Shown piece after piece: positions 1 through 64,000 of a stretch of DNA of 64,000 nt. Positions within the stretch are counted from its first letter, which is position 1; every line of letters begins with the position of its first letter. A model generated the notes under the pieces. That model made no database searches. It was not told where the DNA came from and saw only the letters and a list, made by a program, of their open reading frames with translations. A program made the translations under genes and the position numbers. This DNA comes from Halopiger djelfimassiliensis (GTDB lineage Archaea > Halobacteriota > Halobacteria > Halobacteriales > Natrialbaceae): assembly GCF_000455365.1 (NCBI RefSeq), contig NZ_HG315684.1, positions 643,611 through 707,610 of the forward strand, read 5' to 3'.

Positions 1-357
1 GCTCATGTTCTCGTCGACGTACTCCGCCCGGGCGGTGTTGTGCATCTGCGAGAGCGGCACCTCGGAGGGGCAAGCGCTATCACAGCGCATACAGTTCGAA
101 CACTTCATCACCGAGTCGTCGATGTCGTGGTCGTCCTGACGCTTGAGCCGCCACTGCTCCGGCCCCTGAAACTTCGGCCCGGGGAACTCGTCGTCGACCT
201 CCGCGACCGGACAGTTGGTGTCGCAGGTCGAACACTTGTAACAGTTGTCCGCGCCCGGTCGGAGGTCCATCTCCTCGGCCTCGGGGAACACCTGGATCGG
301 TTCGAACTCCTCGTCTCCCGGTACGTGATCGTCGGTCGGTCGTTCTGCGTCGCTCAT
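1..357 (-). CDS. glpC: anaerobic glycerol-3-phosphate dehydrogenase subunit C (partial)
   Basis: This is the N-terminal 119 codons of GlpC; the gene runs off the left edge. The protein is the iron-sulfur electron-transfer subunit that links the GlpAB flavoprotein to the membrane quinone pool. Two complete CxxCxxCxxxCP clusters are visible: CYKCSTCDTNCP near residue 40 and CSNCMRCDSACP near residue 85, typical of two [4Fe-4S] centres. The ATG is at 357, 41 bases after the glpB stop, so it is the third gene of a glpA-glpB-glpC operon. The C-terminal CCG domains expected of GlpC lie outside the window. Assignment rests on the clusters plus the operon order. Confidence 0.9.
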   Translation of the reverse strand, partial: MSDAERPTDDHVPGDEEFEPIQVFPEAEEMDLRPGADNCYKCSTCDTNCPVAEVDDEFPGPKFQGPEQWRLKRQDDHDIDDSVMKCSNCMRCDSACPSEVPLSQMHNTARAEYVDENMS

Positions 358-397
358 CGAATCACCTGAATCTGTCGTGAGATCATACTCGAGTCGC

Positions 398-1687
398 TCA
401 TTCGCTCCCCTCCTCGCCGGCGCGCGTGCCGGCGACGTATCCGGTCGCCAGCGAGACGCCCCCGCCGGATTTCTCCGCCGCGAAGTCGTAGCCGCCGAGG
501 ACGGCACCCGCCGCTCGCAGGTTCGAATACTCCGGGTTCTCCCCCGCATCGAGCGGGCGAAGGTCGCGGTCGGGAACGAGACCGAACCGCGCGTAGGGGT
601 GGTCGCCGAAGACGTCGTCGACGAACCAGTCGTAGCGGTCCGTGGCGTGTGGCACGTGACAGTCGAAGATCGGTTCGAACACCCGTTCGCGCTCGGATCG
701 GACGCCCTTCCCGACCAGTCCGCCCGTCGCGAGGACGTACTGCTCGGCCCGATAAGGGATCTCCGTCCCGTTCCGGTCGACGACGACGTGATCGATCCGG
801 TCGCCGCCGTCGTCGGTCTCGAAATCGATCACGGGAACGCCCGATGTCGTCCGGACGCCCGCCTCCTCGAGGGCGTCGTACAGCAACTCCTCGAGTCGGA
901 TGCCCGGCAGGCTCGGCGGTCCCATCGGGACTTCGAATACCTCGACGCCGAGCGCGTCCGCGAGATCGGCCCGGACCGCCGCGGCGTGTTCGTCCCCCAA
1001 AATCGCGGGGAAGCCGACGCGGGTCTCGTCCTCGAGGTGGGGTTCGACGGCCGCGGCGAGTGCCTCGCGCGCGCCGGCCTCGCCGTCCCCGGTCGCGACG
1101 GTGTCGTCCCGGTCGAGCAGGTGGGCGTACCGCGTGACCTTCGCGTCGTCCCGGACGATGCCGGGAAACGAGAGGGTGACGCCGCGGGCCGCAAACGGCG
1201 CGCCGGCGGCCTCGAGGTGGGCGGCCGCAAGCGGGGCTTCGAAATCGGGCAGCGTCCCGAAGCCGACCAGCAGGGTGTCCCGGTCGTCGCTTGCCAGTCC
1301 GGCGGCCGTCGAGGCCGGATAGCGCGCGGTCGGCTTGACGGTGCCGCCGTGGGTCGGAACGAGCGCGTTGGCGTCGGTATGGCCGCCAGCGTAGCTATCG
1401 CCGGCCACGTCGTCGAAAAACGACAGTGCCTCTCGGACCGCCTCGACCCCGACGCGTTCGTAGGGATGGCCGTCCGGGAGGGCCGCCAGCGCGTCGAACG
1501 GATCGACCACCGGCCCCTCCCCGTCGGGCGTGTAGCCCAGCACGTCGATCAGGCCGCTGGCGTGTCGGAGCGTGCTCTGTTTGTACGTGACGAGCCGGAC
1601 CTGTCCGTCCCGTTCGGCGGCGGCGAGTGCGGCGGTCGCGCCGGCGAGGCCGCCGCCGATCACGAGCACGTCGTCTTCGATCGCCAT
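398..1687 (-). CDS. glpB: anaerobic glycerol-3-phosphate dehydrogenase subunit B
   Basis: A 429-residue FAD-binding protein opening with MAIEDDVLVIGGGLAGA, a Rossmann GxGxxG fold. GlpB is the second flavoprotein subunit of the membrane-associated dehydrogenase that oxidises sn-glycerol-3-phosphate to dihydroxyacetone phosphate. A conserved C-terminal FAD-contact segment (GAVLGGYDFAAEKSGGGVSLATGY) matches the GlpB family. An in-frame start 39 bases upstream exists, but the ATG at 1687 lies one base after the glpA stop and starts right before the Rossmann fold, so it is preferred. It sits between glpA and glpC in one operon. Confidence 0.93.
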   Translation of the reverse strand: MAIEDDVLVIGGGLAGATAALAAAERDGQVRLVTYKQSTLRHASGLIDVLGYTPDGEGPVVDPFDALAALPDGHPYERVGVEAVREALSFFDDVAGDSYAGGHTDANALVPTHGGTVKPTARYPASTAAGLASDDRDTLLVGFGTLPDFEAPLAAAHLEAAGAPFAARGVTLSFPGIVRDDAKVTRYAHLLDRDDTVATGDGEAGAREALAAAVEPHLEDETRVGFPAILGDEHAAAVRADLADALGVEVFEVPMGPPSLPGIRLEELLYDALEEAGVRTTSGVPVIDFETDDGGDRIDHVVVDRNGTEIPYRAEQYVLATGGLVGKGVRSERERVFEPIFDCHVPHATDRYDWFVDDVFGDHPYARFGLVPDRDLRPLDAGENPEYSNLRAAGAVLGGYDFAAEKSGGGVSLATGYVAGTRAGEEGSE

Positions 1688-1688
1688 C

Positions 1689-3359
1689 TCAGTTCCCCCC
1701 GTCGAAGTTCGCGTACTCGATGTCACCGGGCGTGCCGGCGGGATCGGCGTCCCGGTTCATCGTGGTCGCGTGAAGCGCGTAGTTGAGCATCGCCTGCGAG
1801 AGCTGTTCGCCCCACAGCGCGTGTCGTTGGCCCTTCCAGCGTTCCTGAAAGAGTTCGTCGAGTGCCTCCCGGACCGTCGCCTCGTCGTACTCGGGGTGGA
1901 GTTCGTTGGCCATCTGCATGCTACAAAAGCCGCCCTGACAGTTGCCCATCGACGCCCGCGTGCGGATGCGAACCGCGTTCAGATCCGAGCCGGACTGTTC
2001 GATCGCGTCTCGAACCTCCGCGCGGGTGACCCCCTCACACTGACAGATGACGGGGTTTGCCTCGTCGGTCTCGAGCACCTCGCTCGCCCGACTGCCCAGT
2101 CGTTGTTTGCTCCGCCGTGCGATCGGGGACCGCAGGCCGAAGTCGTCCATCCCCTGCTCGAGGGCCTCGATGTTCTCGCTGCCGGGCAGCGGTTCCTCGG
2201 CGGTGGCACAGCTGGCGTCGACGCCGAGTTTCTCACAGACGTGATCCGAAATCTCCTCGGCCATCGCCCGGTAGGTCGTGAACTTGCCGCCGACGATGCT
2301 GGACATGCCGGCGACCCCGTCCCGATCGGCGTGGTCGAGCAGGAAGAAGTCCCGCGTGATGTCGGTCGGGTCCTTCGTGCCCGTCCCCGGCGGTTCGTAC
2401 AGCGGTCGGACCCCCCAGAACGAGCGGATCGTCCGTGCCTCCTGCAGGATGGGCACGAGTTCCGAGAGCGTCTCGATCATGTGATCGACCTCCCACTGTT
2501 CCTCGGGGTAGTCGTCGGGATCGGCGACCTCCTCGTCGGTCGTCCCGAGGATCGCCGTGGTTTCGTGGGGGACGATGATGTCGGCGTCGCCCTTCGGTCG
2601 ACAGCGGTTGACGACGGTGTCGACCTGCCGCACGTTCATGATCGTCATGACGCCCTTCGAGGGCCGGACCTCGATCTCGAGGTCGGCCATCGCGCCGATC
2701 TGCCCGGCCCACGCGCCGGTCGCGTTGACGACGTACTCGGCGGTGATCTCCTCGGTGGTACCGGGGGCGTTGTGCGTGCGCTTGCCGGGGCCGGAGTCGT
2801 GGCGGACTTTCACGCCGTAGATGTCGTCGCCCTCCCGCAGGAGGTCGATGACTTCGGCGTGGGTTTCGATACGTGCCCCGTGATTCTGTGCGTCGAGTGC
2901 GTTCGCGACACAGAGTCGAAACGGGTCGACCGCTCCGTCCGGAACCTCGATCGCACGCGCCACGTCGTCGGCAAGGTACGGTTCGACTTCCCGGGCTTCC
3001 CGTCCCGAAAGCACGCGTGCGGGAATGCCACACTCCCGACACCCCTCGAGTTTCTCCTGAAAGTACTCGTCCGAGTCCTCGGGCCGCTGGACGAACAGCC
3101 CGCCGGTCATCTCGACGCAGTGATCGGCGATGTCCCGGAGCACCTCGTTTTCCTCGATACACTCCGTCGCGCTCGCCTGATCGGAGACGGCGTACCGACC
3201 GCCGCTGTGTAAAAGCCCGTGCATTCGTCCGGTCGTTCCGCCTGTCAAGTTGCCTCGCTCGACGAGGGTCACCTCGAGCCCGCGCATCGCCAGATCCCGG
3301 GCGATGCCACAGCCGGTCGAGCCGCCCCCGAGGACGAGGACATCCGTGTCCTGTGCCAT
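1689..3359 (-). CDS. glpA: anaerobic glycerol-3-phosphate dehydrogenase subunit A
   Basis: A 556-residue catalytic flavoprotein that converts glycerol-3-phosphate to DHAP. The dinucleotide-binding motif LGGGSTGCG is at residues 10-18. A DAO fold fills residues 5-370. A C-terminal BFD-like [2Fe-2S] domain is marked by Cys439, Cys441, Cys474 and Cys479 (CQCEG...CQGGFC), the hallmark of GlpA rather than aerobic GlpD. An upstream in-frame GTG at 3380 exists. The ATG at 3359 is chosen because a TATA-like box at 3391-3400 would place transcription start about 10 bases before it. It is the first gene of glpABC and diverges from glpK. Confidence 0.95.
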
Positions 3360-3390
3360 CCCTTCGTTCGTCCCTAGCACTCCCCCGCCT

Positions 3391-3400
3391 TTATTTTATC
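3391..3400 (-). promoter_or_regulatory. TATA box of glpABC
   Basis: On the minus strand GATAAAATAA lies about 35 bases upstream of the glpA ATG, which predicts an almost leaderless message as is common in haloarchaea. No BRE was assigned with certainty. Confidence 0.5.
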
Positions 3401-3563
3401 GGCGGTTGCCTAACACCCATAATAATCGGAGGTGAGCCGCGACCCGCGATCGAGGTTTCGACGCCGGTCGACTTCCTTACACAGAAACAGGTATCAGGTC
3501 CTAGAGAGAGGGATCAGAGAGGGGCCGAGCGGGTCTCGATCCATCAGCCCCGCTATCAGTAAC

Positions 3564-3648
3564 ATTTATAATGATCGTCGAGACTGTTTACCAGTAGCAC
3601 GCGACCAGCGGTAAAAATGTCGCGTGGTCAGTTCAGGGGTGATTACCA
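3564..3648 (+). promoter_or_regulatory. glpK promoter with inverted repeats
   Basis: An AT-rich TATA-like stretch (ATTTATAATG, 3564-3573) precedes glpK by about 80 bases, and a second one (GGTAAAAATG) lies at 3610-3619. Between them is an inverted repeat, TTTACC at 3587-3592 and GGTAAA at 3610-3615. The octamer TTACCAGT occurs at 3588-3595 and again at 3644-3651 over the GTG start. These are candidate operator elements for substrate-dependent control of the divergent glp genes; the regulator is not in the window. Confidence 0.4.
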
Positions 3649-5193
3649 GTGACAGACAATACGTACGTCGGCGCAGTCGATCAGGGGACGACCGGAACGC
3701 GGTTTATCGTGTTCGATCACGGCGGTCAGGTCGTCGCTAACGCCTACGAAAAGCACGAACAGATCTACCCGGAACCCGGCTGGGTCGAGCACGACCCGAT
3801 GGAAATCTGGGAGAACACCAAACGCGTCATCACGCAGGCGCTCGGACAGGCGGGCATCAGCCCCGACCAGCTCGAGGCCCTTGGCGTCACGAACCAGCGC
3901 GAAACCACGGTGCTGTGGGACGCCGACTCCGGTCGGCCGGTCCACAACGCCATCGTCTGGCAGGACCGCCGGACGACCGACCGCGTCGAGGAACTCGAGG
4001 AAAACGGCATGGTCGAGACCATCCGCGAGAAGACGGGACTCGAGGCCGACGCGTACTTCTCGGCGACCAAAGCCGAGTGGCTGCTCGACGAGGCCGATCC
4101 GATCAAGATGGAGCGCGCCCGGCCGGCCGACATTCGCGAACGGGCCGAACAGGGGGACGTGCTCTTTGGCACCATCGACACGTGGCTCATCTACAACCTC
4201 ACGGGCAACCACGTCACCGAGGTCACGAACGCCTCGCGGACGATGCTGTACAACATCCACGACCTCGAGTGGGACGACGACCTCCTCGATGAGTTCAACG
4301 TCCCAGCGGAGATGTTACCCGAGGTCCGCCCCTCGAGCGACGAGGCGACCTACGGGACGACCGACCCCGAGGGCTTCCTCGAGGCCGAGATCCCCGTTGC
4401 GGGGGCGCTCGGCGACCAGCAGGCGGCGCTGTTCGGTCAGACCTGCTTCGACGCCGGCGACGCCAAGAACACCTACGGGACGGGTTCGTTCTTCCTGATG
4501 AACACCGGCAACGAGGCCGTCGAAAGCGACCACGGCCTGTTGACGACGATCGGCTTCCAGCGCTCGGGCGAGGACGTCCAGTACGCACTGGAGGGATCGA
4601 TCTTCATCACCGGCGCGGCCATCGAGTGGCTCGAGGACATGTCGCTGATCGACGACCCGTCCGAAACCGCGGAACTCGCCCGCAGCGTCGACTCGACCGA
4701 CGGCGTCTACGTCGTCCCGGCGTTCACCGGCCTTGGAGCGCCCCACTGGGACCAGCGCGCCCGGGGTACCATCGTCGGGATGACACGTGGCACCCGCAAG
4801 GAGCACATCGTCCGGGCGACGCTCGAATCGATCGCCTACCAGACCCGCGACGTCGCGGCGGCGATGGAAGCCGACTCGGGGATCGACATGACGAGCCTGA
4901 AAGTCGACGGCGGCGCGGTCAAGAACAACTACCTCTGTCAGCTTCAGTCCGATATCATCGGCTCGGAGATCGTCCGACCGGTCGTCGACGAGACGACGGC
5001 GCTCGGGTCGGCCTACGCCGCGGGGCTGGCCGTCGGCTACTGGAACGATCTCGACGAGTTGCGCAACAACTGGCAGATCGATCGCGAGTTCGAGCCGAAG
5101 ATGGATCCGAACACGGCCGACAAACGCTACGAACGCTGGATCGACGCCGTCGAACGGTCCCGCGACTGGGCGAACGACGGTGATGCCGAATGA
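3649..5193 (+). CDS. glpK: glycerol kinase
   Basis: A 514-residue FGGY-family kinase that phosphorylates glycerol to sn-glycerol-3-phosphate using ATP. The N-terminal phosphate-binding motif DQGTTGTR is at residues 11-18. The glycerol-contact segment WQDRRT and the C-terminal adenosine motif DGGAVKNNYLCQLQSDI are both present. Length matches the family (about 500). The start is GTG at 3649, giving MTDNTYVGAVDQG, the expected N-terminus. It is followed by a facilitator gene with a 4-base ATGA overlap, so glycerol entry and trapping are translationally coupled. It diverges from glpABC. Confidence 0.96.
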   Translation: MTDNTYVGAVDQGTTGTRFIVFDHGGQVVANAYEKHEQIYPEPGWVEHDPMEIWENTKRVITQALGQAGISPDQLEALGVTNQRETTVLWDADSGRPVHNAIVWQDRRTTDRVEELEENGMVETIREKTGLEADAYFSATKAEWLLDEADPIKMERARPADIRERAEQGDVLFGTIDTWLIYNLTGNHVTEVTNASRTMLYNIHDLEWDDDLLDEFNVPAEMLPEVRPSSDEATYGTTDPEGFLEAEIPVAGALGDQQAALFGQTCFDAGDAKNTYGTGSFFLMNTGNEAVESDHGLLTTIGFQRSGEDVQYALEGSIFITGAAIEWLEDMSLIDDPSETAELARSVDSTDGVYVVPAFTGLGAPHWDQRARGTIVGMTRGTRKEHIVRATLESIAYQTRDVAAAMEADSGIDMTSLKVDGGAVKNNYLCQLQSDIIGSEIVRPVVDETTALGSAYAAGLAVGYWNDLDELRNNWQIDREFEPKMDPNTADKRYERWIDAVERSRDWANDGDAE

Positions 5194-6293
5194 TCGATGC
5201 GCTGCTCGATCTCGCGGAACTCATCGCCGCGTTCGGCGGCGGTGCCTTCGGCGCGGCGCTCGGGCCGCTTCCCGCCTTCATCTTCACCGGGTTCCTGGTG
5301 ATCGCCGGCGAAGCCGCGACCCTCGTCGACCCGAACGCGGCCGCCATCACCGATGGGGTCGCCTTCGGGCCGCCGTTCTCGCCGGCGATCAGTTTCGCCG
5401 GCGGCGTGGCCGCGACGGCCTATGCCGCACGCCGTGGCTACCTCGAGACGGGGTTCGATTACCACGAGGCGAAGAACATCGCGTTCGCGCTCGGTACCAA
5501 GCCCGACGTGCTCGCCGTCGGCGGCGCGTTCGGTGTCCTCGGCTACTGGCTCCAGACCGTCTCGGCTGAACTCGCGATGCCGTACGACCCCATCGCGATG
5601 GGCGTCGTGCTCTCCGCGCTGTTTCACCGGCTGATCCTCGGCTACAGCATCATCGGGACGGTCCGGAGCTCGAGCGTTCTCGACATGAGTCCGTTCGAGG
5701 ACGGGGAAAAGCGCGTCATCGGCGAGCCCGCGACCGACGGCGGACAGGCACAGGCCGCCGACGCGTCGCCGGCCGAACAGCGGGAGGGCGACCGACTGGT
5801 CGTCGAACCGTGGCTCGGCCACCAGTACAAGTGGGGTCACGTCGCGATGATCGGTCTCGTCGCCGGAATTCTGGGGGCGTACGTCGCCGTCACGACCGGC
5901 AGCGCGTTCCTCGGGTTCGGTATCAGCGCGGCGTCGCTGGTCTTTCTCAACTGCGGCGTCGAGAAGACCCCGGTCACCCACCACATCACCCTCCCGGCAT
6001 CGACCGCCGCGCTGGCGGTCTCTCTCGGTCCACAAGCGGCTGCCACCGCGCCCGTCGACTATCAGGAGGGGGCGATGCTCGCCGGCGAAGGACTGGCGGT
6101 CGCGCTCGTCGTCGGCCTCCTGTTCGGCATCGTCTGTGCGCTGTTCGGAGAACTGTTCCAGCGAATCTTCTACGCCCACAGCGACACCCACTGGGACCCG
6201 CCGGCAGCGGCGATCGTCTTCGGGACCTTCCTCGTGACGCTCTGTTACGTTGCCGGGGTCTTCGGAACCACCGTCTGGGTCCCGTGGTTCTGA
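5190..6293 (+). CDS. putative glycerol facilitator (GlpX-type membrane protein)
   Basis: A 367-residue polytopic membrane protein with about eight to nine hydrophobic segments and a charged central loop (residues about 175-205). It is not an aquaporin: no NPA motifs are visible. Homologues encoded directly after glpK in other haloarchaea, including Haloferax volcanii, have been called GlpX or putative glycerol facilitator on genetic context; transport activity remains inferred. The start ATG overlaps the glpK stop (ATGA), which supports a linked role in glycerol uptake. A T-rich tract follows the stop. The name glpX must not be confused with bacterial fructose-1,6-bisphosphatase GlpX. Confidence 0.7.
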   Translation: MIDALLDLAELIAAFGGGAFGAALGPLPAFIFTGFLVIAGEAATLVDPNAAAITDGVAFGPPFSPAISFAGGVAATAYAARRGYLETGFDYHEAKNIAFALGTKPDVLAVGGAFGVLGYWLQTVSAELAMPYDPIAMGVVLSALFHRLILGYSIIGTVRSSSVLDMSPFEDGEKRVIGEPATDGGQAQAADASPAEQREGDRLVVEPWLGHQYKWGHVAMIGLVAGILGAYVAVTTGSAFLGFGISAASLVFLNCGVEKTPVTHHITLPASTAALAVSLGPQAAATAPVDYQEGAMLAGEGLAVALVVGLLFGIVCALFGELFQRIFYAHSDTHWDPPAAAIVFGTFLVTLCYVAGVFGTTVWVPWF

Positions 6294-6314
6294 CCGTCGC
6301 CAACTGACGATCCG

Positions 6315-6320
6315 TTTTTT
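6315..6320 (+). terminator. T-tract terminator after glpK operon
   Basis: Six consecutive T residues lie 22 bases after the stop of the facilitator gene, in otherwise GC-rich DNA. This is a typical archaeal poly-T termination signal and separates glpK from the convergent phosphodiesterase gene. Confidence 0.45.
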
Positions 6321-6363
6321 GTCGACTCGCGTCCCCGAGCCGACCGGCTCCGGTCCGGTCGCG

Positions 6364-7128
6364 TCACAACCACGGGATCGGCGTATCCGCGAACACGCCG
6401 TCGACGCCCTCGAGCGAGAGCATCGCCGTTTCGAACCCCGAGTCGACCGTCCAGGCGTTCACGTCGAACCCTCGGTCGTGTGCCCGGTCGATGATGTCCG
6501 TCTCGAAACACAGCGCGGTCGACGGATGAACGGCCACGCAGTCCAGTTCCGCGGCGGTCTCGAGGACGTCCGCGGGAGCCGCCCCGTCCCCGACCACGTA
6601 CGCGAGCGGAACGGTCGAATCGAGCGACTCCACCTGAGCTAGCGCGGTTGCGTCGAACGACGAGACACGAACCGTGACCTCGTGGCGCTCGAGCAACTCG
6701 AGGAGATCCGGTGCCAGCCCGCGCTCTTTCAGTTCGACGTTCAGACGGACGTCCGCGGGAACCGCCTCGAAGACCGCCTCGAGTCGGGGGACGCGAGCGT
6801 CGCTGGATTCGACCCGCAGCGTTTTGAGCCGCTCCCAGTCGGTCGCGCCGACCCGACCGTTCCCGTCGGTGGTTCGCTCGAGGCGCTCGTCGTGGAGACA
6901 GACGAGTTCCCCCGAGCCACAGTGCCGGACGTCGACCTCGATCGCGTCCGCCCGCGGCGCGGCGTATCGGACGGCTGCGACGGTGTTTTCGGGTCGCTCG
7001 TCCGCGAACCCGCGGTGGGCGATGACCTCGGTCGAGCGCTCGCGGGCGAGACTCCCGGACAGCAGCGTCGCGCCGCCGACGGCCGTGCCGGCCAGCAGGT
7101 GCCGCCGCGTCACCTTCGGGCCAATCAT
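6364..7128 (-). CDS. glycerophosphodiester phosphodiesterase, Tat-exported
   Basis: A 254-residue GDPD enzyme that hydrolyses glycerophosphodiesters to an alcohol and sn-glycerol-3-phosphate. The N-terminus (MIGPKVTRRHLLAG followed by a hydrophobic stretch) is a twin-arginine signal, so the enzyme probably acts outside the membrane. The core begins with IAHRGFADERPENT (catalytic His-Arg and Glu/Asn), followed by EVDVRHC and LVCLHDERLERTTDG. The fold closes with VNAWTVD and the DGVFADTP motif, all diagnostic of UgpQ/GlpQ. Its start overlaps the end of the ABC ATPase gene by 4 bases (ATGA), so it would feed the importer directly. Confidence 0.9.
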   Translation of the reverse strand: MIGPKVTRRHLLAGTAVGGATLLSGSLARERSTEVIAHRGFADERPENTVAAVRYAAPRADAIEVDVRHCGSGELVCLHDERLERTTDGNGRVGATDWERLKTLRVESSDARVPRLEAVFEAVPADVRLNVELKERGLAPDLLELLERHEVTVRVSSFDATALAQVESLDSTVPLAYVVGDGAAPADVLETAAELDCVAVHPSTALCFETDIIDRAHDRGFDVNAWTVDSGFETAMLSLEGVDGVFADTPIPWL

Positions 7129-8270
7129 CGGGTGACGGACGCCTCCGGTCGGCAGTGCTCGCGATCGGAGTGGTAGATCGCCGCCCCCGTTTCCGGATCG
7201 AACAGGTGGAGCCGGGTTTCGTCGACGGTCAGCGTCACGGCGTCGCCGGCGTCGCGGTCGGCTCGCGGGTCGGTCTGGACGTGAAACTCGTCCCCGCCGG
7301 CGCGACAGTGGAGCAACAGCGTATCGCCGAGCGGTTCGGTCACCGTGATCGTCGCCTCGATCGGTCCCGTCGATCCTCGCTCCGGACCCGTCCCGCGGTC
7401 GACGATCGAGACGTCCTCCGGCCGGAAGCCGAGGACGGCTCGACCGGCGTAGTCATCGAGTTCGGACGCCTGCGGCAGCGACAGTTCGAACGCACCGTGG
7501 CGGGCGATCGGACCACCCGGCGTCCCCTCGAGTTCGACCTCGAGCATGTTCATCGCCGGATCGCCGATGAACTCGGCGACGAAGCGGTTGGCCGGGGAGT
7601 CGTAGAGCCGCTGTGGCGGTGCGACCTGCTGGACCTGCCCATCGCGCATGACGACGACTCGCTCGCCGAGCGTCATCGCTTCGGTCTGGTCGTGCGTGAC
7701 GTAGACGGTCGTCGTCCCCAGGTCCTCGTGGAGTCGCGCCAGTTCGGTCCGCATCCGGACGCGCAGTTTCGCGTCGAGGTTCGACAGCGGTTCGTCCATG
7801 AGGAAGACGGCCGGGTCGCGAACGATCGCCCGGCCGAGCGCGACCCGCTGGCGCTCCCCGCCGGAGAGCGCCGCCGGTTTCCGATCGAGGAGGTCGGCGA
7901 TGTCGAGCACGTCGGCGGCCTCCGCGACGCGCCGGTCGATCTCCGCGCTCGAGAACGACGTGGCAGAGCCCATTCCGAAGGTCATGTTCCGTTCGGCGGT
8001 CATATGCGGATACAGCGCGTAGTTCTGGAACACCATCGCGACGTCGCGTTCGTGGGGTTCGCGGGCGGTCACGTCCTCGTCGCCGAGACGGATCGTCCCG
8101 TCGGTCGGCGACTCGAGGCCGGCGAGACACCGAAGCAGCGTCGACTTGCCACAGCCGGACGGGCCGACGATGACGAGGAACTCCCCGTCGGAAACGGACA
8201 GGTCGATCCCGTCGACGGCGGTCACGTCGTCGAAGCGTTTCGTCAGGTCAGTGAGTGTTATCGAAGCCAT
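7125..8270 (-). CDS. ugpC: sn-glycerol-3-phosphate ABC transporter ATP-binding protein
   Basis: A 381-residue ATPase of the MalK/UgpC class. Walker A GPSGCGKST is at residues 36-44. The signature LSGGERQR, Walker B VFLMDEPLSNLD and the switch TVYVTHDQ all follow. A C-terminal TOBE/OB region (residues about 240-375) is typical of carbohydrate importers. An upstream in-frame TTG at 8285 exists, but the ATG at 8270 sits one base after the ugpE stop and is preferred. Its place beside a phosphodiesterase and the G3P pathway points to G3P or glycerophosphodiesters as substrate, although sugar import cannot be excluded by sequence alone. Confidence 0.88.
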   Translation of the reverse strand: MASITLTDLTKRFDDVTAVDGIDLSVSDGEFLVIVGPSGCGKSTLLRCLAGLESPTDGTIRLGDEDVTAREPHERDVAMVFQNYALYPHMTAERNMTFGMGSATSFSSAEIDRRVAEAADVLDIADLLDRKPAALSGGERQRVALGRAIVRDPAVFLMDEPLSNLDAKLRVRMRTELARLHEDLGTTTVYVTHDQTEAMTLGERVVVMRDGQVQQVAPPQRLYDSPANRFVAEFIGDPAMNMLEVELEGTPGGPIARHGAFELSLPQASELDDYAGRAVLGFRPEDVSIVDRGTGPERGSTGPIEATITVTEPLGDTLLLHCRAGGDEFHVQTDPRADRDAGDAVTLTVDETRLHLFDPETGAAIYHSDREHCRPEASVTR

Positions 8271-8271
8271 G

Positions 8272-9141
8272 TTATTGGACGCCAAACGTCTCGAGCAGCG
8301 GTTTTCGGCAGGCGATCAGAACGAAAAGCGGCGGGACGAGCGTCACGATCGACCCGGCCATCACGAGCGGCCAGGAGACGTCGCCGGATTCGACGACCCC
8401 CCGGAGGAGCCGGATGCCGACCTGCGAGACCTGCATCGACTGGTCGTTGACGATCAACAGCGGCCAGAGGTACTGGTTCCACGAGTAGATGAACATGATG
8501 ACGGAGACGCCCGCGAGCATCCCCTTCGACATGGGAAGCAGGACGAACACGAGGAACCGAAGCGGCCCGACGCCGTCGAGTTTCGCCGCCTCGACGAGCG
8601 AGGGCGGGATCGACAGGAAGTGCTGGCGAAGCAGAAACACCGTCGTCGCGCTGGCGAGGTACGGAATCGTCAGCGCGAAGAACGTATTGGCCCAGCCGAG
8701 GTCGGCAACGAGTTGGAACAGCGGGACGATCCGAACTGGAACCGGAAGCATGAGCGTCACGAGGACGACCGCGAACACCGCGTTTTTGAACGGGAACCGG
8801 TAGTAGACGATCGCGAGCGCGGCCAGCAGCGAGACGACGAGTTTGCCGGCGACCACGACGATCGACATGAGAAACGAGTTGAGCATGTACCGCCCCATGT
8901 CGTACCGAAAGAGCACGTCGTGGTAGTTTCGGGCCGCCGTCTCGAGCGACAGTTCCGAGAGGCTCGTCAGCGTCGCTCGCGTCCCGAAGCTGATGAGGAC
9001 CGCCACCGCCAGCGGAAGCGCCATCAGACTCACCGCGACCAGCAATCCGACGTGGGCACCCAGCGGAGCCTCGCGGTCGCGGATCGACGGCCACTCGAGG
9101 TCGACTGGCGCGGTTCTCGATCCGGGTAGCTGTTCGCGCAT
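8272..9141 (-). CDS. ugpE: ABC transporter permease, UgpE type
   Basis: A 289-residue inner-membrane permease with six predicted helices. The cytoplasmic EAA loop EAAKLDGVGPLRFLVFVLLP couples to the ATPase and is characteristic of the MalG/UgpE subfamily. The start ATG at 9141 lies two bases after the ugpA stop and gives a short charged leader before helix 1. A much longer open frame upstream is only a fortuitous extension across ugpA in another frame. It forms the membrane channel with UgpA. Confidence 0.88.
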   Translation of the reverse strand: MREQLPGSRTAPVDLEWPSIRDREAPLGAHVGLLVAVSLMALPLAVAVLISFGTRATLTSLSELSLETAARNYHDVLFRYDMGRYMLNSFLMSIVVVAGKLVVSLLAALAIVYYRFPFKNAVFAVVLVTLMLPVPVRIVPLFQLVADLGWANTFFALTIPYLASATTVFLLRQHFLSIPPSLVEAAKLDGVGPLRFLVFVLLPMSKGMLAGVSVIMFIYSWNQYLWPLLIVNDQSMQVSQVGIRLLRGVVESGDVSWPLVMAGSIVTLVPPLFVLIACRKPLLETFGVQ

Positions 9142-9143
9142 GG

Positions 9144-10169
9144 TCAGGCACCGTAGTGGACGCGGTCGTTCGAGAGCCGAAGCTGTGCGTACATCAGCGC
9201 GCTCACGACCACGAACAGGACGATCGATTGCGCCGAGGCGAGGCCGTGGTTGTTGAACTCGAACGCGTTTCGGTAGAGATCGAAGATCAGGACGTTCGTG
9301 GCCCCCCCGGGACCGCCCTGTGTCATCAGGTCGATGAACGCGAACGTGCCGAAGAACGCGTAGATGGTGTTCATTACCACCAGAAACAGCAGGGTCGGCG
9401 AGATCAGCGGGGCGTAGACTCGAAGGAGCCGGGTCCATCGACCGACCCCGTCGAGTTCGGCGGCTTCCGTGAGGGTCTCTGGGACCTTGTTCAGCGCCGC
9501 GAGCATGAAGATGACGTTGTAACCGAGTTGTTTCCAGATCGCCGCGGCCGTGACGACGACGAACGCCTGCCGGCCATTGCTGAACCAGTCGACGTCGATC
9601 GGGGTGTATCCTTCGACGAGCCCGGTGACCGTCCCGATCGACGGATGGACTAGAAAGAGAAAGACGGTGCCGGCGACGGCGGGCGGCAACGCGTACGGCC
9701 AGATCGCGGCGATCAGATACCACGACTGGCCCCAGTCGACCTCGTGCAACAGCGCGGAGACGACGAGCGAGACGGCCATCACGCCGCCGACGACCACCGC
9801 CGCGAACGCGACGGTCACGGCGACGCTTTCGTGATACGACGACGACTCCAGCAGCGTCTCGTAGTTCCCGAGGCCGACCCACGTTCGCTGGCCGCCGAAA
9901 AACAGCGTCTGGTAGAAGCTCAACTCGAAGGCCTTGATCGCGGGGTAGTAGAGAAAGACCGCCGAGACGAGCAGCGTCGGGGCCACCAGCAGGTACGCGA
10001 CGGCGATCCCCCGGATCTCGGTACGCAGCGGCCGTCGACCCGCTCGAGCGTTCGCGATGGCCCCTCGAACGCCGTGCTCTCGCAGGTACGCCGCGGTCCC
10101 CCGGAGCCCCCGCTTCCGCAGGAACCGACACACGCCGAGCGAGCCGCCGTATATCTCTCGCGTCGACAT
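9144..10169 (-). CDS. ugpA: ABC transporter permease, UgpA type
   Basis: A 341-residue permease of the MalF/UgpA class with an N-terminal basic cytoplasmic extension of about 50 residues followed by six helices. The EAA loop is EAAELDGVGRWTRLLRVYAP, and the FIDLMTQGGPGGATNVLIFDLYRNAF segment is a strong UgpA-family mark. It lies three bases after ugpB and two before ugpE, so the importer genes are one transcription unit. The binding-protein-dependent substrate is inferred from context to be glycerol-3-phosphate or glycerophosphodiesters. Confidence 0.88.
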   Translation of the reverse strand: MSTREIYGGSLGVCRFLRKRGLRGTAAYLREHGVRGAIANARAGRRPLRTEIRGIAVAYLLVAPTLLVSAVFLYYPAIKAFELSFYQTLFFGGQRTWVGLGNYETLLESSSYHESVAVTVAFAAVVVGGVMAVSLVVSALLHEVDWGQSWYLIAAIWPYALPPAVAGTVFLFLVHPSIGTVTGLVEGYTPIDVDWFSNGRQAFVVVTAAAIWKQLGYNVIFMLAALNKVPETLTEAAELDGVGRWTRLLRVYAPLISPTLLFLVVMNTIYAFFGTFAFIDLMTQGGPGGATNVLIFDLYRNAFEFNNHGLASAQSIVLFVVVSALMYAQLRLSNDRVHYGA

Positions 10170-10172
10170 GGG

Positions 10173-11531
10173 TTAGGACCCGCGTGCCTCGACGTACCGC
10201 TCCATCTCCGATTCGATCGCCGTTTTCATGGTCGAGAGCCCGTCCTCGAGCCCGGTCCGGTCCTCGAATATCTCGACGGATCCCTCCTGCAGTTCGACGG
10301 CGACCTTCCGGGCGGGACCGACGAGCATCCGCTTTGTCGCGGTCGTCTGCTCGCTGGCGAGCAGTTGCTCGAACGCGGTCCCGTGGTGTGGGCTCTCCTC
10401 GAACCAGCCCTCGTCCTCGAGCCGATCGACGGCCGACTCACGAACCGGGTAGTAGCCCGTCTCGCGGTGCCACTCGATCTGGTTTTCCGGACGGGTCATG
10501 AACTCGAGCAGTCGGCCGGCCTCCTCGGCGCGGTCGTCCGGGAGGTCCGCGGGGACCCACAGGGACGCGCCGCCGATGACAACGCCCTCGCGGCCGTCGA
10601 TCGCCGGGTAGAACCCGGTCCCGAGTTCGAACCCGTTTGCCTCGCTCTGTGCGATGGCCCCCGAGACGGAGGCCGTCGACGTGAGTAACATGCCGACGTC
10701 CTGCCCGTAGAAGAGATCGGTCGCCTCGGTCCAGGCCTCCATCCCCGGGTTCGTATAGAGGTCCTCGCTCGCCAGGTCGCGCCACCACGACCAGATCGTC
10801 TCGCCGACGTCCGTTTCGGTGTGGACGGTGGTCGGATCGTCCGCCCAGCCGTTCTCGTTGTCGACGAGGGGCTGGCCGGCCAGCGCGTACCAGTGTTCGA
10901 GAAACCAGACGTGGTTGGGCCAGGTGATGCCGTAGTCGGCCGCGCCGGCGTCGACGATCGCTTGCGAGTACTCGGTTACCTCCTCGAGCGTTTCCGGCGG
11001 CGACTCCGGATCGAGTCCCGCCTCGTCGAAGACGTCCTTGTTGTAGTAGAGGATCGCGTTCGAGTTGTTAAACGGCAGGGAGTAGAGGGTTCCGTCGACG
11101 GTAAAGAAGTCGGCGACGGGATCGAGGAAGTCCGCGACTGGATAGTCGTCCGGTAGCACGTCCTCGACCGGCTGGTACGCGCCGGTATCGAGGAGCTGTT
11201 TCGCGTGCAGGCTGTCGATCTGGACGATTTCGGGCATCGTCCCGGCTTCGAGCCCCGCGAACGACTGGTTCAGGGTGTCCTCGTAGCTGCCCTGATACGA
11301 CATCTCGACCGCGATGCCGGTTTCGTCTTCGAACGCGTCCCCCAGTTCCGTCATCGTCTCGCCGTTCCCGCCGCCCATCGCGTGCCAGACGGTGACGGCG
11401 TCCTCGTTCGGCGTCTCGAGGCCGTCGCTCCCGCCGGGGAGGGCGTCGCTGAGACAGCCGGCTATCGCGAGACTGCCGGTAAGCGACGCGGCTCCCCCTT
11501 TCAGAAGCGCTCTGCGTGAATTGCGGCTCAC
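10173..11531 (-). CDS. ugpB: ABC transporter substrate-binding lipoprotein, UgpB type
   Basis: An extracytoplasmic solute-binding protein of family 1 (about 452 residues). The N-terminus has a Tat motif (SRRALLKGG), a hydrophobic stretch and a lipobox ending at Cys (SLAIAGC), so it is a Tat-exported lipid-anchored protein. The mature part shows the MalE/UgpB pattern (VWHAMGGGNGETM; ALPFNNSNAILYYNKDVF-like segment; EAGRLLEFMTRPENQ). Two GTG starts are possible, at 11549 and 11531. The inner one gives MSRNSRRALLKG, a normal Tat n-region, and is chosen. It is the first gene of ugpBAEC-GDPD. Confidence 0.88.
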   Translation of the reverse strand: MSRNSRRALLKGGAASLTGSLAIAGCLSDALPGGSDGLETPNEDAVTVWHAMGGGNGETMTELGDAFEDETGIAVEMSYQGSYEDTLNQSFAGLEAGTMPEIVQIDSLHAKQLLDTGAYQPVEDVLPDDYPVADFLDPVADFFTVDGTLYSLPFNNSNAILYYNKDVFDEAGLDPESPPETLEEVTEYSQAIVDAGAADYGITWPNHVWFLEHWYALAGQPLVDNENGWADDPTTVHTETDVGETIWSWWRDLASEDLYTNPGMEAWTEATDLFYGQDVGMLLTSTASVSGAIAQSEANGFELGTGFYPAIDGREGVVIGGASLWVPADLPDDRAEEAGRLLEFMTRPENQIEWHRETGYYPVRESAVDRLEDEGWFEESPHHGTAFEQLLASEQTTATKRMLVGPARKVAVELQEGSVEIFEDRTGLEDGLSTMKTAIESEMERYVEARGS

Positions 11532-11716
11532 GGCTTCGAGGTCCCACACGAGGGTAATGAACGTTACTAGGAGCTGACCATACGCGACCGAAGCGAAACG
11601 TACCGGCCGGATCGACTCATACCCCTACTGTGAGAACGGTTTGCATCCGTCCGGCTTCGAACGGACCGGAGTTCGCTCGAGAAACGGTTTTGGGGACGGG
11701 CATCCGACCCGTCGGT

Positions 11717-12400
11717 ATGACAGCCGATCCGCCGCTGGTGCTCGACATCGACGGGACGCTGACCCGCCCCGAAGGCTGGGGCATCGACCCGCGGGTCTTC
11801 GATCCGCTCCGGGCGTGGGACGCCCCCGTCATCGTCGCGACCGGGAAAGCCTTCCCGTATCCTGTCGCGCTCTGTCACTTCGTCGGCATTCCCGAACTGG
11901 TCGTGGCCGAAAACGGCGGCGTCGTCTACACCGGCGACGACGTCTTCTTCACCGCCGACCGCGAGGCCGCACAGGCCGTCGCCGAGGCGTACCGCGCCGC
12001 CGGCTATTCGCTCGGCTGGGGCGCGGAGGATACCGTCAACCGGTGGCGTGAAACCGAGATCGCCGTCGCTCTCGAACAGCCGATCGCCCCGCTCCGGGAG
12101 ATCGCGGCCGAGCACGGCCTCGAAGTGATCGACACCGGCTACGCCTATCACGTCAAGGACACCGCCCCGAACAAGGGCGACGGCGTCGAGACGATTGCCG
12201 ACCGCGTCGGGGTCGACCTCGCCGACTGCGTGGCCGTCGGCGACTCCGTCAACGACGTCTCGACGTTCGAGGTGGTCGGCCGCAGTTTCGCCGTTTCGAA
12301 CGCCGACGAACCCGCGACACGCGCGGCCGATGAAGTGCTCGAGGGGGCACACGCGGACGGGACGCTCGCGGTCCTCGAGCGGGTCGCCGAAACCGGATAG
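11717..12400 (+). CDS. archaeal phosphoglycolate phosphatase (HAD family)
   Basis: A 227-residue HAD phosphatase. Motif I is LDIDGTLTR near residue 10, motif II IVATGK, and motif III/IV KGDGVETIADRVG with VAVGDSVNDVSTF. The Cof-type cap between residues about 80 and 150 fits the archaeal phosphoglycolate phosphatase family (TA0175-like), which detoxifies 2-phosphoglycolate. Substrate is inferred from the family only. An open frame extends upstream to 11630, but the ATG at 11717 begins right before motif I. It stands alone, convergent with a small membrane-protein gene. Confidence 0.85.
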   Translation: MTADPPLVLDIDGTLTRPEGWGIDPRVFDPLRAWDAPVIVATGKAFPYPVALCHFVGIPELVVAENGGVVYTGDDVFFTADREAAQAVAEAYRAAGYSLGWGAEDTVNRWRETEIAVALEQPIAPLREIAAEHGLEVIDTGYAYHVKDTAPNKGDGVETIADRVGVDLADCVAVGDSVNDVSTFEVVGRSFAVSNADEPATRAADEVLEGAHADGTLAVLERVAETG

Positions 12401-12411
12401 CGCTCGCGGCG

Positions 12412-12753
12412 CTACTGCGAGTCGTCGTCGGTGAACTCGTCGGCGTCCGCCTGCGCCGACGACTGGACGTCGTCCATGTCGAAGGTCGAGCCGAGTTCGT
12501 CCGCGTCGATCGACCGCTCGAGGGTGTCCCGATCGGCCACCGCGCCCAGCCCGCCGTCTTCGACCGCCGACCGGATCTCGCCGGCGTCGATGGCCGAGTC
12601 GACGCTCTCGGAGTCGGCGGCCGACTCGAGCGCCCGCCGAACGACGAAATAGCCCGCCAGGGCGACGCTTCCGGACGCGATCGCCCCCGGAATCCCGTAG
12701 CGTTTGTACCCGAACGTGATCGCCTTCTTGCCGATCGTGTACGCGCCGATCAT
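12412..12753 (-). CDS. small haloarchaeal membrane-anchored hypothetical protein
   Basis: A 113-residue protein with one hydrophobic segment (about residues 20-42, IPGAIASGSVALAGYFVV) followed by an acidic tail rich in Asp, Glu, Ser and Ala. No catalytic motif is visible. The acidic composition and the clean ATG at 12753 support a real gene. It is convergent with the phosphatase gene, 11 bases apart. Function unknown. Confidence 0.6.
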   Translation of the reverse strand: MIGAYTIGKKAITFGYKRYGIPGAIASGSVALAGYFVVRRALESAADSESVDSAIDAGEIRSAVEDGGLGAVADRDTLERSIDADELGSTFDMDDVQSSAQADADEFTDDDSQ

Positions 12754-12906
12754 GGGCGGCGCTTGCGCCGGAACGGGAAAGAGGACGCGGCTTTCGTACG
12801 GAAGTGGCCCCCTCGCGGACAGGCGGACGAGAACGAGCCGGTCGCGTCTCCCGGTCGTCGCATCGCCTCTCAGAACGCTTTTCCCGCCGTTAGCTCAAGT
12901 CGACGT

Positions 12907-13242
12907 ATGGTGTCGCTGCAGGGGCTCGCCGTCGCGCTTCTCGGGTTCGCGATCGTCGTCGGCTGTGCCGGTGCCGTCTACAGGGACGCGACCCGGGTCG
13001 GCGTCTCGAGGGCGGGTCCGTGGGCCGGATTCGTCGCTCTTACCGTCGGGTCCGGGTTCGCCGGCTACCTGTTCCCGTTTCCCGTCCCGGTTCCCGGGTT
13101 GCTCGTGATCGTCCTCGCCGGTCCGGCGCTGTACCTGTTCGAGCGCGACGACGCGAAACACGGCGGCGGATCGGCCGACCCGCGCTCGCTCCCGGGCGAC
13201 TCGGGGGACGATTCCGGGGCCGACCGCGGCCGCGAGGAGTGA
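12907..13242 (+). CDS. small membrane protein, function unknown
   Basis: A 111-residue protein with three hydrophobic helices (about residues 5-23, 38-58 and 60-76) and a hydrophilic acidic C-terminal tail rich in Gly, Asp and Ser. The ATG at 12907 begins the first helix directly. It lies 52 bases before twy1 in the same direction. I do not recognise a named family; the helix pattern and tail resemble many haloarchaeal small membrane proteins. Confidence 0.6.
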   Translation: MVSLQGLAVALLGFAIVVGCAGAVYRDATRVGVSRAGPWAGFVALTVGSGFAGYLFPFPVPVPGLLVIVLAGPALYLFERDDAKHGGGSADPRSLPGDSGDDSGADRGREE

Positions 13243-13294
13243 TCGTCCGCCACACCGCACGCCTTTTGCCCGCGCCCGTCCAACGGCCGCCAAC

Positions 13295-14320
13295 ATGAGC
13301 GACTCCGCGAATCCCGGGACGGACGGCGCTGGCGGCGACGCCGCGGACGGCGACGGCGGGCCGGCACAGGTCTCGAGTCCGGACTACCACAGCGAGAACC
13401 ACACCGCGGCCCAGACCTGCGGCTGGACGGCAAACGCCCTGCGCGGCGAGGGCAAGTGTTACAAGAACATCTTCTACGGGATCGAGTCCCACCGCTGTAT
13501 TCAGATGACGCCGGTGGTCAAGTGCAACGAGCGCTGTGTCTTCTGCTGGCGCGACCACCAGGGCCACGCCTACGAGATGGACGAAGTCGAGTGGGACGAC
13601 CCCGAGGCCGTCGTCGACGCCTCGATCGAACTGCAGAAGAAACTGCTCTCGGGCTTCGGCGGCAACGACGAGGTCCCCCGGGAGGTCTTCGACGAGGCGA
13701 TGGAACCCCGCCACGTCGCCATCTCGCTCGACGGCGAGCCGACGCTGTACCCGTACCTGCCGGAACTCATCGAGGCGTTTCACGACCGCGACGTGACGAC
13801 GTTCCTCGTCTCCAACGGCACCCGTCCCGAGGTGCTCGCCGAGTGCGATCCAACCCAACTGTACGTCAGCGTCGACGCCCCCGAGCGCCACACGTTCGAT
13901 CAGGTCGTCAAGGCCGTCGAGGACGACGCCTGGGAGCGGCTGCTCGAGACGATGGCGGTCCTCGCCGACAAGGACGAGACCCGGACCGTCCTCCGGACGA
14001 CGCTGGTCAAGGGCGAGAACATGCACCATCCCGACTGGTACGCCGGGTTCTACCAGCAGGCCGACCCCGATTTCATCGAGCTGAAGGCGTACATGCACGT
14101 CGGCCACTCACAGGGGCGGCTGGACCGATCGTCGATGCCCGACCACGAGGAGGTCGTCGAGTTCGCCGAAGCCGTCGGGGAACACATGCCCGAGTTCCCC
14201 GAACTCAAGGCGGTGCCGGCCTCCCGCGTGGCCTTGCTCTCGAGAACCAGCGACACGTGGGTGCCCAAGCTGAAGAAAGACAGCGAGTTCTGGGAGCGCG
14301 ACCCCGTCACCGGCGACTGA
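13295..14320 (+). CDS. twy1: tRNA 4-demethylwyosine synthase (radical SAM)
   Basis: A 341-residue radical SAM enzyme that forms the tricyclic base at G37 of tRNA-Phe using pyruvate. The SAM-cluster motif CNERCVFCW supplies Cys77, Cys81 and Cys84. An N-terminal extra Cys region (QTCGWTANALRGEGKCYK, residues about 40-57) is typical of archaeal TYW1/Taw1, which holds a second cluster. SLDGEPTLYPYLPEL follows as the usual radical SAM GE motif. Length agrees with archaeal homologues lacking the flavodoxin domain. The ATG at 13295 gives a disordered acidic leader of about 25 residues. Confidence 0.92.
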   Translation: MSDSANPGTDGAGGDAADGDGGPAQVSSPDYHSENHTAAQTCGWTANALRGEGKCYKNIFYGIESHRCIQMTPVVKCNERCVFCWRDHQGHAYEMDEVEWDDPEAVVDASIELQKKLLSGFGGNDEVPREVFDEAMEPRHVAISLDGEPTLYPYLPELIEAFHDRDVTTFLVSNGTRPEVLAECDPTQLYVSVDAPERHTFDQVVKAVEDDAWERLLETMAVLADKDETRTVLRTTLVKGENMHHPDWYAGFYQQADPDFIELKAYMHVGHSQGRLDRSSMPDHEEVVEFAEAVGEHMPEFPELKAVPASRVALLSRTSDTWVPKLKKDSEFWERDPVTGD

Positions 14321-14332
14321 GGCCCGCTCGAG

Positions 14333-15775
14333 TCAGAACTCGAGTCCCGTCCCTCGCACCACGCCGCCGACGGTCACGCGGAGTTTACTGCTGAGTGCCC
14401 ACAGCGTGCCGGCGTAGACCGCCGCCCCGAGCGTGACGATCGCGAGAAGGTGTGACCACCCCTCGATCGCAATGACGCGGGCCGCGAGGACGACGACCGC
14501 GAACATCACGGCCGCGGCCGCGACCTGCTCGAGCAGCGTTCGCGGCAACAGCGAGACGTCGGGAAGGTGGCGTTTGACGACGATAGCGGCGACGGCGTAC
14601 CGGATCGACTCCGCGACGACGGTCGCGACCACGACGCCGATCGGCCCGTACGAAAGCGTCAGCACGACCCCGAGGACGACGTTGATCGCCAGGGTGCCCG
14701 ACGCTGCGGCCGTGTTGATCTCCGGGCGGTCGATCCCGTCGATCACGCGCAACAGCGGAACGCTCTGGGTTCGGACCACCTTGTACAGCGCCAGCCCGAC
14801 GAGCAGGGCGGCGGCCTCGGCGTACTCGGGACCGAACAGCGTCACGACGAGGGACTCCCGCAGGGCGAGCGCCCCCAGAAAGAGCGGAATCGCGATGACG
14901 CTCGCGAACGCGACGGTGTTCGAGACGTCCTCGCTGACGTCGGCGTCCATGCTGTGGCGGTGGCTGACCCGCGCCATCAAGCCGCTCGCGGCCGCCATCG
15001 AAACGAACGTCGCCGGCAGGGTGATCTTCAGCGCGACCTCGTAGTAGCCGGCGGCGGCCGGGGTCAGCAGGTAGCCGAGCAGGAGGACGTCGAACCGATC
15101 GTAGGCCTGCCCCAGAACGGCGTTGGGAACGCTGAACCGGGCGTACTCCCCGAGGTTCGAGAGGGTGTCCCGGGGCGGGAGCGTCGGCACGACCCGAACG
15201 TAGTACCAGAGGACCGGCACCGTCAGGAACGTCGCCCCGGCCAGCCCGTAGGCCATGCCGGCGGCTCCAAGCCCGAGGAGGACCAGCCCCAACTGCAACG
15301 GGAACGTCAGGATCGAGCGCAGCGTGTCGACCCACATCGATGCGCCGACGAGTCCGCGGGCCTGAACGACGCGATCGACGGGCTCGTACAGCGTCGTACT
15401 CAGGAGTACCACGACGAACAACACCGGCGCGGCGGCAAGGCCCGTATAGGAGACGAGCCACCGAGCGCCGAGGACGGTCGCCACGCCGGCGATGGCGATC
15501 CACGCCACGGTAAAGAGCGCCTGCGCGCCGAGCAGCTCGCGCTCGGGTGCGCCGGCCTCGGAGAACCGTTTCTTGATGGCGATCCCCCAGCCGACGGCCA
15601 CGCGGTCGGCGAGTTTGACCAGCGCCAACAGCAGGTAGAAGCCGCCGAACGCCGTCGGTCCGAGGATGCGGGCGAACAACACCACGCCGACGAACCCGAC
15701 AGCCGCCATCGCGAACTTCGCCGCCGTGGCTTTGACCGTCTCGCCGCCGAGACTGACGCTCGAGGCGTCGACCAT
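14333..15775 (-). CDS. polysaccharide/oligosaccharide flippase (MOP superfamily)
   Basis: A 480-residue protein with about 12-14 hydrophobic helices, beginning VKATAAKFAMAAVGFVGVVLFARILGPTAFGGFYLLLALV. That is the signature opening of Wzx/MATE-like lipid-linked glycan exporters (ARxLGPxxFGxF). It would move lipid-bound glycans across the membrane. It is the last gene of a five-gene run: GT2, GT4, GT4, sulfatase family, flippase. The ATG at 15775 abuts the stop of the sulfatase-family gene with no gap. Substrate not predictable from sequence. Confidence 0.85.
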   Translation of the reverse strand: MVDASSVSLGGETVKATAAKFAMAAVGFVGVVLFARILGPTAFGGFYLLLALVKLADRVAVGWGIAIKKRFSEAGAPERELLGAQALFTVAWIAIAGVATVLGARWLVSYTGLAAAPVLFVVVLLSTTLYEPVDRVVQARGLVGASMWVDTLRSILTFPLQLGLVLLGLGAAGMAYGLAGATFLTVPVLWYYVRVVPTLPPRDTLSNLGEYARFSVPNAVLGQAYDRFDVLLLGYLLTPAAAGYYEVALKITLPATFVSMAAASGLMARVSHRHSMDADVSEDVSNTVAFASVIAIPLFLGALALRESLVVTLFGPEYAEAAALLVGLALYKVVRTQSVPLLRVIDGIDRPEINTAAASGTLAINVVLGVVLTLSYGPIGVVVATVVAESIRYAVAAIVVKRHLPDVSLLPRTLLEQVAAAAVMFAVVVLAARVIAIEGWSHLLAIVTLGAAVYAGTLWALSSKLRVTVGGVVRGTGLEF

Positions 15776-17197
15776 CTAGACGTATCCGAGGTCCTCGAGT
15801 CGGCTGACGGTCGCCTCGTCCAGATCGACCGCCTCGGACTCGCGTCTCGCCTTGTCTTTGTACGCCTCGATGGGGACGTCGAACTCGTCGCGACACCAGT
15901 CGGGGACGCCGTCGCCGTCCGATCGCAGTTTCTGGTGGGACGTGCCGCTGACGTCGTAGACGAACGTATTACCCATTGAATCCCACTCGTACTTCCGGTC
16001 GTCGCGGTAGACCGCCCGGATCATCCGGTCCCAGTACTCGTCATCGACGTCGTCGGGAACGCCGAGCCCGCAGCCGATCAGTTCCGCCGGAGCGATCTCC
16101 CGGGTCGGAACCGAGGCCTCGCGGTCCTCGTCGGCGATGTCGACGATCAACTCGCCGAGATCGAGGTGGGTAACGTACTCCCCGTCGTCGGGGGCGTCCA
16201 TCCCCTCGGGTGGATTGATGATCTCGAGGGGGACGTGGACGAGCCCGTCCGTGAGACTCGAGGTGTGATCGAAGAGGCCGTCGTCGGCGTCGTAGCCGAG
16301 GTTCTCGCCGTGATCGGCGGTGACCACGACCGTGGTCTCGCCCGCGGTTTCGTCCCGGAGGCGTTCGATGGTATCCGTGACGGTCCGGTCGAGGTAGTCG
16401 ATCGCGGCGGCATAGAGTTGGCGGTGATACCGTCGGTCCCGCCGAAACTCGCGTTCCGGAACCTCGTTTCGGTCGGCCATCCGATCCCACGTCTCGAACT
16501 CGAGCGACGACCAGCCGTACGGGGCATCGTGGATGGAGCGGTCGTACCCGAGGACGTGCTGGTGGGGCGCGTGGGCGTCCATGAAGTTGGCGAAGAGAAA
16601 CAGCGGTTCGGGACGCGTCCGTGCCAGTTCGACGAGCTGGGAGCCGATCGCCCGCGCGCCGTCGTCGATCAGTTTGGGGACCGGCGCGGTCCGCATCGTC
16701 GCGTTGAGCTTGAAGACGACGCCGTTGACGAGCGTCTTGGCCGGCGCGTCGTGGGCAAGCGCCGTCCGGAAGAACTCGAGGAACCGCCTCGCGCCGTCGG
16801 TTTCGTCGGTCTCGCGTTCCTGGACGAACTGCTCCATGTCCATCCCCGCCGGAAAGATCCGGTGGGGGGCCACGTCCCGGTACTCGTCGAAGATCGCGTC
16901 GAACCCGAACGTCGAACTCGCGTAGACGTTCGAACTCGCGCCGTAGGCCCCGTGGGGTACCCCGGCGAGGAACGTGTCTGAGCGCTCGAGATCGAAGACC
17001 CGGTCGTGGGTGTGGATGTCGTGTTCGCTCGGAAGGTCGCCGGTGAACATGCTCGCGTGGCTGGGGACGCTCCAGGAACTGGCGGCACGACACCGGTCGA
17101 TCGAGATGTCCGACATGGCCTGCAACCGCGGCGCATACTCGTCGAAGTAGTCCTTGCGAACCGTATCGATGAGGATCAGCGCGACGTTTCTCGTCAT
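15776..17197 (-). CDS. sulfatase-family (alkaline phosphatase superfamily) protein
   Basis: A 473-residue member of the sulfatase superfamily. The metal-binding start NVALILIDTVRKDYF (Asp11) is followed by SWSVPSHASMFTGDLPS, where Ser43 occupies the formylglycine position of the SxPSH motif. The second metal half-site VVTADHGENLG is present. The enzyme could hydrolyse or transfer sulfate or phosphoryl groups on surface glycans. No formylglycine-generating enzyme is visible nearby, and Ser with His in place of Arg leaves activity open. It overlaps the upstream glycosyltransferase by 4 bases and abuts the flippase gene. Confidence 0.85.
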   Translation of the reverse strand: MTRNVALILIDTVRKDYFDEYAPRLQAMSDISIDRCRAASSWSVPSHASMFTGDLPSEHDIHTHDRVFDLERSDTFLAGVPHGAYGASSNVYASSTFGFDAIFDEYRDVAPHRIFPAGMDMEQFVQERETDETDGARRFLEFFRTALAHDAPAKTLVNGVVFKLNATMRTAPVPKLIDDGARAIGSQLVELARTRPEPLFLFANFMDAHAPHQHVLGYDRSIHDAPYGWSSLEFETWDRMADRNEVPEREFRRDRRYHRQLYAAAIDYLDRTVTDTIERLRDETAGETTVVVTADHGENLGYDADDGLFDHTSSLTDGLVHVPLEIINPPEGMDAPDDGEYVTHLDLGELIVDIADEDREASVPTREIAPAELIGCGLGVPDDVDDEYWDRMIRAVYRDDRKYEWDSMGNTFVYDVSGTSHQKLRSDGDGVPDWCRDEFDVPIEAYKDKARRESEAVDLDEATVSRLEDLGYV

Positions 17198-18264
17198 CTG
17201 ACCATCCCCTCCACTGCGGCTCGAAACGCCGCGGCCTGGCGCGACTCCGTGCAGTCCTCGATTCGCTGGCGATGCCTCCGGCCCATCTCGATGCGTGCAG
17301 TCCTGTCCATGGTTCGGACGCGGTCGATACAGTCGGCGATGTCGTCGACGTGCGGTTCGAAGACGTTCCGCTCGGGAAGCACCTCCCGTGTTCCGGTTTC
17401 GGTACTGGCGATCACGGGCGTTCCCGAGAGCATCCCCTCCATCGCGGCGACGGGGAACGCGTCGCCGATCGACGGCTGGACGTAGAGACTCGCCCGGGCG
17501 AACGCCGCGGCGAACGCCTCGAGATCGACGAAGCCGGGCGTTCGGACGCTCTCGAGCGACGCGTACGGCTCCTCGTCGTGGCCCGCGCCGAGGATCGTCA
17601 GTTCGACGCCGGGGAGGCGGTCGGCGGCGCTCGCGAGCGCGGCCACGTTGTTCGCCGGTTTCGTCGTTCCGGCGGTCAAAAGTTCGACGGGATCGTCCGG
17701 GGACGCCGGTTCGAGGCTACGGAGGCGGTCGTACTTCGCCGGGGCGATAGGCGGCCTGACGACCCGCGTGTGGACGGCCCCGAGATACGGCCGCGCCCAC
17801 TCGAGGGCCGTTTCGCTGACGCCGATCGCGCCGTCGAGCAGCCGGCCGGTCACCGGTTCGAGCGCCGTCCAGACGTGTCTGGTCCCGCGGTTGCGCAGCG
17901 TCAGGAAGGTCTCGTCCGCCGCGAGGTAGACCAGTGCCGTCGAGCCGAACAGCGTCGACGGGTGGCTCGCTCCGTAGGCCAACAGCGTCTGGAGCGGCGC
18001 GGTCCCCTCCGCGATCACGACGTCGTAGTCGCCCGACAGCGTCGTCCCCGTCTCGAGGCGCGCGAACTCGTCGTCGAGCGTCCGGGAGCCGTCGGCGAGT
18101 CCCTCGCCGGTTTCGAAGTGGACGTACTCGGCCCCGAGCGCGTCACCGAACGTCCGGTGTGCCGGGTGGGGATTCTGGAAGAGCATACAGGCATTCAGGT
18201 CGGTTTCGGGACCGGAGTCGGCGGCGGAAACGGCGTCGGCCGCCGTCGCCCGCTGGCCGGTCAT
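17194..18264 (-). CDS. glycosyltransferase family 4
   Basis: A 356-residue GT-B transferase. The C-terminal Rossmann half has the Glycos_transf_1 pattern: VELTILGAGHDEEPY, then ASLYVQPSIGDAFPVAAMEGMLSGTPVIAS, ending with E..VF.P.D. The nucleotide-sugar-binding E(x7)E-like segment is replaced by the AFPVAAME form. It probably adds a hexose to a lipid-linked surface glycan. It overlaps both neighbours by 4 bases (ATGA), so translation of the cluster is coupled. The donor sugar cannot be read from the sequence. Confidence 0.85.
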   Translation of the reverse strand: MTGQRATAADAVSAADSGPETDLNACMLFQNPHPAHRTFGDALGAEYVHFETGEGLADGSRTLDDEFARLETGTTLSGDYDVVIAEGTAPLQTLLAYGASHPSTLFGSTALVYLAADETFLTLRNRGTRHVWTALEPVTGRLLDGAIGVSETALEWARPYLGAVHTRVVRPPIAPAKYDRLRSLEPASPDDPVELLTAGTTKPANNVAALASAADRLPGVELTILGAGHDEEPYASLESVRTPGFVDLEAFAAAFARASLYVQPSIGDAFPVAAMEGMLSGTPVIASTETGTREVLPERNVFEPHVDDIADCIDRVRTMDRTARIEMGRRHRQRIEDCTESRQAAAFRAAVEGMVR

Positions 18265-19535
18265 CCGTCGGTCACCCCCTCGATCGATGCATCCCGGTCA
18301 CGCTCCTCGTCGGCGTGCCGAGACGCCTCGGTCGCTGGCAGCTCGCGCTCGCTCTCGAGGGCGGAGTCGACCGGTTCGCTGTCCGCCTTCGGAACGCGGT
18401 CCGTGGCAGCCGGTGGGCCGACGTCGGCGGTCGCCGTCTCCGAGACGATTCCGCGGAGTCGCTCCGCAAAGCGGTCGTACTCGTACCGGCGCGCTTCCTC
18501 GCGGATCTCGACCGGATCGAAGTCGTCGGAGTCGAACCGTCGAACCGTCTCCCGGAGGGACGCGACGGTCGGCTCGAAGCACATCCCCGTACGGCCGCCC
18601 TGTATCTGGTAGCGCGTGAACCCCTCGTTTACCCCGAGCAGGGGTTTGCCGGCCATCATGGTTTCCGCGCCGACGAGGCCGAAGTCCTCCTGAACCGGCG
18701 CGTAGACGACCGCCGTCGCCCGCGCGACCAGCGACTCGATGTCCGCGACGTAGCCGCGCACCTCGATGTTGTCGTGGCGGGCCGCGAACGCCTCGAGTCG
18801 TTCGCGCTGGCGTCCGTCACCGGCGATTACGAGCCGTTCGTCCAGACCCGCAAAAGCCGTCGCGATCAGGTCGATCCGCTTTTCGGGTGCCAGCCGGGAC
18901 CAGGTGACGAAGTAGCCGTCGTCACCGTCGTTGCGCCAGTCGCCGGTAACCGGCGGATAGAGGACCGCGGCGTCGCGGCCGTAGAACCGCCGGATCCGGT
19001 CACGAACGAGTTCGCTGTTCGCGACGAACCGGTCGACGTAGTCGTTTGCCTCCTTGTCCAGCGCTCGCCAGCCCTTCGCGTAGGCTTTGAGTCCGGTCCC
19101 GACGAGCGGGAGATCGAACGACGAGAGCCGGGCTCGATACCGATCGTACAGCCACCGCGGGGGGCTGTGGGGATAGTGGACGACCCGCTGGTCGACCTCG
19201 GGGACGTAGTACTTCGACAGCGGCGCGCTCTCGAGGATCACGTCGTACTCGGGCAGGTCCTCGTGGGCGTCAGTGATATCCAGTGCAACGTTGAGCGTCT
19301 CGAGCGGATTCATCCCCTCGTTTCGCCACTCGAGTAGCGGACGCCACGGCAACGACGTGTACTTCGACTGCCGGAACGGGCGAACCTCGACGTCGTCGGG
19401 AAGGTCGGTCCCGTCGGCGACGTAGGTCGTGTATATCGGCGCCTCGAGCACGCGCGCGGCCTCGATGGCGAACGCTTCGCCGCCGCCGAGACCGGGAAAC
19501 CGGTCGTGGAGGATCGCGACGTCGACGTCGGTCAC
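18261..19535 (-). CDS. glycosyltransferase family 4
   Basis: A 424-residue GT-B enzyme starting [30 protein letters not shown] (glycine-rich acceptor loop). The C-terminal half has YFVTWSRLAPEKRIDLI and AVVYAPVQEDFGLVGAETMMAGKPLLGVNEGF, the classic EDFGLxxxE GT4 motif. An acidic tail of about 60 residues, from residue 365 on, is low-complexity. The start is GTG at 19535, which overlaps the upstream stop (GTGA). A longer open frame upstream is only shadow coding. Likely acts on surface glycans with its neighbours. Confidence 0.88.
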   Translation of the reverse strand: MTDVDVAILHDRFPGLGGGEAFAIEAARVLEAPIYTTYVADGTDLPDDVEVRPFRQSKYTSLPWRPLLEWRNEGMNPLETLNVALDITDAHEDLPEYDVILESAPLSKYYVPEVDQRVVHYPHSPPRWLYDRYRARLSSFDLPLVGTGLKAYAKGWRALDKEANDYVDRFVANSELVRDRIRRFYGRDAAVLYPPVTGDWRNDGDDGYFVTWSRLAPEKRIDLIATAFAGLDERLVIAGDGRQRERLEAFAARHDNIEVRGYVADIESLVARATAVVYAPVQEDFGLVGAETMMAGKPLLGVNEGFTRYQIQGGRTGMCFEPTVASLRETVRRFDSDDFDPVEIREEARRYEYDRFAERLRGIVSETATADVGPPAATDRVPKADSEPVDSALESERELPATEASRHADEERDRDASIEGVTDG

Positions 19536-20686
19536 TGTAACACCTCCCGGAGTTCCCGATCCGGATCCCAGGTTCCGTCGTGTGTTTCGTCGTCGCGATC
19601 GCGCAGGAGGGCGACGCTCGCGCGAAGCAGCGAGATCTGGGCGTCGAACAGCGAGTACAACGGCTGGATCGGTCCGAGCGCGTCGCGGGAGCCAAGCGCG
19701 GTGACTCCGACGACGGCGGCCGGAACGGCAAGTCCAGCAGGGCCGAGGACGGCCAGCGAACCGACCGTCGCCAGCGCGAGGGTGCCGGCGACGAGCCACG
19801 GCGAGACGACCATGAACCACCAGTTGAAGGGCAACACGACGCGCCCGTAGGTGCCGTGTCGGCCGAGCGCGTCCCGCTGTCGCCACAGCAACCGCAACAG
19901 GCCCACCGCTCGCCGATCCTTCTGTTCGCGGCGCTTACCGAACGCGGAGTGGGCCGCTTCCCGATATCGGATGTCGGGATCGAAGACCACCCGATCGCCG
20001 TTGCGGCGGATCTTCAGGGCGAGTTCGGTGTCGTCGGCCATCGAGTCCTCGTCGATCGGGACGATCGCCTCCCGCTCGTAGGCCGAGAACGGGCCGTGAA
20101 AGATCAGCGTCGAGTCGAGATGCGACTCGAGCATCTGGATCCGGGTCTGGAGGTTCCGGTAGCCCCGCTCGACGTCACTGTCGCCGATGACCTCGGCGTT
20201 GCGACCGGTCACCGCGGCGACGTCGGGATCGGCGAGGTTCGCCGCGGCCGTCCGTACGGCGTCGGCCGCGATCCGCGAATCACAGTCGGTCTTGACGACG
20301 AGTTCGTTGCTTGCGACGGCGTAGGCCTCGTTCAGGGCGGTCGCAAGCCCCTCGCGCTCGTCCCGTCGAACGAGCGTCAGTTCCGGCTCCGATCGCCCCG
20401 CGAAGAACGTTTCGACCCGCTCGGCCGTCCCGTCGTCGCTCGAGTCGACGACGACGATCTCGACCCGATCCATCGGGTAGTCGAGTGCGACGAGGTTCTC
20501 GAGTTTCGAGCCGACGATCGCCGCCTCGTTGTACGTCGGGAGGACGATACTCACCGGCGGCGTCTGCGGCCGCGTATCGGCGGGAGTGCCGGTCGGTCGG
20601 CGGAGGTAGTACAGGCAGAGATACCACAGGTACGGGAGTCCGGTCAGTGCCACCACCCCGAACAGGGCTTCGACGAGACGCTTCAT
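19532..20686 (-). CDS. membrane glycosyltransferase family 2
   Basis: A 384-residue GT-A protein. An N-terminal helix (residues about 5-28) is followed by [44 protein letters not shown] (DxD-type metal site) and [17 protein letters not shown]-terminal hydrophobic helices lie at about residues 285-330. This matches processive or dolichyl-phosphate-type GT2 enzymes that use UDP- or GDP-sugars at the membrane. It is the first gene of the glycan operon, with its ATG at 20686. Confidence 0.88.
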
Positions 20687-20930
20687 GAGAGGACGCGTAA
20701 CCGTTCATCAGGTTGTGACAAAGCCGGCCGCCCTGCATTGTGCAAGGGGCGACGGTCGTTACTGTCACGGGTTTCGAAACGGGAGAGCAGCCGATCGACG
20801 CCGGATCGGTGGGCTTTTCCACCCCGACCGGGATCGGAAGGTACGGATAAACGCTCGCCAACTCCATCACGGTTTTGTGACGCATACCATATTCGATACG
20901 CTTTTGAGCGGGTACACCAAACCTGTGGGT

Positions 20931-21638
20931 ATGTCAGTGACATCGGAGTCCGCCGTCGGCCACGACGAACTCGCCGTGCTGAAACTTCTCGCGCTCGAGG
21001 GCGGTCTCGAAGGCGACCTCAAGATCTCCTGTTCTCACCTCGCGGACCGTCTCGAGGCGTCGAACCAGACCGCATCGCGTCGGCTCCAGCGACTCGAGAG
21101 CGCGGCCCTGCTCGAACGCGACACGGTAAGCGACGGCCAGTGGGTCGCGATCACCGACGCGGGCGAGCAGGTCCTCCACGGGGAGTACGAGGATTACCGG
21201 CGTATTTTCGAGACGGACGCGGAGGTCGAACTCGAGGGGACGGTCACCAGCGGCATGGGGGAGGGCCGCCACTACATCTCGCTGCCGGGGTACAAACGCC
21301 AGTTCGAGGATCGACTCGGCTACGAACCGTTCCCCGGGACGTTGAACGTCGACCTCCGCGACGACAGCGTGCGCCGGCGCAGCGCGGTCTCGTCGCTCGA
21401 GCCCGTCCCGATCGACGGCTGGGAGGACGACGAACGGACCTACGGCCCCGCGGTCTGTCACCCCGCGATCGTCGAGACGGCGGAGGGGGACCGATACGAG
21501 AACGCCCACACCATCGCCCCCGAACGAACACACCACGACGACGATCAACTCGAGGTCATCGCGCCGGACAAACTCCGCGAGCAGTTGGCACTCGAGGACG
21601 ACGACCACGTCACCGTCCACGTGGGTGATCGACGATGA
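20931..21638 (+). CDS. rbkR: CTP-dependent riboflavin kinase / transcriptional regulator RbkR
   Basis: A 235-residue two-domain protein. The N-terminal winged helix (residues about 10-85; [28 protein letters not shown]) precedes a DUF120 riboflavin kinase domain (residues 95-235; [40 protein letters not shown] and a [12 protein letters not shown] loop). It makes FMN from riboflavin with CTP and, by analogy with characterised RbkR proteins, represses riboflavin genes. The ATG at 20931 is preferred over the upstream open frame. It overlaps ribB by 4 bases, the usual arrangement. Confidence 0.92.
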
Positions 21639-22357
21639 CCGGCTCGCACGCCGGTCCACGGTCGAACGCGAACGCGCGTGCCGCCTCGAGCGGGGACGCC
21701 GACGTGGACACGGATGCGGCGTTCGAACGCGCGCTCGATGCGCTCCGGTCCGGAGAGCCGGTTCTCGTCCACGACGCGGCCGACCGCGAGGGGGAAACCG
21801 ACCTCATCTATCACGCCGACGCCGTCACACCCGATGCCCTCGCCCGACTGCGAAACGACGCCGGCGGGCTCGTCTGCGTCGCGCTCGGCCACGAGGTCGC
21901 CGAAGCGTTCGAGCTCCCCTTCTACGCGGCGGCGGTCGATCACCCGGCGACGGGCGACCACGACCTCGGCTACGACGAACGGTCCTCGTTCTCGCTGACG
22001 GTCAACCACCGGGATACCTACACCGGGATCACGGACAACGACCGCTCGCGGACGATCCGGGCGCTCGGTGCGGCCGCCGCCGAACCCGACGAAACCGATT
22101 TCGCCGGCGAGTTCCGCGTGCCGGGACACGTCCACTTGCTGAAGGCCGCTCCCGATCTGCTCGCCCAGCGGAAGGGCCATACCGAACTCGGGCTCGCTCT
22201 CGCCGACGCGGCCGACCTCCCGCCGGCCGTCGTCGTCTGTGAGATGCTGGACGACGAAACCGGCGAGGCGCGCTCGCCCGTCGACGCCCGTGCCTACGCC
22301 GACCGACACGGATTCCCCTATCTCGAGGGCCGTGCGGTCCTCGAACGACTCGGCTAA
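21635..22357 (+). CDS. ribB: 3,4-dihydroxy-2-butanone 4-phosphate synthase
   Basis: A 240-residue enzyme that converts ribulose 5-phosphate to the four-carbon precursor of riboflavin plus formate. Diagnostic motifs are [17 protein letters not shown] (acidic metal-binding loop), [59 protein letters not shown] and a closing [13 protein letters not shown]. The N-terminal 25 residues are a low-complexity extension. The ATGA overlap with rbkR means both are expressed together and probably autoregulated. Confidence 0.94.
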
Positions 22358-22360
22358 CCG

Positions 22361-22711
22361 CTAGTCGCTGCGGGACCCCAGCGACGCCCCGTTGCCCGAC
22401 GGCCCGCTCCGGTAGACGGCATAGAGCACGAGCACGGCGATCGCGAAATCGAAGCTGTGTTCGACGAGGTGATGGACCGTCATCGGGAGCAACCCGAAGA
22501 CGGTACAGAGCCCGGTCACCGACCGTGCCACGAGCAAGCCGAGAACGACCGTAATCAGCAGGTATCTGAGCGACCGCCGACGCGAGTACGCGACGACGCC
22601 ACAGCAAAAGAGGATCGTCGTCCCCGCGACCGCCAGGACGATCACGGCAAGCAGAACTGGCGCGAGCTGCGGGTCCAGCCACCCGACGTCGAACGGACTC
22701 GTATGTTCCAT
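22361..22711 (-). CDS. small multi-helix membrane protein
   Basis: A 116-residue membrane protein with three hydrophobic segments (about residues 16-40, 48-68 and 80-100) and paired Cys in the first helix (FCCGVV). An arginine-rich loop (YSRRRSLRYLL) suggests a positive-inside orientation. Genes of this type often sit beside a small wHTH regulator in haloarchaea, as here (divergent, 166 bases apart). Function unknown. It also lies convergent to ribB with three bases between the stops. Confidence 0.6.
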   Translation of the reverse strand: MEHTSPFDVGWLDPQLAPVLLAVIVLAVAGTTILFCCGVVAYSRRRSLRYLLITVVLGLLVARSVTGLCTVFGLLPMTVHHLVEHSFDFAIAVLVLYAVYRSGPSGNGASLGSRSD

Positions 22712-22877
22712 CGCCGCTACCCTACGTGGGTGTGAGAGTTACGTATGTGCTTCGGTCGGAACGAAACCGACGGGTCATATGACCCGTTCTCAACGAACGG
22801 GAACGATCGGAACCCGTTATCAGGGCGCCACCGCTACCTCTCGACAGCGGCCGTCCGTTCGACGGCTATCGATTCCA

Positions 22878-23405
22878 ATGAGCGAGACTCGTCGACAGAT
22901 CAGAACGCACGTTCACGCGAACGCCGGCATTCACTTCAACGAACTCGTCCGGGAGTCGGAGTTCGCACCGGGACAGATCCAGTATCACGTTCGCCGCCTG
23001 ATCGACGCCGGTGACCTCGTCCGCGAGGAATGCTACGGACGAACCCACTACTATCCGCCGGAGTACGACGAGTGGGAGCGAGCGGTCCTTGCGCTGTTTC
23101 GCCGCGAAACGACTCGGGAGATCGTCGTCCACCTGCTCGAGGACGATTCGGCCGCGCCGGGCGACGTCGCCGACGCGATCGGCATCGCCCGCAGCACGCT
23201 CGAGTACCACCTCGACCGGCTCGTCGAGTGCGACGTGGTCGAGAAAACCTACGACGATCGAAACCGGGTGACGATCCGACTGGCCGACCCCGAGCGAACG
23301 GCCCGACTGCTGTCGACGGTCGAGCCGTCGGTTCCGGATCGGCTCGTCGACCGGTTCACGCGGCTCGTCGACGGCCTGCTCGAGGCCGGTCCCGCCTCGG
23401 AGTGA
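22878..23405 (+). CDS. winged-helix transcriptional regulator with two HTH units
   Basis: A 175-residue regulator with two tandem winged-helix units. The first (residues 5-65; HFNELVRESEFAPGQIQYHVRRLIDAGDLV) and the second (residues 78-140; REIVVHLLEDDSAAPGDVADAIGIARSTLEYHLDRLVECDVVEK) resemble ArsR/MarR-like haloarchaeal regulators. The ATG at 22878 is the first in frame with the HTH. It diverges from the small membrane-protein gene and precedes the copper-type genes, so it may control one or both; this is inference. Confidence 0.75.
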   Translation: MSETRRQIRTHVHANAGIHFNELVRESEFAPGQIQYHVRRLIDAGDLVREECYGRTHYYPPEYDEWERAVLALFRRETTREIVVHLLEDDSAAPGDVADAIGIARSTLEYHLDRLVECDVVEKTYDDRNRVTIRLADPERTARLLSTVEPSVPDRLVDRFTRLVDGLLEAGPASE

Positions 23406-23536
23406 CGCCGGGCGTCGGACGGTTCCGCGGTCGCCGACCGACGATCACCCATCGGGCGGCGGGGTTTCGACGGCCGTACCATAATTTCGACGTTCGAACC
23501 ATAACTAGGAATAATACACCGGGCGTGCGATCGGCT

Positions 23537-24748
23537 ATGAAACAGCCCGTCAAGCGGCGGCGGTTCGTACAGATGGCAAGTAGCGGTCTCGCGGTCGGGG
23601 CCGCCGGCTGTCTCGGCGGCGAGAGCGGCGATGGCGAAGCCGATCCGGACGACGGCGACGAGTCGGACGAAACCGCCGATCACGGCGAGCGGACGGGGAG
23701 TTCGGGCCTCGCGTACGCCTTCGGCCCGAACACGATCGCACTTATCGATCCCGAGGCCGGCGAGGTCGTCGATGAACTCACCGAGGGCGTCGACGGCTAC
23801 GAGTACGGGGACGCGGTCCTGACCGACGACGGGAGCGAACTCTTCGTCATCGAGGAAACGCTCACGCAGGTGCTCGTGATCGACACCGAAACGCGGACCA
23901 TCGTCGACGAGGTCCCGATGGGTCCCGACGGCACGCACATGTACCATCCGAACGCCGACGAGATGTGGGCCCACTCGGACGCGGAAGGGACGTTCTACGT
24001 CATCGACACCGATTCCCACGAGGTCGTCGAGACCGTCGCGGTCGGCCTCGAGGGAGAGGGCCACGGCAAACTCCTCTCCCACGCGGATCTCGGGTCGGTC
24101 GGCTACGCGACGAACGTCAACGACCCCGCGGCCCACGTCGTCGATCTGGACGCGTACGAGCGGACTGGATCGATCGAACTCGGCGAGGAGGGCGGCACCC
24201 ACTACAAGGCGTACAGTCCGGCGAACGGCCTCGCGTACTTCGAGTACGGCGACGTCACCGCCGTCGTCGACACCGATACCGACGAGGTCGTCGACGAACT
24301 CGACGTCGCCGGCGGGATGTATCTCACCCCGAGCGGGGACCGGATGAGCATCGTCGACCACGGCGAAATCCACGTCTTCGACGTGACCGGCGAGGACACC
24401 GTCTCGATCGGGTCCGTCGCCGTCGACGACGGGCCGGATGCACTCGCCTACCACGAACACGACGGCACGCGCTACGGATTCACGGCGAACACGATGGCCG
24501 CCACCGCGACGGTCGTCGACGTCGACGAACTCGAGGTCGTCGAGCACATCGACGCCGGCGACATCGAACGCCCCGAGGACGCACACCACCTCCATCGCTC
24601 CGGCGTCTCCGGCGACGGCTACTTTTTCACTCCCGCCGACGGTGACGGGACCGTCGCGGTCATCGATATGACCGCCCGGGAGCTGGTCGCGCACGTCCCG
24701 GTCGAGGACGGCGTCGACACCGTCCAGTACGTCCCCGCGTCCGAATGA
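23537..24748 (+). CDS. Tat lipoprotein with beta-propeller repeats
   Basis: A 403-residue secreted protein. The N-terminus KRRRFVQMASSGLAVGAAGC carries a Tat motif and a lipobox Cys near residue 26, then an acidic linker of about 30 residues. The remainder consists of repeated blade-like units with the pattern D-x-D-T-x-x-V-V-D-E/V (DTETRTIVDEVP, DTDSHEVVETVA, DTDTDEVVDELD, VDELEVVEHID), a YVTN/WD-type propeller. His-rich spots (HMYHPNADEMWAHSD, AYHEHDG, DAHHLHRSG) could bind metal. Its stop overlaps the CopC-CopD gene (ATGA), so a role in copper handling is likely but unproven. Confidence 0.75.
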   Translation: MKQPVKRRRFVQMASSGLAVGAAGCLGGESGDGEADPDDGDESDETADHGERTGSSGLAYAFGPNTIALIDPEAGEVVDELTEGVDGYEYGDAVLTDDGSELFVIEETLTQVLVIDTETRTIVDEVPMGPDGTHMYHPNADEMWAHSDAEGTFYVIDTDSHEVVETVAVGLEGEGHGKLLSHADLGSVGYATNVNDPAAHVVDLDAYERTGSIELGEEGGTHYKAYSPANGLAYFEYGDVTAVVDTDTDEVVDELDVAGGMYLTPSGDRMSIVDHGEIHVFDVTGEDTVSIGSVAVDDGPDALAYHEHDGTRYGFTANTMAATATVVDVDELEVVEHIDAGDIERPEDAHHLHRSGVSGDGYFFTPADGDGTVAVIDMTARELVAHVPVEDGVDTVQYVPASE

Positions 24749-26691
24749 TCCCCGGCGAATCGCTCGCGCGCGATCCCCGTGGCCGGTCGCCGCCGGCGTG
24801 GGTGCCGGCCGTGCTCGCGGTCGCCGTCCTCGTCCTGACCGGCGTCGCCGCCCCCGTGGCGGCACACGCGTCCCTGAGCGATTCCGACCCCGAAAACGGC
24901 GCTCGGCTCGAGACCCGTCCCGCGGAGGCGACGCTTACGTTCGCCGGCGACGGGATCCAGACCGCCGATGTCGCCGTCCTCGACCCCGACGGCGAGGACG
25001 TCAGCCGCGAGGCGCGCGTCGACCCCGACGACGCGCAACTCGTCCGCGTGCCCCTCGAGCCCGGACCGACGGACGGCCAGCACGGACTGTACACCGTCGA
25101 GTGGGAGGTCTTCGCCGACGACGGCCACACCACGTCCGGATCGTTCGTGTTCACCGTCGGCGACGGGCCGCTGGATCGGGATGCCGTCCTCGAGACCTAC
25201 CGGACCGAAGGCGGCGGGGCGGACGAGGGGACGCCGCTACCGGAAGCCGGCGCGAAGGGATTGGTACTGCTCGCGATCGCCGGACTCGTCGGCCTCCCGG
25301 CGACGGCTGCGGTCGCCGTGTACCCGGTCGCGACTCGGTTCGACTCGCCAACCCGGACGGTCGATCGTCTCCTCGCGCGATCGGTCGCGGGAACGAGCGC
25401 GATCCTGTTCGCGTCGGTGCTCGCCCTCGGACTAGCGCGAGCCGCGTCGCTTGGACCGCTCGCCGTCGGGACCGTCCGCGAGTTCGTCGCCACCGCGCTG
25501 GGACGGGTCTGGCTGGTGCAGCTCGGCCTCGCCGCTGCCCTCGCCGTCGCCCTCGTCAGTATCGCCCGCGACCCCGATCGACGCTCCCGTCGCGGTCGGC
25601 TCGGAACGGCACTCGTCGGCGCGCTCGCCGTCGGCGCGCTCGGCAGTTGGACGAGCCACTCGGCGACGGCGATCGATCGGCTATGGGGACTGGCCGCCGA
25701 CTTCGCCCACGTCGTCGGTGCCGGGCTGTGGCTCGGGGGGCTGTTCGTCCTCGCGGTCGTCGTCCCGCCGATGCTCCGCGGGACGGCCGCGGCCGACCGC
25801 AGGGCCGCCGCGGCCGAAACGATCCGGCGGTACTCGCTGCTCGCGCTGGCCGGCGTCACCCTCGCCGGCGCGACCGGACTCACGCTCGCGTCGTGGCACG
25901 TCCCCGCGCTCGAGGACCTCGCCGGAACGGGATACGGTCGAACCCTTTCCGCGAAGACCCTCCTGGTCCTGCTGGCGCTCGGCCTCGGTGGAGGCACACG
26001 GTTCGTCCTCCTGCGCCGCCTCGAGACCGGAGCCGATCGTTCGGCACCGATCGTCGCGTTCACGCGCGCCGTCAGGCTCGAAGTCGCCCTCCTCGCGGTC
26101 GTCGTCCTCCTCTCTGGCCTGCTCGCTTCCGTCCCGACGGCCGCGGTCGTCGCCGGCGGGGACCATGGGCTCGAGACGGCGACCGTCGAACGCACCGACG
26201 ACGATACCGTGGTCGAACTGGCGGCGACCCCAGCCGCGACCGTAACGGACCGCGACGCGACCGGCGACCGGCGCGAGCGGCTTCTGGTCGCGGAGAACAC
26301 GCCGCTCGTGTTCGAGGTCGCCTTCTCGAGCGGTGCCGGCGGGGACCCGGTCGCCTCCGATCGGCCGGTTCGGCTGCTCGCAACCGCCGTCGACGGCGAC
26401 GCGACGATCGAGGTCGAACTCGAGGAGACGAACGGGGGAACGTACGCGACGGTCCAGCGGCTGCCCGCCGACGGCGACTGGGAGCTTCGAATCACCGGCG
26501 CGCCGGACGGCGATTTCGACGACTGGTGGATCGACGCGCGCGTCGCTGACGATCGCACCGCGAGCGACGACACCGCTCGATCCGATGGGAACGATCCCCC
26601 GCTTCCTATCTGGCTTCGGTTCGGCGCGGTCGCGATCGCGGTCGTCGGTACCGCCGCGGTCGTCCTCGAGGCCGTCCGGTTCGGCGACTAA
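24745..26691 (+). CDS. CopC-CopD fusion, putative copper resistance/uptake protein
   Basis: A 648-residue protein. A signal helix (residues about 18-40) ends at AHASLSDSDPENGA, the conserved N-terminal His of CopC. The second CopC copper ligand region is EWEVFADDGHTTSGSFVFTV. About eight helices (residues 165-460) form a CopD domain with SHSATAIDRLWGLAADFAHVVGAGLWLGGLF as the His-bearing motif. A C-terminal external beta domain (residues 475-620) and a last helix resemble YtkA-like extensions. CopC-CopD fusions move copper across the membrane. It is translationally coupled to the propeller lipoprotein. Confidence 0.85.
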   Translation: MIPGESLARDPRGRSPPAWVPAVLAVAVLVLTGVAAPVAAHASLSDSDPENGARLETRPAEATLTFAGDGIQTADVAVLDPDGEDVSREARVDPDDAQLVRVPLEPGPTDGQHGLYTVEWEVFADDGHTTSGSFVFTVGDGPLDRDAVLETYRTEGGGADEGTPLPEAGAKGLVLLAIAGLVGLPATAAVAVYPVATRFDSPTRTVDRLLARSVAGTSAILFASVLALGLARAASLGPLAVGTVREFVATALGRVWLVQLGLAAALAVALVSIARDPDRRSRRGRLGTALVGALAVGALGSWTSHSATAIDRLWGLAADFAHVVGAGLWLGGLFVLAVVVPPMLRGTAAADRRAAAAETIRRYSLLALAGVTLAGATGLTLASWHVPALEDLAGTGYGRTLSAKTLLVLLALGLGGGTRFVLLRRLETGADRSAPIVAFTRAVRLEVALLAVVVLLSGLLASVPTAAVVAGGDHGLETATVERTDDDTVVELAATPAATVTDRDATGDRRERLLVAENTPLVFEVAFSSGAGGDPVASDRPVRLLATAVDGDATIEVELEETNGGTYATVQRLPADGDWELRITGAPDGDFDDWWIDARVADDRTASDDTARSDGNDPPLPIWLRFGAVAIAVVGTAAVVLEAVRFGD

Positions 26692-26785
26692 TCGCCGTCG
26701 ATCGTCCAACCGCCGGCCGCCGCCGGCCGGTTTGCGCCCGAAAAATCGCGAACACTTAGTACGGTGGCTTGCAACACACACGATC

Positions 26786-27715
26786 ATGGGATTCGACGAG
26801 ATGGACGTCGACACGATCTGGATGGACGGAGAGTTCGTCGACTGGGACGACGCACAGATCCACGTGCTCACCCACGGACTCCACTACGGCAGCGGCGTTT
26901 TCGAGGGTGTCCGCTGTTACGACACCGAAAACGGCCCCGCCATCTTCCGCTGGGACGAACACCTCGATCGGCTCTTCGAGTCCGCAAAGCCCTACGAGAT
27001 GGACATCGACTACACGAAAGCGGAACTCACGGAGGCGACGAAGGAACTCATCCGCCGTCAGGACCTCGCGTCCTGTTACATCCGCCCGCTCGCCTTCTAC
27101 GGCTACAACTCCCTCGGTGTCAGCCCGCAGGACTGTCCCACCACGACGGCCATCGCCGCCTGGCCGTGGGGCGCGTACCTCGGCGAGGACGCGCTCGAGA
27201 ACGGCATCGAAGTGATGGTCTCCTCGTGGCGCAAACACGCCTCGAGCCAGATCCCGACCAACGCCAAGACGACGGGACTTTACGTCAACAGCATGCTCGC
27301 CGGCGAGGAAGCGCGCCGGAACGGCTACGCCGAAGCGATCGTCCTCAACAAGGAAGGCAACGTCGCGGAAGGCCCCGGCGAGAACGTCTTCCTCGTTCGC
27401 GACGGCGAAATCTACACGCCCGGACTTTCGGAATCGATCCTCGACGGCATCACCCGCGATACCGTGATCACGCTCGCCGAGGATCTGGGGTATACGGTCC
27501 ACGACAACGTCTCGATTTCGCGCGGCGAACTCCACACGGCCGACGAACTGTTTTTCACCGGCTCCGCGGCCGAGGTTACGCCCATCCGGAAAGTCGATAA
27601 CGTCGTCGTCGGAAACGGTTCCCGCGGTCCCGTCACCGAGGAACTCCAGTCGGCGTTTTTCGATCTCGTCGAACGGACGACCGACGAGTACGACGAGTGG
27701 TTCGAGTACGTCTAG
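26786..27715 (+). CDS. ilvE: branched-chain amino acid aminotransferase
   Basis: A 309-residue class IV PLP enzyme that interconverts Leu, Ile and Val with their 2-oxo acids. Characteristic motifs are HGLHYGSGVFEGVRCY, the YIRPLAFYGYNSLGV segment, and the PLP lysine in IPTNAKTTGLYVNSMLAGEEARRNGYAEAI. EGPGENVFLVRDG, DGITRDTVI and ELFFTGSAAEVTPI follow. Length fits bacterial IlvE. The ATG at 26786 gives the normal N-terminus MGFDEMDVDTIWMDGE. Stand-alone gene with a short leader. Confidence 0.96.
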   Translation: MGFDEMDVDTIWMDGEFVDWDDAQIHVLTHGLHYGSGVFEGVRCYDTENGPAIFRWDEHLDRLFESAKPYEMDIDYTKAELTEATKELIRRQDLASCYIRPLAFYGYNSLGVSPQDCPTTTAIAAWPWGAYLGEDALENGIEVMVSSWRKHASSQIPTNAKTTGLYVNSMLAGEEARRNGYAEAIVLNKEGNVAEGPGENVFLVRDGEIYTPGLSESILDGITRDTVITLAEDLGYTVHDNVSISRGELHTADELFFTGSAAEVTPIRKVDNVVVGNGSRGPVTEELQSAFFDLVERTTDEYDEWFEYV

Positions 27716-27785
27716 CCCCGCAAACCGTCACCGATCGAGACGCAACGACTGCACGCGATAGCCCGCTCGAGCCGGCCGACGGCGT

Positions 27786-28481
27786 TCAATCGTCGTCGTC
27801 GGAGCGACCGGCCTGACTCTCGTCGATGACGTCGATCGAGACGCCGGCGTCCATACCGCGGTTTCGGTCCGCGTCGCCGAACCCGGCGCTTAGGACCCGG
27901 GTGAGCGCATCCTCGACGTCCTCGTCGAGGTCGATGATGTCCTCGGACTCGACCTCGATCACGAACCCGGTCGTGATATTCGGAGACGTCGGCAAAAACA
28001 GCACTTCCCGTCCGTCTTCGGTTACCTTGCCCGTCTTGAACGCGGTCATTCGAAGCCCGTCCCACACCTCGAGTTTGACGGGTTTCTGGAGCGATTCCTG
28101 TTCGCCGAAGGCGGTTTCGGCGGCCATTTTGGATGCGTTGTAGACGACCCGCATCACCGGGACCCGGTTGGCGACGTTGTCGACGACGCGTTCGACCAGC
28201 CCACCGATCGTCGTTCGCATGAGATAGCCGACGGAGAAGGTGAGAATAATGAAGACCGTCAGTGCGACGATGACACGGAGGAACTGGGCGAGTTGTCGAC
28301 GCGTTTGTACGGCCTGGTCAGTGCTGCCGGGGATCAACGACTCGAGCGCTTCCGCTTTGAGAATAAGCCCGGGAGTAACTCCGGCGACGAGCCCGTAGAG
28401 CCAGTAGATGACGTAGAGCGTCACGAGGATGGGCCCGAGGACGATCAGCCCGCTCGCAAAGTCCCGCTTCCACGAAGCCAT
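27786..28481 (-). CDS. DUF502 family membrane protein
   Basis: A 231-residue protein with two N-terminal helices (residues 9-33 and 66-90) and a soluble C-terminal domain. The family segments VPVMRVVYNASKMAAETAF, MTAFKTGK and VLFLPTSPNITTGFVIEV match DUF502. Biochemical role unknown; DUF502 members are widespread in bacteria, plants and haloarchaea. The acidic tail (residues 215-231) is a haloarchaeal addition. It lies convergent to ilvE and is transcribed in the same direction as the proline dehydrogenase gene, which ends on its far side from the start. Confidence 0.82.
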   Translation of the reverse strand: MASWKRDFASGLIVLGPILVTLYVIYWLYGLVAGVTPGLILKAEALESLIPGSTDQAVQTRRQLAQFLRVIVALTVFIILTFSVGYLMRTTIGGLVERVVDNVANRVPVMRVVYNASKMAAETAFGEQESLQKPVKLEVWDGLRMTAFKTGKVTEDGREVLFLPTSPNITTGFVIEVESEDIIDLDEDVEDALTRVLSAGFGDADRNRGMDAGVSIDVIDESQAGRSDDDD

Positions 28482-28520
28482 GTAGTGAGACTCACACTAG
28501 GGCCTAATGAGCCCTTCCCT

Positions 28521-29357
28521 TTATCGGCCGAGAACGGCACGGAGGGCAAACCGGAGGTTCTCCTTGCGTTCCATCACGCGCCGGAAGAAGTACGACTTCC
28601 AGCGCCCGCCGTAGGGAACGTACTGCCAGACCTCGTACTCGTCTGCGAGGTCGTACTGCGCGTCCTTGCGGACGCCCATGAGCATCTGGATCTCGAAGTC
28701 GGTGCCGTGTTCCTCGTGGAGGGAAGTCGCGTACTCGATCATCTCGGGATCGTGGCTTCCGACCGCGATCCCGCCGTCGAAGTGCTCGAACGCGTACTCG
28801 AGAAGCGACCGGTAGGCCTCGTCGACCCGCTCGCCCTTTTTGTAGGCGACTTCGGACGGCTCGTCGTACGCGCCCTTGACGAACCGGACCTTGCCGGGGA
28901 CGTCGGCGAGTCGTTCGACGTCCTCACGGGTTCGTTTGAGGTTCGCCTGAACGCAGACGCCGACGCCGCCGTCGTGCTCGCGGGCCAGTTCCTCGAACGT
29001 ATCGAGCGTCACGTCGGTCGTCGTGTGATCCTCCATGTCGATCCAGACGAAGACGTCGTGTTCCGCCGCGGCGTTGACGATCTCCGTCACTTCCTCGCGG
29101 AACACGTCGTCGCCGAGGTCCAGCCCCAGCTGCGAGGGTTTGACCGAGAGACACGCGTCGAGGTCCGAGGACGCGATGTCGTTTGCCAGCGACCGATACT
29201 CCGCGGCGTCGGAACGGGCCGGCGGCCGCTCGTCGTAGTGTTCCCCGAGCAGGTTGATGATCGCCTTGACGTTTTGCTGGTTGAGTTGACGGGCATGGTC
29301 GAGCGCTTCCGCGGGGGATTCCCCCGCGACGAACCGGTTCGCGATCGGCGGGATCAT
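28521..29357 (-). CDS. proline dehydrogenase
   Basis: A 278-residue monofunctional FAD-dependent enzyme that oxidises L-proline to pyrroline-5-carboxylate. The TIM barrel shows FVWIDMEDHTTTDVTLDTFEEL, GVCVQANLKRTREDVERL, VRFVKGAYDEPSEVAYKKG, IAVGSHDPEMIEYA, FEIQMLMGVRKDAQYDLADEYEVWQYVPYGGRWKSYFFRRVMERKEN. The FAD- and substrate-binding Arg-Arg pair is in the last segment. The ATG at 29357 begins MIPPIANRFVAGE, the normal start. An open frame upstream to 30068 is shadow coding from carS. Confidence 0.92.
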   Translation of the reverse strand: MIPPIANRFVAGESPAEALDHARQLNQQNVKAIINLLGEHYDERPPARSDAAEYRSLANDIASSDLDACLSVKPSQLGLDLGDDVFREEVTEIVNAAAEHDVFVWIDMEDHTTTDVTLDTFEELAREHDGGVGVCVQANLKRTREDVERLADVPGKVRFVKGAYDEPSEVAYKKGERVDEAYRSLLEYAFEHFDGGIAVGSHDPEMIEYATSLHEEHGTDFEIQMLMGVRKDAQYDLADEYEVWQYVPYGGRWKSYFFRRVMERKENLRFALRAVLGR

Positions 29358-29576
29358 AGCCGGCGTATCGGCTGCCGGGCATAAGGAGTTTGGTATTTCG
29401 ATCGACACGGGTCCGCTCCGTGAAGCACCCGAATCGGCTCGTTTGACCCGTTTCGTACCGATTCGTCGCCACTCTCCCGATACTGTTGGATTGTGGAGAT
29501 ATCGTGCGCGAGCGGGCCGTCGCTGGCGTGGACCGAACCACCACCGGTTAAGACGTGCCGGGACATTCCGGCGCAC

Positions 29577-30122
29577 ATGGCAGTACTCGAGACAGTCGTG
29601 ATCGCGTTCTGGGCGATGTTGCCTGCCTACGTTCCGAACAACGCCGCAGTGCTCGGTGGGGGTGGCCGACCGATCGACGGCGGCCGAACGTGGGGGGACA
29701 AACGGGTCCTCGGCGACGGGAAAACCTGGCGCGGGACGGCCGCGGGAATCGCCGCGGGCGTCGTGCTCGCGGCCGTTCTGACCGTCATCGAACCGACCGT
29801 CAGCGACGCGCTGGGATTCGACGTCCCGGCGTTCGAGCCGCTTGCAGCGCTCGGTCTCGCCGCCGGAGCGATGCTCGGCGACATCCTCGCCTCGTTTCTC
29901 AAGCGCCGAAGCGGCCGCCAGCGCGGCGCGATGTTCCCCGGTCTCGACCAGCTCGATTTCGTCGTCGTCTCGCTGCCGTTGACCGCCCTGCTCGCGACCG
30001 AGTGGTTCCGTACGTGGTTTACGCTGGACGTGATCCTCGTCGTCGTCGTGCTTACGCCCGTCCTGCACGTCACGACGAATATGATCGCGTACAAACTCGG
30101 GCTGAAGAACGAACCCTGGTAA
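29577..30122 (+). CDS. carS: CDP-archaeol synthase
   Basis: A 181-residue integral membrane enzyme that couples CTP to digeranylgeranylglyceryl phosphate, making the activated precursor of all archaeal phospholipids. The family motif is DGGRTWGDKRVLGDGKTWRGTAAG. The acidic segment AMLGDILASFLKRRSGRQRGAMFPGLDQLDF follows, equivalent to the CDP-diglyceride synthase site. About five helices are visible. The ATG at 29577 gives MAVLETVVIAFWAMLPAYVPNN, the standard N-terminus. Stand-alone gene. Confidence 0.93.
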   Translation: MAVLETVVIAFWAMLPAYVPNNAAVLGGGGRPIDGGRTWGDKRVLGDGKTWRGTAAGIAAGVVLAAVLTVIEPTVSDALGFDVPAFEPLAALGLAAGAMLGDILASFLKRRSGRQRGAMFPGLDQLDFVVVSLPLTALLATEWFRTWFTLDVILVVVVLTPVLHVTTNMIAYKLGLKNEPW

Positions 30123-30203
30123 GTGCTTTCAGCGGCGTCTATTACTCGCCCGACTCGGCCGTTCTCGAGCGTGGAGCGTGCCAGCGACCGGACCTCCGAT
30201 CGT

Positions 30204-31163
30204 TCACTCGAGCGCGTCCCGGAGATCCGCGACCGCGTCGTCGTGGGCCTCGTGGGCGCGCTCGAGTTCCGCCGGGCCGGCGAGCATCCCGAAGAAGCCG
30301 TGGATCACGTCGTCGTAGTGGTGGTGGCTGACGGGAACGCCGTCGTCCGCGAGCCGCCGTGCGTAGGCGGCACCGTCGTCCCGAAGTGGATCGAACCCCG
30401 CGGTGATGACCGTCGCCGGCGGCAGCCCCGAGAGGTCGTGTGCCAGCCGGGGCAACGCGTAGACGTTCCCCTCGTCGATCTCGCGCTCGAAGTAGTTCGT
30501 TCGAAACCACGCCATGTCGTCTTCGGTCAGGAAGTATCCGTCGGCGTTTTCCTCGTACGCGTCCGTCTCGAGGACGTTCCCCGTGCTGGGGTAGACGAGC
30601 AACTGGTAGGCGATGTCGGGTCCGTCACGGTCGCGTGCGAGCAGCGCCGTCGCCGCCGCGAGGTTCCCGCCCGCGCTGTCGCCGGCCAGCACGATCCGAT
30701 CGGGGTCGGCGTCCAGTTCTGGGGCGGCCGAACCCGCCCACTCGAGGGCGGCATAACAGTCCCGGAGTCCGGCGGGGAAGGGGTGTTCGGGCGCGAGACG
30801 ATACTCGACGCTGACGACGGGGTAGCCGGACTCGGCGGCGAGTTTGCGACAGGTTGCGTCGTGGGTCTCGATGCTCCCGATGACCCAGCCCCCGCCGTGG
30901 AAATACACCACCAGCGGTCGGTTCGAGCCGTCGGTTCCCGGTTCGTAAACCCTGATCGGCAGGTCGCCGCCGGGACCGTCGATAGTCCGGTCCTCGACCG
31001 ACGCCAGTTCGATCCGTGGGTCGCCGCCGGCCTGCAACCGCTCGAACGCCCGGCGGGCCTCCGGCGGTGACAGCTCGGAAAACGAGGGCGTATCGAGGGA
31101 GTCGTACAGTTCGAGGAACTCCTGTACGTCCGGATGCGGTTCGGAAGCGCGAGAGACCGTCAT
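30204..31163 (-). CDS. alpha/beta hydrolase, acetyl esterase/lipase (HSL family)
   Basis: A 319-residue esterase. Oxyanion-hole motif [13 protein letters not shown] is followed by the nucleophile elbow [12 protein letters not shown] (catalytic Ser), then GFDPLRDDG (Asp) and [11 protein letters not shown] (His), the full HSL-type catalytic set. It probably hydrolyses short acyl esters in the cytoplasm; no signal peptide is present. The ATG at 31163 is the only good start. Transcribed away from pyrE, with 147 bases between the starts. Confidence 0.9.
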
Positions 31164-31310
31164 CGAACGGAACTCTCACCGGACGAGACAAAAAGGTACG
31201 TCAAGCGGCGGTTCGCTCCTCGACGGGCACGTTGTGGTCCCGTTCTCGAGGGGGCGTCCGAACGGTTCGTTCCACACCGCTTATTTCGGTTCGGCACGCG
31301 CCTTCGAGCA

Positions 31311-31838
31311 ATGACGAACCAGGCACTCATCGACGCCCTGCGGGCGGCCGATGCCGTTCGGTTCGGCGAGTTCGAACTCTCCCACGGCGGCACCAGCGAG
31401 TACTACGTCGACAAGTACCTCTTCGAGACCGACCCCGACTGTCTCGAGGCCATCGCCGCGGCCTTCGCCGAGCGGGTCGACCCGGACGACAAACTCGGCG
31501 GGGTTGCGCTGGGCGGCGTCCCCCTCGCTGCGGCGACCAGCGTCGCGGCCGAGGTTCCCTACGTCATCGCTCGGAAACAGCGCAAGGAGTACGGCACCGC
31601 CAATCTGATCGAGGGCCGCCTCGAGGAGGGCGAGGAGGTCGTGGTACTCGAGGACATCGTGACCACGGGAACGAGCCTCGTCGAAGCCGTCGAGGCGCTG
31701 CGGGACGCGGGCGCGACCGTCGAGCGCGCGCTGGTCGTCGTCGACCGGCAGGAAGGCGGCCGCGAGAACGTCGAGGACGCCGGCGTCGAGATGGAGGCGC
31801 TGGTGACGGCCGAGGAACTGCTGGCCGACAGGGAGTGA
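31311..31838 (+). CDS. pyrE: orotate phosphoribosyltransferase
   Basis: A 175-residue type I PRTase that forms OMP from orotate and PRPP in pyrimidine synthesis. Motifs include [53 protein letters not shown] (flexible loop with Lys-Arg-Lys) and the PRPP loop [21 protein letters not shown]. The ATG at 31311 starts [21 protein letters not shown] as in other haloarchaeal PyrE. It differs from the GfcR paralogue at 37.8 kb, which has an N-terminal DNA-binding part. Confidence 0.95.
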
Positions 31839-31873
31839 GGACCGACCCGCGCCCGTTTCCGGGCCGTTAGCCG

Positions 31874-32515
31874 CTACTGCCCGTAGGACTCGAACTGCTC
31901 TACGACCGTCTCGAGTTGCGCGTCCGAGAGCGTCGCCGGCTCGAGCCCGGCCGCCCTCGACTGGAGGTAGAGTCTGGCGAGGCTCTCGACGTGGTGGGTG
32001 TTCTCGAGGGCCGTCTCGAGGTCGGGCGCGGTGACGACCAGACCGTGGTTTTCGATCAACGACGCCGTCGCGTCGGCCTCGGCCATCGCGGCGACGATGT
32101 TCTCGGCGAGCGCGTCGGTACCGTACGGTGCGTACTCGGCGACGGGCACGCGTTTGCCGACCGCGACGATCATGTAGTGGATCGGCGGGAGCGGCCGGCG
32201 GGCGACCGCCAGCGTCGTCGCCCACGGCGAGTGGGTGTGAACGATCGCGCCGACGTCCTCGCGCCGGTAGATGGCGGCGTGCATCGGCACCTCGCTGCTC
32301 GGTGCCATCCGGCCGTCGCGTTGTTCGCCGTCGGTTCCGACCACGGGCACGTCGGCGGCGTCGAACCCGTCGTAGGGGACGCCGGTCGGCGTGACAGCGA
32401 AGGCGTCTCCGTCGCGCCCGTCACGAACGCTTATGTTGCCCGTCCGGCCGGGCGTCAGCGCCGCGAGGTCCGGCGCGTGCTCGACCACCGCTCGGCGTTC
32501 GGCCTCGAGGATCAC
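31874..32515 (-). CDS. class II aldolase (L-fuculose-phosphate aldolase family)
   Basis: A 213-residue zinc aldolase. Motifs are [47 protein letters not shown] (catalytic Glu and two zinc His) and the third zinc His in [19 protein letters not shown]. Such enzymes cleave sugar 1-phosphates to DHAP and an aldehyde; the true substrate is not clear. The start is GTG at 32515, overlapping the stop of the HAD gene (GTGA). Coupling with a HAD phosphatase suggests a short salvage route for a phosphosugar. Confidence 0.88.
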
Positions 32516-33222
32516 AGCACCACCTCCAGTAGTTCGTCGAACGCGTCGATCCGGTGATCCGGCGCTCGATGACCGTCGAGCGATTCGTCCCCGTCGGGAG
32601 CGTCGGCGTCGAACAGCACCGTCTCGAGACCGACGGCGTTACCGCCGACGATATCCGTCTCGACGTTGTCGCCGACCATCACCGTCTCCGAGGGGCGGCG
32701 CTCGAGACGCGACAGCGCCAGCGTGAACGTGGCCGATCCCGGTTTCTCCCGACCCGTTTCCTCCGAGGTCAACAGGAGATCGATCTCGGAGTCGAGTCCG
32801 AGCGTCGCGAGTTTCTCGAGTTGGACGCGCGTCGTCAGGTTCGTGACGACGCCGACGTCGATCCCGCGTTCGTTCAACGTCCCGAGCGTCCCTTCGACGC
32901 CGGGAACGAGATCGATCGCGTCGATGTACGCCTCCCAGTAGGCGTCGGCGAGCGCGAGCGCGTCCGCCGGCTGCGGACGGCCGGTTCGCTCCTCGAGGGC
33001 GCGTTTGAAGTAGAGCACCCGCCCGTGGGCGGCCGCGGTGCCGGGGACCTCGCGTTTCGTTTCCCGACGGCCCGTCCGATAGCACTCCTCGAACGCCTCG
33101 CGGTCGAGGTCGTAGCCCAGTTCCCGGGCGGTCTCGAAAGCCGCGTCCTTTCCCGCCCGATTGCACGGCGAATACGGGTAGAACGTGTTGTCGAAATCGA
33201 AGAGGACGGCGTTGACGCTCAT
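32512..33222 (-). CDS. HAD-family hydrolase
   Basis: A 236-residue haloacid-dehalogenase-type phosphatase. Motif I is [11 protein letters not shown] near residue 8, motif [12 protein letters not shown], and motif [15 protein letters not shown] with [19 protein letters not shown] helical cap lies between residues 20 and 100. The pattern fits the subfamily I (pyrimidine nucleotidase/YjjG-like) group. It overlaps the aldolase gene by 4 bases. Substrate unknown. Confidence 0.88.
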
Positions 33223-33341
33223 ACCCCATGGTCAATGGCGAGCGAAAAACGAGTACCGGTCCCGTCGTCCCACCGCAGATCAGTACAGCGGCCGATATCG
33301 GATCAAAATGGTTTTCGATTGTCATGATCGCAGGTTACGCC

Positions 33342-34163
33342 ATGTCGAAGCTCGTGTTACCACTCTTTCTCGTCTTCGTTCCTGCGTTTCTCGCGTTTGC
33401 AGCCTATCTGTGTTACCTTGGCGGTCGCGATCTACGCAAATCTCGGACGATCGTGACCGCCGATCCGCGATCGATCGGCGAGGTTTCCGCTCGAAGCGGG
33501 CCGATCGAAGTGGAAGGAACGGCGGTTCCAGCCGACGAACACGGGACCGTTACCGGACCGTTCACCGAAACCGACTGTCTCGCATACACGTACAGTGCAC
33601 AGGGAAAGCGGGGATCGGGGCCGGACGACGCGCCCCGGTCCGACGACGGGACGTACGACGTGCTCGACGAGGGGAAAGCGTCCACGAGATTCTACGTCGA
33701 AGACGAGACGGGACGGGTTCTCGTCGATCCGGCCGGTGCGACGTTCGAATTCACGCCCGAAACGCACTACAACGCGCCGCTAAGCGATACCCCTGAGCCG
33801 GTCGAGGAGTACATGCAACGGAACCCGGAAACACGACCGCCGGACACGTTGCTCCATCCCGTGGTGTCAACTATACTACGGAACCACAATCGATTCGTCG
33901 AACGCCGGCTGGATATCGGGGACACGGTGTACATTACGGGGTACAAGCGGCCCGCTACCGAAGGGGATTCTGCCGAGATCGTCGTCGGTAACGGGCCGAA
34001 CGAATCGGAATTCGTCATTTCCGATCGATCGAAACGATGGACCGCGGGCGAGTACGGAATATACGGTCTTGGAAAAGCGATCGCGGGCGTCGTTTTGGTC
34101 ATAATGATGCTGCTTCTCCTCCACGAAAACGTCCAGTACATCCACCAGCACAGTACATTCTAG
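33342..34163 (+). CDS. GIDE-like membrane protein
   Basis: A 273-residue protein with an N-terminal helix (residues about 4-25) and a C-terminal helix (residues about 243-262) bracketing a soluble domain. The soluble part (ADPRSIGEVSARSGPIEVEGTAVP... ETDCLAYTYSAQ... FYVEDETGRVLVDPAGATFE... ERRLDIGDTVYITGYKRP) matches the GIDE domain pattern of MUL1-type E3 ligases. No RING finger Cys are visible. Three ATGs are possible (33228, 33324, 33342); the last begins directly at the helix. Function unknown. Confidence 0.65.
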   Translation: MSKLVLPLFLVFVPAFLAFAAYLCYLGGRDLRKSRTIVTADPRSIGEVSARSGPIEVEGTAVPADEHGTVTGPFTETDCLAYTYSAQGKRGSGPDDAPRSDDGTYDVLDEGKASTRFYVEDETGRVLVDPAGATFEFTPETHYNAPLSDTPEPVEEYMQRNPETRPPDTLLHPVVSTILRNHNRFVERRLDIGDTVYITGYKRPATEGDSAEIVVGNGPNESEFVISDRSKRWTAGEYGIYGLGKAIAGVVLVIMMLLLLHENVQYIHQHSTF

Positions 34164-34280
34164 TTCGGTTCCGGCGGCTCCCTGACACCAATTCGTGCGG
34201 TGTCGTTTCGCTTCTCAACCGCAACTCGTCCCGCTTCGCTTTGCATCCGAATTCGAACAGCGCCACGGACCATCACAACG

Positions 34281-34310
34281 CTTTTATTCCGGTCGAGACT
34301 ACGCGTAGTC
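34281..34310 (+). promoter_or_regulatory. thrS TATA box and palindromic operator
   Basis: A TATA-like CTTTTATTCC lies at 34281-34290. A perfect 14-base palindrome, GACTACGCGTAGTC, occupies 34297-34310, between TATA and the predicted transcription start near 34311. That is a classic position for a repressor operator. The regulator is not identified. Confidence 0.5.
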
Positions 34311-34477
34311 ACGATGGTAGGTGTCCGTTTTACACGCCGGGCTCGTGCCCGCTTCTAACTCCCACCTACCGTTCGCTGTGTCGACCCGAACCGACCAGCA
34401 AACGGTGTCGACGGCCCGCTCGCTGACGGACACGCCACCGGCGTTCTCCGGACAGTTATCCCACCACAGTTACAACC
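34311..34477 (+). promoter_or_regulatory. structured thrS leader with alternative pairings
   Basis: About 165 bases separate the predicted transcription start from the thrS ATG, unusual in haloarchaea. Stem A pairs GGTAGGTG (34316-34323) with CACCTACC (34363-34370) and encloses a hairpin CGGGC-TCGT-GCCCG (34338-34351). A competing long stem pairs GTGTCCGT (34321-34328) with ACGGACAC (34426-34433). A second alternative pairs ACCGTT (34368-34373) with AACGGT (34401-34406). The two folds exclude each other on both strands of stem A. This suggests a regulatory leader RNA for threonyl-tRNA synthetase; no known riboswitch class was recognised. Confidence 0.45.
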
Positions 34478-36445
34478 ATGTCAGAATCAGAACCTGAACC
34501 GCAGGCGGACGGACGAATCGCAGTCGTACTTCCCGACGGCTCCGAACTCGAGGTCGACGCGGATGCGACGGTCGAAGACTGCGCCTACGAGATCGGTCCC
34601 GGCCTCGGCAGCGACACGGTCGCCGGCAAACTCGACGGCGACCTCGTCGCCAAGGAAGAACCCGTCTACGACGGGGCCGAACTCGAGATCGTCACCGACG
34701 ACGGCGGCGAGGAGTACCTGCGCGTGATGCGCCACTCCGCGTCCCACTGTCTCGCCCAAGCCGTCGAACGGCTGTTCGACGAGGACGAAGTCAAACTCGC
34801 CATCGGCCCGCCGACCGACGAGGGCTTTTACTACGATTTCGACAACCTCGACGTCGACGAGGACGACCTCGACGAACTCGAGGCCGAGATGGCGGAGATC
34901 ATCGAGGCCGACTACGAGATCGAGCGCGAGGACGTCTCGATCGAGGAGGCCGAAGAACGCCTTGCGGACGAACCCTACAAGCTCGAGTTGCTCGAGGAGT
35001 TCGCCGACGAGAACGACACCGTCTCGTTCTACCGGCAGGGCGAGTGGGAGGACCTCTGTGCCGGCCCGCACGTCGACTCGACGGGCGAGATCGGCGTCGT
35101 CGAACTGCTCGAGATCGCCGGTGCCTACTGGCGCGGCGACGAGGAAAACGAGATGCAGACCCGGATCTACGGGACGGCCTTCGAGGACGAGAGCGATCTC
35201 GAGGAGTTCTTAGAGCGCAAGCGCGAGGCCGAAAAGCGCGACCACCGCCGGATCGGGTCGGAGATGAACCTCTTCTCGATTCAGGATGTGACGGGACCGG
35301 GCCTTCCCCTCTATCATCCGCCGGGGAAAACCGTCCTCAAGGAACTCGAGACCTTCGTCGAGGACCTCAACAAGGACGCAGGCTACGACTACGTCGAGAC
35401 GCCCCACGTCTTCAAGACGGATCTGTGGCACCGCTCCGGCCACTACGAGAACTACGCCGACGACATGTTCATCTTCGACGTCGGCGACGACGAGTTCGGC
35501 CTGAAGCCGATGAACTGTCCCGGCCACGCCGCCATCTTCCAGGATCAGTCCTGGAGCTACCGCGACCTCCCGATCCGCTACGCCGAGAACGGCAAGGTCT
35601 ACCGGAAGGAACAGCGCGGCGAACTCTCCGGCCTCTCGCGGGTCTGGGCCTTTACCATCGACGACGGCCACCTGTTCATCCGACCCGACCAGATCAGACA
35701 GGAGGTCGAGGAGATCATGGACATGATCACCGACGTCCTCGAGACGTTCGATCTGGAGTACGAGATGGCGCTTGCGACCCGCCCCGAGAAGTCGGTTGGC
35801 TCCGACGAGATCTGGGAGCGCGCGGAAGAACAACTCGAGTCCGTCCTCGAGAACCGCGCCCACGACTACGAGGTCGAGGAGGGTGACGGCGCGTTCTACG
35901 GCCCGAAGATCGACTTCGCGTTCGAGGACGCCATCGGCCGCTCGTGGGACGGCCCGACGGTCCAGCTGGACTTCAACATGCCCGAGCGGTTCGACCTCTC
36001 GTACGTCGGCGAGGACAACGAGGAACACCGGCCGGTCATGATCCATCGGGCGCTGTACGGCAGCTACGAGCGGTTCTTCATGATGCTCATCGAGCACTAC
36101 GAAGGCCGGTTCCCGCTGTGGCTGGCTCCCGAACAGGTCCGCGTGCTGCCGATCTCCGACGACAACCTCGGCTACGCCCACCGGGTGGCAAACGAGTTCG
36201 ATGACTTCCGCGTCGAGGTCGACGACCGAGACAGCACCCTAGAGCGGAAGATCCGCGCGGCCCACGACGATCGCGTCCCCTACCAGATCATCGTCGGCGA
36301 CAACGAGGAGGAAGCCGGCAACATCTCGGTCCGGGACCGCTTCGAGGACCAGGAGTACGACGTCGAGATCGACGCGTTCAAGCGCCATCTCGAGGACGAA
36401 ATCGAGGAACAGCGAACCCAGCCCGACTTCCTGCAGGACGAGTAG
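34478..36445 (+). CDS. thrS: threonyl-tRNA synthetase (bacterial-type, with editing domain)
   Basis: A 655-residue class II synthetase charging tRNA-Thr. A TGS/ubiquitin-like domain (residues 12-75) precedes the N2 editing domain with HSASH (His86, His90) and the distal [14 protein letters not shown] Cys-His pair. The catalytic core starts near residue 260. Its motifs are [19 protein letters not shown], the zinc Cys in [12 protein letters not shown], the motif-2 loop [26 protein letters not shown] and motif 3 [10 protein letters not shown]. The anticodon-binding domain is near residues 545-645. This is the bacterial architecture, not the archaeal DTD-like editing form. The long leader upstream is described separately. 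Confidence 0.96.
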
Positions 36446-36710
36446 CGTCGCAGTCTGTACTGCAACGTTTATCCCGGCGTTCGTGGATTTACGTCGTCCG
36501 ATTAGTCACAACAGCAGTGTACTACTTCTCGATACGTCATCTCCCGCTCGGCTCCATAATAGAGATCGATTTTGCGTGATACACTCGGGTGTGGTGGACA
36601 TTCCGGTTCAGCAGGAATATTGACGACACCGTTTGTGCCATCGTCGGTCCGATACTCGATGGTGCGTACATACCGTTGACCCTACTATATACATACTCGT
36701 AGATGGGCGT

Positions 36711-36791
36711 CTGAACAGAGTCGAGAAGACAGCCCTCCGGTTGCGGGCGATCGACGTATTGCGAAGGTTGAAGGAAATATCAGGTAACTGA
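36711..36791 (+). pseudogene. gfcR N-terminal fragment (degenerate)
   Basis: The frame reads LNRVEKTALRLRAIDVLRRLKE then stops after three more codons. It matches the first 22 residues of gfcR (MNRAEKAALQLRAVDVLRMLKE) with about 80% nucleotide identity by eye over 67 bases. The start codon is CTG instead of ATG. It is a truncated relic of a gfcR duplicate lying 1.06 kb before the intact gene. Confidence 0.7.
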
Positions 36792-36801
36792 CTGCGAACG
36801 T

Positions 36802-36841
36802 GGTCGAGGAGGGTGACGGCACGTTCTACGCAGGACGAGTA
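36802..36841 (+). pseudogene. thrS fragment, internal piece joined to 3' end
   Basis: Positions 36802-36830 match thrS 35872-35900 in 28 of 29 bases. They run directly into GCAGGACGAGTA (36830-36841), which matches the last codons and stop of thrS (36433-36444). The sequence between these two parts of thrS is missing. It looks like what is left of a duplicated thrS 3' half after internal deletion. Confidence 0.65.
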
Positions 36842-36928
36842 ACGGCCCGCGTCGACTGTCCGCGTTTCGTCCTCCGATCTGCAGGACCTCTTCTGTGCGG
36901 TCACCGTCTTCGACGGCCGACTCGAGGG

Positions 36929-37546
36929 TCAGGTCCCCGAACCCGACGCGGCCGCCGTATCGCGGTCGACCAGCGCACGCAGCGTTTCGCGGCCGAGAAA
37001 CCGCGGGACGCGTTCGGCGTACCGCTCGTAATCCTCCCCGTAGCGCTCGCGTAGCCACGGCTCCTCGGCGAACGGTAACGCGAGCCACCAGCCCATGTAG
37101 ATCGCACAGACGACGGCGACCAGCGTGGAGTTCGTCAGGACCGCGAACCCGACCGTCGCGACGAGATAGCCGACGTACTGGGGATTTCTCGAGTAACGGT
37201 ACCAGCCACCGGTTCGCAACTCGCCGGCCAGTCCCTTCGTCTCCTCGACCCCGAGATCCAGTCCGGACGCGATGGCGACGCCGTAGCCGGCGACGAACAC
37301 CACTGCACCGACGATCAGTGACGGGCCGCGTGGCAGGCCGAGACTGTTCCAGTCGAGAACGGTGAGCGCGAGCATCACCGCGTTCAGCGCGTGCGAGATT
37401 CCCCAGTGGGTGTAGTAGGCCCAGTTTCGCTCGCCGGGTGGCCAGTACCCGCACAGTCCGAACGCGCTGGCGACGATACCGCCGAGATTCGTGATGGTGA
37501 GGAGAACGCCCACGGCGAACACTCCGCTTGTCAGAACGCCAGTCAT
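36929..37546 (-). CDS. isoprenylcysteine/phospholipid methyltransferase-like membrane protein
   Basis: A 205-residue polytopic protein with five or six helices. The C-terminal core shows GWYRYSRNPQYVGYLVATVGFAVL and EEPWLRERYGEDYERYAERVPRFL, the SAM-binding signature of the ICMT/PEMT methyltransferase group (R-x-P-x-Y-x-G and E-E-x-x-L-x-x-x-Y-G-x-x-Y). The substrate in archaea is unknown; lipids or prenylated molecules are possible. ATG at 37546. Convergent with the thrS scar region. Confidence 0.8.
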   Translation of the reverse strand: MTGVLTSGVFAVGVLLTITNLGGIVASAFGLCGYWPPGERNWAYYTHWGISHALNAVMLALTVLDWNSLGLPRGPSLIVGAVVFVAGYGVAIASGLDLGVEETKGLAGELRTGGWYRYSRNPQYVGYLVATVGFAVLTNSTLVAVVCAIYMGWWLALPFAEEPWLRERYGEDYERYAERVPRFLGRETLRALVDRDTAAASGSGT

Positions 37547-37769
37547 CGGTACATCACCGTCGATGGATCGAACGTCGGCATACGTCCATATCGGTCGCCG
37601 AGCGGTCTGTGACTTCGCCCGAATACGCTAGGGGATTTATCCGGCGAGTGGACCGACGAGAGCCGATCGCTCGGCCGTTCGATCGTGTTCGCTTCTGACC
37701 ACGTTCGTGGCTATCTCCCACAGTCATCGTATCGAAACCCCCATAGTTGCAGGATCGTGCATATTCGGT

Positions 37770-38480
37770 ATGAACAGAGCCGAGAAGGCGGCCCTCCAGT
37801 TGCGGGCCGTCGACGTGTTGCGGATGCTGAAGGAGACGCGAACCTACGACGAACTCGCCGAGACGACGGGACTGCCGGCGGGCGATCTCAACCGCTACGT
37901 CAACGGACACGTCCTGCCGGGGACCGACCGCGCCCGCGAGGTCGTCGAGGATCTCGGTCGGGAGGCGCTGGCGGCGGAACTCGACGCCCGAATCAGGGTC
38001 GACGAGGAGGGCTACGTCGACAACTCCGGTGCGGTCTTCGATCAGCCGTTCCTCGATCTCGTCGCCCCCGTCGTGGCAAACGGATTCGAGTTCGACCGGC
38101 CGGACGTCGTCCTCACTGCCGCTACTGACGGGATCACCCTCGCGGCGTCGCTTGCGAGTTACTACGGAACGCGGTGTGCGTACGCGAAAAAGCGCAAGGA
38201 GACGGCAGTCGAGGAGTTTATCGAAGCACGCCAGCGTCTGCAGTCCGGCATCGAACTCACCTACTACCTGCCCGCCTCGGCCATCGACGAGGGCGAGTCC
38301 GTCCTCGTCGTCGACGACCTCATCAGATCGGGCGAGACGCAGGAACTGCTGCTGGATATCGCGGAAACCGCCGACGCTGACGTCGCCGGAGTGTTCGCGC
38401 TCATCGCCGCCGGCGACGACGGCATCCGGCGTGCACGCGAGCGGACCGATGCACCCGTCGGCGCGCTCACGACCGTGTAA
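37770..38480 (+). CDS. gfcR: transcriptional regulator GfcR (OPRT-like)
   Basis: A 236-residue protein joining an N-terminal HTH-like part (residues 1-60; TYDELAETTGLPAGDLNRYVNGHVLPG) to a phosphoribosyltransferase-like domain with the PRPP loop VLVVDDLIRSGETQELL. In Haloferax volcanii the orthologue activates sugar-degradation genes rather than making OMP. The separate pyrE at 31.3 kb supplies that activity here. The ATG at 37770 is eight bases after an AT-rich ATATTCGG stretch. A degenerate copy of its 5' end lies at 36711. Confidence 0.9.
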   Translation: MNRAEKAALQLRAVDVLRMLKETRTYDELAETTGLPAGDLNRYVNGHVLPGTDRAREVVEDLGREALAAELDARIRVDEEGYVDNSGAVFDQPFLDLVAPVVANGFEFDRPDVVLTAATDGITLAASLASYYGTRCAYAKKRKETAVEEFIEARQRLQSGIELTYYLPASAIDEGESVLVVDDLIRSGETQELLLDIAETADADVAGVFALIAAGDDGIRRARERTDAPVGALTTV

Positions 38481-38532
38481 TCTCGGTACGGACTTGCGGT
38501 CGATTCGTTTTCCTCGAGCGCCGGACCGTTCT

Positions 38533-38967
38533 CTACCGAACGATCGTCACCGGGACCGGCGACCGCCGAGCCACGTTCTCCGCGACGCTACCGAGGAGGA
38601 TGCGACTGGCCCCCGTTCGGCCGTGGCTTCCGATAACGATGTGGTCGACGTCGTGGTCAGCGGCGTAGTCGACGATCGACCGGGAGACGCCGCCGACGAC
38701 CTTTGCCGTCCCGATCTCGTGGTCGCGTTCGGCTGCGAACTCCCGGACCTCTTCGAGGAGGTCCTCGGCCCGCTGCTCGTGGTGTTGCTGGATCTCCTCG
38801 TAGTTCGCCATTGCGCCACCCTCGATACCGGTCGCCGCATAGAAATCGCCCGGATCGAGCACGTGCAACGCAGTAATCCGGGCCTCGGGGTACTCGCTGC
38901 ACGCGAACTCGAGCGCTTCGGTCGATCGGTTGGAGTCGTCTACCGGAACGAGAACGTGAGTCGCCAT
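38533..38967 (-). CDS. universal stress protein, UspA family
   Basis: A 144-residue nucleotide-binding stress protein. MATHVLVPVDDSNRSTEALEFA opens the fold, and the ATP-binding GxxGxxG-(9x)-G(S/T) pattern appears as IGSHGRTGASRILLGSVAENVARRSPVPVTIVR. The ATG at 38967 is preferred to an upstream in-frame start at 39009 because it begins the first strand. Convergent with gfcR. Specific role unknown. Confidence 0.9.
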   Translation of the reverse strand: MATHVLVPVDDSNRSTEALEFACSEYPEARITALHVLDPGDFYAATGIEGGAMANYEEIQQHHEQRAEDLLEEVREFAAERDHEIGTAKVVGGVSRSIVDYAADHDVDHIVIGSHGRTGASRILLGSVAENVARRSPVPVTIVR

Positions 38968-39186
38968 ACAGGGCTGTATCGCGTCCGACGTGATAAGTGT
39001 CGGCTCCAATTCCCGCTCTGTCCGAAACGCTGCGTTTCGCCCGAGTACACCGGAGTAGTCCGTCCGAGCGCGGGCGGTCGAGACGGAGCGAGACGGCGAC
39101 GGCGGTCGTGAGCCGTTGTCGACGGAGACAGCTGCCGCTCTCGAGTCCGGGTCGCGATAAAAATCGAGGACAGCGGCGCGAAACCG

Positions 39187-39777
39187 TTACTTCGCGCGGC
39201 CCTGGCCGCCGGTGTTGGACGGGCGGACCTTCTCGGCACCCTTGCCGCGGTTGTTGAGGCCGCGGTTGTCCTTGCCGGCATTGGTGAGTCCGCGGAACGC
39301 GCGGTTCTGGTGGGAGTCGTCGCAGATCCAGTTGAGATCGTCGTCGTTCTCGATGGCCGGGTGGTTCGGATCGACGAGGATCACTTCGAACCACTTCTGG
39401 CTGCCGTCTTCACCGACCCAGTAGCTGTTGAGCACCCGCAGGTTGGGGTACTTTCGCGAGACGCGTTCCTCGCCGATGCGCTGGATGTTCTTGCGCCGTC
39501 CGATGCGGTTGACACCCTGTCGCTTGGTCCGTCGGCCGGCCTTGAAGCGACGTTTTCGGGCGGTCCCCTTGCGGACCGACACGCGAGTGACGACGATACC
39601 CTGTTTGGCCTTGTAGCCGAGCTCGCGCGCCTTGTCGAGTCGCGTCGGGCGCTCGATCCGTTCGATCGCGCCCTGCTTGCGCCATTCCTGTTTGCGCTGC
39701 CACTGCAGTTCCCCGAGCTTGCCGTCGTCGGGGTCCTTCCATGCCTCCTTGATGTGGGAGTAGAAGCTTTGTGCCAT
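39187..39777 (-). CDS. rpl15e: 50S ribosomal protein L15e
   Basis: A 196-residue archaeal/eukaryotic large-subunit protein that binds 23S rRNA. The opening MAQSFYSHIKEAWKDPDD, the basic core ARELGYKAKQGIVVTRVSVRKGTARKRRFKAGRRTKRQGVNRI and the segment VLNSYWVGEDGSQKWFEVILVDPNHPAI are strictly typical. The C-terminus is Arg/Gly/Asn-rich. The ATG at 39777 is preceded by a structured leader of about 120 bases. Confidence 0.98.
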   Translation of the reverse strand: MAQSFYSHIKEAWKDPDDGKLGELQWQRKQEWRKQGAIERIERPTRLDKARELGYKAKQGIVVTRVSVRKGTARKRRFKAGRRTKRQGVNRIGRRKNIQRIGEERVSRKYPNLRVLNSYWVGEDGSQKWFEVILVDPNHPAIENDDDLNWICDDSHQNRAFRGLTNAGKDNRGLNNRGKGAEKVRPSNTGGQGRAK

Positions 39778-39898
39778 GTATGTTCACCCGCGGGCGTTTC
39801 CTGGTTCAATCCCGACCGGGGCCATGCCCCGCGGATCACATCCCGACCTGCGGCAAAGCCGTGCAGGTGCCCGCTGATGCCCGCGAACCAGCGAGTCT
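39778..39898 (-). promoter_or_regulatory. structured leader of rpl15e
   Basis: A TATA-like CTTATAC (minus strand, 39927-39921) predicts transcription start near 39898, leaving a leader of about 120 bases. Closing stem: GTTC+GCGGGC (39889-39880) pairs with GCCCGC (39795-39790) and GAAC (39785-39782), with a 4-base bulge, ending four bases before the ATG. Inside are two hairpins. One is ACCTG-CA-CGGC-TTT-GCCG-CAGGT (39868-39846) and the other GGGGC-ATG-GCCCC (39830-39818). The fold abuts the start codon, which fits translational or autogenous control of a ribosomal protein gene. Confidence 0.5.
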
Positions 39899-40051
39899 AC
39901 CGTAACTATCTAGCTCTCGAGTATAAGCGCTTCGAACCGGCCACACCCTGCGTGTGAAACACACACTAAACGCCCTCTATGAAGGATCGAGCCGCTGGCG
40001 ATAGCCACCGGGCCGCGCGGGATCGGACGCGTCAAGTAGAGAACGACATAC

Positions 40052-40067
40052 TTTAGGCTCACCTAAA
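40052..40067. promoter_or_regulatory. DtxR/SirR-type iron box upstream of regulator gene
   Basis: TTTAGGCTCACCTAAA is a near-perfect palindrome (TTTAGG/CCTAAA) of the DtxR/IdeR/SirR type, 23 bases before the regulator ATG at 40091. A second similar box precedes the siderophore gene. Predicts repression by Fe(II)-bound SirR. Confidence 0.65.
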
Positions 40068-40090
40068 CAACGGTTCGACAGTAGGAGACG

Positions 40091-40966
40091 ATGAGTGAAA
40101 GCGTACTCACCGGATCGACACAGGATGGAGGGGGAGAGTCGCCGATCGACGCCATCGACGGAGCGGCGTTTCTCGCGCGTTCGGAGCACAGGGTCCGCGT
40201 CCTCGAGTTGCTCGCGGATGGCACACGGACGCGCGAGGAGTTGAAGGCGGGAACCGACGTGACGAGGGTCACGCTCAGTCGGATCCTCGGCGATCTCGCG
40301 GATCGGGGCTGGATCGAGCGGGACCACGCCGAGGGCCGGTACGCGGCCACGGATACGGGCCGAGAAGTGTACGAACACTTCGACCGCTTGCTCGAGACGA
40401 TCGCCGTCGGGCAACGATCCCCGGACGTGATCGACTCCCTCCCGACGGAGTGGTTCGACTTCGAACTCAGGTGTCTCACCGACGCCGATATCGTCGCGGC
40501 CGAGAGCGCCGATCCGCTCGCGGGGATGCGAGTCGTCGCCAACGCCGTCGGTCGCGCGACGACCGTCCGCGCCGTCGTCGGGGCGTTTACGAGTCTCCCG
40601 ATGTACACTCACGCCGAGGCGTTACACGCCGGCGATCCGCCGGACGCCGAGGTCGTGTTCGATACCGACGCGACCGCGGTCAGCCTCGACGATCCGGACC
40701 TCGTCGATCGGTGGCGACGGATCGAAGCCGAAACGGATCGGTCGGTATACTACAGCGTCGACGAGGCGGTCCCCTGTAACGTCGATATCATCGACGACGA
40801 GACGGTCTTTCTGTCCGTCAGCAACGCCGAAGCCGGCGGGTTCAACGTCGTCAGAACGACCCATTCGACGGTCGTCGACTGGGCACGGAACCTATTTGGC
40901 GAGAAACGAGCCGCTGCAGTCCCGCTCGAGCAACGCCGTCCCGGAGCCGGCACGACCGACGACTAG
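40091..40966 (+). CDS. winged-helix transcriptional regulator (FilR1-like)
   Basis: A 291-residue regulator. An N-terminal winged helix (residues about 27-95; FLARSEHRVRVLELLADGTRTREELKAGTDVTRVTLSRILGDLADRGWIERD) is followed by a C-terminal ligand-like domain of about 170 residues with the FilR1-middle pattern. That domain carries DLVDRWRRIEAETDRSVYYSVDEAVPCNVDIIDDETVFLSV. The gene lies between two DtxR boxes and just before a siderophore ABC pair, so it is likely iron-regulated and may act on that pair. No ligand is known. Confidence 0.78.
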   Translation: MSESVLTGSTQDGGGESPIDAIDGAAFLARSEHRVRVLELLADGTRTREELKAGTDVTRVTLSRILGDLADRGWIERDHAEGRYAATDTGREVYEHFDRLLETIAVGQRSPDVIDSLPTEWFDFELRCLTDADIVAAESADPLAGMRVVANAVGRATTVRAVVGAFTSLPMYTHAEALHAGDPPDAEVVFDTDATAVSLDDPDLVDRWRRIEAETDRSVYYSVDEAVPCNVDIIDDETVFLSVSNAEAGGFNVVRTTHSTVVDWARNLFGEKRAAAVPLEQRRPGAGTTDD

Positions 40967-41034
40967 TCCGTTACGGACTGGATTACACGTAACGCGGCGT
41001 GTAACATGCAACGTGGGGAATCACTAATACGTTC

Positions 41035-41048
41035 TTAGGTAAGCCTAA
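41035..41048. promoter_or_regulatory. DtxR/SirR-type iron box at siderophore gene start
   Basis: TTAGGTAAGCCTAA, a TTAGG/CCTAA palindrome, ends four bases before the ATG of the substrate-binding protein. A TATA-like CTAATAC lies near 41024-41030, so the box covers the transcription start of a leaderless message. Matches the DtxR consensus half-sites. Confidence 0.7.
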
Positions 41049-41051
41049 AAC

Positions 41052-42194
41052 ATGCCACGCAGACGGGCAGTACTCGCCAGTAGCGCAGGGTTCGTTGCAG
41101 CGACCGTCGCCGGCTGTACGGGTGATCCGACCGCGGATGAAGACGATTCGAGCAAGGACGTCGATCCGTACACCGTGACCGTCGAGCCACACGGCAGTTA
41201 CGAGTTCGATTCGGTGCCGGAATCGTACGCGGTGATCCCCAGCGTCTGGCTCGATATCGGGATGGCGCTGGGAATCGAACCCGACGCCGTCGCGAGTTTC
41301 GATCGCGCACCCCTGAAATACTACGACCTGTTGCCGGACGTCTCCCTCGATACGGATGCCGTCACGTTGCTCGCTGGCGACGCCGAGGAGGGGTACGACA
41401 AGGAGAACTTCTACACTGCGGACGTCGACGTTCACCTCATCGATCCGCGAACGCTGCAGTTCTACGCCAACTGGAACGAGGACGACATCGCGGAGATCGA
41501 AGAGGCGACCGGTCCGTTCCTCGGCTCGACCATTCGGTTCGCCTCGAGTTCGATAACCAACGGCGACGAGCCGGCGTACGATCTCTACGGTGCGTTCGAG
41601 AAGGCCGCGGAGATCTTCCAGCGCCAGGACCAGTTCGAGGCGTGGCAGACGTTCTACGACGACTTTATCTCGAACATTCAAGCCGAACTCCCGCCCGAGG
41701 ACGAGCGGCCGTCGGTCGCCGCGATCTGGCGCGGCGTCAACCCCGACTCGGGGGAGTTCCGAATCGCCGAAATCGACGCCAAAGCGAACAACACCAGGAC
41801 CTACCGAGAGCTCGGACTGCAGGATGCGTTCGCCGGCCGAACCCCCGACGGGCCGATCGGCTACGAGGAACTCCTCGACGTCGATCCGGACTACATCGGT
41901 GCCGTCGGCGGTCTCACGTCGCTAACGCACGAGGAGTTCGTCGAAAGGTCCGTCGAACCGTTCGAAAACGATACGAACGGACAGCAACTGACCGCGGTCC
42001 AGAACGGGAACGTCGTCCGGACCGGCGGCCAGTATATGGGTCCGATCGTCGACCTCTATTCGACGGAAGCCCTCGCGAAGCAGGTCTATCCGGAACGGTT
42101 CGGGGAGTGGCCGGGGCCGATCAGCGAGATTCCCGAGGACGAACGACTCTTCGACCGACAGCGGCTCGCGGAGATCATCAACGGGGAGTTATAG
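41052..42194 (+). CDS. iron-siderophore ABC transporter substrate-binding lipoprotein
   Basis: A 380-residue FepB/FhuD-type binding protein. The N-terminus MPRRRAVLASSAGFVAATVAGC is a Tat-type signal with a lipobox Cys at residue 22. The mature protein has the TroA-fold features: a region corresponding to residues 55-130 (VPESYAVIPSVWLDIGMALGIEPDAV) and a C-terminal half with VDPDYIGAVGGL and LYSTEALAKQVYPERF. An iron box covers its promoter. It is followed at seven bases by a FecCD permease gene. Likely captures Fe(III)-siderophores; the particular chelator is unknown. Confidence 0.88.
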   Translation: MPRRRAVLASSAGFVAATVAGCTGDPTADEDDSSKDVDPYTVTVEPHGSYEFDSVPESYAVIPSVWLDIGMALGIEPDAVASFDRAPLKYYDLLPDVSLDTDAVTLLAGDAEEGYDKENFYTADVDVHLIDPRTLQFYANWNEDDIAEIEEATGPFLGSTIRFASSSITNGDEPAYDLYGAFEKAAEIFQRQDQFEAWQTFYDDFISNIQAELPPEDERPSVAAIWRGVNPDSGEFRIAEIDAKANNTRTYRELGLQDAFAGRTPDGPIGYEELLDVDPDYIGAVGGLTSLTHEEFVERSVEPFENDTNGQQLTAVQNGNVVRTGGQYMGPIVDLYSTEALAKQVYPERFGEWPGPISEIPEDERLFDRQRLAEIINGEL

Positions 42195-42201
42195 CCCATC
42201 G

Positions 42202-43320
42202 ATGGCGGAGTCATCGACAACACCCGACCACGACACACGATCCGCCCGCTCGAGGGGCGCGTGGCTGGATTCCAGTCTGGCTTCGGTGATCCTCGGCAGT
42301 CTCGGCGTTCTCCTCGCCGCGACGCTCCTGCAGGTGAGCTTCGGCGCGTACCCGCTGACGTTCGGCGAAGCGTGGCGGACCGTGTTCGACCCGCAGATAC
42401 TCTTTCACGTCGATATCTGGCGGGCGTTTCTGCTCGGTTCGGACGTGCCGGACTGGCTTACCACCCGGCAACACATCGTCTGGACCATCCGCCTGCCTCG
42501 CATCCTCGTCGGGATTCTCGTCGGCGCGAACCTGGCCGTCTCAGGTGTGATCTTCCAGGTCGTGACCCGAAACGAGCTCGCAAGCCCCTACATTCTGGGC
42601 GTCAGCGACGGGGCGGGGCTGGTCGTGCTACTCACACTGACGACGTTCTCGGGCATGATGGGATGGCTCCCGCTGCTAGCGGCCGCCGGCGGCGCGCTCG
42701 CCTTCCTGCTCGTCTACGCCATCGCGTGGAAAAACGGGACCAGCCCGATCCGGCTCGTGCTCGCCGGCGTCATCGTCGGCACCGTGTTCGGCTCCCTCCA
42801 GCGGGCGCTGTTCTTTTTCATCGACGATCTGGGAATCGCGATGGCGGCCCAGACGTGGCTGTCGGGTTCGCTTCTCGGGACGGACTGGGAACAGGTTCGC
42901 ATCGCGCTCCCGTTTACGATACTCGCGCTCGTGTTGGCCTTCGCCGTTACGCGCCAGCTCGATGTCCTACTGCTGGGAGAGGAAACCGCACGATCGCTCG
43001 GCATGCCCGTCGAACGGGTGCGCTTTTTGGTTGCCGGGATCGCGATCCTGTCGACGGCCGCGGCGATCGCCGTCGCGGGCCTCGTCGGCTTCGTCGGATT
43101 GATCGTTCCGCACATGGTCCGGAACATCGTCGGCAACGACACGAAACGGCTCCTCGTCGGCTGTCTGTTCGTCGGCCCCGCGTTGCTGGTCGGAGCGGAC
43201 GTCGGCGCACGTCTCGCCCTGAACCCCGTCCAGCTTCCGGTCGGAATCGTCACCGGCCTCATCGGCGGGCCGTACTTCCTCTATCTGATGCGAAAGCAGG
43301 AGGACATGGGGTCGGTCTAG
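42202..43320 (+). CDS. FecCD-family siderophore ABC transporter permease
   Basis: A 372-residue permease with about ten helices. Family motifs are WTIRLPRILVGILVGANLAVSGVIFQVVTRNELASPYILGVSDGAGL, LVLAGVIVGTVFGSL, LGEETARSLGMPVERVRFLVAGIAILSTAAAIAVAGLVGFVGLIVPHMVRNIVGNDTKRLL. No ATPase gene follows, so the transporter must recruit an ATPase encoded elsewhere. An N-terminal cytoplasmic leader of about 25 residues precedes helix 1. Cotranscribed with the binding protein. Confidence 0.92.
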   Translation: MAESSTTPDHDTRSARSRGAWLDSSLASVILGSLGVLLAATLLQVSFGAYPLTFGEAWRTVFDPQILFHVDIWRAFLLGSDVPDWLTTRQHIVWTIRLPRILVGILVGANLAVSGVIFQVVTRNELASPYILGVSDGAGLVVLLTLTTFSGMMGWLPLLAAAGGALAFLLVYAIAWKNGTSPIRLVLAGVIVGTVFGSLQRALFFFIDDLGIAMAAQTWLSGSLLGTDWEQVRIALPFTILALVLAFAVTRQLDVLLLGEETARSLGMPVERVRFLVAGIAILSTAAAIAVAGLVGFVGLIVPHMVRNIVGNDTKRLLVGCLFVGPALLVGADVGARLALNPVQLPVGIVTGLIGGPYFLYLMRKQEDMGSV

Positions 43321-43479
43321 CGGCGACCGCGGGTCGCTGTCTCGCTCCCCTTCGGCCCGTTCCCACCCCCGTCGGGCACACGCGTCGGCGACGGCCGGGT
43401 CCTCGGGTTTCTCTCCTATCCTATCAGTAACACAGTGCCGCGTACCGTCTCGAATCAGTAGACCCGACTTTCCTCGAGC

Positions 43480-43700
43480 GCGGCGCGCTCTGTGCGCCGC
43501 GCAATTACCCGCCCCCTTGGGGGGCATCGCGTTTTATCGAAACGGACCAACCAGTTAGTATCCTAACGTTCTTTAGGATTGCTTGCGTAACGCAGAGATG
43601 CGCACGAAAGTGCGCCGAGCCGGAGTGCCCAGCCGCCAAGCTTGCACTCCGACTCGCCCATTGCCCCCGCGAAGCGGGAGCAATCCACCATTGGCGTTGG
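43480..43700 (+). ncRNA. palindrome-rich segment, candidate structured RNA
   Basis: Six strong hairpins occur in about 205 bases. Upstream of a TATA-like GTTTTATCG (43531-43539) are GCGGCGC/GCGCCGC (43480-43500) and GCCCCC/GGGGGC (43511-43525). Downstream are ATCCTAA/TTAGGAT (43560-43579), GCGCAC-GAAA-GTGCGC with a GNRA loop (43600-43615), CGAG-C-CGGAGTGC with GCACTCCG-A-CTCG (43616-43656) and ATTGC-C-CCCGC-GAA-GCGGG-A-GCAAT (43660-43684). The first downstream stem starts where transcription is predicted. It could be an independent RNA, or the end of an IS200/IS605-type element with an omega-RNA-like structure; no transposase or TnpB gene is nearby. Confidence 0.45.
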
Positions 43701-43802
43701 CGAAATAAAGACTTGCCGACGTCCCGCCGAACCAGTCGTAGCTATCGCTGTGTCGCTCGCTGGAGTGTGTTCCGCTGCGTCGGGGCCTGTAACCCGACAA
43801 TC

Positions 43803-43982
43803 ATGACCTCGAGAATAACGTTCCACTGCGATTGTGGCACCGACGTTCGTATCGCCCCGATCACGGAGCCGGCAACGTGCTCGAACTGCGAGACGACGTT
43901 CGTACTGACGCTCACCGTCTCCCCCGACGATCACGATGCATCCAGCACTCGCCACGGCACTTACACGAATCGCGGCCCATGA
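43803..43982 (+). CDS. small zinc-ribbon protein
   Basis: A 59-residue protein (MTSRITFHCDCGTDVRIAPITEPATCSNCETTFVL...). CDC and CSNC supply four Cys ligands for a zinc ribbon. ATG at 43803. Its 3' end overlaps the HalOD1 gene by 47 bases in a different frame, suggesting coupled translation. Function unknown. Confidence 0.5.
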   Translation: MTSRITFHCDCGTDVRIAPITEPATCSNCETTFVLTLTVSPDDHDASSTRHGTYTNRGP

Positions 43983-44154
43983 GGGTTGCGATCGATCGGC
44001 CTTGCCACCGCTGTACGACGCCGTCGATCCCGAGGCGCTGACCACGGTGCTCGAGTCGAACGCGGACGTTACCGTCCGATTCGAGTACGGCGGCTACCGC
44101 GTAGTGGTTGGCTCCGACCCCGACGAGGTGACGGTGATCGACGCGGATCGGTGA
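43936..44154 (+). CDS. HalOD1 output domain protein
   Basis: A 72-residue single-domain protein matching the HalOD1 output domain. CDRSALPPLYDAVDPEALTTVLES is followed by VTVRFEYGGYRVVVGSDPDEVTVID (LPPLYDAVDPDAL...F.Y.GY.V.V). Such domains occur alone or fused to haloarchaeal signalling proteins; biochemical role unknown. ATG at 43936. Confidence 0.75.
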   Translation: MHPALATALTRIAAHEGCDRSALPPLYDAVDPEALTTVLESNADVTVRFEYGGYRVVVGSDPDEVTVIDADR

Positions 44155-44623
44155 CCGGTCGTCGATTCGGATCGGTTGACGACCACCCCCTTTTCTCGAG
44201 CCGTTGTCGCTTGTGCTGTCGGATGACCAGCCATGGAACGGGAACGCGTCTCGGTCACGCCGGTTGAGACGGGTTCGTTGCGCCGTCGAGACGGACGACG
44301 TCCTCGGTAGCGTCGAGATCGAGGTCCCGTCGGCGGTTGCGCGACGAGGGCCACCTAGAGGTCCTCACTTTGGACGTGCTTGGCGTTCTCTAAAAAAGCT
44401 CGTGCGCTTCTTCTTCCATCGATTAATCGCCATTGTCTGAAATACCAGCGATTCTATTGGATCGGTTTCGGAACGGTAACCGACGGATTTCGTATATCGA
44501 TATCCGATTCATCAGATAACCGGTCGGACAGCCGATGGTCGACGGAGACGCTACGGCTCCCGAAGCGCAGCCGCTCGAGAACCGGATCCCGTCGTCAGAA
44601 CGCAGTTCCGAAACGCCCGCGGC
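44155..44623. other. intergenic region without recognised features
   Basis: 469 bases between the HalOD1 gene and the RIO2 gene terminator side. Open frames here are short and show no protein family. An A6 run at about 44393-44398 is the only notable local feature. Probably non-coding or decayed sequence. Confidence 0.4.
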
Positions 44624-45532
44624 TCAAACGTAGGCCTCGAGCGACTCGAACGAACCGGCCGCGATGGCTCCAGCGACGTCGGCGGCGTCGAGGTCGTCGG
44701 GAACGTGCTGGGGATACTTGCGTCGGAAGTAGCCGATCAGGTTCGTCACGTCCCGCTCGAGGAATTCGGTTGCGTTCTCGTGGTCGGTCGGGACGGCCTG
44801 TGGCCAGTCGAAGATCTTCACCCCCTCCTCGTTGACGAAGACGTTGTACTCGCTCATGTCCGCGTGAACGTACCCGTGTTCGTATGCGCGCGCGACTTCG
44901 GCCAACAGTAACTCGAGGACGCCGAGCACTTGTTCGTCCTCGAGTTTCGTCCGCGAGAGTTCGACGCCGTCCATCTTCTCCATGACGATCGCGTGGCGGT
45001 TCTGATCGACGGGCCGTGGTACCGAGACGTCCGGATACAGTCCCTCGAGGATCTCGTGTTCGCGTTCGGCGGCCTTCCGGGCGGTGTACATCCAGGAGAC
45101 GTGCTCGTTGTCCGCGGCGTAATCCCGTTCCTTGTGGACCTCCCGGAAGTTCGTGTACCCCTCGCGGTGGTACTTGAGCGCCAGCGGTTTGTACGAACGG
45201 ACCTCGTAGACGTCGCTTTCCTTACCGACGCCAAGCGGCGAACCGAACTCGCCGATCGTGTCCCGCTCGACGAGCGCCCGCAGCGCGAGCGTATCGTAGC
45301 CCTCGAACTGAAGCGTATAGCCCTCGTACTGGATCGTCTTCTTCTCGATCAGCCCGCGCTTGAGACAGCGTTCGAGCCGATAGTCGACCTCCTCTTCGGT
45401 CAGGCCGGAGAACTTCGGGAGCTTCTCCCGCTGGACCCACTCGGAGAAGCGCATCCCCTGTTCGACGCCCGAAAGGAGATAGAAGTCTTCTTCCTCGAGT
45501 TCCGGCAGTAATCCGGCGACGTTCCGCACCAT
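44624..45532 (-). CDS. rio2: RIO-type serine/threonine kinase Rio2
   Basis: A 302-residue atypical kinase/ATPase of small-subunit ribosome maturation. An N-terminal winged helix (residues 1-90; VRNVAGLLPELEEEDFYLLSGVEQGMRFSEWV... LTEEEVDYRLERCLKRGLI) is followed by the P-loop SPLGVGKESDVYEV, LALKYHREG, the catalytic loop GYVHADMSEYNVFV and the metal-binding IFDWPQAV. All are Rio2-specific. ATG at 45532, with a TATA-like GTTTTTACG about 25 bases upstream, so probably leaderless. A longer frame upstream is not needed. Confidence 0.94.
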   Translation of the reverse strand: MVRNVAGLLPELEEEDFYLLSGVEQGMRFSEWVQREKLPKFSGLTEEEVDYRLERCLKRGLIEKKTIQYEGYTLQFEGYDTLALRALVERDTIGEFGSPLGVGKESDVYEVRSYKPLALKYHREGYTNFREVHKERDYAADNEHVSWMYTARKAAEREHEILEGLYPDVSVPRPVDQNRHAIVMEKMDGVELSRTKLEDEQVLGVLELLLAEVARAYEHGYVHADMSEYNVFVNEEGVKIFDWPQAVPTDHENATEFLERDVTNLIGYFRRKYPQHVPDDLDAADVAGAIAAGSFESLEAYV

Positions 45533-45726
45533 GTAGCGGCGTAACCGGCGTGAACGTAAAAACGTCGTGACGCGTGATTCGTCCGTCGGCCGCGGGCGTC
45601 TTGTGCCGGACGCAGCCCCTGTGAACCGTATGTCGTGATATAGAATTCGCTGTCGAACGCGACGCAGTCGGCTCGAAGCGTTGGATCGACACAATCCATA
45701 ACTGGATTGCTTGCAATTGAGCGAGT

Positions 45727-46563
45727 ATGACCGACCTCGCCGAGCGAGAGTGGCGACTGATCCGGGACGAACCCCGTACCGGGGCGACACAGATGGCGAT
45801 CGAAGAGGTGGCGGCACGCACCGCACTCGAGGACGACCTGCGGACGGTGCGGGTCTACTCGTGGGAGCCGAGCACGCTCTCGCTGGGCTATCGACAGGAC
45901 GCCGACAGCGTCGACTGGGAGTACTGCGAACGCGAGGGGATCGATGTCACACGTCGTCAGACGGGCGGCGGGGGGATCTATCACGACCGGTACGCCGACA
46001 TCTCGTACACCATCGTAGCGCCGGCGGACGAAGTGCCCGGCGACCTGATGGATTGTTACGAACTGTTCTGTCGACCGATCCTCGAGGCGTTCGAGCAGAT
46101 GGGCGTCGACGCGGACTTCGCGGCGGCCGAACAGGACGCGATCTACCAGCCCTCGTGCTACCTGCGCGATATCAACCCGGCACATGATATCGTCGCGCCC
46201 GCGGGATCGGGCGCGGATGCCGGCAAGATCAGCGGCAACGCCCAGTACCGCCAGCGCGACGTGGTCATCCAGCACGGCTCGATCAGCTACGACCGCAAGC
46301 CGGAGCGCCACGTCGGCGTCTTCGATGCGGATCTCGAGCCCACGACCTTCGCCGATCGGGTGACGAGCATCCGCGAACAGGCCGGCATCGATCGGGAGGC
46401 GGCGGTCGATGCGATCGCCGAGGCACTGGGTGACTGGTGTGACGCGGACGACGGCGACTGGCGCGACGGCGAACTCGAGGCCGCCCGCGATCTCGCCGCC
46501 CGGAAGTTCGGCACCGACGCGTGGGTACGCGACCGGGAGGCCCTCGAGGCCGACGATCACTGA
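45727..46563 (+). CDS. lplA: lipoate-protein ligase A
   Basis: A 278-residue ligase that attaches lipoate to E2 or GcvH proteins. The motif sequence is VYSWEPSTLSLGYRQD, VTRRQTGGGGIYHDRYADISYTIVAP (substrate loop with RRxTGGG) and catalytic Lys in DAGKISGNAQYRQRDVVIQHGSI. The C-terminal 60 residues (AIAEALGDWCDADDGDWRDGELEAARDLAARKF) are the accessory part. Its 3' end overlaps the convergent HAD gene by seven bases. Start ATG 45727. Confidence 0.9.
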   Translation: MTDLAEREWRLIRDEPRTGATQMAIEEVAARTALEDDLRTVRVYSWEPSTLSLGYRQDADSVDWEYCEREGIDVTRRQTGGGGIYHDRYADISYTIVAPADEVPGDLMDCYELFCRPILEAFEQMGVDADFAAAEQDAIYQPSCYLRDINPAHDIVAPAGSGADAGKISGNAQYRQRDVVIQHGSISYDRKPERHVGVFDADLEPTTFADRVTSIREQAGIDREAAVDAIAEALGDWCDADDGDWRDGELEAARDLAARKFGTDAWVRDREALEADDH

Positions 46564-47237
46564 GTGCAGACCGATCGACCGTCGGCGATTCGGACGACCT
46601 CGTGGAGCGTCGCGACCTCGTAGGTCGGCGTCACCGAGAGGGTCGCGTCGCGGCAGTGGGACCGTCGAACGAACGCCGAGTCGATCCCCGCTCGGTCGGC
46701 CGCGACTACGTCGCTTTCGCTATCGCCGACGTAGAGTGCCGATTCGGCGTCGAGATCGGCGAGGGCCCGCTCGAGATAGTGCGGGTTCGGTTTCTTCAGC
46801 CGGAGGCTTTCGACGGTCTTCTCCCGGCCGTAGTACGTATCAAACAGCGGGCAAAGTCCGAAGAACTCCAGTACGAACGCGACCGTACTGTGGTGGTTGT
46901 TGCTGACGACGCCACAGGGCTGAGAGAGCTCGGTAAGGCAGGCGACATCGTCGTAGCAGCCTCGCGTTCCCGATTCGAACGCCTCGAGTTGCGATCGTTC
47001 GTCGTGGCGTTCGCGCGCTGCCCAGAACGTCTCCGGATCGATCCCACAGTCCGTACAGAGTTCCGCGAGCCCGTCGACGGTCACGCCGGTGACGATCGCG
47101 TTCAGGTGCTGTTCGTCGATATCGGTAACCCCTACCTCTCGAAACGCGGCCTGCGTCGCTTCGCGTTGTGTCTCGGCTGCGGGCGGATCGACGAGGATGC
47201 CGTCGTTGTCGAAGAGAACCGTCTCGTATTCCGTCAC
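46557..47237 (-). CDS. HAD-family hydrolase
   Basis: A 226-residue phosphatase. Motif I is LFDNDGILVDPP (note Asn after the nucleophile Asp), motif II CGVVSNNHHSTV, motif III KKPNPHYLERAL, motif IV ALYVGDSESDVVAADRAG. The cap between residues 20 and 90 is helical. The start is GTG at 47237 (or GTG at 47246); an open frame reaching 47474 overlaps the endonuclease gene and is unlikely. Substrate unknown; phosphoglycolate or nucleotide phosphatase activity is possible. Confidence 0.85.
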   Translation of the reverse strand: MTEYETVLFDNDGILVDPPAAETQREATQAAFREVGVTDIDEQHLNAIVTGVTVDGLAELCTDCGIDPETFWAARERHDERSQLEAFESGTRGCYDDVACLTELSQPCGVVSNNHHSTVAFVLEFFGLCPLFDTYYGREKTVESLRLKKPNPHYLERALADLDAESALYVGDSESDVVAADRAGIDSAFVRRSHCRDATLSVTPTYEVATLHEVVRIADGRSVCTQ

Positions 47238-47331
47238 TTGTTTCACGTACTCTGGACAGTAGGTTGACTGTTCCGGTCGGCTGCCGGCCCGCTCCGTTAT
47301 ACCTATCACGGCCCGGTACTGACGGGAATCC

Positions 47332-48207
47332 ATGACGATAAAGGTCGGCGCACACGTTTCGATCTCCGGATCGCGCGTCTCCTCCGACGACGAGACGCCG
47401 CCGTACGACGACATCCGCAACGCGGTCCATCGACAGGTCGCGTTCGGCGGCAACTGTGGACAGATATTCACCACCTCGCCGCAGGTCTGGGCTCAACCCG
47501 AGATCAGCGACGAGGCCGCCGAGGGGTTCCGGACGGAAACCGAAACGCAACTCGAGGGGCCGTGGGTGATCCACTCGGCGTACCTGGTCAACCTCTGTAC
47601 CCCGAAGGAAGACCTCCGGCGCAAGTCCAAAGCGAGCATGCAGGCGGAGCTCGACGCCGCCGATAAACTCGGGATTCCGTACGTGAACGTCCATCTGGGC
47701 GCACACACGGGCGCAGGCGTTGAGCAGGGGCTGGACAACGCCGCAAGCGTCATCGACGAGCTCGACGTCCCCGACGACGTGACGATCCTCATCGAGTCCG
47801 ACGCCGGCAGCGGGACGAAACTCGGCGGCGAGTTCGAACACCTTTCGGGCATCATCGACCGCACCGAAACCGACATCGGCATCTGTATCGACACCGCGCA
47901 CACGCTGGTCGCGGGCAACGACCTGACGACGCCGGAAGCCGTCGACGAGACCGTCCAGCGGTTCGACGACGAGGTCGGGCTGGAGTACCTCGAGTACATC
48001 CACCTCAACGACTCGAAACACGACGTCGGCACGCACAAGGACGAACACGCCCACATCGGCGAAGGGTACATCGGCGAGGACGGCATGAAGGCGATCGTCA
48101 ACCATCCGGACCTCCGGGACCTGCCGTTCGCGCTCGAGACACCCACCGAGGACGGCCGCGGGTTCGAGTGGAACATCGAGAAGGTCACGGAACTCCGAGA
48201 GGAGTGA
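47332..48207 (+). CDS. nfo: endonuclease IV
   Basis: A 291-residue AP endonuclease of base-excision repair. The three-zinc site is spread over [70 protein letters not shown] and FALETP, in the expected order. Length agrees with the family. ATG 47332. It diverges from the HAD gene with 94 bases between starts. Confidence 0.95.
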
Positions 48208-48345
48208 CCGCTCCGATCGGCACAGCACGCGGTCCGCTCGCCGGCACACCCGAGCGAGAGCAGTGAGTGTCCCTGCACCCGACGGCAGCCGGGACGGACA
48301 CGACGAATCGACCCGTTTTTACTCGGGCCGCCGTTATCGGGGGCC

Positions 48346-49143
48346 GTGCGAGAGTTCTCCGAATCCTATCTCAATCGGACCCGCGAGGGGATGTGGGACG
48401 ACTCCAGACGCGCCCTCGAGCCGCTGGCTCTCGAGTCCCGCGACCGGATCCTCGACGTGGGCTGTGGGACCGGCGAACTGAGCCGCGTTCTCGCCGCGGA
48501 GTCACCGGGAGACGTGATCGGCTGCGATGCCGATCCGGGGCTGCTCGCGGCCGCCAGCGAGTACGTTCCGACCGTCGCCGGCGATGCCCTGCGGCTACCG
48601 TTCCCGGACGACGCCTTCGATCTCGTCGTCTGTCAGGCGCTTTTGATCAACCTCCCCGATCCAGCGGCCGCCGTGGCCGAGTTCGCCCGCGTTTCGACGG
48701 ACCTGGTGGCGGCCGTCGAACCCGACAACGCTGCGGTCGAGATCGACTCCAGCGTCGACGACGAGGACCGGCTCGAGCGGCGCGCCCGGCAGGCCTATCT
48801 CGAAGGCGTCGACACCGACGTCACGCTCGGGGCGGACACCAGCGAGGCCTTCGAGGCGGCGGAGCTGGAGCTACTCGAGACCCGCCAGTACGACCACGTG
48901 CGAACGGTCGAACCGCCGTACACCGAGAGTGCGCTGGCAGCCGCCCGGCGCAAGGCGACCGGCGACGGACTGGCCGACGACCGGGAGACGATGCTCGCGG
49001 GCGAACTCACCGAAGGCGAGTACGACGACCTCCGGGGGTCGTGGCGTGAGATGGGGCGAGCCGTAATCGAGCAGATGCGCGACCGCGAGTATCGACGCGA
49101 GGAAGTCGTCCCGTTCTACGTGACGGTCGGCCGCGTGCCCTAG
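48346..49143 (+). CDS. class I SAM-dependent methyltransferase
   Basis: A 265-residue methyltransferase. Motif I is ILDVGCGTGELSRVLA, then VIGCDADPGLLAAA and the post-motif-II LRLPFPDDAFDLVVCQALLINLPDPAAAVAEFARV. The substrate cannot be predicted. GTG start at 48346, preceded by a TATA-like GTTTTTAC about 30 bases upstream, which indicates a leaderless message. Stand-alone gene. Confidence 0.85.
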   Translation: MREFSESYLNRTREGMWDDSRRALEPLALESRDRILDVGCGTGELSRVLAAESPGDVIGCDADPGLLAAASEYVPTVAGDALRLPFPDDAFDLVVCQALLINLPDPAAAVAEFARVSTDLVAAVEPDNAAVEIDSSVDDEDRLERRARQAYLEGVDTDVTLGADTSEAFEAAELELLETRQYDHVRTVEPPYTESALAAARRKATGDGLADDRETMLAGELTEGEYDDLRGSWREMGRAVIEQMRDREYRREEVVPFYVTVGRVP

Positions 49144-49198
49144 TCTGCAACGGACCGAGACCGCGTTTTCCGGTCCGAGCGCGCCGGCTCCGTTCCCG

Positions 49199-49870
49199 TC
49201 ACTGCGGTCGGAGCGCCCGCAGTCCGCTGCCGACCAGGCCGCTGGCGTTCGTGCTCCAGCCATCGGAGTCGTTCGATATGGGATCGCCAGCCGAGTCGCT
49301 CGGGGTGCCGTCGCTTTCGTTGCCCTGCCCGTCGGTCTCGTCGACCCGGCTATCGGGCTCGTTACCTCGAGTATCTGTTTCGTTGCCCCCGTCCTCACCG
49401 TCGCTTTCGTGCGGTGGGTCGAACGGGGTGGGCACGGGGACGTCGCTTTTCGAGCCGACCTCGACGGCGTATTCGGTCACGGAGAGGCTCCGCAACTCGA
49501 CCGAGCGGGCGTCGACGACGATGTCGGTTCGTCGAGCCGTGAAACACTCCTCGGCCGCCGCGAGGTCGTTGAGCGTCTCGTTTCGCCGATCCGTCCGTAA
49601 CACGATGGCTCCCTCGGAGGAGCGCGGTTCCCCGAGTTCGACGCGTCTGGTCCCGTCGAGGTGGATCGTGACGTTCCCATCGTCGCTTCGAATGACGATC
49701 CCGTTGGTATCCGGCGCGAACTGCTGGGCGCAGACGGTCGCACCTTCGATCGCCCCGAGGTCGACCGTGACGACTGGCTCGTCGGCCTGACCGGCCACGT
49801 GGGACGTTCCGACCGCGGCACCGCCGAGGGCGACGGCCAACACGACGACGAGCACACTGGTCCGGATCAT
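49199..49870 (-). CDS. secreted/anchored protein of DUF6230-DUF6114 operon, function unknown
   Basis: A 223-residue protein with an N-terminal hydrophobic signal (residues 4-24, TSVLVVVLAVALGGAAVGTSHVAG). A predicted beta-rich extracellular part follows (VVTVDLGAIEGATVCAQQF... GNVTIHLDGTRRVELG... VELRSLSVTEYAVEV). The last 70 residues are low-complexity Asp/Gly/Asn/Ser/Glu. It is the third gene of an operon behind a DUF6114 and a DUF6230 gene. ATG at 49870 begins the signal; an upstream start would overlap the DUF6114 gene. I recognise no family. Confidence 0.65.
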   Translation of the reverse strand: MIRTSVLVVVLAVALGGAAVGTSHVAGQADEPVVTVDLGAIEGATVCAQQFAPDTNGIVIRSDDGNVTIHLDGTRRVELGEPRSSEGAIVLRTDRRNETLNDLAAAEECFTARRTDIVVDARSVELRSLSVTEYAVEVGSKSDVPVPTPFDPPHESDGEDGGNETDTRGNEPDSRVDETDGQGNESDGTPSDSAGDPISNDSDGWSTNASGLVGSGLRALRPQ

Positions 49871-49907
49871 GCGTCGGGGCGGTTCGTCGGTCCGGTTCGT
49901 CCCGGCG

Positions 49908-50474
49908 TCACTCGTCGATACCCCGCCGTTTGATGCGTTCGATGCCCGCGCGACAGGCAAGGCGTATCTTGCCGAGGAGGCGATCGAACCCCGCGTCGAT
50001 CCGGGCCGCCGCTTTGTCGATCACGCTCGGATCCGAGCCGTCGTCGTCGGTGGCTTCGTCGCCCGGCTTCCAAGCGAGACAGAGGTTCCCGCCAAGGATG
50101 CCGAGTAACATGCCGATCAGCAACCCGCCGAGCGATCCGAACAGCGAGAAGATCGACAGAACGATCCCGACGACGCCGATCACGTCGGCGCTGGCCGGCT
50201 TGTACAGCGCGTAGACTCCCGACAGAAAAACGAACACGCCGAAGAGGGACCCGATCGCGAGATAGCCCGCCATTTGTCCGCCGATGAAGGCGAGATCCGG
50301 CAGGATCCGCATCGGAACCCAGGTGATGAGGACGCCGCCCAGACACAGCAGGATACCGCCCAGGAACGGGCGTCCCGTTCGCCAGGCGTTGAATCGGCTC
50401 CACTGAGAGCCGATCCGCCGGCTGACCCGTGTGGGTGGGGACTCGGACTCGTTCTGGCCGTTTTCGGGAGACAT
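49908..50474 (-). CDS. DUF6114 membrane protein
   Basis: A 188-residue protein with four helices (about residues 38-57, 61-85, 88-110, 112-130) after a basic leader (WSRFNAWRTGRPFLGGILLCLGGVLITWVPMRI). It ends in an acidic then basic tail. The WRxGRPFxGGxLLxLGGxLI signature and the repeat of Gly-rich helices (LGGLLIGMLLGILGGNLCLAW) match DUF6114, otherwise known from actinobacteria, where it sits next to DUF6230. Second gene in the operon, six bases after the DUF6230 stop. Function unknown. Confidence 0.78.
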   Translation of the reverse strand: MSPENGQNESESPPTRVSRRIGSQWSRFNAWRTGRPFLGGILLCLGGVLITWVPMRILPDLAFIGGQMAGYLAIGSLFGVFVFLSGVYALYKPASADVIGVVGIVLSIFSLFGSLGGLLIGMLLGILGGNLCLAWKPGDEATDDDGSDPSVIDKAAARIDAGFDRLLGKIRLACRAGIERIKRRGIDE

Positions 50475-50480
50475 GGGCGA

Positions 50481-51092
50481 TCACCCGTCGGAATGGAATT
50501 CCACGTCGACGTCGAGACCGGGGAGTGTGATCTCGTTCGAGGCGAGGTACACCGCATCCATCTCGACGTCTTGTTGGACCATTCCGGGGCTCTCTCCGGA
50601 GATGTCCGTGAGGTGGCCGTTCTCGGGATCGGCGTTTTCGCCGGCCGTCTGTTGGAACTGCCGTTCCGGATTATCGCTCGCCCTGGCGTTGACGACCTGT
50701 CCGTTGAACGTCGCCTCTTCCGCCTGCAAGTCGGTGAGTTTGATGTACTGCTCGTCGGCTTCGACCGTTCCGTCGGCGGCGAACGAGATCTCCATCGAGC
50801 CGTCGATCAGGGGAACGGATTGTTCCCCGCTTAGTACCATGCCGTCGATCTCGACGTTACGCTGTTCGACGACAGCAACCGGCGTCTCCCCCTCGGTGTC
50901 TTCCCCGACGCTGGGATAGAGGAGGAACTCGTCGGATCTGATCTCGTCGGCCGTGACGGTGAACCCGCTGCCGCTGGCAGTGGCCATCGCCGTCGCATAG
51001 GCCGTCCCTGATGAGAGGACGATGAGACCGACAAGCGTGACGATCAGGAACGAGGTGCAGGTCCCGGTCACCAGCCGCTTGCGGCGGTACAT
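50481..51092 (-). CDS. DUF6230 secreted/membrane-anchored protein
   Basis: A 203-residue protein with an N-terminal helix (residues 6-34). Its exported domain resembles DUF6230 of actinobacteria: FTVTADEIRSDEFLLYPSV, NVEIDGMVLSGEQSVPLIDG, EQYIKLTDLQAEEATFNGQVVNAR, FQQTAGENADPENGHLTDI and TLPGLDVDVEF. A GGAGGTG ribosome-binding site lies about 7 bases before the ATG at 51092, notable in a largely leaderless genome. First gene of the three-gene operon. No enzymatic motif is visible. Confidence 0.8.
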   Translation of the reverse strand: MYRRKRLVTGTCTSFLIVTLVGLIVLSSGTAYATAMATASGSGFTVTADEIRSDEFLLYPSVGEDTEGETPVAVVEQRNVEIDGMVLSGEQSVPLIDGSMEISFAADGTVEADEQYIKLTDLQAEEATFNGQVVNARASDNPERQFQQTAGENADPENGHLTDISGESPGMVQQDVEMDAVYLASNEITLPGLDVDVEFHSDG

Positions 51093-51736
51093 ACTACGTC
51101 CACCTCCGAACGGCCGGTTCGGTTGCTTTCGTTCGATACGCCCGTTTCGCGCCGTTTTCGCTTCGACTTCGTGGCCGCATCTCGTGCGTCACAGGAGCAC
51201 ACCCAACACGATTTCAAATCATTTTTCCTCCTTGTATGAGGGAGCATTTATAACTGACCGGGTGCGAATATTATCTCGGTTCTGATTCGGAATCCGATCT
51301 AGAAGAGATTTTAACCCGCGGAGAGGGCTTGAGAGGACACCTCACCGGACGACGAGAGTTATCCCTGCAAGCCCGAAAGTACCGACATCGTTCTCCGCCT
51401 AACGGCGGCCATATTCGCCTCGGTATAAAGAGGCGCGGAAACGCGGCGGAACGACTATCCGGGAGAACCGTTCGTGTCGGAGCATGCGAACGAAACGGTT
51501 CGAAATCGATCGGTGCACCACGTCCCCCCCATGAGTGTAGGTATCGGATACCACGACTACCGTTGCTCACCGCTGCGGTTCTCCCTGCCGTCGCTCAGCC
51601 CGACGGCCGCCGGCTTTCCGTCGGCTCGTCGCAGTTTCGCGGCAGCGATGGACCCGAGGGATCGCCGCCGATCGGACGCCATAATTATGGTAAACGATAA
51701 TTGGAAATACGTCCACGATGTCGTGACCGTTCGACG
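51093..51736. other. intergenic region between divergent DUF6230 operon and Bat-type regulator
   Basis: 644 bases with no convincing ORF. An AT-rich stretch around 51235-51310 holds possible promoter elements. An inverted repeat AATTAT-N8-ATAATT lies at 51683-51702, 34 bases before the regulator ATG, and may be an operator or the TATA box. Nothing else is recognised. Confidence 0.5.
51683..51702. promoter_or_regulatory. inverted repeat upstream of Bat-type regulator
   Basis: AATTAT-GGTAAACG-ATAATT is a perfect 6-bp inverted repeat about 34 bases before the ATG at 51737. It could be an autoregulatory site or contain the TATA box; the positions fit both. Confidence 0.4.
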
Positions 51737-52387
51737 ATGAGATACGCGAAATGCGTCATTATCCCCGACGACGAGGGACTGCACCCGCTCGATCGGCGGA
51801 TCGAGGAACACCCCGACGTTACGCGCGAACTCCTCCACAACGTCAATCTCCTCGCCGACGAGACGATCGTCGCGCTCTACCAGTTCTCGGGCGACAGGAC
51901 GGTTCTCGAATCGATCCTCTCGGAGTCGTCGATGATCAACCAGTACCAGCTTTCGACCGTCGACGGCACACACCACGCCTACGCCCACATCGAAGCACAC
52001 AACAGGCTCGTCGGGCTGTTGAGCATGCTCCGGGAGTTCGAGTTCATCTACGATACACCCCTCGAGTTTACGCGCCGTGGTGGTCTTCGGGTCACGATGA
52101 TCGGCGACGTAAAGAGCTTTCAGGAGGCCATTCCGGACGTTCCCGACGGAATCAGGCTCAAGCTCCTCAAGACGGGTCGGTACGAACCGAACACGAATCG
52201 ACTGTTCTCCCAACTTACCGACCGCCAACAGGAGATCCTTCGGACGGCCGTCGACATGGGGTACTACAACGTCCCGCGGGCGGTGACCCACGAAGACATC
52301 GGCGAGAAGCTGGGCTGTACCGGAGGGACGGTCGGCGGCCACCTGCGGAAGATCGAATCGACGATTCTCACCCAGATCGTCCCCTGA
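51737..52387 (+). CDS. bacterio-opsin-activator-type HTH-10 regulator
   Basis: A 216-residue regulator with a C-terminal HTH_10 domain (residues 150-216; LTDRQQEILRTAVDMGYYNVPRAVTHEDIGEKLGCTGGTVGGHLRKIESTIL). The N-terminal half (RYAKCVIIPDDEGLHPLDRRIEEHPDVTRELLHNVNLLADETIVALYQFSGDRTVLESIL) is the common haloarchaeal Bat-like sensor part. ATG 51737. It diverges from the DUF6230 operon and may regulate it, but no binding site can be read with confidence. Confidence 0.85.
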   Translation: MRYAKCVIIPDDEGLHPLDRRIEEHPDVTRELLHNVNLLADETIVALYQFSGDRTVLESILSESSMINQYQLSTVDGTHHAYAHIEAHNRLVGLLSMLREFEFIYDTPLEFTRRGGLRVTMIGDVKSFQEAIPDVPDGIRLKLLKTGRYEPNTNRLFSQLTDRQQEILRTAVDMGYYNVPRAVTHEDIGEKLGCTGGTVGGHLRKIESTILTQIVP

Positions 52388-52442
52388 CCCTCTCACGACC
52401 CGACGCCTAATTACATACGGACAGTCGTCGAACGGGGTCGGT

Positions 52443-53405
52443 ATGGCGGCGATCGAACTCGAAGCGCTCACGAAAACGTACGGCGAGGTGGTCGCGAACG
52501 ACGGGGTCACGGTCGACGTCGAACGCGGCGAAATCTTCGGCTATCTCGGCCCGAACGGCGCGGGCAAGACGACGACTATCCGGACGCTGCTTGGCTTTCT
52601 CTCGCCGACCGCCGGGACCGCACGATTGCTGGGACACGACGTCACCGACGAGCGGGCCCTCCTCGACGCGAAACGACGACTGGGCTACCTGCCGGACAAC
52701 CCGGCGTTCGACGAGACGGTGACCGGGCGTGAGGTCCTCGAGCTACACGCGTCGATCAAGGGCGACGAGCGAAGCGAGGCGTTGCTCGAGCGGTTCGATC
52801 CGCCGCTCGATCGCGAGGTACGGGACTACTCGCACGGCAACGTCCGCAAACTCGGCCTCGTGTTGGCGTTCATGCACGACCCCGATCTGGCGATTCTCGA
52901 CGAGCCCACGAGCGGACTCGATCCGCTGATGCAACAGCGGTTCGCCGAGTTCCTCCGGGCCGAGCGCGACCGCGGCGTGACGGTCTTTTTCTCCTCGCAC
53001 GTCTTGAGCGAGGTCCGACGCCTCTGCGATCGCGTCGGCATCATCCGAAACGGCCGGCTCGTCGCCGTCGAACCCGTCGAATCGCTGCTCGACAGGAGCG
53101 GCAAGGTCGTTCGACTGCGCGCCGACGAAGCGATTCCGCACGAGGTGCTCTCGGTCGATGGCGTCTACGACCTCGAGACCGAGACGTCGAAGCCGAGCGA
53201 ACGCACACAGTCGGCGGTCACCGAGTGTACGTTTACGTTCACCGGCGACGTAAACGCGTTGCTCGCGGCGCTTCGCGAGTATCGGCTGCTCGACCTCTCG
53301 ATCGAAGAAGCGCCGCTCGAAGACGTGTTCATGCGGTTTTACGGGGGCGACGAACGCGAACCCCGGAGAGGCGAGCGTGCGAACGCAGGAGCGGACGATG
53401 GGTGA
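52443..53405 (+). CDS. ABC-2 type transporter ATP-binding protein
   Basis: A 320-residue ATPase. Walker A is LGPNGAGKTTT near residue 34; LSH-type signature YSHGNVRKLGLVLA, Walker B LAILDEPTSGLDP and the switch TVFFSSHVLSEV are present. The signature reads SHGN instead of SGGQ. A C-terminal extension (residues about 215-320) is typical of CcmA/NatA-like exporters. It overlaps the permease gene by eight bases. Substrate unknown. Confidence 0.92.
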   Translation: MAAIELEALTKTYGEVVANDGVTVDVERGEIFGYLGPNGAGKTTTIRTLLGFLSPTAGTARLLGHDVTDERALLDAKRRLGYLPDNPAFDETVTGREVLELHASIKGDERSEALLERFDPPLDREVRDYSHGNVRKLGLVLAFMHDPDLAILDEPTSGLDPLMQQRFAEFLRAERDRGVTVFFSSHVLSEVRRLCDRVGIIRNGRLVAVEPVESLLDRSGKVVRLRADEAIPHEVLSVDGVYDLETETSKPSERTQSAVTECTFTFTGDVNALLAALREYRLLDLSIEEAPLEDVFMRFYGGDEREPRRGERANAGADDG

Positions 53406-54183
53406 ACTCGCGCGGTACGACGGCCGACGCCGGCTCACCGGCAGCACCGTCCTCGCGCTCGCGCTGGCCGCGCTGGCCGCGCTCGTCGTCTGGGTGTACC
53501 CCTCCTTTCGCGGGGCCGTGGACATGGACGAGCTGCTCGAGGCCTACCCCGAGCCGATGTTACAGGTCATGGGGATCCAAACGTTTGCGAGCTTCGAGGG
53601 GTTTCTCGCCGTCGAACTCTACGTCTTCGGCTGGGTCATCCTGCTCGGGCTCTATCTCGCCTACAGCACGGCGGGCGTGATCGCCGACGACGTCGATCGG
53701 GGTCGGATGGACCTGCTCCTGTCGCTGCCGCTTTCCCGGACCCGCGTCGTCGGCGAGAAGTTCGCCGCCATGAGCGTCCCGATCGTCCTCGTCAACGTCC
53801 CGACGCCGCTTGTCGTCTTCGTCGGCGGGGACCTGATCGGCGAATCGATCGATGCGGCGGACCTGCTTGCGCTTCATCTCCTCTCGATCCCGTTCCTGTT
53901 TGCCTGTGCCGGGATCGGCCTCCTCGCGTCGGTCGTTTTCGAACGAGCGAGCATCGCCCAGCGGGTCGCCCTCGGAGTCACCTTCGGACTCTTTCTCGTC
54001 GAGTCCCTGCTCGAGGGCACCGACTACGAGGCAGTGGGTGCAATCGCCCCGATGCGGTACTTCGATCCGAACGAAATCCTGCTCGAAGGAACGTACGACC
54101 TCGCCGGTGCGGGTATCCTCATCGGAATGACGCTGGCGCTGGTCGTCGTCAGTCAGTTCTGGTTTCGGAGACGCGACCTCTGA
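53398..54183 (+). CDS. ABC-2 type transporter permease
   Basis: A 261-residue permease with six helices. A typical ABC-2 segment is YLAYSTAGVIADDVDRGRMDLLLSLPLSRTRVVGEKF (the E/D..R...LLS.P.SR elbow). Partner of the preceding ATPase; the pair may export lipids, peptides or drugs. A GTG at 53377 is in frame, but the ATG at 53398 is preferred as it gives a short leader before helix 1. Confidence 0.9.
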   Translation: MGELARYDGRRRLTGSTVLALALAALAALVVWVYPSFRGAVDMDELLEAYPEPMLQVMGIQTFASFEGFLAVELYVFGWVILLGLYLAYSTAGVIADDVDRGRMDLLLSLPLSRTRVVGEKFAAMSVPIVLVNVPTPLVVFVGGDLIGESIDAADLLALHLLSIPFLFACAGIGLLASVVFERASIAQRVALGVTFGLFLVESLLEGTDYEAVGAIAPMRYFDPNEILLEGTYDLAGAGILIGMTLALVVVSQFWFRRRDL

Positions 54184-54196
54184 GCCGATCCGGTCG

Positions 54197-54868
54197 TCAG
54201 ACCACGTCACCCCGCACCGTAACCCCGTCCTGCTCTTCGCGCCAGGCGTGGAGTTGCCGGGCCGCCGTCGCGGCCTCCTCGGCCCCCAGCCCCAGCATCT
54301 CGAGGGCGTCGGACAGCGTCGGCAACGCGAGGTCGCTCTCGCGGAGCTTCCGGAACGCCTCCTCGCTTCGGGTCCCGTCGGCCCAGAGACAGACGCCGCG
54401 GGGATCGAGCAGTTGCGTGTAGTCTTCCCGGCGTTTCGCGCCGCGCAACCGCTGGGTGACGTTGTCCTCGAAGGACGCGTTACAGACCTCGAGATGGATC
54501 GGCTCGTCCTCGTCGTCCGCGAGCAGGTGGGCGGCCAGACACCGCTCGGGGGCGGCGTGGCCGTTCGGGTTGGCCCGCACGTACTCGGGATACTCGGCGG
54601 CCCAATCTGCCCGAACGGACTTGCCAACTCCCTCGACTCCGAGCGCCGCACTCGAGTCGGACACGTCGGTTTCGACGGCGTCGCTGTCGTCGCGCATCAG
54701 GATGTCCTTGGTCAGATAGACGTCGAGTCGCTCGACCGGATCGAGTCCGAGTGCGACGTCGCCGAACGCCCACACCTCGCGGACGGGAACCGGCATCCGT
54801 TCGTTCTCGACCGTCCCGACGAGTCGTTCGAGGCGGTCGACCGCGTCGCTTCGGGGGTAGCCACTCAT
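54197..54868 (-). CDS. conserved haloarchaeal hypothetical protein
   Basis: A 223-residue acidic protein. Segments with some conservation character are PVREVWAFGDVALGLDPVERLDVYLTKDILMR, PEYVRANPNGHAAPERCLAAHLLADDEDEPIHLEVCNASFEDNVTQRL and LPTLSDALEMLGLGAEEAATAARQL. It resembles a family found next to ABC or tRNA-modification genes in haloarchaea (DUF7095-like). Function unknown. ATG 54868 is chosen over an upstream start at 54895. Confidence 0.65.
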   Translation of the reverse strand: MSGYPRSDAVDRLERLVGTVENERMPVPVREVWAFGDVALGLDPVERLDVYLTKDILMRDDSDAVETDVSDSSAALGVEGVGKSVRADWAAEYPEYVRANPNGHAAPERCLAAHLLADDEDEPIHLEVCNASFEDNVTQRLRGAKRREDYTQLLDPRGVCLWADGTRSEEAFRKLRESDLALPTLSDALEMLGLGAEEAATAARQLHAWREEQDGVTVRGDVV

Positions 54869-54989
54869 TAGCGGGTGTGAGCGCTCGAGGCGCAAAACGG
54901 TTTCTCAGCGCCGGCCCGCGGCCGGAACCCGGATCGTCGGTCGTGTCAAGAGAGCACCTTTTTTATCGGTTCCCGACCAACGAAACCGT

Positions 54990-55727
54990 ATGCGACACCG
55001 CGTCTTCAACGAGGACGGCGACGAGGAACTCGTCTTCGTCATGGGCTGGGGCAACCGCTGGACCCACGAGAACGTCAGTTGGCTCATCGGAACGCTGACA
55101 GACGCCGACTATCGGGTCCACGCCTTCGAACTCCCGACCAACATCGAGGACTTCAAAGCCGACTGGCTCGAGCCAGTCGCCGAGTACGTCCGCGACCTCG
55201 ATGAGTACCAGTTGCTCGGTCACAGCGCCGGCGCGCTCGTCGCGCAGGCCCTCGACGGTGCGGACAACCACGTCTACCTGAGTCCGTGGTGGGGGTACGG
55301 CGGCGACGTTCCGGAACTGCTGCTCGAGGCGATTTCGAACGTTCCAACGACGCTTCCCTGCCTCCCGGTCGGCGAGCTCGAACGGCGGGCGATCGGTGAG
55401 AAGGCAACCGATCACCAGCTCGCGACGACCCCCCGATGGGTGTCGCCGGCGTTCGTTCGGGAAACCCGCCACGCACAGGAGGACCTCCTGACGATCGATC
55501 ACGACGCGGTCGTCTTCTGCTCGCTTCGCGATCCGCTCATCGATCTCCGCCCGATCGGCGAGCGCGTCCCCGCCGAACACGTCGTCCTCTACGACGGCGG
55601 CCACGAACTGTTCTCCTCGACCAGCCGCGAGCGCTACGTCGAGACGTTACTGGCCGCTCTCGAAGACGGTGCCGAAGCCGTCGAGGAAACCGACGCGGCC
55701 GACGAAGAGGAACCAGTCCGGGCTTAG
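54990..55727 (+). CDS. alpha/beta hydrolase
   Basis: A 245-residue hydrolase. The oxyanion-type segment is FVMGWGNRWTHENVSWLI, the nucleophile elbow is LLGHSAGALVAQAL, the acid lies in FCSLRDPLIDLRP and the His in VVLYDGGHELFSS. The cap is short. The acidic tail (residues 225-245) is low-complexity. ATG 54990 is the first in frame; a TATA-like TTTTTTATCGG precedes it by 30 bases. Substrate unknown. Confidence 0.82.
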   Translation: MRHRVFNEDGDEELVFVMGWGNRWTHENVSWLIGTLTDADYRVHAFELPTNIEDFKADWLEPVAEYVRDLDEYQLLGHSAGALVAQALDGADNHVYLSPWWGYGGDVPELLLEAISNVPTTLPCLPVGELERRAIGEKATDHQLATTPRWVSPAFVRETRHAQEDLLTIDHDAVVFCSLRDPLIDLRPIGERVPAEHVVLYDGGHELFSSTSRERYVETLLAALEDGAEAVEETDAADEEEPVRA

Positions 55728-55970
55728 GACGCAGGACTCGAGGCCGAGATCCGGAGTGCTCGGTGTAGTCCGTGAGGCCCGGAGTTGTGTGTCGCCGTTC
55801 GAGTCGGTTCGGCTGAGAGGATCGGTCGTTTGCCACCACGATATGTATCGATCCACTTCGTTTTCGACCGATCACCACGTTCGAACGGCTGCCCGCGACG
55901 CGCAACCAGTCAGCCGACCGCGAATCGCGTCGCAACCACCGATCGAAGACAGCGATACCTCCCCTGACCC

Positions 55971-56492
55971 ATGACGACAAATCCCACCGACGAGACCGGA
56001 GAGCCGTCCGCCATCGATGCGATCACCGACCTCGAGACGCTCCGTGCCCGTTCCGACGTGCCGGTTCACGAGGAGATCAACGTCGTCGACCGCGAAACCG
56101 TCGAGACGGTCGCGGAGCTGAATAATATGGCCGTCACCGGCGTCAGCGACGACACCGGTGCGATCCTATTGATGCGCGTGACCGGGACGTGCGGACTGAA
56201 ACCCCCGTCGGCCTCGGTCGCTCCGGGCGACGATTACGCCGCGGCCGCGCGGGAGTGGGTCGAAACGCAGGCCGGTTTCGAGATCGACCTCGACGCCGTT
56301 GAGGGCGTCTGGGATCACAAGGTTCGCCCCGAGGACGGCGACCGGACGGCCCGGCGGTCGTTCGTCGTCTTCAGCGCCACGCCCGTAACCGATCCGAGCG
56401 ACGCCGAACCGGAGGCCGACGATACCGGCTGGTACGACGAACTCCCGGCGGAAGCGGTCGAACCGCCGGGATGGCAGGCGTTCTTCGACTGA
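55971..56492 (+). CDS. NUDIX-like haloarchaeal protein
   Basis: A 173-residue acidic protein. The segment LNNMAVTGVSDDTGAILLMRVTGTCGLKPPSASVAPGDDYAAAAREWVETQAGFEIDLDAVEGVWDHKVR has the layout of a NUDIX domain. The Nudix box is degenerate: it lacks the REUxEE acidic motif. So hydrolytic activity is doubtful. ATG at 55971. Function unknown. Confidence 0.6.
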   Translation: MTTNPTDETGEPSAIDAITDLETLRARSDVPVHEEINVVDRETVETVAELNNMAVTGVSDDTGAILLMRVTGTCGLKPPSASVAPGDDYAAAAREWVETQAGFEIDLDAVEGVWDHKVRPEDGDRTARRSFVVFSATPVTDPSDAEPEADDTGWYDELPAEAVEPPGWQAFFD

Positions 56493-56595
56493 TTTCCGGG
56501 TCACGTCGCTTCGAGTGCCCGCGTCAACTCGAGGAGGCCGGCGGACGCCGCTCGAGACGAAACGGACATACGCGTTCGCCGGCAACGATCCCTCG

Positions 56596-57555
56596 ATGGA
56601 CTGTAACCGGTGTGACGAGGAGGCGGTCATGCACGCCGCCTACTCCGGGGCACACCTCTGTGCGGATCACTTCCGCGAGTCGGTCGAAAAGCGGGTGCGC
56701 CGCCGGGTGCGGCGGGACGACCTCGTTCCGCAGGACGCGACGCCCGAGGACCCCGAGACGTGGGTAATCGGCCTTTCGGGCGGCAAAGACAGTGTCGTCC
56801 TCACGCGGATCCTCCACGACACCTTTGTGGAGGATCCCCGCATCGAACTCGTCGGCCTGACGATCCACGAGGGCATCGAGGGCTATCGCGATAAATCGGT
56901 CGACGCCTGCGTCGAGCTCGCCGATGACCTCGGGATCCGCCACGAACTCGTCAGTTACGAGGACGAGTTCGGCGTCCGGATGGACGACGTCGTCGAGGAC
57001 GACCCCGAAAACATGGCCGCCTGCGCCTACTGTGGCGTCTTCCGGCGCGATTTGCTCTCGAAATACGCCGACGAACTCGAGGCCGATCTCCTGTTGACGG
57101 GCCACAACCTCGACGACGAGGCCCAGACGGCGCTGATGAACTTCCTCGAAGGCGACGTCGAGCAGATCGCGAAACACTTCGACGCCAGCCTCGGTCCCCT
57201 CCCCGAACGCGACGAACAGGACGAGTTCGTCCCGCGCGCGAAACCCCTGCGGGACGTTCCCGAAAAGGAAGTCGCCCTCTATGCCCACATCAACGACCTC
57301 CCGGCCCACATCACCGAGTGCCCCCACGCCAGCGAGGCCTACCGCGGCGAGATCCAGCAACTCCTCTACGATCTCGAGGAGAACCACCCCGGCACTCGCC
57401 ACTCTATCCTCGCCGGCTACGAGGATCTGGCATCGATCGCCGCCGACGAATTCAGCGGCGACGACGGTGCCGACCTCCGGGAGTGTGTCGAGTGTGGCTC
57501 GACGACGACTCGCGAAGTCTGTCGGAAGTGCTCGCTGCTCGAGTCGCTGGCCTGA
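56596..57555 (+). CDS. ncsA: tRNA 2-thiolation protein NcsA
   Basis: A 319-residue ATP pyrophosphatase of the Ncs6/TtuA group that adds sulfur to the wobble uridine of tRNAs. N-terminal zinc motif CNRCDEEAVMHAAYSGAHLCADHF, the P-loop IGLSGGKDSVVL, CAYCGVFRR, TGHNLDDEAQTALMNFL and a C-terminal zinc ribbon CVECGSTTTREVCRKC are all present in order. In Haloferax the partner is the ubiquitin-like SAMP2 activated by UbaA; they are not in this window. An upstream in-frame ATG at 56515 is rejected because MDCNRC at 56596 is the usual start. Confidence 0.94.
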   Translation: MDCNRCDEEAVMHAAYSGAHLCADHFRESVEKRVRRRVRRDDLVPQDATPEDPETWVIGLSGGKDSVVLTRILHDTFVEDPRIELVGLTIHEGIEGYRDKSVDACVELADDLGIRHELVSYEDEFGVRMDDVVEDDPENMAACAYCGVFRRDLLSKYADELEADLLLTGHNLDDEAQTALMNFLEGDVEQIAKHFDASLGPLPERDEQDEFVPRAKPLRDVPEKEVALYAHINDLPAHITECPHASEAYRGEIQQLLYDLEENHPGTRHSILAGYEDLASIAADEFSGDDGADLRECVECGSTTTREVCRKCSLLESLA

Positions 57556-57587
57556 TTGGCGCTAGTCTTCTCGGTTAGTATGACGGA

Positions 57588-58172
57588 TTGTGCTCTGCAG
57601 CGAACACATCGTGTTGGTGTAAAAAGAGCGCTTCTCACGACGTTTCTACAAAAGAATACTTCTCACCACCGGTTATCAGAACCACCGTTCCGTATTTTGT
57701 CACGGGTTACGGATTCACACATTCAACAAATAAGGTGTTGAGCGAATCGTCTCGAGAAACGATTACTGAGATAACGGTTCACGTCCATGAGACCACACTC
57801 ATCGAACAAACCGACGACGGATTCCGAGTGGCGGTCGTTCACGGAAACACGGAGCAGTCCCCGCGCGCTATTGGGCGGAACGGAAGAATGCTCTCTACCT
57901 ACTATTTCGACGGTAATGTTCCTCTCAGAACGTCGGACTCCAGTTTACGTGATTCGGAATCCATGCTCGATCCGAGAACGGACCCGAACGAAACTCTCGT
58001 CGAGTGTTATCCGGGTGAGACTGGAAGCAAGTACCGGCGACATCTCGGCTCAGTGACTCGCTACAGGTCCCGGTGTCGCAGTAACCGCGATCCGCTCCAC
58101 GAAAATCGTTTGCGCGAGAACGAAACCCGAGTAAACGGATGCAATCACTCGGTATACGGCCCCGAGTATTGA
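57588..58172 (+). CDS. possible orphan ORF in lower-GC intergenic region
   Basis: A 194-codon open frame fills most of the 653-base gap between ncsA and ftsZ2. The region has visibly lower GC, so a frame this long is not simply due to GC bias. The middle part (ITEITVHVHETTLIEQTDDGFRVAVVHG) is protein-like, but no family is recognised and the start is uncertain. It may be decayed or imported sequence. No other feature was seen in the gap. Confidence 0.25.
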   Translation: MCSAANTSCWCKKSASHDVSTKEYFSPPVIRTTVPYFVTGYGFTHSTNKVLSESSRETITEITVHVHETTLIEQTDDGFRVAVVHGNTEQSPRAIGRNGRMLSTYYFDGNVPLRTSDSSLRDSESMLDPRTDPNETLVECYPGETGSKYRRHLGSVTRYRSRCRSNRDPLHENRLRENETRVNGCNHSVYGPEY

Positions 58173-58208
58173 TCGACGAGGGTCTATTCGACCTGTGTTG
58201 TCGTCCGG

Positions 58209-59396
58209 TTACCGGATCACGTCGACGCCGTTCTGTCGTTCGACTTCGCTACGGCCGCCGTCGCTCTGAGCACCGAACTCCGGACCGGATGTCTCGACGT
58301 TGTTGCTGGCGTCGAAGTCGGCGTCGTTGAGTCCCTCGATGCTCGCGCGGGACTTGTCGGCCTGCTTCTGGGTGGTCGGACCGAGCACCTGCGCGCTCTG
58401 GACGCCGGTCATGATCGCCATCACGCGGACCTTGCCCTTGTAGTTCTCCTGAATGCGGGCACCCCAGATGACGTTGGCCGAGGCCTCGAGCCGCTCGGTG
58501 ATGTTGTCGGCGATGCCTTCGGCCTCCTTGAGGGTGAGGTCGGGGCCGCCGGTGATGTGGACGAGTCCGCCGGAGGCACCGCGGTAATCGACGTCCAAAA
58601 GCGGGTGGTTCATCGCGTCTTTGACGACCTCGTCGGTCTTGTTCTTGTCCTGTGTCTCCCCGACGAGCATGACGGCGACGCCACCCTGATTCATGATCGT
58701 CGACATGTCGGCGTAGTCGAGGTTGATCAACGAGGGCTGGGTGATCGTCTCCGAGATGCCCTTGACGGTTTCGGCGATGATCTGGTCCATCACCGAGAAC
58801 GCCTTGCCGATCGGGAGGTTCGGGACGTAATCGAGCAGCCGGTTGTTGTCCAGTACGATGATGGAGTCGGCCTGTTCGCGGAGTTTCTCGAGGCCCTCCT
58901 CGGCTTTCACCGTGCGGGCGCGCTCGACGTTGAACGGCGTCGAGACCATTCCGACGACGATCGCACCCTGCTCTTTGGCGATTTTGGAGACGACGGGGGC
59001 GGCACCCGTGCCGGTGCCACCGCCCATGCCGGCGGTCACGAATACGAGGTCCGCATCCCCAAGGACCTCCTTGATCGTGCTCTGGGCCATCTCGGTCGCG
59101 CGTTCGCCCATCGACGGATCGCCGCCGGCCCCGAGCCCGTTCGTGAGCGACTTGCCGACGAGGATCTTCGTATCGGCCTCGATCATCTTGAGGTGCTGTT
59201 TGTCCGTGTTGATCGCCACGGTGTCGGCACCGTCGACGCCGATGTTGTACAATCGATTGATCGTGTTGTTACCCGCACCGCCGCAACCGACGATGACGAT
59301 CCGTGGATCGCCGAACTCATCCTCGTCGAGCGAGGCGTCCATCTCACGGGCTTCCTGTTCCGCGTTCTCGAGGGCGTCTTGTACGATATCCTGCAT
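58209..59396 (-). CDS. ftsZ2: cell division protein FtsZ2
   Basis: A 395-residue tubulin-superfamily GTPase. The GTP-binding tubulin signature is [26 protein letters not shown] is near residue 34 and [38 protein letters not shown] follows. The N-terminal peptide [20 protein letters not shown] and [13 protein letters not shown] match haloarchaeal FtsZ2, needed for ring constriction. The C-terminal tail (residues about 350-395) is acidic and variable. ATG 59396, two bases after cdrS, so both are in one operon. Confidence 0.96.
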
Positions 59397-59398
59397 TG

Positions 59399-59575
59399 TT
59401 ACACCTTGGCCCAGTTCCGTTTCCCGGACTGTTCGTGTCCGTCGTACTGTTCGTTGATCATCTCACGGACGGCCGACCGGATCGCCTCGCTTCGGTTCGG
59501 GAATTCGCCCGTTTCGACCAGTTGTTCGACTTCTTCGATCTGCTGTTTCGGAATTCGCAGTGTCACACGCTCCAT
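59399..59575 (-). CDS. cdrS: ribbon-helix-helix regulator CdrS
   Basis: A 58-residue ribbon-helix-helix protein: [19 protein letters not shown] begins the beta strand, and [19 protein letters not shown] gives the two helices. CdrS is the small regulator encoded directly upstream of ftsZ2 in haloarchaea and controls ftsZ2 and cell division. The gene spans only 177 bases. It ends two bases before the ftsZ2 ATG. Its leader of about 125 bases contains inverted repeats described separately. Confidence 0.92.
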
Positions 59576-59594
59576 GGTTGTATTCCCCGTTGGG

Positions 59595-59765
59595 GTAAGA
59601 CGGTGGCGCGCCCCTGTCAGACGCGGCGTGTCTTACACCGGAACCGCCCGACATCGGGCGTTTTCGTCCTCTCTCTTCCGCTGTAAGACGACCGTCTTAC
59701 GCGAGTAAACGGAATACTGTCTTGGATAATAAAGCTTTCGTCAGACACGACGTTCCGTGTCTTAC
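59595..59765. promoter_or_regulatory. cdrS-ftsZ2 promoter with multiple inverted repeats
   Basis: The minus-strand TATA (TTTATTATCC, 59733-59724) predicts initiation near 59703. Around it lie GTAAGAC-N4-GTCTTAC (59683-59700), AGACACG-N6-CGTGTCT (59743-59762) and AGACGCGGCGTGTCT (59619-59633). Further single GTAAGAC/GTCTTAC heptamers lie at 59595-59601, 59630-59636 and 59759-59765. The symmetry and placement around the promoter indicate operators, most likely for CdrS and/or CdrL, which are RHH proteins that bind paired half-sites. Confidence 0.6.
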
Positions 59766-60376
59766 GACCGTCTCGAGTTCTGACGTTCCGACTCGAGAAC
59801 GTCGGCTGCAGGAGTCCGACGCCCGCAACTCGGACAGAACGACCAGTCCGACCGGAGTTCGTCACCACACTCGCAGAACAGTCGATGGGAGGTTTTCTCG
59901 CCGCAGTTGGGACAGTAAACGTGCTCGTCGTCGACTGACTCACCGCACTGGCCGCAAGCGGCGGCAGCTTGGGTCTCCCGATCCCGACCTCGAGCGTGGG
60001 TGCCATCGTCGCCGGCCGACTTCCCGCGCGACTGGCTCCGCATTCCTTCGTGGGTCGCCGTCCGAACCGCATCGCCCTCGAGCGAGATCGTGACGTTGAC
60101 GTCCTGCGCATCGCGGCCGCCAGTACGCGGGTGCGCGTATGACGACTCGAGTCGTTTCGCGAGGAGATCATCGACCCGCTCGCGAACGAGATCGTCGATC
60201 GACGGTTCCTCGTCCGGACCGGAGCGGTCCGATTCCCCGCTGCCCCCCTCGGCGTATGACGGCCCTTCGTCGAGATACGAGCGCAGCGCCTCCCGCATCG
60301 CTTCGCTCTTGGAACGATCGAGCGCCTCGAGTTGCTCGACGAGGTCGTCGTCCGCGCGGAACGTGATCTTACTCAT
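59762..60376 (-). CDS. cdrL: ribbon-helix-helix regulator CdrL with zinc ribbons
   Basis: A 204-residue protein. The N-terminal RHH (residues 1-40; MSKITFRADDDLVEQLEALDRSKSEAMREALRSYLDEG) is followed by an acidic linker with a second helix, then double zinc ribbon ACGQCGESVDDEHVYCPNCGEKTSHRLFCECGDELRSDWSFCPSCGRR (eight Cys). This is the CdrL architecture known next to cdrS-ftsZ2. It is transcribed in the same direction, 186 bases upstream of cdrS, and its stop overlaps one of the GTCTTAC heptamers. Confidence 0.88.
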   Translation of the reverse strand: MSKITFRADDDLVEQLEALDRSKSEAMREALRSYLDEGPSYAEGGSGESDRSGPDEEPSIDDLVRERVDDLLAKRLESSYAHPRTGGRDAQDVNVTISLEGDAVRTATHEGMRSQSRGKSAGDDGTHARGRDRETQAAAACGQCGESVDDEHVYCPNCGEKTSHRLFCECGDELRSDWSFCPSCGRRTPAADVLESERQNSRRS

Positions 60377-60470
60377 GGGGCGAGATACTGCCGTGTTGAC
60401 ACGCCCCCTATATCAATCATTCTGCCGTTCACGGTCACTCGCCGCTTCGCCGTCGTCGAAAATAACAACC

Positions 60471-60480
60471 CTTATGTTAT
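60471..60480 (+). promoter_or_regulatory. TATA-like box of tRNA-Tyr
   Basis: CTTATGTTAT lies about 30 bases before the mature 5' end of tRNA-Tyr and is a reasonable archaeal TATA element. Confidence 0.4.
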
Positions 60481-60505
60481 CCACGGCGGCTACGTAGAAG
60501 TGCAA

Positions 60506-60579
60506 CCGCCCTTAGCTCAGACTGGTAGAGCAGCCGACTGTAGATCGGCTTGTCCCCCGTTCAAATCGGGGAGGGCGGA
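60506..60579 (+). tRNA. tRNA-Tyr (GTA)
   Basis: A full 74-base cloverleaf. The acceptor stem CCGCCCT (60506-60512) pairs with AGGGCGG (60572-60578), discriminator A. The anticodon stem GCCGA/TCGGC encloses CTGTAGA with anticodon GTA at 60540-60542. The T stem CCCCG/CGGGG encloses TTCAAAT. CCA is not encoded. No intron. Its 3' end serves as an integration site (repeat at 60552-60685). Confidence 0.96.
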
Positions 60580-60685
60580 TTTTCTCCGAAAATCCGACCG
60601 ACACGATTTGAACACGCCAGTCGCAGCGCGCGAACGCAGTGAGCGCGACCGTCTGGCACCTGTTCAAATCGGGGAGGGCGGACTT
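60552..60685. repeat. 134-bp direct repeat, left copy (att-like)
   Basis: Positions 60552-60685 recur as a perfect copy at 62427-62560, offset 1875. Each copy begins inside the T arm and 3' end of tRNA-Tyr and contains that 21-base tRNA end twice (60559-60579 and 60663-60683), plus an inverted copy of its core (CGATTTGAAC). This is the layout of attL/attR flanking an integrated element. Confidence 0.85.
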
Positions 60686-61472
60686 TTTCACCAAACGATT
60701 CGGAGCCGAGTGGAGCCGCGACGTCGTGCGATTCTATCTCGGCGTGTTTGGGTTGAACAGATTGCCTGACTCGGGCTACCGCTGTCGTGCGTTCGCGTAT
60801 AGTAGAACGGGTCGGGGAACCTAGAAACTTTCGCCCGAAGATACGACATGTTCTCAATCGGTGGTATAGGATTTGAGTGGCGTGATTTCTTTTTACGAAC
60901 GCGACGAACTTGCCTTACATAGGTAGGCCGCCCCGACTCCGAAAATATCCCAGATTTGCAACCAGACTTATGCAACTATGGTCGGTTTGAGTCTGAACAT
61001 CTGCGATGTAGTATATGGGAAACACCTCGTGAAGGACTGCCCAATTGTCATAATATTAAATGAAGGGTGTTGATGATTCATTCTGAAATCCAGAGTACCA
61101 CGTGTCGAATGGTAAACAGGAGAGATAACACAGGTGTGGTGTCGAGATGACCGCATCGGCTGTCGAGAAGTTCGACAGAGGCGATCGTCAGAATTCTGGT
61201 CCTACAGCTATCGGGTGCATCGTAGGAGGTGAGGGCTGGATCAAAAAGGGGCACGATCACAGCGGAAAAGCAAACAGCAACTGAGTTAAGTTCCACGCAC
61301 TCATTTGAGGATTGGAAGTTCCCTCTGAGAATCGCCCAAACGTTCTATATGGGAATCACTCGGTGAAGGCCACTCCATTGTCACGTATTATACCCATTGT
61401 CGACGTACAGGGAAGTCGCACACTGAATCAGCAACCACAGAGTACTAATGATTGGGACTGAGATGCTTTTTT
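60686..61472. other. non-coding left part of the integrated element
   Basis: 787 bases with low GC and no convincing gene. It includes an imperfect direct repeat: TATATGGGAA at 61012 and at 61346 begin two 46-base stretches about 75% alike by eye, both ending with an AT-rich TTGTCA-type segment. They may be remains of a mobile element or control region for the methyltransferase. Confidence 0.45.
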
Positions 61473-62123
61473 ATGAATCTTAACCTAGGATGCGGTGCAG
61501 ATGGGATTGATGGTTGGATTAATATCGATAAATCTTGGGACGCTCGTCTCTCGAAATATCCCTTTATCCATCGATTCTTTCAAAATATTGGAATAGGATT
61601 CACAGATGAAATGAGGGACGTTCCGAATTTGATGACACACGATCTTTCAGAAGATCTGCCATTTGATGACGAATCAGTAGAATACATATACACATCCCAC
61701 GCAATTGAACATCTTGGTCGTGATGATGCTGAAGATCTTATTGCGGAATCATACAGAGTGTTGGAACAAGGTGGTCGAATACGAATAGTAACACCAGATT
61801 TAGAAAAGTATATTTCTGAATATTTAGGCGATATTGAGCTTGATGGGAGTGAAAAATACACATCTTCCGCAGACATATTTGTGAATCGTACAATGATGGG
61901 AAAAGAGAATATTGATATGGTTGCCCAAAGAGTAAGAAAATCTATATTTCAACCAGAGAATAATCATTACTGGCTATATGATTTCAAATCTATAGAAAAT
62001 ATGCTGGAAAAAGAAGGGTTTGAAGAAATCGAACGTTGCAAGTATCAGGAGGGAAATGTACCTGATATAGAAAAACTTGATAATAGACCTCAAACTTCAA
62101 TACACGTTGAAGCAAGGAAATGA
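61473..62123 (+). CDS. class I SAM methyltransferase, horizontally acquired
   Basis: A 216-residue methyltransferase beginning MNLNLGCGADGIDGWINIDKS (motif I), then the EDLPFDDESVEYIYTSHAIEHLGRDDAEDLIAESYRVLEQGGRIRIVTPDLEKYI segment typical of polysaccharide-linked methyltransferases. GC content is about 35-40% by eye against over 60% around it, with A/T-ending codons throughout. That marks recent transfer. It lies inside the tRNA-Tyr element. ATG 61473 directly precedes motif I; an upstream ATG adds only seven residues. Substrate unknown. Confidence 0.85.
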   Translation: MNLNLGCGADGIDGWINIDKSWDARLSKYPFIHRFFQNIGIGFTDEMRDVPNLMTHDLSEDLPFDDESVEYIYTSHAIEHLGRDDAEDLIAESYRVLEQGGRIRIVTPDLEKYISEYLGDIELDGSEKYTSSADIFVNRTMMGKENIDMVAQRVRKSIFQPENNHYWLYDFKSIENMLEKEGFEEIERCKYQEGNVPDIEKLDNRPQTSIHVEARK

Positions 62124-62127
62124 TATT

Positions 62128-62345
62128 CAATCTGTTCAACATCTTTCCGCCAGAGCCGATACTCGTACAGCCTGCGGCCAGTGAGGTCGTTGTGGTTGGT
62201 GAGGTTTTCCTTCGCACCATCGGACGAAGTGCTTGAGACGGTATCTGTGGGCCTGTACGGTTCTCTCAGAAGCGTCGTCCTCCCGTTGTGCGAGGTAGAG
62301 GTCGACTGCCTTCTGTGGTGCGATGGGTTTGAGGTCTTGGGTCAT
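62128..62345 (-). pseudogene. tyrosine recombinase (integrase) N-terminal fragment, frameshifted
   Basis: The frame starts MTQDLKPIAPQKAVDLYL and continues QREDDASERTVQAHRYRLKHFVRWCEG, the SAM-like DNA-binding domain of haloarchaeal integrases. After about position 62210 the family sequence ENLTNHNDLTGRRLYEYRLW continues in another frame, so a frameshift is present. It then ends at the 3' end of the methyltransferase gene. The catalytic domain is missing, so it is inactive. Confidence 0.8.
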
Positions 62346-62426
62346 CGGTTGTCATCTCCGCGAACCCACGATGTCGGTCGGGGAAGCCGAGCAGATGGCC
62401 CGATGCAGCCCTGTTATCCCGCCGCA

Positions 62427-62560
62427 GTCCCCCGTTCAAATCGGGGAGGGCGGATTTTCTCCGAAAATCCGACCGACACGATTTGAACACGCCAGTCGCA
62501 GCGCGCGAACGCAGTGAGCGCGACCGTCTGGCACCTGTTCAAATCGGGGAGGGCGGACTT
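62427..62560. repeat. 134-bp direct repeat, right copy (att-like)
   Basis: Perfect copy of 60552-60685. It includes two copies of the tRNA-Tyr 3' end (62434-62454 and 62538-62558) but not the rest of the tRNA. It marks the distal junction of the element. Confidence 0.85.
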
Positions 62561-62891
62561 CGTTTTCAGTCGAAGCGTAATATTCCCGTGAAGACGTGTT
62601 TACATCCGTTCTAGAGTCGCCCCATTCCAGTCTCTAGGACGTGCGTTCATCCGAAAGCCGTGCGTTTACCGGATCGATGCCATCGCCTGTATTTCATAGC
62701 AAGCGAAAACCGGTGAGACAGCGCTGGTTCCACTCGAGAACCAACGTTGTATGGGCCGTTGTCCAAGGGTCAGCGACGATTAAACCGACCAAGAGCTCGC
62801 CTCAGACGTCCAATATTGCGAAGAGCCACAGCAGCTATCGACCGGCGAATCAATCCCACGTATCCCGTGTTTCCTGCAGCCAAGGCGCTGG
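62561..62891. other. intergenic region downstream of the element
   Basis: 331 bases between the right repeat and the next gene. No recognisable gene or RNA. On the minus strand a short reading frame (GNTGYVGLIRRSIAAVALRN...) lies beyond the stop of the membrane protein gene, possibly a relic. Confidence 0.4.
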
Positions 62892-63398
62892 CTAGATGAT
62901 CGTATAGATGACGACTATCACGACCGGAACGGCGAGCAATGCGATCATGCCACCGACCAATCGATCGCGTCGGGACGCTGCCACGGTGTAGAACCCGGCA
63001 AAGACGGCGACCGTTCCGAGAAACCGTAGCAGTTCCGCCGCGCGAAATTGGGAAGCGCCGGACAGCAGGGCGGCTGAAAGCGAAGGTCCGCCCGTGAATG
63101 CGGGTCCGACGATGAACCAGACGGCAGACGCGATCCACTGGGCGAGCACCCCCCATACTGCGACGGCACCGATTTCCCAGTCCGGTGTTGCCGGACGGTG
63201 TCGGACGTACGTGAGCACGCCGACGACGATCGGTATCAGAGCGATGAGTTGTTTCAGTTCGGATGTCCGGCTCGGCGTTTGAACCAGTACAAACACCTGT
63301 AAAGCCAACCCGAGCATGACGATGCCACCAAGCAAGCCAGCAAACGTGAGCCTGTCCGAGTCAGCGACCGCCGAGCGAGACGATAGAAGTGAGGGCAT
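62892..63398 (-). CDS. membrane protein, function unknown
   Basis: A 168-residue protein with five hydrophobic helices (about residues 17-40, 50-67, 80-104, 120-140, 145-167). It has no catalytic motif. ATG 63398 gives MPSLLSSRSAVADSDRLTFAG; the upstream in-frame start adds eight residues. Convergent to nothing nearby, next to the element. Confidence 0.6.
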   Translation of the reverse strand: MPSLLSSRSAVADSDRLTFAGLLGGIVMLGLALQVFVLVQTPSRTSELKQLIALIPIVVGVLTYVRHRPATPDWEIGAVAVWGVLAQWIASAVWFIVGPAFTGGPSLSAALLSGASQFRAAELLRFLGTVAVFAGFYTVAASRRDRLVGGMIALLAVPVVIVVIYTII

Positions 63399-63548
63399 AC
63401 CGCAATAGTATTGGATCCTCAATAAGTGTTTTCTGTTTACGATCTCCTGAAGGAATTCAGCTGGTAACGCCGTTGCTCCGGTATCCAGTTCGTCGGATGG
63501 GCAGTTCGCTTTCGAACGAACAGGGACGTCGGCTGCTGACCGTAGAGA

Positions 63549-64000
63549 TTAGACTGCGTTTCGTTCGGCCTCGATTCGATCAACGTACGCCGCTGTCACC
63601 CTCTCGAGGATCCGTTCGCCGGCCTCGGCGGTTGCCTCGCGGGGATCCCCGAGGACGCCGTTTTCGGTGATCGATTCGAAGCCCTCGCTGAGCAGCCGTG
63701 CCGCCGAAACGTCGCCCTCGTGTCCGGACTCGAGTGCGTTCGTCCGGACGAGTCCTTCGTTTACTGCCAGTACGATCGCCGTTTCGGCGGCACCGGCGTG
63801 AATCACGTCCTGATCGTACTCGATGCCCGCCTCGTCGAGGCCCTCGTTGAGCAACCGCATGTGTTCGTCGAGGTCCGCGAGCGCGATCACGGTTGCGTCG
63901 ATCTCCCGACCGATATCGGGAGTGACGGTTTTGACGGGGCCGAAGTTGCCGCCGTGAGTCGGCACGAGAACGACGTGTTCGAAGCCGTGCTCGTCCAGCG
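63549..64000 (-). CDS. creatininase family amidohydrolase (partial)
   Basis: The C-terminal 150 residues of a creatininase-fold enzyme; the gene extends past the right edge. The family motif LVPTHGGNFGPV (here preceded by LDEHGFEHVV) and the acidic segment DQDVIHAGAAETAIVLAVNEGLV (the D..HAGxxET motif) identify the family. It includes creatininase, MftE and ArfB, which acts in riboflavin/F420 synthesis in archaea. The exact substrate cannot be told from this part. The metal-binding N-terminus lies outside the window. Confidence 0.88.
   Translation of the reverse strand, partial: LDEHGFEHVVLVPTHGGNFGPVKTVTPDIGREIDATVIALADLDEHMRLLNEGLDEAGIEYDQDVIHAGAAETAIVLAVNEGLVRTNALESGHEGDVSAARLLSEGFESITENGVLGDPREATAEAGERILERVTAAYVDRIEAERNAV

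Follow-up and report, generated by a model that had tools for sequence, protein, structure and literature searches.

An apparent remnant of an integrative element at a haloarchaeal tRNA-Tyr gene, and a folded unit that recurs behind haloarchaeal tRNA genes

The tRNA-Tyr gene in the window (the whole stretch of 64,000 nucleotides analysed here) is followed by an arrangement that we read, with moderate confidence, as consisting of two layers: a dead integrative element at tRNA-Tyr, and older, exchangeable hairpin units at the border of the tRNA T-loop. Taken by itself, the 1.9-kb insert is ordinary, most readily understood as what remains of an integrative element at tRNA-Tyr, and the two tRNA ends found within each copy of the 134-bp repeat around it are not part of that element. 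The novelty lies in the unit family and not in the insert. For these tRNA-tail units, the anatomy, the fold, the distribution, the local matching to the host tRNA, the turnover and the sharing of modules are demonstrated below. An order-wide family of such units behind haloarchaeal tRNA genes appears to be undescribed so far; no account of the unit was found in the open-access literature, and an earlier description elsewhere is possible. The features of the locus (window 60506-62560) and of its immediate flank are as follows.

60506 to 60579, plus strand: tRNA-Tyr gene (GTA), the target gene (ARAGORN; Rfam RF00005)
60552 to 60685, plus strand: left copy of the 134-bp perfect direct repeat
60559 to 60579, plus strand: core 1, corresponding to tRNA-Tyr positions 53-73
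60580 to 60682, plus strand: tRNA-tail unit, copy 1, comprising hp1, the inverted T-arm, hp2 and a second tRNA end
60605 to 60613, plus strand: inverted T-arm (anti-T, GATTTGAAC), from inverted repeat I2 and model R1
60619 to 60654, plus strand: hp2 module, AGTCGCAG-hairpin-GACCGTCT, from the sequence and alignments
60662 to 60682, plus strand: core 2, the second copy of tRNA-Tyr positions 53-73
60686 to 62426, no strand assigned: apparent remnant of an integrative element, AT-rich (GC 0.458), 1741 bp
61473 to 62123, plus strand: class I SAM-dependent methyltransferase gene (Methyltransf_11)
62140 to 62345, minus strand: integrase remnant, N-terminal domain only, with one frameshift and without the catalytic domain
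62427 to 62560, plus strand: right copy of the 134-bp repeat
62434 to 62454, plus strand: core 3, whose 5' side continues the T-stem (CCCCC) as in an element's attP core
62455 to 62557, plus strand: tRNA-tail unit, copy 2, ending in core 4 (R1 match 62480-62545)
62537 to 62557, plus strand: core 4
62558 to 62580, plus strand: presumed ancestral tRNA-Tyr trailer (CTTCGTTTTCAGTCGAAGCG...), which directly follows the single tRNA end in the related genome G001

Directly upstream of the tRNA gene, at window 58209-60376 on the minus strand, FtsZ, a small CopG-like protein and a CdrL-like zinc-ribbon protein are encoded in a row, as in a cell-division cluster of the cdrS-cdrL-ftsZ type.

The initial annotation had described a 134-bp perfect direct repeat bounding an AT-rich insert, each repeat holding two copies of the 21-base tRNA end and the locus four in total, and the coordinates bear this out. 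The two repeat copies are 100% identical and are found nowhere else in the genome, the 21-nt end (positions 53-73) reads GTTCAAATCGGGGAGGGCGGA, and the GC content of the insert is 0.458 against 0.647 for the window, with 0.366 in the methyltransferase gene. Two features had been overlooked: an inverted T-arm lies between the two tRNA ends of each repeat, and double-core units are found at other loci as well. The methyltransferase gene, correctly named as cargo, has no homolog at E<=1e-10 among 60 related genomes, and its relatives elsewhere are distant, coming from bacterial plasmids and one phage record. Upstream of this gene, still within the insert, a 24-nt imperfect direct repeat (83%), TATATGGGAAACACCTCGTGAAGG, lies at window 61012-61035 and 61346-61369. 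The recombinase had been called a frameshifted fragment, and such it is: the reading frame begins with an ATG at 62345 on the minus strand and ends near 62140. The fragment corresponds to residues 1 to about 70 of integrases that in haloarchaea measure about 340 aa; a single frameshift falls after about residue 47, where KENLTNHNDLTGRRLYEYRLWRKD continues in another frame, and the catalytic domain is missing.

Direct repeats of the tRNA 3' end lie at both borders of the insert, as in elements that target tRNA genes, and relatives hold the empty site (G001 L022 and other single-core tRNA-Tyr loci); a working integrase is not present, and the insert is therefore named a remnant. A comparable element, intact-looking and 20 kb long, occupies the tRNA-Arg gene of G021 (L343). 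Its integrase gene starts within the element, close to the tRNA end on the right, and is read towards the left. The same right-end layout, an integrase gene on the minus strand and then a tRNA end, is seen here (62345, with core 3 at 62434). Because of this shared layout and of a methyltransferase without close homologs, the insert is best read as what is left of an integrative element with AT-rich cargo. It had been proposed instead that it is a very small satellite borrowing the integrase of a helper. Four possible cores, the small size and the lack of a working integrase would suit a minimal satellite; however, the integrase is decayed, as the insert as a whole appears to be, the methyltransferase has no relative at the above threshold and double cores are widespread where no such element exists, so that the proposal finds no support and is held to be highly improbable.

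The empty site with a single tRNA end, which the initial annotation had suggested looking for in relatives, was found in G001 (L022), where one tRNA-Tyr end is directly followed by CTTGGTTTTCAGCCGAAGCG, with 18 of 20 bases equal to CTTCGTTTTCAGTCGAAGCG, the sequence after the last core here. This correspondence between the two trailers suggests that the unit entered first and the integrative element afterwards. The earlier idea of two nested events thus stands in outline, but the events would be the arrival of a tRNA-tail unit and then that of an integrative element. The unit would have inserted first at tRNA-Tyr, yielding a core-unit-core arrangement, and the element would later have entered the gene. 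It may then have left by recombination of core 1 with core 4 rather than with core 3, carrying the unit on the circle, and have re-entered a tRNA-Tyr gene still provided with its own unit, which would leave the order unit-element-unit and the perfect 134-bp repeat. Excision and re-entry is plausible as the simplest route to units on both sides, and gene conversion between both ends would produce an indistinguishable arrangement.

Read on the tRNA strand, the unit has the order [tRNA end]-hairpin-[inverted T-arm]-AGTCGCAG-hairpin-GACCGTCT-[tRNA end] and a length of about 100-140 bp. The first hairpin after the tRNA (hp1) takes up about 35-50 nt, the anti-T is an inverted copy of tRNA positions 65 to 53, hp2 is a variable hairpin with a tip of the C-GNA-G type, enclosed by AGTCGCAG and GACCGTCT, and the last part (T2) corresponds to positions 53-73 of the same tRNA. 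Since the anti-T can pair with T1 or with T2, there are two palindromes with one common arm. In the window this arm, at 60605-60613, belongs both to a palindrome with core 1 (60559-60584/60588-60613) and to another with core 2. The covariance model R1 matches copy 1 at 60605-60670 with 81.6 bits (E 1.3e-17). When the segment 60506-60690 was folded as RNA, the minimum was an extended tRNA carrying the unit as an insert, in which the 5' acceptor strand pairs with the acceptor end of the second copy and not with that of the first.

Judged from aligned sequences, the covariation support for the predicted fold is strong. Among 113 distinct units, 95.9% of the cells are paired and 20 of the 24 pairs have two-sided changes, counts that lean towards the model because the alignment was fitted to it; sliding the partner by 1-3 columns brought pairing down to 29-48%, and a sequence-aligned set of 16 units agrees with the fold. 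The excess of G.T over A.C pairs (83 vs 25) indicates that the tRNA-sense strand is the one that folds, be it as RNA or as single-stranded DNA, and a strand-biased mutation process could contribute to this excess. No Rfam family matches the unit, the noteworthy matches being to tRNA only, and the internal loop, compared by eye, fitted neither a kink-turn nor box H/ACA nor a bulge-helix-bulge.

Several related arrangements were also seen. In one genome, tRNA-Ser, -Arg and -Lys carry a second unit type, with the internal motif GACCGAGGTTCTGCG...GCAGGTTCTCGG set in the same anti-T/T frame (L353:590-636, L343 near 5300 and L354:635-680). The AGTCGCAG-hairpin-GACCGTCT core stands without tRNA arms in a dispersed intergenic repeat of G060, a second context of the hairpin (L349, L350 and L351, on G060:C1 near 1803605, 1722879 and 1735431, with similar partial model matches in G060 near 1757626, 863562 and 1604520); L350 and L351 have about 390 bp in common at 85% identity. 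Lastly, pseudo-copies of the tRNA 3' half, from the anticodon arm onward, carry hairpins at the T-stem/T-loop border (L066:716-855, L347:9005-9100, L008 and L028), as if a cassette without a tRNA end had been inserted there.

The covariance model search recovered units in 55 of the 61 related haloarchaeal genomes, with up to 40 copies in each, and at 19 tRNA families. In a phylum-wide sample of 197 genomes searched with the model, units were present in 31, all of them in the window's own order, and among the matches listed no unit fell outside that order. In the three genomes for which distances were taken, 62 of 85 units lie 0-350 nt downstream of a same-strand tRNA, most of them at 40-80 nt, figures to be read knowing that Infernal misses some tRNAs, and the tRNA genes with a unit number 25/46, 20/42 and 8/44, the last being the genome studied here. 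Several of the other model matches are found further off, 1.9-20 kb downstream of a tRNA, and the clearest of these displaced units were pushed off by integrated elements, by 1.9 kb in the window and, in G021, where the units pre-existed, by 20.5 kb at tRNA-Arg (L343) and 18.8 kb at L345.

A search of 61 genomes with the DNA of the tRNA-Tyr region gave a similar picture, at least two cores being present in more than half of the tRNA-Tyr loci that were retrieved from the other genomes. A second tRNA-Tyr end at about 100 bp is common and the linker is similar in most loci; a linker of the same kind follows tRNA-Pro, Arg, Ser, Glu, Gly, Ile, Leu, Phe and His, mostly succeeded by a copy of the end of that very tRNA. 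Double cores also occur at loci without any integrase or element. A pattern scan of genome contigs returned mostly chance bacterial matches and was useful only for named haloarchaea. Units stand beside tRNA genes in Haloferax gibbonsii ATCC 33959, Halovivax asiaticus, Natronorubrum sulfidifaciens, Natronosalvus hydrolyticus and Halorientalis pallida, and on a plasmid of Natronorubrum bangense. The possibility that units are the attP of viruses or plasmids was considered and rejected: a scan of IMG/VR with a 16-base pattern gave at least 120 stretches, and the 80 of them tested with the model held no unit, while a plasmid search yielded two weak leads, one being a tRNA-Gly with a unit on the large N. 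bangense plasmid and the other a sequence resembling tRNA-Tyr on a Salinibaculum plasmid, in the inspected flank of which no unit was visible by eye. Nor do the units behave as ends of integrase-bearing elements, for the G021 elements sit between tRNA and unit (L343, L345) and the attP core of L343 is without a type A hairpin.

The units are matched to the tRNA behind which they lie. The second end fits its own tRNA at positions 62-73, with no more than 3 mismatches, at 115 of 152 loci, compared to 82 of 3040 trials with foreign tRNA ends; this set of loci, used also for the T1/T2 mismatch and the sharing of hp2, is biased because most of its members were fetched by model matches. The copied end begins at the G53/T54 border. 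Mismatch of T2 to T1 is 0-4% at positions 53-65 and rises up to 18% at position 73, the search rule influencing positions 53-61, and 62-73 weakly. As for the anti-T, it fits its own tRNA at 62-65 (2.31 of 4 vs 1.39), and at 66-73 no such fit is seen (2.50 vs 2.30 of 8). The low T2 mismatch at 53-65, together with an anti-T fit that ends at 65, indicates that T-arm identity is the part that is kept. Snap-back synthesis was discarded as the source of the copied end, given that the anti-T fits the own tRNA only at 53-65 while T2 spans 53-73; T2 was thus probably not copied from the anti-T. A polarity placing older copies further from the tRNA was also set aside, its signal being weak (11 vs 7).

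Comparison of close relatives shows that units come and go. Within a genus of ten species, the tRNA-Tyr gene has behind it, depending on the species, different units, two units or no unit: G066 has none and the same downstream gene as G062 and G067, and G004 and G068 stand one whole T-unit-T step apart and continue into one common flank, GAGAAACAGCGTTCGA. In a genus of 29 species, the tRNA-Leu genes of sister species are followed by several hp1 and hp2 types in new combinations, and some species have truncated unit remnants. Modules are also shared across tRNAs. The hp2 at tRNA-Leu in G234 is 94% identical to that at tRNA-Val in G267, and at tRNA-Phe and tRNA-Ile of G031 the two hp2 are 98% identical, rare variants included, and the two hp1 only 52% alike; the arms of these units fit the local tRNA. 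The nearest hp2 lies at another isoacceptor in 81 of 137 cases and at the same one in 56, a count that leaves out the pairs of L510, labelled tRNA-Glu by a doubtful ARAGORN call with a long intron. Tandem arrays reach up to four units (L015).

How, then, could such units arise and spread? In the reading that we put forward, they would be exchangeable hairpin modules inserting at the G53/T54 border of the tRNA T-loop. The tRNA-sense strand would fold and the inverted T-arm would pair with the second T-arm, so that a single strand would form a double-stranded copy of the T-arm at the point where the module joins. In integron attC sites the site of the recombinase is presented from one folded strand, and by analogy a putative tyrosine recombinase may act here on folded, attC-like sites, which would explain the exact T-to-T gain and loss, the tandem arrays and the presence of the same hp2 at different tRNAs. 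Nearly all Halobacteriales would then possess a new recombination system, an idea offered tentatively: hairpin modules in single-stranded form would be inserted at the T-loop border, exchanged for one another and stacked. Under such a system, and with the same reserve, tRNA genes might be seen as landing platforms for folded cassettes, in an integron-like process without an integron. Against it, no recombinase is tied to the units, neither a circular nor a free form of them was observed, the viral stretches tested held no unit, an ordinary tyrosine recombinase needs a matching attP and by that alone leaves the fit of the copied end to the local tRNA unexplained, double-stranded circles of about 100 bp would be strained, and the type A hairpin lies outside the attP of the integrase-bearing L343.

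The main rival of this hairpin-module reading is a role as RNA, which we regard as rather unlikely: the units would be elements of the pre-tRNA 3' trailer whose anti-T can pair with either T-arm, that of the tRNA itself or that of the second copy, and would serve as a switch or chaperone in maturation or 3' processing, gene conversion having spread them between loci. The shared strand and the short, constant distance, the compensatory changes, the bias towards G.U pairs in the transcribed strand, the maintained identity of the T1 and T2 arms and the fold of tRNA plus unit (z = -5.8, its minimum pairing the 5' acceptor strand with the 3' end of the second copy) all speak for it. However, the unit is missing from about half of the tRNA genes in unit-rich genomes and from 36 of 44 here, one and the same tRNA is followed in sister species by unrelated hairpins or by remnants, arrays extend to four units (L015), and the second acceptor end, dispensable for the hairpin, is still an exact copy in most. 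The units might also be scars, extra tRNA ends left by repeated integration and loss, with generic palindromes grown by slippage or template switching. Archaeal attachment sites are usually tRNA ends (PMC8371274), copies of tRNA fragments with hairpins in the T-stem exist (L066, L347) and T2 decays towards its 3' end; but a near-invariant internal motif (AGTCGCAG / CCGTCT) with covarying stems in many genera and 19 tRNA families, tight distances and similar unit sizes make this improbable. An insertion of Cas1/casposase type, in which a short DNA joins the tRNA 3' end and 21 bp of target site are duplicated, would account for the local templating, and casposases do insert at tRNA 3' ends with duplications of 14-15 bp (PMC6977970). 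Yet the length of the duplication differs, the inverted T-arm within the unit is left unexplained, and Cas1 is found in only 17 of the 61 genomes, being absent from this one and from the unit-rich G004, G025, G039, G043 and G060, so that we give this option hardly any credence.

The tRNA 3' ends are preferred targets of integration in archaea, and here a structured unit stands behind up to half of the tRNA genes. If mobile, the units would make up a family of very small site-specific elements with a new recombination reaction; if functional as RNA, they would be an order-wide tRNA-trailer element. In either case, because second tRNA ends arise without any element, the units confuse the annotation of att sites and provirus borders in haloarchaea.

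As regards known systems, attC boxes have the consensus RYYYAAC / GTTRRRY, and the unit arms (...TTTGAAC / GTTCAAA...), compared by eye, agree with it only in the AAC and GTT ends. The units, at about 100-140 bp, are too short for gene cassettes, and on these two counts the unit is not classed as an integron. With the attC sites and CALINs of archaeal integrons (PMC9668308) the units share an imperfect palindrome on one strand with a conserved stem, a variable tip and conserved unpaired bases, a junction at a G/TT step, tandem arrays and an exchange of units, whereas the units carry no genes and their arms are copies of the tRNA T-arm, changing with each tRNA; the main text of the archaeal integron paper makes no mention of Halobacteria or tRNA (PMC9668308). 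With the att sites of archaeal tyrosine integrases (PMC8371274), the units share direct repeats of the tRNA 3' end, and some of these integrases have been suggested to cut at the border of a tRNA loop (PMC8371274); unlike them, the units are about 100 bp long, without an integrase but with an inverted T-arm and a conserved hairpin inside, and lie at many tRNAs of one genome. REP/MITE-like sequences and the SMRs and PATEs of Haloquadratum (PMC3119063) are likewise short, non-coding and palindromic, but they were described without target duplications (PMC3119063), while the units are tied to tRNA 3' ends, on one strand, with copies of the local tRNA end. Casposons differ by their 14-15 bp duplication, their terminal inverted repeats and their requirement for Cas1 (PMC6977970), which many unit-bearing genomes lack (it is absent, for instance, from G000, G004 and G060). 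In sum, the unit is neither a casposon nor an ordinary attachment scar, and it belongs to no known Rfam family.
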